From the NCBI GenBank assembly GCA_012839395.1, contig DUNJ01000018.1:1-34732 (forward strand): DNA of 34,732 nucleotides. The letters are read 5' to 3'. A program made the position numbers and the translations under genes. A model generated the notes under the pieces. That model had not been told where the DNA came from. It made no database searches and saw nothing but the letters and a program-made list of their open reading frames with translations. This document shows, piece after piece, positions 1 to 34,732 of this stretch (position 1 is the stretch's first letter; each line of letters starts with the position of its first letter). This stretch comes from Tepidimicrobium sp. (lineage in GTDB: Bacteria > Bacillota > Clostridia > Tissierellales > Tepidimicrobiaceae).

Positions 1-98
1 ATCTCGTTTGGAGATATGTAATGTTCCATCAGGCTAGTGTATCTATCACGTGATAGATACACTAGCCTGATGGAACATTACATATCTCCAAACGAGAT
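1..98. repeat. Perfect 98-bp palindrome (49-bp arms, no loop) at the contig edge; likely chimera/assembly artefact
   Basis: Bases 1-49 are the exact reverse complement of 50-98, centred on CACGTG; the right arm runs into the helicase reading frame. Confidence 0.95.
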
Positions 99-2028
99 AG
101 ATGTGGAGATACTGGAAAAGAAGGATCTAGAGGTACCTGACAATGTAGAGGCTAGCGATTATTATAGGCATTATGAGAGTAGGTTGATAGCGAGCAGGAT
201 AAGGGAATTGGTATCCGATGGGGCATTTGAATACGGCGATTTTGCATTGCTATTTAGATCTACCAAATCTATCGATATATATGAGAGAGCGTTAAGAGAG
301 TATGACATACCATATTATAACATAAGCGGCCGGGGTTTTTTCCAAAGTCAGGAGATAATAGATATTATGAATGCATTGAAGGCCATAAGTAACAGGTATG
401 ATACTATATCCACCATAGGTTTTTTGAGAAGCCCTATGGTAGGACTATCCGATAAGGGGATATATTGGCTATTGAGGTATGGGGAAGATAGCATATTGGA
501 GGCAATGGATATAGATATTCTATATATTGACAAGGTAGATAGGGATAATATCGCAAGGGCCAAAGAAATTTTAAACAAATTTATGATCAAAAAAAGTTTG
601 CACGGGATCCACCGATTAACAAAGGAACTTATAGATCAAACCTATTATAAGGAAACCCTCTTGCTTCAAAGAGGTGGAAAACAGGCAGCTGCTAATCTAT
701 ATAAGTTTATGGATATTGCTAGAGATTTTGATAACAGCATCGCTGGCTCATTAGAGGATTTTATAGATTATATCGATAGTTTGGAAAACACGGATGAATC
801 CCAGGCTAAGATTGAAACAGAAGATGCCGATGTAGTTAAGATAATGACTATTCACAAATCCAAGGGGTTGCAATTTCCAGTAGTGATAGTGCCCCAGATG
901 TCCAGAAGATTTAATTACCAGCAGCCCTATGCATTGTTGGGTAAGGATAGGGGTATTGGCATAAGGTATGATGATAAGGCTATTCTATATAACGAGTTGA
1001 AGGAAGATCTATTGCAAAGGGAAAATGAAGAAAATCAAAGGATATTGTATGTAGCGATGACCAGGGCAAAGGAAAGGCTTATGATAGGAAATCAAGGTAA
1101 TATTATGGGGTTTAAAGCCATGATAAAGGGATTAATAGATATGGAGCAAGTGGATATAATAGAGGATATCAAGGAGCAGGACGTTTCTAAGAGGTCGGTA
1201 AAATCGTTTCAGGAGGATCTGTTGAAACCTAAAACCCTTAAATGGAAAGCATCTCCACTAGCAAGACAAATACCTGGATATAATCGGAGAAGCTTTTCTA
1301 ACTTTAGCATATCGCAGTATATGGAGTTTAGACAATGCAGAAGGCGATTTTTTATGAAGTATTATAAGAGGTTACCTTTCCATGGCATTAAAATGGATAG
1401 GGATATGAAAGGGGAATTGGTGGGCTCCAAAGGATTAGATCCTATTACTAGAGGAAATATAGTTCATAAATTTTGTGAATACTATAGAGAAGGCATTAAT
1501 CCAAAGGAGCTAATAGGGAATGTGGTTAAATCCTTTGGGATAGATTACAGCACAGATATAATGCGGGAATTAAATCCCTACATAGAAAATTATTTGAGGT
1601 ATTATAATGAAGATTATAGCCATTTCTATGTGGAAAAGGAATTTTACCTAAAGGCTGGAGATAATTATATAAGCGGCGTTATAGATAGAATAAATATAAA
1701 AGATGGAAAAGCGGAGATACTAGATTTTAAGACCAACAGGGTTTACAACAAAAAACATCTACTCAATATATATGAACCCCAATTACAGCTATATGCTCAC
1801 GCCTTTCAGCAGATAAGTGGCATAGAGGTGAAGACCGCTAAGATTCTATTTTTGGAAACCGGCGATCTAGAAGGTGTTGATATAAGTGAGGATGAATTGG
1901 AAAAAAATTTCAATAATATAAAGAATTTTATTCAATTCGTTATAGAGCATAGTTCTATTGAAGACTATGAAAAGAACATGGATTGTGAGAGTGATTGCAA
2001 ATATAGGGTATTATGTAATATAAGATAG
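37..2028 (+). CDS. UvrD/RecB-type ATP-dependent helicase-nuclease (AddA-like), 5'-truncated at contig edge
   Basis: Helicase motifs VVKIMTIHKSKGLQFPVVIVPQ and LYVAMTRAKERL; RecB/PD-(D/E)XK nuclease signature GVIDRI...AEILDFKTNR; Cys set FRQC...CESDCKYRVLC. The first ~4 codons lie in the left palindrome arm and are not genuine. Confidence 0.85.
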   Translation: MYLSRDRYTSLMEHYISPNEIDVEILEKKDLEVPDNVEASDYYRHYESRLIASRIRELVSDGAFEYGDFALLFRSTKSIDIYERALREYDIPYYNISGRGFFQSQEIIDIMNALKAISNRYDTISTIGFLRSPMVGLSDKGIYWLLRYGEDSILEAMDIDILYIDKVDRDNIARAKEILNKFMIKKSLHGIHRLTKELIDQTYYKETLLLQRGGKQAAANLYKFMDIARDFDNSIAGSLEDFIDYIDSLENTDESQAKIETEDADVVKIMTIHKSKGLQFPVVIVPQMSRRFNYQQPYALLGKDRGIGIRYDDKAILYNELKEDLLQRENEENQRILYVAMTRAKERLMIGNQGNIMGFKAMIKGLIDMEQVDIIEDIKEQDVSKRSVKSFQEDLLKPKTLKWKASPLARQIPGYNRRSFSNFSISQYMEFRQCRRRFFMKYYKRLPFHGIKMDRDMKGELVGSKGLDPITRGNIVHKFCEYYREGINPKELIGNVVKSFGIDYSTDIMRELNPYIENYLRYYNEDYSHFYVEKEFYLKAGDNYISGVIDRINIKDGKAEILDFKTNRVYNKKHLLNIYEPQLQLYAHAFQQISGIEVKTAKILFLETGDLEGVDISEDELEKNFNNIKNFIQFVIEHSSIEDYEKNMDCESDCKYRVLCNIR

Positions 2029-2048
2029 GATTAAGTGGGGTGTTGTAG

Positions 2049-2258
2049 TTGCTATGGATGGGAGCAGCATTTTTAGCATTGGGCTTTTTTATTATACTCA
2101 ATGAAAGATATTCTATTGAAACGATAGGTAATAGGAGGAATATGGTTAAAAGGGCGGTAAAAGAGAATAGATCTATACTGGGTAGATATAAATTGGCTTT
2201 AAGTATATTTTCAATAATGTTAGGTATATTCTGCGTTGTAAATTATATTATATTTTAA
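2049..2258 (+). CDS. Small membrane protein, two predicted TM segments
   Basis: 69-aa ORF with hydrophobic N- and C-terminal stretches, between two same-strand genes. Confidence 0.55.
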   Translation: MLWMGAAFLALGFFIILNERYSIETIGNRRNMVKRAVKENRSILGRYKLALSIFSIMLGIFCVVNYIIF

Positions 2259-2260
2259 GG

Positions 2261-4168
2261 ATGTTCATGATGAGAAAAAGTCTTTCAATCATAGTATTGG
2301 CCTTGATGCTACTATTTGTGATTACCAATAAATCTTATGCAATAGATAAAAAATCTATAGTAATCCTATTGGATGAATTGGATTTGGATGATGCAAGTAA
2401 GTTACTTTCCGATGTGGGATTTGGGATAGGTTTTATGAACCTAAAAACTAGAAAACCCTATTCCTTTGAAAGCTTATATTTTTCCATAGGGGTGGGGAGG
2501 AAGGTTGGAGTTGAATCGAAGCATTATAAAGGGCTATATAAAGATATAGACGGAAGTATAAATATAATAGGATTTAAAGATATGCTGGATGAAATATATG
2601 ATTTCAATCATATAGATATGAAGTTGTTGGGAAATAGGTTAAGGAACAAGGGTATATCCTATATGGGAAATGATTCTTCGGCTATTATTGGAGCAGATGA
2701 TCGTGGAAGGCTCAAGTCAGGAGAAATAGAGCTTGTATATGATGAGAAATGGCTAATAGATAACACGAATCGCCACCTATCTAAATCTCAGATCCTTATA
2801 CTATCCTATAATATAGATAATAGGGAGGGAAGGTTAAACCTCCTTAAAAACTATATAAAAAAGTTGAAGGGGACTAGCATTTTGATAGTCCCTAAATCCA
2901 TTTCTGGGGGTATGAGGCATATAATTAATAGGAGTATAGTACCTGTAGCATATATAGATGGAAACAAAAAGGGTATGCTCCAAAGTATTTCCACCAATAG
3001 GGAAGGATTTATTACCTTGGAGGATATATCGGTGGAATTGCTTAATAATAGTGAAGAAGATGATGCCCTAGCCATAGGTAATAGGATAAATATATTAAAG
3101 AAAAAAGATAGTATATCTCATGTTAGAAGTATATTTAAAAGGACTATCAATTTGATGGCTATAGCTTACTTATTTCATGGGCTGGTATGTATTGCACAAG
3201 TCTATTCTGCATACTACATATATAGGGGTAGTAAGGAAGGATTTGATAGGATAAATTTCTACAATCATTTGATAGTTGTAAATATATTTATATCCATATT
3301 GATGGGAATATCCAATTTACATATAAATATAGCATTATACTTACTTATAAATTTACTTACAACCTATCTTGTTACCGTATTTATAATGGGGAGAGCTATA
3401 GATCCCATAGGTTTATTTGCAACATTGACCTATATACTTATAATATTTGGCATATTCTTTAATCCAGAAATACTCTATAATTCCTATATAGGGTTTAACA
3501 ACCTGTTTTATGGAGTTAGGTATTATGGATTGAATAATGGAGTAATGGGGGTATTGCTAGCCTCATCTATAGTTAGCTATTTATTTATTAGAAAACTGAT
3601 TTCAAGTGAGTTTTGGAACAAAGCGATTTGCATTGCTTATTTTATGTTGAATATTATAGCTTTATCGGCTAATTATGGAGCAAATACAGGCGGGTTTATA
3701 ACATCTACATTGTTATTTTTGATAATGATATATATATACATATTGGATAGGAGATTTAGTTTAGCTAGTCTATCTATCCTAATATTTATTGGTCTAATAA
3801 TTTTCATTTCAAATATGTATTTTGATTATCTTAGCACGGAAAAAAGTCATGCTATAGATTTTTTATTGAGACTGAAAACCTTAGGGATAGGCGAAGTGGT
3901 GAATATTTACAGGGTTAAGGTAGGGGAATTCATTAAATTGACCATATTACCGCCCTTCAGTGTCGCATTGATATCCCAGATATATTCTTTAGAAAGATTA
4001 TTTAGTATTGTAGATATACCCGATAAAAGGAAAGGAAGGATAATCCTCATAGTGGGATTAGCGGCATTTTTATTAAATGATACAGGAATAATAGCCTTTA
4101 TATATATGTTGCACTATTTGATATCCTTATGGGTCCATAATAACATATTATCTATTCCTAAGACTTAG
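2261..4168 (+). CDS. Exported/multi-pass membrane protein of unknown function
   Basis: 635-aa ORF; N-terminal signal-like helix, ~250-aa extracytoplasmic region, many C-terminal TM helices. Start could be 2261, 2267 or 2270. Confidence 0.75.
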   Translation: MFMMRKSLSIIVLALMLLFVITNKSYAIDKKSIVILLDELDLDDASKLLSDVGFGIGFMNLKTRKPYSFESLYFSIGVGRKVGVESKHYKGLYKDIDGSINIIGFKDMLDEIYDFNHIDMKLLGNRLRNKGISYMGNDSSAIIGADDRGRLKSGEIELVYDEKWLIDNTNRHLSKSQILILSYNIDNREGRLNLLKNYIKKLKGTSILIVPKSISGGMRHIINRSIVPVAYIDGNKKGMLQSISTNREGFITLEDISVELLNNSEEDDALAIGNRINILKKKDSISHVRSIFKRTINLMAIAYLFHGLVCIAQVYSAYYIYRGSKEGFDRINFYNHLIVVNIFISILMGISNLHINIALYLLINLLTTYLVTVFIMGRAIDPIGLFATLTYILIIFGIFFNPEILYNSYIGFNNLFYGVRYYGLNNGVMGVLLASSIVSYLFIRKLISSEFWNKAICIAYFMLNIIALSANYGANTGGFITSTLLFLIMIYIYILDRRFSLASLSILIFIGLIIFISNMYFDYLSTEKSHAIDFLLRLKTLGIGEVVNIYRVKVGEFIKLTILPPFSVALISQIYSLERLFSIVDIPDKRKGRIILIVGLAAFLLNDTGIIAFIYMLHYLISLWVHNNILSIPKT

Positions 4169-4388
4169 GCGAGTGTTCCCATTTAATACATACCCCCCAA
4201 TAGACAGGTTATGTAAAATCTTTAAGGAAACACTATATTGATTATAGCAATTAATGTCAGCCATCTAAAGTTGAGGGGCAGAAATCTTATTATCATCATT
4301 GGAGCTAAGGATACGACTGTAAGGATAAATAGCGATTTACATAAAGCCTCATGCCAACTACCCACAATTACGCCCTATTCCATTGAAT

Positions 4389-4550
4389 ATGGAAGCAATG
4401 GAAGGTTCTAGGGAAATAACAGGAATTCTTTTTAGTACATTCATAATGATATTCGCAACTATAATTGGAATCCATTTGACCCCCTGGAAGGATATAATGA
4501 GGTATTTTATGGGTAGAAGTACCTATGAGCTGCCTCGGATATTGGGGTAA
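4389..4550 (+). CDS. Putative 53-aa single-TM small protein
   Basis: Manual translation MEAMEGSREITGILFSTFIMIFATIIGIHLTPWKDIMRYFMGRSTYELPRILG*; below the cutoff of the supplied ORF track; weak RBS. Confidence 0.35.
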   Translation: MEAMEGSREITGILFSTFIMIFATIIGIHLTPWKDIMRYFMGRSTYELPRILG

Positions 4551-4609
4551 TTGCAAAAGATAAATGGAGATGATACAATGATTGTCACCGCATAATTAGA
4601 TTATGAAAT

Positions 4610-6364
4610 TTGATTTTGAAGGGGGGAATAGGGAAGTTGCTTAAAAAATTTGCTTCCTATTATAGTTCGCATAAGAAGTTGTTTGCATTGGATATGTTCT
4701 GTGCATTACTTGTGGCCGTATTTGATTTAATATTTCCCATGGTTTCGAGGAATATTGTCAATGTAATCATCCCAGAGGGAAGGATGGATCTCCTAGTTAA
4801 ATGGACCGTTATAATGATTATAATGTTCATATTTAGATATGTAAGTTACTATATAGTATCCTATTGGGGACATGTTTTAGGCGTATATATTGAACATGAT
4901 ATGAGAAGAGATCTCTTTTCACACCTGCAGACCCTATCCTTTGAATACTATGATAATACGAAAACCGGCCATATAATGTCTAGGCTGGTAAATGATCTAA
5001 GAGATATTACCGAATTAGCCCACCACGGGCCAGAGGATATATTTATTTCTACAACGATGCTGGTAGGTTCATTTATATTGTTGGTGAGAATAGAATGGCG
5101 GTTGACTCTAATCATATTTTCTTCCATTCCATTTATGATTTGGTTTGCCATATCTAAAAGGAAAAAGATGGAGGAGTCCTTCAGAGAGGTTAGAAGAAAA
5201 ATAGCTAATATAAATGCTCAGCTGGAGAATAGTATCTCTGGCATAAGGGTAGCTCAGTCCTTCACCAACGAGGATTACGAAATAGAAAAGTTTGCTAAAG
5301 GAAATCATCAGTTTAAGGAAGCTAGAAAGCATTCCTATAAGATTATGGCAGAATTTGCTGCAGGCATAGGTCTAACTACCAATGTGCTCAACCTATTGGT
5401 GATTAGCGCGGGAGGATACTTCATCTATAGGGGCTATATAAATGTTGGGGATTTAGTTGCTTATATGCTGTATGTAAACTTCTTTATGCAGCCTATAAGA
5501 AGGTTATCGGATTTTATGCAACAATTTCAAGATGGTATGAGTGGATTTGAGAGGTTTGTAGAGGTGTTGGAGATCGAACCGGATATAGTAGATAAGGAAG
5601 ATGCTATAGAGCTAAAGGATGTAAAAGGGAATATCAAATTTGAAGGGGTATCCTTTAGCTATGCCGATGATAAGGATAAGGTTCTATCCAATCTAAATCT
5701 AGAGATTCAACAGGGTAAAACAGTTGCCATTGTAGGTCCATCCGGCGCAGGTAAGACCACCTTGTGTCATTTGATACCTAGATTCTATGAAATAGATGAA
5801 GGACGAATATTTATCGATGGCATAAATATAAATGATATCAAACTAAAATCCCTTAGGCAGAATATTGGACTAGTACAACAAGATGTGTTTTTATTTACAG
5901 GCACCATAATGGACAATATATCCTATGGGGATCCTAGCAAATCGGAGGAGGAAATAATAGAGGCAGCTAAGAAGGCACGTATCCATGATTTTATATCCAC
6001 ATTGCCTAATGGATATGACACCTATATAGGGGAGAAGGGAGTAATGCTATCAGGGGGACAGAAGCAGAGAATATCCATAGCGAGGTTATTCTTGAAGAAT
6101 CCACCTATTTTAATATTGGATGAGGCCACCTCAGCGTTAGATAATGAAACTGAAATACAAATTCAATCCTCATTGGAAGAATTGTCTAAGGGAAGAACAA
6201 CCTTGATAATTGCCCATAGACTATCTACCATAAAGAACGCTGATGAGATATTGGTATTAACGGACAAGGGAATTGCTGAAAAGGGAAGCCACGAGAAATT
6301 GCTGGATAAGGGCTCTATATATGCGAATCTATATAAATCCCAATTTGGGGGCTTAGTATCATAA
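4610..6364 (+). CDS. ABC transporter, fused permease/ATP-binding protein (MsbA/LmrA-like exporter)
   Basis: TM domain, Walker A GPSGAGKTT, signature LSGGQKQR, Walker B ILILDEATSALD, H-loop IAHRLST. Confidence 0.93.
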   Translation: MILKGGIGKLLKKFASYYSSHKKLFALDMFCALLVAVFDLIFPMVSRNIVNVIIPEGRMDLLVKWTVIMIIMFIFRYVSYYIVSYWGHVLGVYIEHDMRRDLFSHLQTLSFEYYDNTKTGHIMSRLVNDLRDITELAHHGPEDIFISTTMLVGSFILLVRIEWRLTLIIFSSIPFMIWFAISKRKKMEESFREVRRKIANINAQLENSISGIRVAQSFTNEDYEIEKFAKGNHQFKEARKHSYKIMAEFAAGIGLTTNVLNLLVISAGGYFIYRGYINVGDLVAYMLYVNFFMQPIRRLSDFMQQFQDGMSGFERFVEVLEIEPDIVDKEDAIELKDVKGNIKFEGVSFSYADDKDKVLSNLNLEIQQGKTVAIVGPSGAGKTTLCHLIPRFYEIDEGRIFIDGININDIKLKSLRQNIGLVQQDVFLFTGTIMDNISYGDPSKSEEEIIEAAKKARIHDFISTLPNGYDTYIGEKGVMLSGGQKQRISIARLFLKNPPILILDEATSALDNETEIQIQSSLEELSKGRTTLIIAHRLSTIKNADEILVLTDKGIAEKGSHEKLLDKGSIYANLYKSQFGGLVS

Positions 6365-6369
6365 AAGAT

Positions 6370-6417
6370 CAAAAAAAGCCTTCTTTGCGCATTATTTAGA
6401 TGCAAGGAAGGCTTTTA
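6370..6417 (+). terminator. Rho-independent-type terminator after ABC transporter
   Basis: AAAAAGCCTTC ... GAAGGCTTTT stem. Confidence 0.75.
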
Positions 6418-6540
6418 CTATGGCAGAAACGGCCATATATATGTCATAAATTTGTAATGAATAATTGGGCCTTTTATAGTATCCTATATGTATATGCCAA
6501 CTTTTTTAAATTTTTTAGCAAAGGCGGAAGGAGGATATCT

Positions 6541-7239
6541 ATGGACTTAGCTGGCAACATACTCATTGTGGAGGATGAAGAATCCATAAGAAAGTTTGTT
6601 AGGATAAATCTTGAGAGGGCCAATTTTTTGGTTAGGGAGGCTGAAACAGGTGAGGAAGGGCTTAGGATTGTGCAGGAAGAAGAGATAGATTTAGTGGTAC
6701 TTGATATAATGTTGCCTGGCATAGATGGGTTTGAGGTGTGTAAAAAGTTGAGGGAACAATTTCCTAGAATCGGAATAATAATGCTTACCGCAAAATCCCA
6801 AGATATTGACAGGATTATAGGGTTGGAACATGGAGCAGATGATTATATGGTAAAGCCTTTCAATCCAAGGGAATTGGTCCTTAGGATAGAATCCCTTCTC
6901 AGAAGGATTAAAGGATCTATAGGGGAAGCACCTAATATGATCATTTATGACCCTTTTACTATGGATACATATTCTAGAAAGTTTTTTAAAAGTCAAAGCA
7001 AAATAGATTTAACTCCTACGGAATTCTCAATAATAAAGCTATTCATTGGTAACCCAGGTAGAGCCTTTACTAGGGATGAAATATTGAATTTAGTCTGGGG
7101 ATACGATTTTATGGGGGATTCAAAGATTGTGGATGTGAATATAAGGCGATTGCGTTCTAAGATAGAGGATGAACCTAGTAAGCCTTATTATATTGAAACC
7201 GTGTGGGGATTAGGCTATAGGTGGAGAGATAAGGAATAA
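6541..7239 (+). CDS. OmpR/PhoB-family response regulator
   Basis: Receiver domain (ILIVEDEESIRK, VVLDIMLPGIDG, MLTAKSQD, VKPF) plus winged-helix DNA-binding domain. ATG at 6541 follows GGAAGGAGG; the longer ORF start at 6400 is unlikely. Confidence 0.93.
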   Translation: MDLAGNILIVEDEESIRKFVRINLERANFLVREAETGEEGLRIVQEEEIDLVVLDIMLPGIDGFEVCKKLREQFPRIGIIMLTAKSQDIDRIIGLEHGADDYMVKPFNPRELVLRIESLLRRIKGSIGEAPNMIIYDPFTMDTYSRKFFKSQSKIDLTPTEFSIIKLFIGNPGRAFTRDEILNLVWGYDFMGDSKIVDVNIRRLRSKIEDEPSKPYYIETVWGLGYRWRDKE

Positions 7240-7255
7240 CTTTTAGGAGGACAAC

Positions 7256-8659
7256 ATGAAATCCAGTATAAGAAAAAGGCTAGTAGGAAACTTTATGTTA
7301 GTTATAATCATCACCGTGGTGATACTGGAGATATTCCTATTCAATGGAGTGCGACATTATTATTATAGAGGTATAGAGGAGATACTATTCAATCAACTAT
7401 TATTTACATCGGATATCTATTCTAGGTACTTTTCTGCTACAAACCTAGAGGATATGATAATCGATGATATAGATGTATTTTTATATCAAACAGATGCCCA
7501 GGTTCAAATATTAAATTTGGAAGGTAAGGTGTTAATGGATTCAATAGGAGTAATCCATCAATTCAATGCAATAGATACTAGCGATATATTAATGGCCTTG
7601 GATGGGGAAAAAGGGGTTTGGATTGGAAGTGTGGAATATGATACATCACCAGTTATGGCGATATCATATCCATTGAAGATAGAAGATAGGATTGTAGGTG
7701 TATTGAGGTTTATTACATCCCTTGAGGAAACAAACAGCATAATAAATAGTATTGCTAAGGTATTACTTATATTTGGATTGGTGGTAATTTTCATATCTGG
7801 AGGGGTTAGTCTCTTATTAGCCAACACCATAATAAAACCATTGGAAGATATAACGAAGGTGGCAGAAAAGATGGCCGCTGGTCAGCTGAAAGTTAGATCC
7901 GGAACAAAATTTAATGATGAGATTGGGAAACTTTCCGACACTTTAAATTATATGGCTGACGAGCTTATAAGAAAGGAACAGCTTAAAAATGATTTCATAT
8001 CTTCCATATCCCACGAACTGAGAACCCCCCTAACTTCCATCAAGGGTTGGGCTATCACTCTACAAGGAGCACAATTGAGTAAAAATCCCCTGTTTAAAGA
8101 TGGATTAAAGATAATAGAGCAGGAAAGCGATAGGTTGGGGAATATGGTAGATGAACTACTAGATTTTTCGAAATTTGTATCTGGAAGGATTGCCTTGAAT
8201 AGGGAAGAGGTGGATATTGGGGATATAGTGGATAGGATTAGCAAGCAATTACAGCCTAAGGCGAAGGAATCCAATATATCTTTAAAGGTTTTTCAAGAAT
8301 CAAACTTACCCATTATACTTGCCGATGTAAATAGGGTCAAGCAAGTGTTTATCAATCTGTTAGACAATGCGTTTAAATTTACACCTAAGGGGGGCAAGGT
8401 TTCGGTAAAAACTAGTCATAAAAAGGATATGGTAGTAATTGAAATAGAGGATAACGGTTCCGGAATAGCCAAGGAGGATATTCCACATATTAAGGAAAGA
8501 TTTTATAAGGGAAAAAATAGCAGATCAAATAGCGGATTGGGGCTTTCTATATGCGATGAAATAATGGATCTGCATGGTGGTTCTATGGAAATAGAAAGTC
8601 AATTGAATAAGGGGACAAAGGTTAAAGTGTCCTTTCCAATAGGGAGTGGTACAAGGTGA
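7256..8659 (+). CDS. Sensor histidine kinase (HAMP, HisKA, HATPase)
   Basis: Two TM helices flanking an extracellular domain; SISHELRTPLTSIKGW H-box; N box LLDNAFKFTP; G boxes DNGSGI and GLGLSI. Confidence 0.93.
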   Translation: MKSSIRKRLVGNFMLVIIITVVILEIFLFNGVRHYYYRGIEEILFNQLLFTSDIYSRYFSATNLEDMIIDDIDVFLYQTDAQVQILNLEGKVLMDSIGVIHQFNAIDTSDILMALDGEKGVWIGSVEYDTSPVMAISYPLKIEDRIVGVLRFITSLEETNSIINSIAKVLLIFGLVVIFISGGVSLLLANTIIKPLEDITKVAEKMAAGQLKVRSGTKFNDEIGKLSDTLNYMADELIRKEQLKNDFISSISHELRTPLTSIKGWAITLQGAQLSKNPLFKDGLKIIEQESDRLGNMVDELLDFSKFVSGRIALNREEVDIGDIVDRISKQLQPKAKESNISLKVFQESNLPIILADVNRVKQVFINLLDNAFKFTPKGGKVSVKTSHKKDMVVIEIEDNGSGIAKEDIPHIKERFYKGKNSRSNSGLGLSICDEIMDLHGGSMEIESQLNKGTKVKVSFPIGSGTR

Positions 8660-10182
8660 TTAAAAGGCTATCGTATTGGATTATATTGATAATATTGTCC
8701 TTATTATTAGTAGCTTGTGGACCAAGCAATATGAATTTATCGGAAAATATAATGGCACCTAGGAATAGGATATTGCCTATCACTGGGAAATGGGTTATAG
8801 AGGATTATAAACTTGGAAGCACCCCCGAGATAGATGAAGATATGGCTAGGGCTTATGTAGGCAAGGAAGCTTTATTTCATGAAAAATTGGTTACCATAGG
8901 GGAGGATATCTGTTGGGAGCCATCCTTCCAGATAAAGGTAGCGGATCCTAATGATTATCTGATACATCGATATAAGGTTGCTCCAGAATATTTAAATATA
9001 GATCAGGATGAGGTACAAATAGTATCGGTAGAATGTGAAGATCAAATATTTAACGAATATATTAAGCTATCCGAGAACAAGCTTATTATTGGCATAAAGG
9101 GTACATTTTTTATAATGGAAAAGGTTGCTGAACATATAGAGCCTGAGCTTATAGCGGAATATTATAAGGATAGAAAGGCAGGGATTAAAGCAGCGGATAT
9201 GGGAGCAGATGAAGAACCCAATTCTAGCATATTGATTGGGCTTAAATCCTTGGACTTGAATAGAACCGAGGATGGTCTAGCCAATTGGCAATATAGAACC
9301 ATCTTTATAAGAAGGGATTTCCAGGGTATAGCGAGTATATATGAAATGGAGGATATATTTTTGCCTAGAAAGAAGGGGTTTTCTAAGGTGGAGGTGGATA
9401 GGATAAAACTGGGGAGAAAGGTTAACGATAGAATAGTAGTATCTAGCCTAGGTCAAACATCTGATTTAGAATTGGAGGTTAATGAAGTTAATAATGATAG
9501 AAAAGATTTTAATAGACATAAAGATGACAGAACCCTTAAGAACATATTATATATAGGAAACGATTATATTTCAGTGGAAAAAACTCACTATTTAGGTAAG
9601 GGAGAAAGAGTTTTGGAATTGCATATGATAGATCATCTAGATAAGGAAAGACCCTTAAAAATTTCTGATGTATCTGGAGAAATTGGTAGAGAGGCCTTTA
9701 TGGAGGGAGCTAAAAAAGCCATAAGAACGAAGTATGTAGACCAGAAGAGCAGTTCTATAGATTTAAAACCCAATGAGGAGAACTTTGGTTTATTTAGAAG
9801 AAGTGGACATTGGATATTTAGAGGTAGATTGGATATAGTTGAGGATAATCAATACAGTTATAAGGATTTCAATATAAAGGCAACACCTCCAAAGGAACTG
9901 GTCCAGTATGATGAATTACCCATATCGTGGAATCGGATAAAGATTAAAATACCAGAGGCGGTCGATGCATTTATATCCCCACATGAGGATATGCTAGTCG
10001 CATTAACCCATAATGCGATGTTGATATATCCGATAGATGAGGGGGAGATAGCTTATGCACCGGAAGCTGAGATAGAGCTAAACAGTGCAGAAAGGGTTAT
10101 TATGAGCGAGTGGGCTATAGGTAAGTATGCCTTAGCTTGGGAGGAAGAATTTTTAGATAATAAGGCTTATCCATTGAAGTGA
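8656..10182 (+). CDS. Secreted lipoprotein of unknown function
   Basis: Lipobox LLLVACGPS; GTG start overlaps the kinase stop (GTGA), implying translational coupling. Confidence 0.8.
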   Translation: MIKRLSYWIILIILSLLLVACGPSNMNLSENIMAPRNRILPITGKWVIEDYKLGSTPEIDEDMARAYVGKEALFHEKLVTIGEDICWEPSFQIKVADPNDYLIHRYKVAPEYLNIDQDEVQIVSVECEDQIFNEYIKLSENKLIIGIKGTFFIMEKVAEHIEPELIAEYYKDRKAGIKAADMGADEEPNSSILIGLKSLDLNRTEDGLANWQYRTIFIRRDFQGIASIYEMEDIFLPRKKGFSKVEVDRIKLGRKVNDRIVVSSLGQTSDLELEVNEVNNDRKDFNRHKDDRTLKNILYIGNDYISVEKTHYLGKGERVLELHMIDHLDKERPLKISDVSGEIGREAFMEGAKKAIRTKYVDQKSSSIDLKPNEENFGLFRRSGHWIFRGRLDIVEDNQYSYKDFNIKATPPKELVQYDELPISWNRIKIKIPEAVDAFISPHEDMLVALTHNAMLIYPIDEGEIAYAPEAEIELNSAERVIMSEWAIGKYALAWEEEFLDNKAYPLK

Positions 10183-10749
10183 TTACTTGCTATACCATAA
10201 ATCCTTATTGCTCGTAGATAAGGCAATGGCCTTGGAATTTAGACATACATCAATATCCTCCCTGTCCATTATAAGTCCACTGGCAACTACTGGGATATTG
10301 GTTTCCAGATGGATTTTATCTATAATCTTCGGCATTATTCCAGGAAGTATTTCAACTACATTGGGCCTATAATCCTTGATGGAATGTATCTCCTTTTCTA
10401 AGAGTATGGAATTGTTGACAAATGCTCTATATATTATAAAGGCACCTAGATCCTTACCCATCTTTACCAAGTTTGGTTTGACTGTAATTATTCCATCTGG
10501 ATATATATTCTTAACTATATACTCTAGCCCCCAGGTATCTTTAGAAAAACCATCTATCAAATCCACCTGTATATATAGGCCTTTTTGCTTGGTTTTTACC
10601 TTATAAGCTATTTCTTTTAGATTGAAGATATTACCTGCAAGTAGGAATATATTGTTGCATGGGGAATTTATGGCAGCTTGTAGCTGTTCTAGATCATTTA
10701 CCGACGCTATTATTGGATTGGATTCTATATTTTTAAAAAAATCATGCAT
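10183..10749 (-). CDS. glpP: Glycerol-3-phosphate-responsive antiterminator family protein (GlpP)
   Basis: GlpP-like sequence: HDFFKNIESNPIIASVNDLEQLQAA, GLYIQVDLIDGFSKDTWGLEYI, PDGIITVKPNLVKMGKDLG, VEILPGIMPKII, IPVVASGLI. ATG at 10749 preceded by a GGTGG RBS. Confidence 0.85.
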   Translation of the reverse strand: MHDFFKNIESNPIIASVNDLEQLQAAINSPCNNIFLLAGNIFNLKEIAYKVKTKQKGLYIQVDLIDGFSKDTWGLEYIVKNIYPDGIITVKPNLVKMGKDLGAFIIYRAFVNNSILLEKEIHSIKDYRPNVVEILPGIMPKIIDKIHLETNIPVVASGLIMDREDIDVCLNSKAIALSTSNKDLWYSK

Positions 10750-10904
10750 AATTACCACCTCGATTATCCATACCATGTACCTAGATTTTATCATAATCAA
10801 TGCCTAAGTAAAGCTTTTTAATATGGCTATGAATATTTTTTAATTGGAGTAGAAAACTATATCATATCAGACTGTGAAATAGAGCAAAAGGAGATGTTTA
10901 TTAC

Positions 10905-11831
10905 TTGGGAAAGGATAGATACTCTATATTTATGACTAACTTAGCCATGTTATTGGCCTTGGAATCATATACTACTGAAAAGGTGAACACAAGCAGGGGT
11001 ATTGAAGAGGAAATAATAGGAGTTAATAGACTTGAATCAACTTTTAATACGGATAAAGTGGATAAACCAGAAGTATCTGGATGCATTACCAATCCACCCT
11101 GGGAAGATGATAAGCATTTTTTAAAAGCACAGGATAGGAATAATACCCAAGTGTTAATGGGAGCCTACTGTTCCGTATTGCTAGATCCATTGCCTGGCGA
11201 AGAATATAACGTAAAACTTGCAGCTGATGCTCTTAGAGGAAAGGTGGTAGAACCAGGGGAGGTGTTCTCACAAAATCAATCCTTAGGTCCTTATACTAAA
11301 TCTAGGGGTTATAGAGAGGGAGCCTCATATTCTGGAGGTAATATAGTTCAAACGGAAGGTGGGGGAGTCTGTAAAATTGCCTCAACCCTATATAACGGGG
11401 TTATACTGAGTAATTTGGATATAATTGAAAGGCATAATCATAGCATGCCGGTAAATTATGTACCCTACGGCCAAGATGCAACTGTTGCCTATGGGGCTAA
11501 GGATTTTAAATTTAGAAATAACACTGAAGCACCTATTTTAATATGGTCTGAAATGGTTGGACATAGGCTATATATAGCTCTTTACGGCCAGAAGTTGCCC
11601 CCAAAGGTAAGATGGGATCATAAAATTATGAACGTAGTTGAGGCACCTATATATTATAGAGAAAATTTGGAACTACAAAAAGGGGAGGAAAGAGTAATAA
11701 TAAAGGGAATAGATGGAGCGACGGTGGAATCCAGCATAGTTATAGAGCATAAAAGCGGTGAGGTGGAGACCAAAAATTTGGGAATTAGTCATTATAATCC
11801 AATGCCCCATATAATAGAGACTAACAAATAA
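10905..11831 (+). CDS. VanW family protein
   Basis: GEVFSQNQSLGPYTKSRGYREGASYSGGNIVQTEGGGVCKIASTLYNGVILSNLDIIERHNHSMPV matches the VanW core. Confidence 0.88.
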   Translation: MGKDRYSIFMTNLAMLLALESYTTEKVNTSRGIEEEIIGVNRLESTFNTDKVDKPEVSGCITNPPWEDDKHFLKAQDRNNTQVLMGAYCSVLLDPLPGEEYNVKLAADALRGKVVEPGEVFSQNQSLGPYTKSRGYREGASYSGGNIVQTEGGGVCKIASTLYNGVILSNLDIIERHNHSMPVNYVPYGQDATVAYGAKDFKFRNNTEAPILIWSEMVGHRLYIALYGQKLPPKVRWDHKIMNVVEAPIYYRENLELQKGEERVIIKGIDGATVESSIVIEHKSGEVETKNLGISHYNPMPHIIETNK

Positions 11832-11861
11832 AAGCCTAACCTTTAATAAGGTTAAGCTTTT
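11830..11861. terminator. Bidirectional terminator between convergent genes
   Basis: AAAAGCCTAACCTT TAAT AAGGTTAAGCTTTT stem-loop, flanked by A and T tracts. Confidence 0.75.
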
Positions 11862-12075
11862 GTTTTCTACTGAGCTGTTTGATTTGCCATTCCCTTTTTT
11901 GAGCCTCTATCCTATTATCATAGGTTTCAAAATATACCAACCTAACAGGCAGTCGACTTCTAGTATATTTTGAGGCCTTTCCTTCATTATGAGTCTTTAA
12001 CCTACTATCTAAGTTTAAGGTCCATCCGGTATATAAGGACTTATCTGCACATTCTAAGATATATACATAACACAT
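11836..12075 (-). CDS. GIY-YIG nuclease superfamily protein (YhbQ/YazA-like)
   Basis: MCYVYILECADKSLYTGWTLNLDSRLKTHNEGKASKYTRSRLPVRLVYFE. Confidence 0.9.
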   Translation of the reverse strand: MCYVYILECADKSLYTGWTLNLDSRLKTHNEGKASKYTRSRLPVRLVYFETYDNRIEAQKREWQIKQLSRKQKLNLIKG

Positions 12076-12087
12076 CTATATCACCAC

Positions 12088-12699
12088 TTACTTGATCAAT
12101 TTATTTAGTACCCTATATATGCAATCTGCAGAATACCCTCTTCTTTGAAGAAACCCACCTAATTTTCTATATCTTGCAGCTCTGTTATCTTCCCTATAGG
12201 AGGGAAGTTTTTTTTGGGCTAGTTTAAGTGCCCTATCATATTCACCATCATCCTCATCGAGGACCTTGTCGATTATTGCCTGGGAAATACCTTTTTTGTA
12301 TAGATCGTATCTGATTCTTTTGGGGCCGTGTTTGTTTATATGAATTTTATCCCTCATAAAGGATCTGGCAAATTCTAGGTCATTTATCAAACCATAATCC
12401 TTTAGATAATCTAAGGTGTTGTCAATGATATATGGTTTGAATCCTTTTTTTTGTAACCTATCTACTATCTCTTTTTCTGATCTCTGCCTATATCCAAGAA
12501 ATCTTAAAGCGAAATTATTGCATTTGGATTGTTCCTCTTCTATTAACACCTTTTCTATATACTTCTCATCGATCTCCATGTTTTCTGCCAGGTTATACTT
12601 ATATTGAATCTCCTTTGTAATTCCGAAGGCGAATTTATCATCTATATATATGTTGACCCTATCTTTATTTTTTTGAGGTTCAATCTTTGTAATTATCAT
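12088..12699 (-). CDS. recX: RecX family regulatory protein
   Basis: Size and features of RecX: ALRFLGYRQRSEKEIVDRLQKKGF, YGLINDLEFARSFMRDK, KHGPKRIRYDLYKKGI, RKLGGFLQRRGYSADCIYRVL. Confidence 0.88.
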   Translation of the reverse strand: MIITKIEPQKNKDRVNIYIDDKFAFGITKEIQYKYNLAENMEIDEKYIEKVLIEEEQSKCNNFALRFLGYRQRSEKEIVDRLQKKGFKPYIIDNTLDYLKDYGLINDLEFARSFMRDKIHINKHGPKRIRYDLYKKGISQAIIDKVLDEDDGEYDRALKLAQKKLPSYREDNRAARYRKLGGFLQRRGYSADCIYRVLNKLIK

Positions 12700-12717
12700 A
12701 TGTGATCACCTACATAA

Positions 12718-13100
12718 TCATTTTTTAATATATCCTGTGGTCCTCTCCAATATATGCACCGTTAAAATATCTCTTAACCCGGTATCGAATGAATGCCCAC
12801 CTCTTTTGCGAATTAGAAAGGTGTGCTTTATTCTCAATTCCCTTAGTTTCTTAGTAAATTTGTTGAATGATTCAAATAGGCAGGGTACCATATCCTTGGT
12901 AATCCAATGGATAGGAGAATAATAGTCGTATATATTATTGTCTTCAATTGTATTTGTTTATACCCATATCTATAACCGATACTTACCACAGCTGAGTCTT
13001 TTGAAGCTAAAAAATTACACTTTGTATGGGGATTTTTGCCCTAATGCTTTCCATATAAGGAAGATTAGGGATACCAAAAATAGTAGATGCCCAGGGTTAT
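12718..13100 (-). pseudogene. Decayed esterase/alpha-beta hydrolase remnant
   Basis: Minus-strand fragments in two frames: DSAVVSIGYRYGYKQIQLKT and YYSPIHWITKDMVPCLFESFNKFTKKLRELRIKHTFLIRKRGGHSFDTG...ERTTGYIKK*. They resemble esterase segments (VVSINYR, SPIHWVTKD, catalytic-His GGH) with the nucleophile region missing. Boundaries approximate. Confidence 0.6.
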
Positions 13101-13208
13101 ATCTTTAATGGTAAGCAGTATGAAAATTATAAATAGATGGATCTTATTTACTATAAAATAGGGTGTCCTCAATTTTTCTTTAATCTATCCATAGGCTATC
13201 ACTGCAAT

Positions 13209-14216
13209 CTATTTTTCCAGGGGATTTTCGATGGATTCCCTAGTCAATAATGCCCTTTTTGCTTCCTGTGCATTTATATTGAGTTTATGAAGTATATATT
13301 TAGCGATAAAATAGCTAAAGGGTAACCAGTTGATATGGCTAATAGGAAGCACCTTTCTATTAGCTCCATACATTTCATCATATAGTATTTTACGAGAAGG
13401 TATGGACAACGTGGAATCAAAATACGCATCGACAAAAGTGACTTTTTTCATATCCAATAGGTGAGCATATGAAATAGGGTCTATTTTAAATAAGGGATGT
13501 ATATCTGCATTGTACACTATCTCGTTAAAGGTCATATTTTTTACTATAGGGAACTGTTCATCGTAGGTATCGTACAATTTATCCTTATCATTTAAATAAA
13601 AATCAGGTTTTAGACCCTTATCAAATAATCTTCTGGCGAAGGCGGTTGTGGGGGATTGATGCAATATTTGAGGAATATGCCCACCAGTAGTCATAAATAG
13701 ATAATGATTCAGTCTAGTTTCTAAAGCACCAACTATTGTAGATATCATCCCTCCTAAACAATATCCAAGGATTATATTATTTTCCTTCCAGAAACCCGAC
13801 TGTTGCAATAGGTCTATTGTGCTCAAAGTATCTACAACCCCGTGTTCCCAAAATCGATACATAGAATTAATATTAGGATAGAGGTAGCTCTTTCCGCTTA
13901 CCGAGTTGTTTTCTACCCTGGTATAGTTACCGGGCAATATTAGTATATTGGTATTTACCCCTGCATTGGCTAGATGAGGTCCAAGCCAAAGTAGAAATTT
14001 AATATTTCTGCTACCCAATCCGTGAAGTATTAGGGCGGAAGCACGCACTTCTATTTTGGGTTGATAAGAATAAAGCTCTACATTTTCGGTGCCAGGTGCA
14101 GGGTTTTTATACAGGGTTTTATATCTAATATAGCTACACCTATAGCTCTTTCCCTTAAATATATGTCCGGAAATATAATTGATATCCTCTTTATCATATA
14201 AAAAATCTATATACAT
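13209..14216 (-). CDS. Alpha/beta hydrolase family protein, Cys nucleophile elbow GYCLGG
   Basis: SALILHGLGSRN oxyanion-region motif; nucleophile elbow IILGYCLGGM; candidate acid FVDAYFD and late His PISHINWLP. Confidence 0.75.
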   Translation of the reverse strand: MYIDFLYDKEDINYISGHIFKGKSYRCSYIRYKTLYKNPAPGTENVELYSYQPKIEVRASALILHGLGSRNIKFLLWLGPHLANAGVNTNILILPGNYTRVENNSVSGKSYLYPNINSMYRFWEHGVVDTLSTIDLLQQSGFWKENNIILGYCLGGMISTIVGALETRLNHYLFMTTGGHIPQILHQSPTTAFARRLFDKGLKPDFYLNDKDKLYDTYDEQFPIVKNMTFNEIVYNADIHPLFKIDPISYAHLLDMKKVTFVDAYFDSTLSIPSRKILYDEMYGANRKVLPISHINWLPFSYFIAKYILHKLNINAQEAKRALLTRESIENPLEK

Positions 14217-14357
14217 AGATGGTCAACTCCAAATATAATAGTGATCTCATTATATCATAAGAAAGTTAAAGTATGATATAATTCATGTCGTATGGAGCTT
14301 TGTTCGAACCTTAGTCTAAATATAACGGTTGAAATATTGGTCAATGGGGGCTACATT

Positions 14358-16358
14358 ATGAGAAAGAGAGCTTACTTTTTATGCCTTTTCATGATAATTA
14401 TAATCCTAATAAGTCAAATGGTTAATATTAAATATGATATCAATTTATATGAATTTATTAAATATTCTCAGCCACTCTCGGAACAGGAGAGAAAATTATT
14501 AGAGGATAAAGGAACTATAATCTGTGTGTCAGATAGAAATGCACCTCCTATTTCCTTTATAGAGGAGCAAAACAAACAATATAGGGGATTGGTCATAGAT
14601 TATATGACAGCGCTTTCCATCGAGTTGGAAACCAATATTGAGTTAAGGCCGCTGGTTTGGGAGGATACCCTAGAAGCCCTGATGAAGGGTAATGCAGATG
14701 TTTGCGATGCATTTCCAAGTAAGGAAAGGGAAAAATATTTCAGGTTTTCAAAGCCAATCTATAAGTTAAAAGGGGTCATAGTAGTAAGCTCATCCGAAAA
14801 CCAAATTCAAGGAGTGCAGGATTTAAGGCAAAGGAAGGTAGCCATACCTAATGGAGACTATGCTATAGAATACTTAGATAAGACCATTCCAAGCGTTGAA
14901 TATGTTTTAACCAAGGATATACACGATGCGCTATTGCTTCTCCAAGATGGTAAGGTGGATGCAGTTGTGGGAGATGAGCCTGTAATTGGTTATATTAGTG
15001 ATAAGTTAGGTATCATAGATGAAATACAAATTTTAGACCCTTATCTATATGAACAGGACGTAGCGTTAGCAGTACCAAAGTCTGAAGAAAAATTATTGGA
15101 TATACTAAATAAGGGCATATTGAATTTAAAGAAAAAAGATTTTGTTATAAAGATACAACAAAGATGGTTTGGCATATCAGGATCCATAGAGAAAAGCAGA
15201 ATTAGCGACAATCTGATACTAGGGGTTGGTATGGTCCTTATTGCAAGCATCATTATGCTATTTATAATGTATATATTTAATGATAGATTAAAGGAAAAGG
15301 TGAAAGAAAGAACACAGGAATTGCATCAAAGCAGGATGGAGTTGCAAGTGACCTTTGATGCACTAGGGTATTTTCTTGTGGTTGTAGATTCTGATGGTAG
15401 GATCACCAATTGTAATAAGTCCTTTCAAAACTATATTGGAGAGCGGAAGGAATATATAGTGGGAACTCACTTTTCTAGATGGAACATTTTGGAATATTTA
15501 AATAAAAAATTGAATATTTTCAATAAAGGAAAAGTAAATATAGTGAATGATGAAGAGGAGTTGCGGTATAAAAACACTTACTATGTAATAAATATGTTTA
15601 TATTAGAATCCATTGAAAACTCTTTAGACCAATTATTAATCGTGATTAAAGATGTTACTAAATTCAAATTTATGGAAAAACAAATTTTACAAGAAAATAA
15701 AATGGTAGCTATAGGTCAATTGGCAGCAGGAGTTGCCCATGAAATAAGAAACCCTTTGGGGCTTATAAGAAATTATTGCTATATACTGAGAAGTAGCTTG
15801 ATGGGAAAAAATATGAAAGCTATAGATGTTATAGATTCTTCAGTAGAAAGGATAGGCCGTATAATAAATAATCTTCTAGATTTCTCCAGGGACTCTGAGG
15901 AATATTGGACAATCATCAATATAGGTCAATTTATAACCAATATATTGGAATTGGAAGATAAGAGAATGGATGAAAAGAAAATTGAATGGAAACTTGTTTG
16001 CCCCGACGATTTACAGCTATATGCAAATGAAGAATCTTTAAAGCATATAGTAATAAATATTATTGATAACGCCATAGAGGCCATAAAGGAAAAGGGGTGG
16101 ATTCATGTGTTCTGTGAAAGATTAGAAAAGGGAATTATTTTAAAATTTCAAGATTCGGGCCAGGGCATAGAGCAAGAAAATATAGATGATATATTCAATC
16201 CTTTTTTTACCACTAAGAAGGCAGGTGAAGGGATTGGTTTAGGGTTATATATAGTTTATAACGAGGTTCAAAAACTTGGAGGAACAATAGAAGTAAGCAG
16301 CCAACATAATATGGGAACTATTTTTGAGGTATTTTTACCGAAAGAAAAGAGGGGGTAA
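14358..16358 (+). CDS. Sensor histidine kinase with extracytoplasmic SBP_bac_3 domain and PAS domain
   Basis: Signal-like N-terminus; amino-acid-binding-protein-like segment (GTIICVSDRNAPPISFIEEQNKQYRGLVIDYM... KVDAVVGDEPVIGY); TM helix; PAS; H-box AAGVAHEIRNPLGLIRNY; ATPase boxes. ATG at 14358 preferred over 14292. Confidence 0.9.
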   Translation: MRKRAYFLCLFMIIIILISQMVNIKYDINLYEFIKYSQPLSEQERKLLEDKGTIICVSDRNAPPISFIEEQNKQYRGLVIDYMTALSIELETNIELRPLVWEDTLEALMKGNADVCDAFPSKEREKYFRFSKPIYKLKGVIVVSSSENQIQGVQDLRQRKVAIPNGDYAIEYLDKTIPSVEYVLTKDIHDALLLLQDGKVDAVVGDEPVIGYISDKLGIIDEIQILDPYLYEQDVALAVPKSEEKLLDILNKGILNLKKKDFVIKIQQRWFGISGSIEKSRISDNLILGVGMVLIASIIMLFIMYIFNDRLKEKVKERTQELHQSRMELQVTFDALGYFLVVVDSDGRITNCNKSFQNYIGERKEYIVGTHFSRWNILEYLNKKLNIFNKGKVNIVNDEEELRYKNTYYVINMFILESIENSLDQLLIVIKDVTKFKFMEKQILQENKMVAIGQLAAGVAHEIRNPLGLIRNYCYILRSSLMGKNMKAIDVIDSSVERIGRIINNLLDFSRDSEEYWTIINIGQFITNILELEDKRMDEKKIEWKLVCPDDLQLYANEESLKHIVINIIDNAIEAIKEKGWIHVFCERLEKGIILKFQDSGQGIEQENIDDIFNPFFTTKKAGEGIGLGLYIVYNEVQKLGGTIEVSSQHNMGTIFEVFLPKEKRG

Positions 16359-16363
16359 TTAGC

Positions 16364-17716
16364 ATGAAGGATTTTAAGATATTAGTAGTGGATGATGAGT
16401 ATAAGCACCAAGAAGTACTTCAAATGATATTAGAAAATGAAGGATATACAGTACATGCATGTAGCTCAGCAGAGGAAGCATTGAATAATATTGAGAAAGA
16501 GAACTATGATTTGGTGCTAACCGATCTTAAGATGAAAAACATGAACGGATTGGAGCTACTAGATGAAATAAAGCATATAGATAAAGGGATAGAAGTTATT
16601 TTAGTAACTGGCTATGGTACGGTTGAGAGCGCCGTGCAGGCCATGAAGAAAGGCGCTTTTAGCTATTTTATAAAGAGTCATAATCCAGAATCTTTGCTAA
16701 TGGATATAGAGAAAATTACTAGGATTAAAAAACTAGAAAAAGATAATCGTATATTTAGAAATCAGACGAGAAAGGAAGATTATGTATTTGATAGTAAGAA
16801 TAAGAATTTTCAACAGATTCTAGATATAGCGCGTAAGGCAGCCGATAGTGATTTAAGCATATTAATCCTAGGGGAATCGGGTACAGGCAAAGAAGTTTTA
16901 GCCAGGTATATCCATGAGGCTAGCCCTAGGAATGAAGGACATTTTGTTCCTGTAAACTGTCATATGTTTACGGAAGGTTTATTGGAGTCGGAGCTCTTTG
17001 GACATGAAAGAGGGGCTTTCACAGGCGCTATTGAAAGAAGGATAGGTAGGTTTGAAGAGGCTGATGGTGGGACTCTCTTCCTGGATGAGATAGGGGATAT
17101 GCCTTTGAGTACTCAAATAAAATTATTAAGGGCTATAGAGACTAAATCAATAGAGAGGATAGGGAGTAATAGATGCATACCGGTAGATCTGCGGTTTATT
17201 TCTGCAACCAATAGAGATATATCTAAGGCATTAGAAGAAGGTGACTTCAGAGAGGACCTTTATTATAGAATAAATGCCATAACTATAGAGATTCCACCAC
17301 TCAGGGACAGGAGAGAAGATCTACCTCATTTAATAGATTTCTTTTTCAGCAAAATAGAATCTGAGTTGAAGAAAAGGGTAATAGAGATAGAAGATGGGGT
17401 TAAGGAATTTTTATTGAATTATAATTATCCGGGAAATATAAGGGAATTAAAGAATATTATAGAAAGATTAGTAGTGTTATCGGAGGGGGGTATCGTTAAG
17501 GTTAAGGACCTACCCATAGACAATAAGAAGTTAGATTTGACAGGTTCTTTTAATTCAAGCATAGGATCATTAAAAGAAGCTAGAAAACAATTCGAAGCTA
17601 AGTATGTCAAGATGGTATTGGATAAATATGATGGAAATGTTACTAAGGCCTCACAATGCTTGGAGATAACGACTAGGCAACTTTATAACAAAATTTCAGA
17701 ATATGGGCTAAGATAA
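16364..17716 (+). CDS. Sigma-54-dependent response regulator (NtrC family)
   Basis: Receiver domain; AAA+ Walker A GESGTGKE; sigma-54-contact loop [18 protein letters not shown]-terminal Fis-type HTH. Confidence 0.95.
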
Positions 17717-17730
17717 GGAAAAGCACCAAA

Positions 17731-17770
17731 AACATGAAATTAATTTCATAATTGAAATTAATTTCATGTT
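17731..17770 (+). terminator. Hairpin with perfect 18-bp stem and T-tract
   Basis: AACATGAAATTAATTTCA-TAAT-TGAAATTAATTTCATGTT followed by TTTTC. Confidence 0.75.
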
Positions 17771-17863
17771 TTTTCTTATAAAATAGTTATTGTCGTTAGG
17801 ATGAAATATTTTAAACAGGTCTATTATATCGCATTTGATAGAGTTTGTAAAACATTAAGACAA

Positions 17864-17880
17864 TTGGCACTATTTTTGCA
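17864..17880 (+). promoter_or_regulatory. Sigma-54 (-24/-12) promoter upstream of the symporter
   Basis: TTGGCAC-TATTT-TTGCA matches TGGCAC-N5-TTGCW; it lies just downstream of an NtrC-family gene and ~60 bp before the symporter start. Confidence 0.88.
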
Positions 17881-17943
17881 ACTATACATAGGTGTCTGGG
17901 GTTCCAGGTATATCTATAAAAATTATGAAAGGAGTGCATAATT

Positions 17944-19299
17944 GTGGATTTAGTTTATCGAATTAATGATTGGCTTAATGATTTGGTTTGGGGGCCTTAT
18001 ATGATTGCCCTATTGGTGGGAACGGGGATATTTATAAGCATGCGATTAGGGTTTATTCAGATTTTTAAATTTCCCTATATATACAGAAACACCATAAAAA
18101 AAGCCTTTGTTAAAGATGACGAAGGGGAAGGAGATATAACCTCTGCCCAAGCGGGATTAACATCTATAGCTGCAGTGGTAGGAACTGGTAATATAGCTGG
18201 GGTTGCTACTGCGGTTAGTATAGGAGGACCAGGAGCATTATTTTGGATGTGGGTATCAGCATTTTTTGGTATGGCAACGAAGTTTGCTGAGGTTACACTG
18301 GGAATACATTATAGGGAAAGGAGAGGAGATGGCAGTTTCTCGGGTGGTGCCATGTATTATATAGAAAAGGGAATAGGACAGAAATGGATGGCGGTATTTT
18401 TTAGTATCATGGTAATTATAGCTTATTTCATAGTTGGAGCCATCGTAGATACTCATACTATAGCTATGTCGGTACAGGAGCAGTGGGGTATTAAACCGGT
18501 TATTACTGGAATAATATTTGCTATTCTATCTGGAATGGTAATATTGGGAGGAATAAAAAGGATAGGTGAAGTATGTCAATTTTTAACTCCTATTATGAGC
18601 GGAATCTATGTAGTAGCAGGACTTGCTATAATTATATTAAATATAGATAAGGTTCCAGGAGCGTTCTACGACATCTTTAGTACTGCCTTCAACCCGGCGT
18701 CGGCCACCGGGGGATTTGCTGGAGCTACGATGGCAAGGATGATAACCATCGGAACTGCTAGGGGACTATTTTCCAATGAGGCTGGAATAGGAAGTTCACC
18801 TATTATTCATTGTAGCGCTAAGGTAAATCATCCTACTGAACAGGGAATTTGGGGAGCAATAGAGGTATTTGTAGATACATTAATAATTGGAACTATAACT
18901 GGACTTTCTATAGTAATATCTGGAGAATGGGTCACAGGTGTATCGGGTGCTGCGTTAACCATGAGGGCTTTTGCTAGTTCGTTGCCGGGGAATATAGGGA
19001 GTTATGTAGTATTAGTATCAGCTATCTTATTTGGATATTCATGCCTAATATCTGCAAATTATTATTGCGAAAGGGCAGCGGATTATCTATTTGGTAGCAA
19101 GGTGATCATTCCTATAAGAATACTTTGGGTAATATTCATAGTAATAGGTTCTATGGGAGGATTAGAATTTGTATGGGATCTTGCAGATACAGCCAATGGT
19201 TTAATGGCCATACCCAACCTTGTAGCTGTAATCATGTTAAGTGGGACGGTAGTTAAGCTGACAAAAGAATTCTTCGAACGAGAAGAAGAGAAGGTTTAA
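17944..19299 (+). CDS. Alanine/glycine:cation symporter (AGCS family)
   Basis: AAVVGTGNIAGVATAVSIGGPGALFWMWVSAFFGMATKFAEVTLGIHYRER and GLFSNEAGIGSSPIIHCSAK are AGCS hallmarks. Confidence 0.95.
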   Translation: MDLVYRINDWLNDLVWGPYMIALLVGTGIFISMRLGFIQIFKFPYIYRNTIKKAFVKDDEGEGDITSAQAGLTSIAAVVGTGNIAGVATAVSIGGPGALFWMWVSAFFGMATKFAEVTLGIHYRERRGDGSFSGGAMYYIEKGIGQKWMAVFFSIMVIIAYFIVGAIVDTHTIAMSVQEQWGIKPVITGIIFAILSGMVILGGIKRIGEVCQFLTPIMSGIYVVAGLAIIILNIDKVPGAFYDIFSTAFNPASATGGFAGATMARMITIGTARGLFSNEAGIGSSPIIHCSAKVNHPTEQGIWGAIEVFVDTLIIGTITGLSIVISGEWVTGVSGAALTMRAFASSLPGNIGSYVVLVSAILFGYSCLISANYYCERAADYLFGSKVIIPIRILWVIFIVIGSMGGLEFVWDLADTANGLMAIPNLVAVIMLSGTVVKLTKEFFEREEEKV

Positions 19300-19332
19300 A
19301 AGTATATTAAAAGTATAGAAGCATATATTTTG

Positions 19333-19397
19333 GTTGTCTCTCTTTTCCCGTAAATCGGCCCATTTTATTGAGATCCAATTGGGAAGAGGGAGATAAC
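19333..19397 (+). ncRNA. Candidate leader/intergenic hairpin (17-bp stem, 31-nt loop) upstream of ornithine genes
   Basis: GTTGTCTCTCTTTTCCC pairs with GGGAAGAGGGAGATAAC via 14 Watson-Crick and 3 G-U pairs; no following U-tract. Confidence 0.5.
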
Positions 19398-19451
19398 TAA
19401 ATATATTCTCACACTGGATTTATCGTTGATAAAACCTCAGGAGGTGTAGCT

Positions 19452-20501
19452 ATGAAAGGCGAAAAGGTAAAGGTAATACTTTGGGGCATTGGAGCCATGG
19501 GAAAGGGAATGGCGGAGATGCTCCTCAATAAAAAAGGAGTGGAAATAGTAGGAGTTGTAGGAAGAACCTATAGGCTTGGAAAGAGCATGTATGAATACCT
19601 AGATGTGGAAAGAGGCAGTGGGCCCGATATCATAATAGGAAGCTACGATGAAATAATAAAGGAAGGCGCAGCTGATATAGTACTAATATCCACTAACTCA
19701 TTTGTTAAGGATTCCTTTGATAAGATAAAATACTGCCTTGAAAACAAGATAAATGTAATATCGACAGCAGAGGAGATGGCCTATCCATATGCCCAAGAAC
19801 CAGAACTTTCCGCTGAAATAGACAGGCTAGCAAGGGAAAATGGAGTAACCGTATTGGGCACAGGAATAAATCCAGGTCTGATAATGGATCTATTGGTAAT
19901 AACCCTTACAGGAGCCTGTATAGATGTAGACAGCATAAGGGCTGAAAGAATAAACAACCTATCCCCCTTTGGGCCAGCGGTAATGCATGGGCAGGGCGTA
20001 GGAATAAGCGTTGAAGAATTCAATAAAAGGGTAGAAGAAGACGATTTAGATGGGCATGTAGGATTCCCAGAATCCATAGGGATGATAGCCAAGGCATTAG
20101 GTTGGGAATTGAGTGAAGAGGTAGAATTGCACAGGGAACCTATAGTATCCAGCGTATATAGAAAAGCCCCCCATGCAGAAGTGCAAGCAGGGGATGTAGC
20201 CGGTTGCAATATGAAGGGCTATGGAAAGGTAGATGGGGAATTGAAAATAGAGATGCTCCACCCTCAACAAGTAGAACCTCAACTGGAAGGGGTAGACACA
20301 GGAGACTATATAAGTATTAAAGGAACTCCCAACATAGACATGGCAATCACTCCAGAGGTTCCAGGTGGAATAGGGACTATTGCAATGTGTGTAAACATGA
20401 TACCACATGTTATAAATGCCTCACCAGGGCTAAAGACCATGATAGACCTACCAGTACCGAGAGCAATAATGGGAGATATGAGGGAACTGATAGAAAGATA
20501 G
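19452..20501 (+). CDS. ord: 2,4-diaminopentanoate dehydrogenase (ornithine fermentation)
   Basis: N-terminal VILWGIGAMGKGMAEMLLNKKGVEIVGVVGR NAD(P) fold and DapB-like architecture; directly followed by OrtA- and OrtB-like genes. Confidence 0.88.
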   Translation: MKGEKVKVILWGIGAMGKGMAEMLLNKKGVEIVGVVGRTYRLGKSMYEYLDVERGSGPDIIIGSYDEIIKEGAADIVLISTNSFVKDSFDKIKYCLENKINVISTAEEMAYPYAQEPELSAEIDRLARENGVTVLGTGINPGLIMDLLVITLTGACIDVDSIRAERINNLSPFGPAVMHGQGVGISVEEFNKRVEEDDLDGHVGFPESIGMIAKALGWELSEEVELHREPIVSSVYRKAPHAEVQAGDVAGCNMKGYGKVDGELKIEMLHPQQVEPQLEGVDTGDYISIKGTPNIDMAITPEVPGGIGTIAMCVNMIPHVINASPGLKTMIDLPVPRAIMGDMRELIER

Positions 20502-20518
20502 GAAAGGAAGGGATATAG

Positions 20519-20824
20519 ATGGATGCCAAAAAAGGCGACTGGGTAAGAATTCATAACATAGTACTAGAGGCGGGGCAAAGAGCACCCAACATACCGGAAG
20601 ACACCCAGAACGTTCCTCTAGAGCTATGGGACAAGGGCTTTCTATTAGATGAAAGCGCAAGGATAGGTGACAAGGTAGAAATAGAAACCTATATAGGAAG
20701 GAAGATGGAAGGAACCCTAATAGAAGTAAACCCATACTATGAACACGACTTCGGCAAATGTGTTCCGGAACTATTTTATATAGGTAGACAGGTACGCAAT
20801 TTACTGGAAAAGGACGGTGAATAA
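20519..20824 (+). CDS. ortA: 2-amino-4-ketopentanoate thiolase alpha subunit
   Basis: ~100-aa protein GDWVRIHNIVLEAGQRAPNIPEDTQNVPLELWDKGFL...YEHDFGKCVPELFYIGRQ, in conserved order before OrtB. Confidence 0.88.
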   Translation: MDAKKGDWVRIHNIVLEAGQRAPNIPEDTQNVPLELWDKGFLLDESARIGDKVEIETYIGRKMEGTLIEVNPYYEHDFGKCVPELFYIGRQVRNLLEKDGE

Positions 20825-20826
20825 GC

Positions 20827-22245
20827 ATGGGTAAGGACATGAGTTTTGAAGCTGTAATGGCAAGAAATAGCGAAATAATGAAAAATGCAGTGGGAATAGA
20901 CTATGGAGAATTTGAAACCGGAAGCATTGCATTTGACTATGAGAGGATGATGGAGGAAACAGGATATAGTCTCCAAGAAATAGAAGAAATACAAGGGGAA
21001 ACAGGCGTAGGCAACACCCCTATACTAGAACTTAAAAATTTAACCAAACTAGCAAGAATATATGCACCAGAAGGTAAAGGAGCAAGAATATTTATAAAAG
21101 ATGAAGCAGCCAACCCTTCGGGAAGCTTCAAAGCCAGAAGGGCCGCCACAGCCTGTTACCATGCCAAAAAACTAGGATACAAAGGCGTAATAGCTGCCAC
21201 CAGTGGCAACTATGGTGCCGCCGTAGCTAGTCAAGCTGCCATGAGGGGACTAAAATGTATAATAGTACAAGAATGTTACGATTCCAAAGGTCTTGGTCAG
21301 CCGGAGATAGTTGAAAAAGCTAGGAAATGTGAAGCATATGGAGCAGAAGTGGTACAGCTAACCGTAGGCCCAGAACTATTCTACACCTTCTTAGTACTAC
21401 TAGAAGAAACAGGCTACTTCAACGCCTCCCTATACACTCCTTTTGGAATAGCAGGAGTTGAAACATTAGGCTATGAAATATCCAAGCAATTCAGGGAAAT
21501 GGAAGGAAGAGATCCAGACGCGGTAGTAGTAACCAACGCAGGGGGAGGAAACCTAACAGGAACGGCAAGAGGTCTGATAAAAGCGGGAGCCACAGACACG
21601 GAAATAATAGGTGCCAGCGTAAGCCTCAAAGGACTTCATATGGCAAGTGACAGCCAATTCAATAAAAAATCCTTCACCACAGGACACACTGGATTTGGAA
21701 TCCCCTTTGCCACATGGCCAGACAGATCCGACGTCCCAAGATCAGCAGCAAGACCGTTAAGATATATGGATAGATATGTAACGGTAAGCCAGGGAACTGT
21801 ATTCTATATGACAGAAGTACTAGCCCAGATAGAAGGATTAGAAAGAGGACCAGCTGGAAATACATCTTTAGCAGCCGCATTTAAATTAGCCCAGGAAATG
21901 GATCAAGACCAACTAATAGTAGTGCAGGAGACGGAATACACAGGTGCAGGAAAGCATATCCAACCTCAATTGACCTTTGCCAAGGAAAACGGAATTGAAG
22001 TATTGATAGGGGACCCAGCAGATGAAATACCAGGGGAAAATATAATACTACCCAAGGATCCAAGTTATATAGACACTGAAGAAATTCAATTAGAGAAAAC
22101 CAGGAGATCCTATATTAGAAACTGCATTCAAAACACAGATGTAAAAAGAATAACGGAAGAGGATTTAAAATTCTTGATAGAAGATACCAAATCCAATGAG
22201 GAATTTGTTAAGAGCGTCCTAGATGAATTTGGAGTGGAATATTAG
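20827..22245 (+). CDS. ortB: 2-amino-4-ketopentanoate thiolase beta subunit (PLP-dependent)
   Basis: Fold-type II PLP protein: DEAANPSGSFKARRAA lysine motif, AATSGNYGAAVASQAA, NAGGGNLTGTARG; immediately after ortA. Confidence 0.9.
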   Translation: MGKDMSFEAVMARNSEIMKNAVGIDYGEFETGSIAFDYERMMEETGYSLQEIEEIQGETGVGNTPILELKNLTKLARIYAPEGKGARIFIKDEAANPSGSFKARRAATACYHAKKLGYKGVIAATSGNYGAAVASQAAMRGLKCIIVQECYDSKGLGQPEIVEKARKCEAYGAEVVQLTVGPELFYTFLVLLEETGYFNASLYTPFGIAGVETLGYEISKQFREMEGRDPDAVVVTNAGGGNLTGTARGLIKAGATDTEIIGASVSLKGLHMASDSQFNKKSFTTGHTGFGIPFATWPDRSDVPRSAARPLRYMDRYVTVSQGTVFYMTEVLAQIEGLERGPAGNTSLAAAFKLAQEMDQDQLIVVQETEYTGAGKHIQPQLTFAKENGIEVLIGDPADEIPGENIILPKDPSYIDTEEIQLEKTRRSYIRNCIQNTDVKRITEEDLKFLIEDTKSNEEFVKSVLDEFGVEY

Positions 22246-22275
22246 GAGGGGTTTTTCTTAATTTGCTAAAATAAA

Positions 22276-22311
22276 AGAACCTAGCAATTGATATTTTGAT
22301 TGCTAGGTTCT
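22276..22311 (+). terminator. Terminator-like hairpin after ortB
   Basis: AGAACCTAGCAAT ... ATTGCTAGGTTCT, 13-bp perfect stem. Confidence 0.7.
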
Positions 22312-22397
22312 ACTTGTTCGTAAAGAGGCATAGATTGGTCGTTAAAGTTTGTATTTTTTTATTATAGATATTGGACTTATAATGGAAAAGCGTTCTA

Positions 22398-22919
22398 TTA
22401 TAAATATCTATTGTAATGGATTTTATCAAAGGGCAAATCCTCTTCCCCGTGAGGATCCTTAACCTCATCTGGATATCCTATGGAAATAATAGATTCTACT
22501 TTGAGATTTTCTGGTATAGATAATATATCTTTAACCATAGATTCTATTGTATTTCCGTCTACATCAAACCTTTCCCTGATTTGAACCCAGCAGGATCCAA
22601 GTCCTAAGGATTCTGCTACCAATTGTATAATAACAGAAATTATGGATGTGTCCTCTATCCATATATCCGTGATACTAGGGTCAGCTAAAACTACTATAGC
22701 CAATGGAGCAGATTGTATATGGTAGGAGGCACTTCCTCTGGTTGCCCCTAATGCTTTTAATAACTTTTTATCTTGTACAATTATAAGCTCCCATGGTTTT
22801 TTATTTCTACCCGATGGGGAGGTAAGGGCGGCCTTTATAATAGCATCGATTTTTTCCTTTTCAATGCTATTTTTCTTATACTTCCTAATGCTTCTACGAT
22901 TCATCAGTAGTTCTAACAT
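22398..22919 (-). CDS. Nitroreductase family protein
   Basis: NRRSIRKYKKNSIEKEKIDAIIKAALTSPSGRNKKPWELIIV and LVAESLGLGSCWVQIRERF. Confidence 0.9.
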   Translation of the reverse strand: MLELLMNRRSIRKYKKNSIEKEKIDAIIKAALTSPSGRNKKPWELIIVQDKKLLKALGATRGSASYHIQSAPLAIVVLADPSITDIWIEDTSIISVIIQLVAESLGLGSCWVQIRERFDVDGNTIESMVKDILSIPENLKVESIISIGYPDEVKDPHGEEDLPFDKIHYNRYL

Positions 22920-23346
22920 ATAAGATTCTCCTTTATTAGTTTATATATATATTATAGCATAGCTGCCATTACTGCAATTGTCTTTCCCTTAAATCGAACA
23001 GGAATGTTTAACATATAATACCCATCACAATTGCTACAGGTACGATTAATACATATAAAATCTTTCATACTATCGGCATAGAAGGCACTAATAATTGCAT
23101 TGCTTACAGGTTTCTTTTTATTGCGTTTATATATTCTCCCGTGTATTTATTACATCATCTACTTTTCTAATTCTTGTATCTTTTTTAATATATACAATTC
23201 CTTTTTTGTATTGAGGGGGATAGAACTTGGGGAAAGGGCTACTAAAGAAATCATTACATATACAATCTCTAAATTCCAGGCATATACTGGATGATTAGCA
23301 ATATCTTAATAATCTATTTAACAACATATTATTCACCTCTCTAAAT

Positions 23347-23452
23347 TAACCAGGGAGCTTGCGCCCCCTGAAAATCATAATATATTCTATCTGTTCCTGG
23401 TCCATAGTAGCAGGCATTTGAACCGAACCTGCACTCAAAATATATGCCATAA
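23347..23452 (-). other. Small ORF (34 aa) with good RBS, overlapping a GC-rich hairpin with GCAA tetraloop
   Basis: Minus strand: GAGAGGTGATAGCTT-ATG, MAYILSAGSVQMPATMDQEQIEYIMIFRGRKLPG*; within it CAGGGGGC-GCAA-GCTCCCTG (8 bp) and GCAGGT-N11-GCCTGC. Confidence 0.35.
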
Positions 23453-23930
23453 GCTATCACCTCTCTTTCATTGCCTACTACATAGTATTAAAGAAGGTTA
23501 GAATTACTACATTATATATCATTATGTATACTTGCTTCAATATCCATTTCCATTTGCCCTATATCCTTGTGGAATTTTAGCTCCTTTTGAAATATGATTT
23601 TTCGATCATCGACTGATGGGCTATTATGAAGCTTCTTTGGGGGCATTGAGCCTGTATAGTTGTTTTTTCATTGCAAATGCTCTGAATCAATTGAGCGATA
23701 TTATTAGCTTTTTTAATCAATACGATATTCATAAAAAGATGAACTGATAGCAATATAGATAGGGGACAATGATTAGCAGCGAATTACACATAACAAGATT
23801 CACCTCATATTATTTTATATTTATTACTTTGGTACGTCTAATGTATGCAACCGTAATGTAGTAAGTGAACTATCATATAGGTCTATTTCTAAAAACTTCA
23901 AATTTTAGTTAAAAACCACTTGACAATGAA

Positions 23931-23959
23931 TAAAAAATATTGTAGACTTATAAATAATC
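23931..23959 (+). promoter_or_regulatory. Putative sigma-A promoter upstream of ornithine carbamoyltransferase
   Basis: TTGACA-17 bp-TAGACT in an AT-rich stretch. Confidence 0.45.
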
Positions 23960-24068
23960 ATATAGAGGATAATCGCGTTATTAGCAAGGAAATTAACTAA
24001 AGATAAATTACTTGATGTATTCAAGCGTTGGCCTAAGTTTAGAACTTAAGATGAAGACAAATAGACTA

Positions 24069-24104
24069 AGTGCATAAATATACAAATGTGAATATTTATG
24101 CACT
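24069..24104 (+). promoter_or_regulatory. Two adjoining ARG-box-like ArgR/AhrC operator sites
   Basis: agTGcATAAATATaCAaA and TgTGaATATTTATgCAct each match TNTGNATWWWWATNCANA at all but one constrained position; ~70 bp upstream of an arginine-pathway gene. Confidence 0.7.
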
Positions 24105-24174
24105 TAGCTTGCCAAAAAGGAATTATAAAACATAACCAAATTGAAGGGCAGGAAGAATTAAAGGGGTGCTATTT

Positions 24175-25215
24175 ATGATCGATTTAAAGGGAAGAAGCTA
24201 TCTTACATTATTGGATTTTACATCGGAGGAAATAGAATACCTAATAGAACTATCGGAGGAATTGAAGAGGTTAAAGTACAAAGGGATAAGTCATAATAGT
24301 TTAAAGGGAAAAAATATCGCCCTGCTATTTGAAAAGCCTTCTACTAGGACTAGAAGTGCCTTTGTAGTAGCTGCAAGGGATGAGGGAGCCTATATAGAAT
24401 ACTTACGTAAAGATGAAATTCAATTAGGTAAAAAGGAGTCTGTTAAGGATACGGCTAGGGTATTAGGCAGGATGTTTGATGGAATCCAGTTTAGGGGATA
24501 TGATCACAATACGGTGGAAATCCTATCAAAATATTCCAATGTCCCAGTTTGGAATGGTCTTACGGATAAATTCCATCCAACTCAGGTGTTAGCAGATCTT
24601 TTGACTATAAAGGAGAAAAAGGGATATCTAAAGGGAATAAAGTTAGCTTATGTAGGGGATGGAAGAAACAACATGGCTAATTCGCTCCTTATAGGAGCAG
24701 CTAAGATGGGAATGGATATAAGGATAGTAGGACCACGACAATTATTTCCCGAAGATGATATAGTTCAAAAATCCAAGAATATAACTGAGGAAACCGAGGG
24801 GATTATAACCATAACGGACTCTATAGATGAAGGAGTAGAGGGTGTAGACGTGATATATACCGATGTATGGGTGTCCATGGGAGAAGAGGATCAGATGGAA
24901 AAGAGGATTAAGCTATTGATGCCCTATCAGGTGAATATGGATATGTTAGAGAAGGCGGATAAAGATGTATTATTTATGCATTGCTTGCCGGCATTTCATG
25001 ATATAGAAACGGATGTAGGAAAGGGAGTATTTGAAAAGTATGGGCTGGATGCTATGGAGGTTACTGATGAGGTATTTGAAAGTGAGCATTCGGTGGTATT
25101 TGATGAAGCTGAAAATAGGATGCATACTATAAAGGCAATAATGGTAGCCACATTGGGTGATCCCATATCATTGTATGGGGATAATATATTGAAAATGCAT
25201 GCTACGAATCGGTAA
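24175..25215 (+). CDS. argF: Ornithine carbamoyltransferase
   Basis: Carbamoyl-phosphate motif [37 protein letters not shown] at 24175 follows AAGGGG. Could be anabolic (argF) or catabolic (arcB). Confidence 0.93.
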
Positions 25216-25255
25216 AATAATAAGTTCATTGCTTTGGCGATGGACTTATTATTTT
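25214..25255 (+). terminator. Terminator-like hairpin after ornithine carbamoyltransferase
   Basis: AAAATAATAAGTTCAT ... ATGGACTTATTATTTT. Confidence 0.65.
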
Positions 25256-25347
25256 ATGTTATAATAGGAAGTGATGATGTCCTAGATATTGACAGTAATA
25301 GTTTGTTTATGTAATATTACATTACAGAAGTTATCGGAGGTGTTTTG

Positions 25348-25710
25348 ATGGTAGAGAGACCCGACATTGGAAGAAGGATTAGAGACGCTAGACAGAAAAA
25401 CAGGCTAAGTCAATCGGAAGTAGTGGATAGACTTATGGAATACGGTATAAGTATGAGTAGGGAAACGCTAAGTAAAATTGAAAATAATAACAGGTCCGTA
25501 TCAGCCATAGAGCTAAATGCATTGTGCAATATATTCGATGTAGATATGAATGAAATTTTTGCTAAGGAACCGAAGGAAGAGGATTTGGTGACTTTTTTTA
25601 GGAAAAAAAATGCCTCGGAGAATACATTAATAGAGATTGCTAGGTTGCAAGATATGATAAGAACTTTTATCAAACATGAAAAGATGTATATGGAAGGGTT
25701 GAATTCATAA
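25348..25710 (+). CDS. XRE-family helix-turn-helix regulator
   Basis: GRRIRDARQKNRLSQSEVVDRLMEYGISMSRETLSKIENNNRSVSAIELNALCNIFDVDMNEIF is a typical HTH_3 domain. Confidence 0.92.
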   Translation: MVERPDIGRRIRDARQKNRLSQSEVVDRLMEYGISMSRETLSKIENNNRSVSAIELNALCNIFDVDMNEIFAKEPKEEDLVTFFRKKNASENTLIEIARLQDMIRTFIKHEKMYMEGLNS

Positions 25711-25724
25711 AATTAAGCGGGAGG

Positions 25725-26522
25725 ATGGATTCATTGAAGAAGGAGATAAATATTCCAGAAGAATTATTTAGACTTAGAATGAAGGAATTGGCTGAAGACG
25801 TACGGATTAAATTTGCTAAGAGGGGAGTATCGGATATATTCGATATACTTTCAAAGATTGCATTTTTAATACGTAAGCCATTGGATACTCATGAATTATC
25901 CGGATTTATTACCTATTTTGAAGATCGATTTATAGTATATCTAAATAGCGGATTTACATTAGGGCATGAACGATATACGGCAGCCCATGAACTATATCAT
26001 ATTGTGTATAATGAGGATATATTAAAAAAGGAAAAGGTTTTTTTAGACAAGGAAAGGTATAAAGATGAAGATATAAGGGCAGATGTATTTGCTGCAGAAT
26101 TTCTAATGCCCGAGGACTATGTAAAGGAGGTATTTTATAGGACTGTAAATGTAGATATGGATGAGGTTCTTCCAAAGCATATAATTCGTATGCATAATCA
26201 TTTTAAGGTAAGTTATAAGGCTATGTTAAAAAGGCTTATTCAACTTAAATTGTGTTCTATGGATAGATATTTTGATCTTTTAGAGATTTGTTCTCTAGAC
26301 AATAAGGATAAACTTCAATCCTTAACCAGGAAGGAAGGCTATACAATAGATTTAATAATCCCATCAAATACAGTATATGTTCCGGAGGAATATGTTGTAT
26401 ATGTAAAATCTAACTACGAAAATGGAAGAATATCCTATGAGGATATGAAGAAGAGCTTTAAATTTATAGATTTGGATCCTATGGATTTTGGATACGAGAA
26501 AAACAAGCAATATAATATGTGA
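25725..26522 (+). CDS. ImmA/IrrE family metallopeptidase
   Basis: Zinc-binding AAHELYHIVYN (HExxH) and RADVFAAEFLMPEDYV; paired with an XRE gene. Confidence 0.9.
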   Translation: MDSLKKEINIPEELFRLRMKELAEDVRIKFAKRGVSDIFDILSKIAFLIRKPLDTHELSGFITYFEDRFIVYLNSGFTLGHERYTAAHELYHIVYNEDILKKEKVFLDKERYKDEDIRADVFAAEFLMPEDYVKEVFYRTVNVDMDEVLPKHIIRMHNHFKVSYKAMLKRLIQLKLCSMDRYFDLLEICSLDNKDKLQSLTRKEGYTIDLIIPSNTVYVPEEYVVYVKSNYENGRISYEDMKKSFKFIDLDPMDFGYEKNKQYNM

Positions 26523-26536
26523 TTTTCCACCAATTA

Positions 26537-26592
26537 AAATTGTCGTTGATCTTTGGTCGTACAAAAATTCCTAGAGATCGATGACAATTTTA
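26537..26592 (+). terminator. Terminator-like hairpin separating ImmA/IrrE from the CARF genes
   Basis: AAAATTGTCGTTGATCTTTGG ... CCTAGAGATCGATGACAATTTT, imperfect long stem with flanking T tract. Confidence 0.65.
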
Positions 26593-26634
26593 TTATTTGC
26601 TGAGATGTTCGAAAATAATAATTATGTATAAAAA

Positions 26635-26663
26635 TTGAACTTATTGGTATAAAGTGCTACAAT
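26635..26663 (+). promoter_or_regulatory. Putative sigma-A promoter of the CARF-HEPN operon
   Basis: TTGAAC-17 bp-TACAAT, ~50 bp upstream of the 26714 start and after a terminator. Confidence 0.6.
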
Positions 26664-26713
26664 AATATCAAAACGAAAAACCTATACTTTTTTCTTTTTA
26701 CTAAGGTGATTAT

Positions 26714-27940
26714 ATGGAAAGTAATTTAACGACGTTAATTTCGCTTATAGGCAAAGGGAAAACAGAGGAAGGAACTAAAGGATATATAAGCACTAGATAT
26801 TATTATGATGAAACTAAAGATACTATATATACATCCTTCTTTGGCTCTGCTTTGTACAAAATTCTTAAAAAACAAGATCATAATATAGATACATGGCTTA
26901 TATTTGGAACTAATAAATCCAGCTGGTCAGAGCTTCTTTATGTAATTGAAGAAAAACACCATGATAAGATGATCGAACTATACGACACAGTTTATGATGA
27001 AGAAAATGAAGGCATCTCCCAACCTCTACTCTCCCAATGGGAACAAGCCCTTCAAAAGCATGTGCCGGGATTGCGTTTAATCTTAGTAGATCCTTTAGAT
27101 TATCAGATTTATATAGATCGTATGATACATGAAATCCCCGATACTAAAAGGAGAGTAGTTCTTGATATAACCCACGCTTTTAGACATATGCCTGTTATAA
27201 TTGCTTTTTCGTTAATGACACTCAAACATATCAAAGATATATCTGATATTATGGTATATTACGGTGCCCTTGAACTAAAGACAAACAGGAATGATCAAAA
27301 CGAGCCTACCCCTATATTAAAAATCGATTTTATCAATAATTTAGTCTCATATGCTGAAAATATTGCAGTATTTAATTACTCTGGATATTTTCCTAATATT
27401 TTGGATAATCTAAATATTTCCAAAACAGACAAAACTTATTTTTGGCTTGAAATGAATAGGCAACCAAGAACCGATTTGGAAACAATCAATATGAATCTAA
27501 AAGAAAAATCGAAGGAAAACAATCATCAAGGTAAAATAGCGGAATATATAAATAAAGAAATAGAGCCACTTACAGGTGCATCATTACATAGAAGAATGAT
27601 AGAAAGGTCAAAATTCTTTTTTGCTAGAAAACAGTATTTGCAATCATTAGTATTATTACACGAAGGGCTTATTATAGCTATGAGTAGAAAATATGGATTA
27701 GAACATGGACAAGACTATGATGGATATAGGGCTGTCAGAGATTATATCAAGGATAATAAGAATACTATATTTAAAGACAAGGCTCAGATAGACGCTTATT
27801 ATAAGTTAGTACATACAAGGAACTCAGCTGTTCATGGTACTACAGCTAGAGGAACCCAAAACTTTTTAGAACAAGAGGAACATTATGAAGCCTTATTTAA
27901 AGAAGGTATAGAAATATATAAATATATAACGGGGGAATAA
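26714..27940 (+). CDS. CARF-HEPN CRISPR-associated ribonuclease (Csx1/Csx2, TIGR02221/TM1812-like)
   Basis: N-terminal ISLIGKG...YYYDETKDTIYTSFFGSALYKIL; CARF signature VVLDITHAFRHMPVIIAFSLM; C-terminal HEPN motif HTRNSAVHG (R-x4-H). Confidence 0.82.
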   Translation: MESNLTTLISLIGKGKTEEGTKGYISTRYYYDETKDTIYTSFFGSALYKILKKQDHNIDTWLIFGTNKSSWSELLYVIEEKHHDKMIELYDTVYDEENEGISQPLLSQWEQALQKHVPGLRLILVDPLDYQIYIDRMIHEIPDTKRRVVLDITHAFRHMPVIIAFSLMTLKHIKDISDIMVYYGALELKTNRNDQNEPTPILKIDFINNLVSYAENIAVFNYSGYFPNILDNLNISKTDKTYFWLEMNRQPRTDLETINMNLKEKSKENNHQGKIAEYINKEIEPLTGASLHRRMIERSKFFFARKQYLQSLVLLHEGLIIAMSRKYGLEHGQDYDGYRAVRDYIKDNKNTIFKDKAQIDAYYKLVHTRNSAVHGTTARGTQNFLEQEEHYEALFKEGIEIYKYITGE

Positions 27941-27942
27941 TT

Positions 27943-29649
27943 ATGTTAAAATTTATATCCTTATTAGGGACTAATCAGTACTTACCCTGCAATTATTATT
28001 TTGATGAATATAAGGCAAACGATTGCTGCTACATCCAAGAAGCTTTGGTACAAATATTAGCCGAAAATGACATAGTACCTGACAAAATAACTATATTTAC
28101 AACAGAAGATTCTTACAATAAAAATTGGATAGCAAATGCGTATAATGATACTAGGCCAGGATTAAATGAAGAGTTGAATAATATATCTAAAAAATTTCAC
28201 ATTCCCGTGGAAAATGTAATGATACCTGAAGGACATAATGAAGAGGAGTTATGGGAAATATTTAATGCCATATTAGATCAATTGGAGAAAGAAGATGAAA
28301 TAATATTAGACATTACTCATTCTTTCAAATACTTGGCTATGTTAACATTTATAGTAATAAACTATGCACGTATTGTAAAAAACTGCAGTCTTAAAGCCAT
28401 ATATTATGGAGCTTTTGATGTATTAGGATATACACGTGAAGTAGAAAAACTTCCTATAGAAGAAAGAAATGCACCAATATTTGATCTTACATCTTTTACA
28501 AATCTATTTGATTGGACTATTGCAATTGATAGATATTTAGCTACAGGAGATGCATCTTTGGTAAAAAATTTAACCTCCTTAGAAATTAAAAAAATAAACG
28601 AGAAAATAGGTAGGAAGGTTTCTGAATCAAATTTAGACAAATCTATTTTATTTAAAGACCCCAATGCCCTAAGAGATCTTTCTAAATCTATGGATAATTT
28701 TAGTAATACTGTGGCTACATGTAGAGGACCTAATCTTACCAGTGCAATATCTTCTCTTAAGGAAAGTATCCATACTGTAGTAGAAAATGCAGCCCATGAA
28801 AGGATAAAACCTCTAAGCCCTATAATGGAAATGGTTGAAAAAAAGTTTGATAGCTTTAGCCACACTGATGAATATATAAATACAATAGAAACAGCCAAAT
28901 GGTGCCATGAAAATAAAATGTATCAACAAGGACTTACTATCTTACAAGAAGGGCTTATAAATTATGTTTGTGAAAAATGGGGCTTGGATAGGTTAAGTTT
29001 AACAAATAGGGATAAAGTTGGTGCTATTGCCTGTTATGTAAAAGAACACCCTATTGAAGCTGATTATAAATCACTAGGCTTAAATGAACAAAATGCTAAA
29101 GATTTATTAATGTTAATTTATAATGTTGGGGATATGAGAAATGATATAAATCATGCAGGCTGGAGAGAGCAAACTAATAAAGTAAATAAATTTAGCACAA
29201 ATTTAAAAGACTTCATTCAAAGGGCCGAAATCATTTTAACCAATGATTCTAACAATGTGGAAGGGAAATACAGGCAATTATTATTAATGTTTTCACATGA
29301 TCTGACAGAAGAACAGAAGTCTGAAGCAAAAGAAAAGTTTAATATATCACGATTTATAAAACTTAATGATGAGCTTTCAAATAAATGGGCAAATGTTCCC
29401 CCACATTTGGATGATCTAGGAGAATACCTTGAAGAATTTAAAGAGTGGTTAGATGAAAAAGGGCAGGTTGGGGATTATGTTTTAATCCAAGGAGACTTTG
29501 GTGCCACCATGTCAATGGTGGAATATGCTAAAAGCAAAAAAATTATTCCAATATATGCAACTACAGAGAGGAATGTAGTAGAAGAAAAAACAGGCGAGAC
29601 TATAAAAATATCACGGGAATTTAAACACGTGATGTTTAGAAAATATTAA
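27943..29649 (+). CDS. CARF-HEPN CRISPR-associated protein fused to C-terminal Csx20-like domain
   Basis: N-terminal MLKFISLLGTNQYLPCNYYFD; CARF signature EIILDITHSFKYLAML; HEPN motif MRNDINHAG (R-x4-H); residues ~442-567 LLLMFSHDLTEEQ...WANVPPHLDDL...GDYVLIQGDFGATMSMVEYAKSKKIIPIYATTER...REFKHVMFRKY resemble stand-alone Csx20. Confidence 0.78.
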   Translation: MLKFISLLGTNQYLPCNYYFDEYKANDCCYIQEALVQILAENDIVPDKITIFTTEDSYNKNWIANAYNDTRPGLNEELNNISKKFHIPVENVMIPEGHNEEELWEIFNAILDQLEKEDEIILDITHSFKYLAMLTFIVINYARIVKNCSLKAIYYGAFDVLGYTREVEKLPIEERNAPIFDLTSFTNLFDWTIAIDRYLATGDASLVKNLTSLEIKKINEKIGRKVSESNLDKSILFKDPNALRDLSKSMDNFSNTVATCRGPNLTSAISSLKESIHTVVENAAHERIKPLSPIMEMVEKKFDSFSHTDEYINTIETAKWCHENKMYQQGLTILQEGLINYVCEKWGLDRLSLTNRDKVGAIACYVKEHPIEADYKSLGLNEQNAKDLLMLIYNVGDMRNDINHAGWREQTNKVNKFSTNLKDFIQRAEIILTNDSNNVEGKYRQLLLMFSHDLTEEQKSEAKEKFNISRFIKLNDELSNKWANVPPHLDDLGEYLEEFKEWLDEKGQVGDYVLIQGDFGATMSMVEYAKSKKIIPIYATTERNVVEEKTGETIKISREFKHVMFRKY

Positions 29650-29680
29650 TATAAGATAATACAATTTAGGAGGTGGGGGG

Positions 29681-29770
29681 ATGATTGACAATTATGATGT
29701 AGCCCTTGCTGTACTATTAAGTGTAACCTATCCAAGGCCTATATATTTCTGGCCTCTTATATTTTTATAA
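29681..29770 (+). CDS. Putative 29-aa hydrophobic peptide
   Basis: AGGAGGTGGGGGG-ATG followed by MIDNYDVALAVLLSVTYPRPIYFWPLIFL*; could also be a decayed gene start. Confidence 0.35.
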   Translation: MIDNYDVALAVLLSVTYPRPIYFWPLIFL

Positions 29771-29771
29771 A

Positions 29772-29799
29772 TTGACAAATTAATTATATTAAATATGAT
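29772..29799 (+). promoter_or_regulatory. Putative promoter of first arsR
   Basis: TTGACA-16 bp-TATGAT. Confidence 0.55.
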
Positions 29800-29889
29800 A
29801 TATGTAAGAGTTAAATATATGTTTACTAAATGATTTGGACATATAGGGGAAATATAGATAAAAGAGGATAGAATATGGAGGTGAAAATA

Positions 29890-30252
29890 GTGGATTTAGT
29901 ACAGGTAATGAAGGCACTTGCAGATGAAACAAGACTAAGGATACTAAATATATTAGTAGAAGGAGCCCTATGTGTGTGTGAAATTGAAGAAATACTTGGA
30001 ATCTCTCAGTCTAATGCTTCTAGACATTTAAATAGATTAACTAATGTAAAAATATTAGAAAGTTATAAGGTGGGAAACTATGTATATCATAAGTTTTCCC
30101 AGGAAGGGATACAGGAATATCCCTTTATCAAAGAAATAGTAGAAGACCATACTATGAAGCACGACCTATATAAAAAAGATTATGAAAGATTAAATAAATA
30201 CAGGGAAAGTGGCTTTTCATGTGATGAGCTTAAGGATGGCCAGGTTTTTTAA
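29890..30252 (+). CDS. ArsR-family metalloregulator
   Basis: KALADETRLRILNILVEGALCVCEIEEILGISQSNASRHLNRL; GTG at 29890 preceded by GGAGGTG (alternative ATG 29875). Confidence 0.9.
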   Translation: MDLVQVMKALADETRLRILNILVEGALCVCEIEEILGISQSNASRHLNRLTNVKILESYKVGNYVYHKFSQEGIQEYPFIKEIVEDHTMKHDLYKKDYERLNKYRESGFSCDELKDGQVF

Positions 30253-30299
30253 TAAAATTAAAACTTGATTATGGAGGAAAAATAGGTATGAAACCTAAT

Positions 30300-30509
30300 T
30301 AATTACAGATATTCCAGAAGCAGATATAGTTATAAAGATGGGGGGGGAATGCGGTATGGCCTAGTCTTTCTTCCAAGCACCAGGAGGATTGGGGATTAGA
30401 AGATCCAATAGGAAAAGGCAGGGAGGAATTTGTTAAAACAGCCAAAATAATTGAAGAGAAAATAAAGGGCTTAGCAGAAAGAATAAAAAATAAAGAGATA
30501 AAATTATAA
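30300..30509 (+). pseudogene. arsC: Arsenate reductase (LMW-PTP-type ArsC) remnant
   Basis: DIPEADIVIKMG, frameshift at an 8-G run, then VWPSLSSKHQEDWGLEDPIGKGREEFVKTAKIIEEKIKGL*; the N-terminal catalytic half is missing. Confidence 0.75.
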
Positions 30510-30536
30510 AAAAGTCAGCATTTGCTAACTTTTTTT
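30508..30536 (+). terminator. Terminator between arsC remnant and cobW-like gene
   Basis: AAAAAAGTCAGC-ATTT-GCTAACTTTTTTT. Confidence 0.7.
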
Positions 30537-30557
30537 ATTTTTACATATGTTAAGGTC

Positions 30558-30586
30558 TTGACAAGATTAAATATTATGATTACAAT
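30558..30586 (+). promoter_or_regulatory. Near-consensus sigma-A promoter upstream of cobW-like gene
   Basis: TTGACA-17 bp-TACAAT. Confidence 0.75.
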
Positions 30587-30654
30587 ATGACTAAATACAC
30601 ATATGGACATATAGGCATGAAGAGATATATCTATTATAAAAAGGAGGTAATCCT

Positions 30655-31587
30655 ATGGAGAAGAAGGCAAGATTATACTTATTAACAGGATTTTTAGGGG
30701 CAGGGAAAACAACTTTTCTTACTAATGTACTAGAGGATTTAGATGAAAATAAGGTAGCTGTTATAATGAATGAATTTGGGAAAGAAGGTATTGATGGAAC
30801 CATAATTGAAAAGGAAGGAATGGAGCTTGTAGAGTTAAATAGGGGTTCCATATTTTGTTCTTGCTTACAACTTTCCTTTGTATCAGCCTTAGTGGAAATG
30901 TCAGATAGAAATATGGAATACGTTTTTGTGGAAAGTTCTGGACTTGCAGACCCATCTAACATTGGAGAATTTTTAGAGGCCGTAAAGGTTGCTAAGGGAG
31001 ATGTTTATGACTATAGTGGAGCTATTTGTATAGTTGATGGGGTAAACTTTTTAGAACAATTAGAAGACATAGAAACAGTAGAAAGGCAGCTTAAGTTTTG
31101 CCATCTAACTATTGTATCTAAGGTAGATCTAATAGACGGGGAGAAATTAGAAAAGGTTAAGGCAAAAATTAAAGAAATTAATCCTAAGGTAAATATTATA
31201 GAGTCTGTAAATGGGCAAATAGATTATAATTTATTAGAAAAAGATTTACTAGAAGAAGACTGGTTGGGAGTTGAAGATACTACTAATACACCAGAAAACA
31301 GGCCTAAAACTTTAACCTTAACCTATGAAGGCGAAGTAAGTAAAGAAAAGTTGACCCAGTTTCTAGATATTATTAAAAAAGATAGTTATAGAATAAAGGG
31401 CTTTTTTAGGCTAGATGATGGTTGGAACCAAGTAGATGTGGTAAATAAAATTATAGACTATAAACCTACAGATAAGGTTCAAGAAAAATCTGAGTTAGTA
31501 ATAATATCTAAAATAGGACCACAAATAATTAGGCCTATATTTAATACTTGGGAAGAAATAGTGGGACGGGAAATGAAATTAAGATAA
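30655..31587 (+). CDS. CobW/COG0523-family P-loop GTPase (putative metallochaperone)
   Basis: LLTGFLGAGKTTFLTNVL; VAVIMNEFG; RGSIFCSCLQ (variant of the family CxCC motif); FVESSGLADP; SKVDLID. Confidence 0.9.
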   Translation: MEKKARLYLLTGFLGAGKTTFLTNVLEDLDENKVAVIMNEFGKEGIDGTIIEKEGMELVELNRGSIFCSCLQLSFVSALVEMSDRNMEYVFVESSGLADPSNIGEFLEAVKVAKGDVYDYSGAICIVDGVNFLEQLEDIETVERQLKFCHLTIVSKVDLIDGEKLEKVKAKIKEINPKVNIIESVNGQIDYNLLEKDLLEEDWLGVEDTTNTPENRPKTLTLTYEGEVSKEKLTQFLDIIKKDSYRIKGFFRLDDGWNQVDVVNKIIDYKPTDKVQEKSELVIISKIGPQIIRPIFNTWEEIVGREMKLR

Positions 31588-31598
31588 GGAGTGGCAAG

Positions 31599-31946
31599 GT
31601 GGAAAAATTAATAAATTTCTTTAAACTACTATCTGACGAAACTCGTTTAAGGATATTAGTTCTTTTATATCATGATGATTTTTGTGTATGTCAGCTAGCA
31701 GGTATAATGAGAATTTCCCAACCTAATGTGTCTAAACATTTAGCAGGGCTTAGGGATATGAGCTTGGTAAGAGATGAGAAGAGGGAACAGTATACCTTCT
31801 ACTCTCTTAATATAGAAGAAAAAATGTTTCAGGATATTTTTGAAAAAATCGTTGCCAATCTAGATAAGTATCCAGTTTTAAAGTCTGATATAAAAGAGAG
31901 TGAAGATGCAGAGAAGTACATTGAGCTGGCTAATATAAATAAATAA
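31599..31946 (+). CDS. ArsR-family metalloregulator
   Basis: FKLLSDETRLRILVLLYHDDFCVCQLAGIMRISQPNVSKHLAGLRDMSLV; GTG at 31599 with GGAGTGG upstream. Confidence 0.9.
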   Translation: MEKLINFFKLLSDETRLRILVLLYHDDFCVCQLAGIMRISQPNVSKHLAGLRDMSLVRDEKREQYTFYSLNIEEKMFQDIFEKIVANLDKYPVLKSDIKESEDAEKYIELANINK

Positions 31947-31960
31947 AAGGTGGGGTTTAA

Positions 31961-32977
31961 ATGGGGTTAGTATCAAGTATATTTAGTTGGCTAAATGCTC
32001 AATTTTTAAAAATGGAGTGGCTATGGAATCTAGTTGAGCTATTAGTGGAGAAAGTTTTTGGTTTATCTATGAGTACTAGGATAGGTGGCAGTGTTCATTT
32101 CTTTATATATGATACTATAAAAATATTTATTTTGCTATCTGTTATGATATATATAATATCCTATATCCAATCCTATTTTCCTCCAGAGAGAACAAAGAAA
32201 CTTTTAGGTGGGATTGCAGGGATTAAAGGAAACATATTAGGGGCTCTCTTAGGAATATTAACTCCTTTTTGCTCCTGTTCTAGTATCCCAATTTTTATAG
32301 GTTTTGTATCAGCAGGATTACCTTTAGGGGCAACCTTCTCCTTCCTTATATCTTCACCTATGATAGATTTGGCTGCCTTTATGTTGTTAATGTCAACCTT
32401 TGGGGTTAAAATTGGAGTAATATATGTAGTTGTAGGTGTACTTGTTGCAATAATAGGTGGGATTGTAATTCAAAAATTAAAAATGGATGAGTATGTGGAA
32501 TCCTATGTATGGGATGTAGAAGCCCAGGAGGTAGAAATTGAAGAATTATCCCATAAAGACAGGTTGGAGTTTTCCAAAAATCAGGTAAAAGATATAGTAG
32601 GTAGGGTATGGCCCTATATACTTGTTGGGGTAGGAATAGGGGCTGGGATTCATAATTGGCTACCCCAATCAATAATAGAGAAGGTTTTAGGAAGTGGGAA
32701 TCCATTTTCAGTTTTAATAGCAACCTTTATTGGAGTGCCTATATACGCTGATATTTTTGGAACTATACCTATAGCGGAAGCCTTAGTTGCCAAGGGGGTA
32801 GGCATTGGGACTGTAGTAGCCTTTATGATGGGGGTAACTACCATGTCTATACCTTCTATGGTAATGCTAAGTAAGGTGGTAAAACCTAAACTGTTAGGAA
32901 CCTTCATAGTGGTAACTACTATAGGTATAATGATAGTTGGTTATGGACTTAATGCTTTATCATTCCTATTTATTTAA
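31961..32977 (+). CDS. arsP: ArsP-type permease (UPF0718/DUF318)
   Basis: Multi-TM with GALLGILTPFCSCSSIPIFIGFVSAGLPLGATFSFLISSPMID and VGVGIGAGIHNWLP. Confidence 0.85.
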   Translation: MGLVSSIFSWLNAQFLKMEWLWNLVELLVEKVFGLSMSTRIGGSVHFFIYDTIKIFILLSVMIYIISYIQSYFPPERTKKLLGGIAGIKGNILGALLGILTPFCSCSSIPIFIGFVSAGLPLGATFSFLISSPMIDLAAFMLLMSTFGVKIGVIYVVVGVLVAIIGGIVIQKLKMDEYVESYVWDVEAQEVEIEELSHKDRLEFSKNQVKDIVGRVWPYILVGVGIGAGIHNWLPQSIIEKVLGSGNPFSVLIATFIGVPIYADIFGTIPIAEALVAKGVGIGTVVAFMMGVTTMSIPSMVMLSKVVKPKLLGTFIVVTTIGIMIVGYGLNALSFLFI

Positions 32978-32989
32978 AAGGAGGGTAAT

Positions 32990-33220
32990 ATGGACATTTA
33001 AATTTTAGGAACTGGTTGTTCCAAGTGTGAGAAATTAGAAAAAAATCTTAACAAGGCTTTAAAGGAACTTAATATAGATGCAAGAGTGGAAACAGTAGAC
33101 GATTTAGTAGAATTAGTAAGTTATGGAGTCATGACAACCCCAGGACTTGTAGTTAATGGGAAAGTTGTATCCGTAGGCAGATCCTTGTCTGTAAAAGAAA
33201 TAAAGAAATATTTAGTATAG
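32990..33220 (+). pseudogene. Thioredoxin-like redox-active disulfide protein, in-frame TAA at codon 4
   Basis: MDI*ILGTGCSKCEKLEKNLNKALKELNIDARVETVDDLVELVSYGVMTTPGLVVNGKVVSVGRSLSVKEIKKYLV*: intact CxxC fold after an early stop. Confidence 0.8.
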
Positions 33221-33243
33221 ATGTAGGTGTAAGCTTTAGATTT

Positions 33244-33280
33244 AAGTACATCCTTGGGCTTCTAAGGATGTACTTTTTTT
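33244..33280 (+). terminator. Rho-independent terminator
   Basis: AAGTACATCCTT-GGGCTTCT-AAGGATGTACTTTTTTT. Confidence 0.9.
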
Positions 33281-33325
33281 ATTTTAGTAAAAATATATAA
33301 CCCCTTACCCTAATATATTGACTCA

Positions 33326-33660
33326 ATGTTTTTAGAAGGTATGAAACATTTAAAGTCAGAGGATTTAAAAAGTGTAACAGTGAATGTTACCTTTGGCTTT
33401 GTAAAAAATTTATCTTGATAATGTAAAGTTTTCAGGAGATACTGCAACAGTAAATCTAGATACTGCCTTTGCAGGGGTAGAACTTTATGTGCCAAAAGGC
33501 TGGCAAGTTATAAATAATACAGATATAAGTTTTGGTTCAGTAAGGGAAAAATAGGGGTGGCGGTAGAGAGAAAACCTTAATTTTAAAGGGGAACATTACA
33601 TTTATAGGTGGAGATATAATATATATAGGTCCTAAATTTAATGCAGAAGCTTTAATTTAA
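33326..33660 (+). pseudogene. LiaF/DUF2154-like protein remnant
   Basis: Frames give MFLEGMKHLKSEDLKSVTVNVTFGFVKN, DNVKFSGDTATVNLDTAFAGVELYVPKGWQVINNTDISFGSVREK*, then LILKGNITFIGGDIIYIG, resembling the C-terminal repeat region of LiaF-type proteins. Confidence 0.65.
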
Positions 33661-33737
33661 TGTTAAGATGTATTCTGTAGGATAACATAAACTATTTGTT
33701 ATTTTAAGTTTAGCTAATATAAAGGAGAGTTCTTGTA

Positions 33738-34541
33738 ATGGTTGAAAAAAATAAAATTTATAATATTGAAATAGAAGATTTAGGTAGCAGTGGAGAAGGT
33801 GTGGGAAAAATAGATGGATTTACAGTATTTGTACCACAGGCTATACCTGGCGATAGGATAAGGGCAAGAATAACTATTCTAAAAAAGCGATATGGAATAG
33901 GGGAAATTTTAGAAATATTAGAGCCTTCTAAGGATAGGATAGAGTCTAGGTGTAGTTTATTTGGAAAATGTGGTGGCTGTCAGATTATGCATATAGATTA
34001 TAATGCCCAGCTTAAGATGAAAAGGAATAAGGTAGAACAAACATTAAGTAGAATAGGAAAGATTAATACAAAAGTTAATCCCACAATTGGAATGGATAAT
34101 CCCTTTAAGTATAGAAACAAAGGCCAATTCCCTGTTGGAATAAAAAATAATAAGGCTATTATAGGGCCTTATGAAATGGGTAGCCATAATATAGTAGACA
34201 CTAGTTATTGTCATATTCAGGCCCCTATTACTGAAAAGATTATCAAAACAATAAAAAAATATATTGATGACTTTAGTATAGAAGTCCATGATGAAGTAAA
34301 AAGAACAGGCTTAATTAGAAATATAGTAAATAGATTTGGATTTGCCACAGGAGATGTTATGGTGGTCATTGTAACCAATGGTAGGAAACTTCCTTACAAG
34401 GATGAACTAATAAGGATGTTAAAAGAAAATGTACCAGGATTAAAAAGCATAGTACAAAACATTAATACTAGGAATACAAATGTTGTTTTAGGACATGAGA
34501 CCCTTGTATTATATGGGGAGGATAAAATCGTAGAGAGATGA
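33738..34541 (+). CDS. 23S rRNA (uracil-C5)-methyltransferase, RlmD/RumA family, 3'-truncated
   Basis: TRAM domain IYNIEIEDLGSSGEGVGKIDGFTVFVPQAIPGD; Fe-S cysteines CSLFGKCGGCQIMHIDY; YRNKGQFPVG. The SAM-binding C-terminal domain is absent and the stop at 34539-34541 lies past the artefact junction. Confidence 0.88.
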   Translation: MVEKNKIYNIEIEDLGSSGEGVGKIDGFTVFVPQAIPGDRIRARITILKKRYGIGEILEILEPSKDRIESRCSLFGKCGGCQIMHIDYNAQLKMKRNKVEQTLSRIGKINTKVNPTIGMDNPFKYRNKGQFPVGIKNNKAIIGPYEMGSHNIVDTSYCHIQAPITEKIIKTIKKYIDDFSIEVHDEVKRTGLIRNIVNRFGFATGDVMVVIVTNGRKLPYKDELIRMLKENVPGLKSIVQNINTRNTNVVLGHETLVLYGEDKIVER

Positions 34542-34732
34542 TATATTAAATTTTAAATTACCTATATAGTCTACGATTTTATCCTCCCCATATAATACAA
34601 GGGTCTCATGTCCTAAAACAACATTTGTATTCCAGGATTAAAAAGCATAGTACAAAACATTAATACTAGGAATACAAATGTTGTTTTAGGACATGAGACC
34701 CTTGTATTATATGGGGAGGATAAAATCGTAGA
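34434..34732. repeat. Terminal duplication: 101-bp direct repeat with an intervening 64-bp inverted copy; likely artefact
   Basis: 34434-34534 equals 34632-34732 as read; 34570-34633 is the reverse complement of 34471-34534. Confidence 0.9.

Follow-up and report, generated by a model that had tools for sequence, protein, structure and literature searches.

The window, by which we mean the whole 34,732-nt stretch of DNA analysed here, carries two adjacent CARF-HEPN genes, which we call gene A and gene B in their order of appearance. Very probably, the two genes make up the effector module of a type III-A CRISPR locus from which the cas10-csm2-csm3-csm4-csm5-cas6 block and the array were deleted. 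The window is colinear with the complete loci of relatives and keeps residual cas10 sequence at the edge of the pair. Since the rest of the type III-A system would have been deleted, the pair represents, on this reading, a remnant of evolution, not a novel type of system. Its architecture is already known: it is that of an ordinary type III-A effector module, left behind after the deletion.

Domains and predicted functions of the gene pair

Gene A (26714-27940, forward strand) encodes a Csx1-type CARF-HEPN protein of 408 aa. Gene B (27943-29649, forward strand) starts 2 nt after the stop codon of gene A and encodes a CARF-HEPN-Csx20 fusion of 568 aa. The former matches the PADLOC CARF_HEPN model PDLC01827 over its full length (E = 5e-156), the latter matches the PADLOC CARF_HEPN_CSX20 model PDLC01843 over its whole length (E = 2e-170), and TIGR02221 matches both (E = 1e-25 and 2e-28, respectively). 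The open reading frames and these matches agree with the initial annotation, which described two CARF-HEPN genes 2 nt apart and regarded the two effectors as divergent from each other. The two proteins are indeed only around 21-25% identical. Both have a CARF domain with the DxTH motif (the DxTHG motif of TIGR02549) and an intact Rx4H motif in the HEPN domain: RNSAVH at residues 369-374 in gene A and RNDINH at residues 399-404 in gene B. The CARF motif of gene B, located by homologue alignment (DITHSFKYLA, 28309-28338, forward strand), departs from DxTHxFRxxP at two positions (R129K and P132A), whereas this motif is invariant in all other aligned homologues, gene A included. Built from four sequences, an AlphaFold2 model of gene B reached only a low confidence (mean pLDDT of 57.6, with the CARF part below 50), and a PDB sequence search with the gene pair returned no matches.

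The C-terminal domain of gene B (residues 446-568, 29278-29646, forward strand) is predicted to be a Csx20 ring-nuclease-like domain. It matches the NCBIfam Csx20 profile NF040559 over positions 1-124 of 124, above the cut-off (E = 1.4e-46), which is consistent with the earlier proposal that the extra domain of the second protein serves in signal turnover. Csx1 proteins are cA4-activated RNases (PMC11229360). Csx20, which is strongly associated with Csx1, is a cA4 ring nuclease, as shown experimentally for another Csx20 protein (PMC12409355). Genes A and B resemble Csx1 (TIGR02221, PADLOC CARF2--CARF_HEPN) in domain order, in the DxTH motif of the CARF domain, and in the Rx4H motif of the HEPN domain. 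Like the Csx1 of type III CRISPR systems, they stand before cas10 in relatives; the window differs in lacking cas10, and gene B in having K and A where the CARF motif has R and P. The architecture of gene B shows no difference from that of the CARF-HEPN-Csx20 fusions of PDLC01843. It would also follow the principle of the Csx1-Crn2 fusion, a self-limiting RNase-ring nuclease (Samolygo 2020, as described in PMC12409355), in that the effector and the putative messenger-degrading domain are in one chain, but the fused ring nuclease is Csx20 instead of Crn2. By homology, gene B may thus be regarded as the Csx20 version of such a self-limiting fusion.

Judging from their sequences, genes A and B are most likely RNases of a type III-A CRISPR alarm response triggered by cA4; this ligand, the RNase activity, and the ring nuclease activity are all predictions. 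In an intact locus, cyclic tetra-adenylate would be produced by Cas10 once it has bound a target RNA. Binding of this messenger to the CARF domains of the two proteins would switch on the HEPN RNase, and the Csx20 domain fused to gene B would cut the messenger, thereby limiting the response.

Complete loci in relatives and the flanks of the pair

The best homologues of gene B in GTDB genomes are those of [Clostridium] ultunense DSM 10521 (L007, 81% identical), Clostridium sp. Cult1 (L008, 79%), and a Tissierellia MAG (L009, 65%), and the counterparts of gene A in these loci are 83%, 82%, and 67% identical, respectively. All three genomes have a complete type III-A locus with the gene order A - B - cas10 - csm2 - csm3 - csm4 - csm5 - cas6 (the genes of the Cult1 locus were identified with PADLOC). 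An array of 27 repeats lies upstream of gene A in Cult1, and CRISPR repeats also stand in front of gene A in C. ultunense. The Cas10 sequences of the three loci all read GGDD. By eye, the N-terminal HD motif seems to be missing from the three proteins (L007:5673-7907, L008:6327-8561, and L009:3867-6110), and as this usual motif is seemingly absent they would be signalling-only enzymes. Compared with the loci of C. ultunense and Cult1, the window has a pair that is 79-83% identical, the same upstream promoter region, and the same start of cas10; these loci are complete, whereas the window has lost everything from cas10 to cas6 as well as the array. The initial annotation had stated that direct linkage of these genes to a complete type III locus in related genomes would make the pair a conventional accessory module, and this is what the survey of the neighbourhoods of homologous pairs revealed in three relatives, with the same gene order.

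Directly behind gene B, the window retains the ribosome-binding site of cas10 and its first 12 codons (29650-29716, forward strand). The ATG is at 29681, and the codons span 29681-29716 (MIDNYDVALAVL). The 67 bases of this region are 96% identical to the boundary between gene B and cas10 in G016 and G017 (E around 3e-23), which as whole-genome entries correspond to Cult1 and C. ultunense. In the alignment, identity to intact cas10 stops abruptly after the stub, whose frame continues in translation to a stop at 29768-29770, making 29 codons in all. The stub is fused directly to the promoter region of the adjacent ars operon, with its hairpin (29727-29825, forward strand); this marks the right edge of the presumed deletion. 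The region is 75% identical to one that in G017 and G015 separates two genes which, from our own reading of the proteins, we take to be acr3 and a DUF2703-like gene. The ars-like operon of the window (29875-32977) is composed of ArsR, a CobW GTPase, ArsR, and an ArsP permease. In relatives, arsR is preceded by the DUF2703-like gene, which this operon lacks. A paralogous copy of the operon lies on contig C244 of this genome.

The junction (29717-29727) might be an assembly chimera, in which case the real chromosome would have a full type III-A locus. We regard this as decidedly unlikely. The junction is seen in one contig of a single, fragmented MAG (249 contigs), and the stub is nearly undecayed at 96% over 67 bases, which are points in favour of a chimera. 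However, the junction sequence is not repeated elsewhere in the assembly, where only the ars stretch further right is paralogous, and no other contig carries a piece of cas10 or a repeat of the window locus, the distinct relic on contig C74 (see below) aside. Furthermore, the array side was lost as well, and relatives show comparable losses. We infer that a deletion, as opposed to an assembly join, caused the junction.

On the other side of the pair, between immA and gene A, lies a stretch resembling a CRISPR leader, with a AATTGTCGTTGATCT...AGATCGATGACAATTT inverted repeat (26541-26616, forward strand). It is 71-78% identical to stretches that precede CRISPR arrays in G005, G001, and G018, where they are flanked by the array on one side and by the last cas gene (or gene A) on the other. 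Given this similarity, it is probably a piece of a CRISPR leader, with no repeats left: the search for CRISPR repeats in the window gave no match within 3 mismatches. At the window locus there is thus neither an array nor an intact cas10 or csm gene, 12 codons of cas10 being left. The statement that the window had no cas genes or array is valid for intact genes, of which there are none, and for the array, but not for the stub of cas10 behind gene B or the leader-like stretch. The promoter-like TTGAAC-17-TACAAT upstream of gene A, also put forward in the initial annotation, is present (26635-26663, forward strand), and its region is 84% conserved in C. ultunense and Cult1, where it lies between the array and gene A. 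However, matches of this type are at chance level in the AT-rich window (31 vs 28.4 ± 5.8 in shuffles). Directly to the left of the relic, an XRE and ImmA-like pair (25345-26522) matches PDC-M69A/B, a candidate defence pair of PADLOC (E = 2.5e-34 for the ImmA-like protein); contig C51 of this genome carries a second copy of ImmA.

Cas10 in the source genome and in the family

The source assembly is a MAG of 1.86 Mb in 249 contigs, estimated to be 80.6% complete. Searches with the Cas10 palm and with whole Cas10 gave, besides a GGDEF protein, matches on contig C74 only. There, a second cas10 (C74:6247-7235) is shattered by frameshifts and runs into the HEPN tail of a Csx1; it is followed by an intact cas6 and one lone CRISPR repeat (6247-8660 for the whole relic). 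This relic adjoins a gerA-like spore germination operon. We found no intact cas10 and no cas1 in this 80.6% complete assembly, nor further repeats of the C74 type elsewhere in it. The search for arrays with unrelated repeats covered the window and individually examined contigs. A palm2 match on contig C134 was rejected as Cas10 because it falls within that part of a 1797-aa protein which bears GGDEF. In the search with the Cmr2_hel_dom2 profile, the control matched in no genome.

Relatives of gene B are present in 10 of the 20 genomes of the family, and cas10 of the pair-linked type is present in six. The loci are linked in G016, G017, G006, G001, G018, and G005; in G010, the homologue of gene B stands beside a different type III locus; and in the window, G004, and G007 there is no linkage. 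In G004, genes A and B (the latter with an in-frame TGA) are followed by sequence reading as the tail of csm5 and then by cas6. At the gerA site, where the source genome has its C74 relic, G007 carries gene A together with a Csx1, cas6, and decayed repeats; besides this pair-like relic, it has a distant type III locus, which lies on a different contig. In the order, gene A was found in 9 of 249 genomes, and in all nine it lies next to a type III-A locus, the relic of such a locus, or CRISPR repeats. For instance, it adjoins an array at the end of a contig in G001, and in G019 it is cut short, contains stops, and runs into csm3. The decayed type III-A locus of G019 (L111:3289-8359) consists of cas6, the truncated gene A, csm3, csm4, csm5, and cas6, with cas10 and csm2 gone. 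In G006, gene A stands alone between degenerate CRISPR repeats (L109:10014-11231) and the genome has an intact type III-A locus on a different contig; this lone gene A is a candidate for an effector acting in trans. The losses of cas10 in G004 and G019 are comparable to that of the window, and the one in G007 probably is too. Because the breakpoints, from which we infer the number of loss events, differ among genomes, cas10 appears to have been lost more than once in the family with the effectors left behind. Relatives of gene A or B were absent from viral contigs. The search of phages, for which only gene B was used as query, gave none, and that of plasmids gave none for gene A and only distant csx2/csx20 genes for gene B.

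The initial annotation had offered two explanations for the pair, of which the first was that it serves a distant type III system. A Cas10 encoded elsewhere in the genome and missing from the assembly would then supply cyclic tetra-adenylate in trans. The MAG is 80.6% complete, CRISPR loci assemble poorly, and both genes are under purifying selection (see below); moreover, the arrangements in G006 and G007 described above provide precedents for this separation. On the other hand, the Cas10 searches gave only the broken C74 copy, the assembly has no cas1 and a single repeat relic, and two genomes of the same genus (82% and 96% complete) have neither the pair-type cas10 nor the pair. Such a distant system is unlikely, though conceivable in view of the limited completeness of the assembly. 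The second explanation was an orphan system using a non-CRISPR signal, and it was not borne out, given the complete linked loci of three relatives and the cas10 stub in the window. A stand-alone defence system sensing such a nucleotide, e.g., from a CD-NTase, is extremely improbable. Several genomes of the family do retain effectors with no cas10 linked to them, and the replacement of two invariant CARF residues in gene B could mean a changed ligand. However, the SMODS/CD-NTase profile PF18144 had no match at E = 0.1 in the 80.6% complete source genome (the control matched in 5 genomes), every locus with a gene A homologue has type III genes or CRISPR relics, and the stub shows descent from a Cas10-linked state.

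Selection and present state of the pair

When only close relatives were included, omega on the window branch was 0.12 for gene A and 0.22 for gene B, i.e., the genes are under purifying selection, and it did not differ from that of relatives keeping cas10 (p = 0.42 and p = 0.28, respectively). As this branch also covers the period preceding the loss, the low values are no proof of use after it. The CARF part of gene B alone gave an omega of 0.355 vs 0.095, a weak signal (p = 0.018, uncorrected). We discarded two other signs of change. Faster protein evolution relative to C. ultunense (25:10 for gene A and likewise for gene B) was dropped as an indication of relaxed constraint because unrelated neighbour genes show a similar excess on the window branch (three genes together, 43:10). 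A high omega of gene B in a five-taxon branch test was rejected because synonymous sites were saturated relative to the outgroups; it vanished when only close relatives were used.

In this genome, the pair would be idle or would respond only to cyclic oligoadenylate from elsewhere. Since we found no working Cas10 in the genome, the pair is most likely idle; the likeliest present state would be an early stage of decay, with no known trigger in this genome in the absence of Cas10. That both genes are intact and under purifying selection is a counterpoint to the remnant of a deleted locus, as it would be unexpected for useless genes after an old loss. It is very improbable that the family repeatedly loses cas10 while keeping the Csx1/Csx1-Csx20 pair under selection for a Cas10-independent use. 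If it were true, this use might consist, for example, in sensing another cyclic nucleotide or in degrading cyclic oligoadenylates from incoming elements.

These results suggest that seemingly orphan CARF effectors can be what remains of a type III locus after its deletion. The tell-tale signs are a stub of the start of cas10 or a leader without repeats, and searching for them is a useful check before claiming an orphan nucleotide-signalling system. The repeated loss of cas10 with retention of effectors in one family would make it a small natural experiment on effector decay.

Follow-up and report, generated by a model that had tools for sequence, protein, structure and literature searches.

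A Csx1-Csx20 fusion protein, a probable type III-A CRISPR effector with its own off-switch, appears orphaned beside a truncated cas10 in Tepidimicrobium sp.

The gene at 27943..29649 on the forward strand of contig DUNJ01000018.1 of the Tepidimicrobium sp. metagenome-assembled genome (MAG) GCA_012839395.1 (positions 1-34,732 of the forward strand, the whole stretch of 34,732 nucleotides analysed, are called the window) encodes a 568-aa protein with the domain order CARF-HEPN-Csx20, which profiles and orthologues identify as a Csx1-Csx20 fusion. Very probably, a Csx1-type effector belonging to a type III-A CRISPR system is here joined to its own off-switch, and the cutting of its operon in this genome has left the fusion behind, together with an adjacent Csx1a gene, as an orphaned pair.

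The reading frame extends from an ATG to a TAA as an uninterrupted frame of 568 codons, and the single ORF proposed in an earlier note on this DNA is present with all of the strings quoted there. Since orthologues in two isolate genomes match it end to end, the fusion ORF is not an artefact of the MAG; a two-gene or frameshift origin, the splitting into two proteins that the earlier note had allowed for, is ruled out by the open frame together with these orthologues. The CARF domain, a predicted cyclic oligoadenylate sensor of approximately residues 1-205 (27943..28560, forward strand) which is also supported by the structure model, is recognized by TIGR02221 at residues 4-210 (E values of 1.9e-28 to 1.3e-28; 99.9 bits against an NCBIfam cut-off of 76.25) and, with its DxTHG motif at residues 120-145, by TIGR02549 (E 6.5e-7; 29.2 bits against an NCBIfam cut-off of 21). 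The catalytic HEPN motif R399-N-D-I-N-H404 (29137..29154, forward strand) occupies invariant alignment columns, with R399 and H404 kept in 47/47 homologues aligned at these columns. Residues 442-568 (29266..29646, forward strand) constitute the predicted Csx20 ring-nuclease domain, of which residues 446-568 match NF040559 (CAS_Csx20) with E values of 1.4e-46 to 6.4e-48; the score of 157.9 bits is more than twice the curated cut-off of 70, and the 123 residues represent a full-length family match. All columns invariant in eight family members are kept in this domain, as are all invariant or near-invariant columns of a set of 44 sequences, and the family-invariant S/H near the N-terminus, Q17, D70, QG..GA, P.Y.T..R and F.H..FR.Y are present. 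The CARF domain, the HEPN motif (RNDINH) and the Csx20-like C-terminus had all been called from the letters of the DNA, and all three calls are borne out. As a whole, the protein matches the PADLOC model CARF2--CARF_HEPN_CSX20 (PDLC01843) with an E value of 2e-170, from residue 2 to 568 of the protein and from position 3 to 498 of the 498 of the model. A scan of the window for tRNA and Rfam RNA found none, and its two ends carry a perfect 49-nt inverted repeat (1-98) and 64-nt inverted repeats (34434-34732), both probably assembly artefacts.

Structure prediction, which the earlier note had proposed as a check, led to the same kind of protein. For the AlphaFold2 model of the full-length protein (13 sequences; mean pLDDT 85.1, pTM 0.61), with low confidence only in the linker 435-441, the PDB search ranked first the Marinitoga ribonuclease/ring-nuclease fusion Csx1-Crn2 (8y6z, E 4.8e-16; 8y7g, E 8.3e-16; prob 1.00), followed by Csx1 of S. 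islandicus (6qzt); as the pTM is modest and the alignment rmsd high, the relative placement of the domains is not established by this model. With the Csx20 domain modelled alone (44 sequences; mean pLDDT 95.5), the fold search placed Sso2081 and Sis0455 among the first few matches at prob 0.99-1.00, a weak E of 0.004-0.02 and a TM of ~0.5, with zero PDB matches at E <0.001. Weak by itself, this predicted likeness to ring nucleases is in line with a DALI comparison in the literature that matched Csx20 to Sso2081 (PMC12409355). The fold searches took over from sequence searches of the PDB, which gave nothing useful with the full protein and, with the Csx20 profile, weak chance-like sortase matches and Sis0455 at E 1.2.

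The ring-nuclease role assigned to Csx20 in the earlier note holds, while its wording as a proposed activity is outdated, as a stand-alone Csx20 has been demonstrated to degrade cA4 and, at ten-fold higher enzyme, also cA3; the co-occurrence of Csx20 with Csx1 is strong (PMC12409355). In Csx1-Crn2, two sites compete for cA4 and the RNase is limited by the ring nuclease (PMC7293037). By analogy, a self-limiting RNase is the best reading for the Csx1-Csx20 family, for which it is well supported, and we infer the same mechanism for the protein of the window. cA4 made by Cas10 would bind to the dimeric CARF domain and switch on the HEPN RNase, while the C-terminal Csx20 domain would compete for cA4 and linearise it. 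The RNase activity of the fusion, and of the adjacent Csx1a, would consequently be limited in time and would need cA4 above a threshold.

Among 20 genomes of the family that were searched, orthologues of the fusion are encoded by the isolates [Clostridium] ultunense DSM 10521 (82% identical) and Clostridium sp. Cult1 (79%), by a Tissierellia MAG (62%) and by Schnuerera sp. xch1 (35%). In the two isolates, Csx1a and Csx1-Csx20 are followed by Csm1/Cas10, Csm2, Csm3, Csm4 and Csm5 and then by a 255-aa ORF without NCBIfam match. Cas10 of these isolates has the GGDD cyclase motif but, unlike Cas10 of two further genomes of the family (G001 and G006), is without the N-terminal HD motif, so that nucleotide signalling is probably its main output. 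Csx1a of the window (26714..27940, forward strand), directly 5' of the fusion, is a second CARF-HEPN protein of 408 aa without a Csx20 domain (TIGR02221, 9.9e-26; PADLOC CARF_HEPN, 5.3e-156) and is 82-83% identical to its counterparts in both isolates. The pair of Csx1a and fusion is kept in the two isolates and the Tissierellia MAG. Csx1a itself has an intact DITHAFRHMP motif and an intact HEPN motif RNSAVH and is without a ring nuclease of its own. In Schnuerera sp. xch1 the fusion is the first gene of a type III-D-like locus (Csx10, Csx19, TIGR03986), and in three further genomes (G001, G006 and G018) Csx1 and Csx20 are separate genes of one operon. CRISPR arrays, sought near the orthologous loci, were seen only at the Schnuerera locus. 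Just upstream of the pair in the window, an HTH regulator and an M78-type (ImmA/IrrE-like) peptidase (25345-26522) resemble PADLOC PDC-M69B (2.5e-34) and capP (3e-20) and might form another defence cassette.

Directly downstream of the fusion, tblastn and nucleotide alignment identify the truncated 5' end of cas10 (29681..29719, forward strand), consisting of 13 codons, MIDNYDVALAVLL, plus the ribosome-binding site, with 84.6% identity (tblastn; 11/13 residues) to Cas10 residues 1-13. Past codon 13 the similarity is lost and the frame stops at 29770, the next gene being an ArsR regulator at 29875; the nucleotide homology to the two isolates extends over 26623-29716 at 84.5% and then ends inside cas10. 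This stub, the Csx1a gene and the deviation of the CARF motif discussed below are features absent from the earlier note. In the own genome (MAG 80.6% complete, 249 contigs), searches found neither Cmr2 nor an intact Cas10 palm domain, nor Csm3, nor a SMODS-type CD-NTase. A weak Cas10-palm match on another contig (G000:C134) was treated as unrelated; it is located in a 1806-aa frame, and most of the relatives that were examined likewise have frames of ~1800 aa. A second type III-A locus on contig C74 (L048; G000:C74:6500-8500) contains a frameshifted and internally deleted cas10 pseudogene, the last piece of which continues in frame into a Csx1 HEPN fragment (190-aa ORF 7065-7637), and behind it an intact cas6 and then a GerA-type spore-germination operon. 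The stub and this pseudogene would thus represent two independent losses of the type III-A signalling core. Since intact Cas10, Csm3 and SMODS-type CD-NTase were not found in this 80.6%-complete MAG and the second type III-A locus is a pseudogene, the pair of Csx1a and fusion appears orphaned.

The domain calls and the single-ORF fusion of the earlier interpretation stand on profiles, orthologues and model, but no intact source of cyclic oligoadenylates was found in the MAG (~81% complete), for which reason operation of the self-limiting switch in Tepidimicrobium sp. is doubtful. An intact cas10 could be located on the missing sequence, and the boundary at 29716 might conceivably have arisen as a join in the assembly. 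If an intact Cas10 is encoded in the ~20% of the genome that the MAG lacks, the pair would be a functional effector acting in trans with it, which we regard as possible but rather unlikely. While the open frames, the intact HEPN and Csx20 residues, a dN/dS of ~0.24, the 80.6% completeness and the intact Cas6 retained on C74 are in favour of such a Cas10, the cas10 stub directly adjoins the pair, and the sole other Cas10 is a pseudogene in an 80.6%-complete MAG from which Csm3 is absent. A parallel loss in the Tissierellia MAG with the 62% identical orthologue also speaks against it, as there no Cas10 was found above the cut-off and the fusion carries a TGA within the Csx20 domain, with a sequencing error possible. 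In a genome of the same genus (G003, 96% complete), the sequences flanking the pair have their homologues on different contigs and the pair itself is absent; it may have been inserted already truncated or may have been truncated in place.

The CARF signature of the fusion, D123-I-T-H-S-F-K129-Y-L-A132 (28306..28341, forward strand; homologue alignment), keeps D, T, H and F of DxTHxFRxxP, while R129 is replaced by K and P132 by A, so that the SFKYLA quoted in the earlier note, which is silent on the deviation, is a deviant version of SFRxLP. Arginine occupies position 129 in 53/54 homologous CARF sequences, K129 of the window protein being the sole exception, and proline occupies position 132 in 46/54, the alanine being uncommon. 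The two replacements could reduce cA4 binding. As lysine is tolerated at the arginine position in the wider CARF superfamily, K129 is a hint, not proof, of damage.

Substitution patterns bear on the same question. The dN/dS of the fusion is 0.24-0.33 between the window and the two isolates (0.24 with [C.] ultunense) and 0.21 between the isolates, while Csx1a has values of 0.14-0.17; the open frame and the low dN/dS suggest selection on the fusion over most of its history. A decaying remnant, in which the signal source was lost recently, the pair is drifting and R129K/P132A are early damage, is a reading that we hold as plausible, if tentative. It would account for the lone non-arginine among the 54 CARF sequences, for the stop codon in the orphaned copy of the Tissierellia MAG and for the excess of amino-acid changes in the window lineage over that of [C.] ultunense in both genes (33 v 17, p 0.024; 31 v 16, p 0.029); however, the excess over Clostridium sp. 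Cult1 is not significant (36 v 28, p 0.32; 30 v 19, p 0.12), lysine is a tolerated residue as stated, and the 976 codons of both genes contain zero frameshifts or stops. The identity of the fusion gene to both isolates is ~93% over 27949-28848 and 64-73% over 28999-29445, which comprises HEPN, linker and early Csx20, and is then higher again; the dip suggests mosaic ancestry or fast evolution.

The effector ORFs, which remain open without Cas10, can also be seen as answering to cyclic oligonucleotides from a CBASS-like nucleotidyltransferase or an incoming element, with Csx20 as sponge or scavenger. This is very improbable, as a SMODS-type nucleotidyltransferase is among the genes not found in the 80.6%-complete genome and the published activity of Csx20 is on cA4 and, weaker, on cA3 (PMC12409355). 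Still less credence is given to an orphan pair kept as a stand-alone cassette which senses a different or foreign cyclic nucleotide and in which K129 and A132 reflect a changed ligand specificity. An effector with its own off-switch, orphaned by the cut of its operon, is the preferred reading.

The search for other Csx1-Csx20 fusions recommended in the earlier note yielded such proteins. A scan of named genomes with the Csx20 alignment yielded 80 loci, ten of which are true fusions by the criterion of >300 aa in frame upstream together with a match to the Csx1 profile; 'fused' calls with <300 aa upstream of the Csx20 match were dropped as neighbouring genes. The ten belong to C. ultunense, Clostridium sp. 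Cult1, three Tissierellia/Thermoanaerobacterales MAGs, Schnuerera, Hydrogenibacillus schlegelii, two more Bacillota MAGs and an Asgard archaeon, Candidatus Harpocratesius repetitus, whose fusion has 678 aa (L088:4354-6387). In all five fusions examined further, PDLC01843 was the best model. One stand-alone Csx20 was found in a viral scan, and a plasmid scan gave no clear single-ORF fusion, with the adjacent annotated genes csx2 and csx20 as best match. In a tree of the Csx20 domain with 11 fused rows, which has few columns and was made by a quick method, four changes are needed and the starred branches force at least two, and a single fused clade is rejected (p-AU 0.012; likewise few columns and a quick method). 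The fusion would thus have arisen at least twice across Bacillota and one Asgard archaeon. As many unfused Csx20 genes sit ~50 bp or less from a Csx1 gene, repeated fusion would be easy.

Within the fused clade, one gene (L067:6001-6375) encodes only MMKFVSRLGTGRYIPCNYYLED (~22 N-terminal residues) and then Csx20, and is placed between Csx1a and a Cas10 with GGDD, both intact. To judge from this arrangement, CARF and HEPN have been lost by an in-frame deletion and the predicted ring nuclease has been kept, which suggests that Csx20 has a function of its own. This survival beside an intact GGDD Cas10, as well as the family-invariant columns kept in the window protein in both sequence sets, argues against a catalytically dead C-terminal domain with a regulatory or oligomerisation role in place of a ring-nuclease function, which is improbable even though the related Csx15 is almost inactive in vitro (PMC12409355). 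The two or more origins and the reversal at L067 suggest that the limitation in time of the signal has repeatedly been selected. Fusion fixes the ratio of effector to off-switch at 1:1, and a single protein is thereby enough to test the signal logic of type III CRISPR, as for Csx1-Crn2; the orthologues of C. ultunense and Clostridium sp. Cult1, with cultured hosts and an intact adjacent cas10, suit tests of this second, independently evolved solution, and the window illustrates the fate of such effectors once the signal maker is lost.

The architecture CARF-HEPN-Csx20 is already catalogued in PADLOC-DB, where PDLC01843 spans the entire protein with an identical set and order of three domains. 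The name of this model presumably derives from the CARF classification of Makarova and co-workers, 2020. In the literature that was searched, no paper on a Csx1-Csx20 fusion by that name was found, nor one testing such a fusion. Stand-alone Csx20 (NF040559; PMC12409355) is of the same family, the copy in the window being joined to Csx1; as the published ring-nuclease census considered candidates of <=250 aa only, fused forms are missing from its counts. A ring nuclease likewise forms the C-terminus of the effector where Crn4 is fused with Csm6-2 or TIR-SAVED, but other effector and ring-nuclease families are involved (PMC12830947). A database entry for the architecture, a tested analogue of the mechanism and a publication on Csx20 activity thus already exist. 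What is new is this member of the fusion family with its apparently orphaned state, the multiple origins of the fusion and the reversal at L067. Among the closest known systems is Marinitoga Csx1-Crn2 (PMC7293037; 8y6z, 8y7g), in which a ring nuclease likewise follows a CARF-HEPN RNase at the C-terminus; there, however, it is Crn2 (DUF1874), whereas the protein of the window carries the putative ring nuclease Csx20, predicted to be CARF-like/Rossmann and, on weak fold matches, nearest to the Crn1 protein Sso2081, and differs further by a second CARF-HEPN gene upstream and by a genome, an 80.6%-complete MAG, in which no Cas10 was found.
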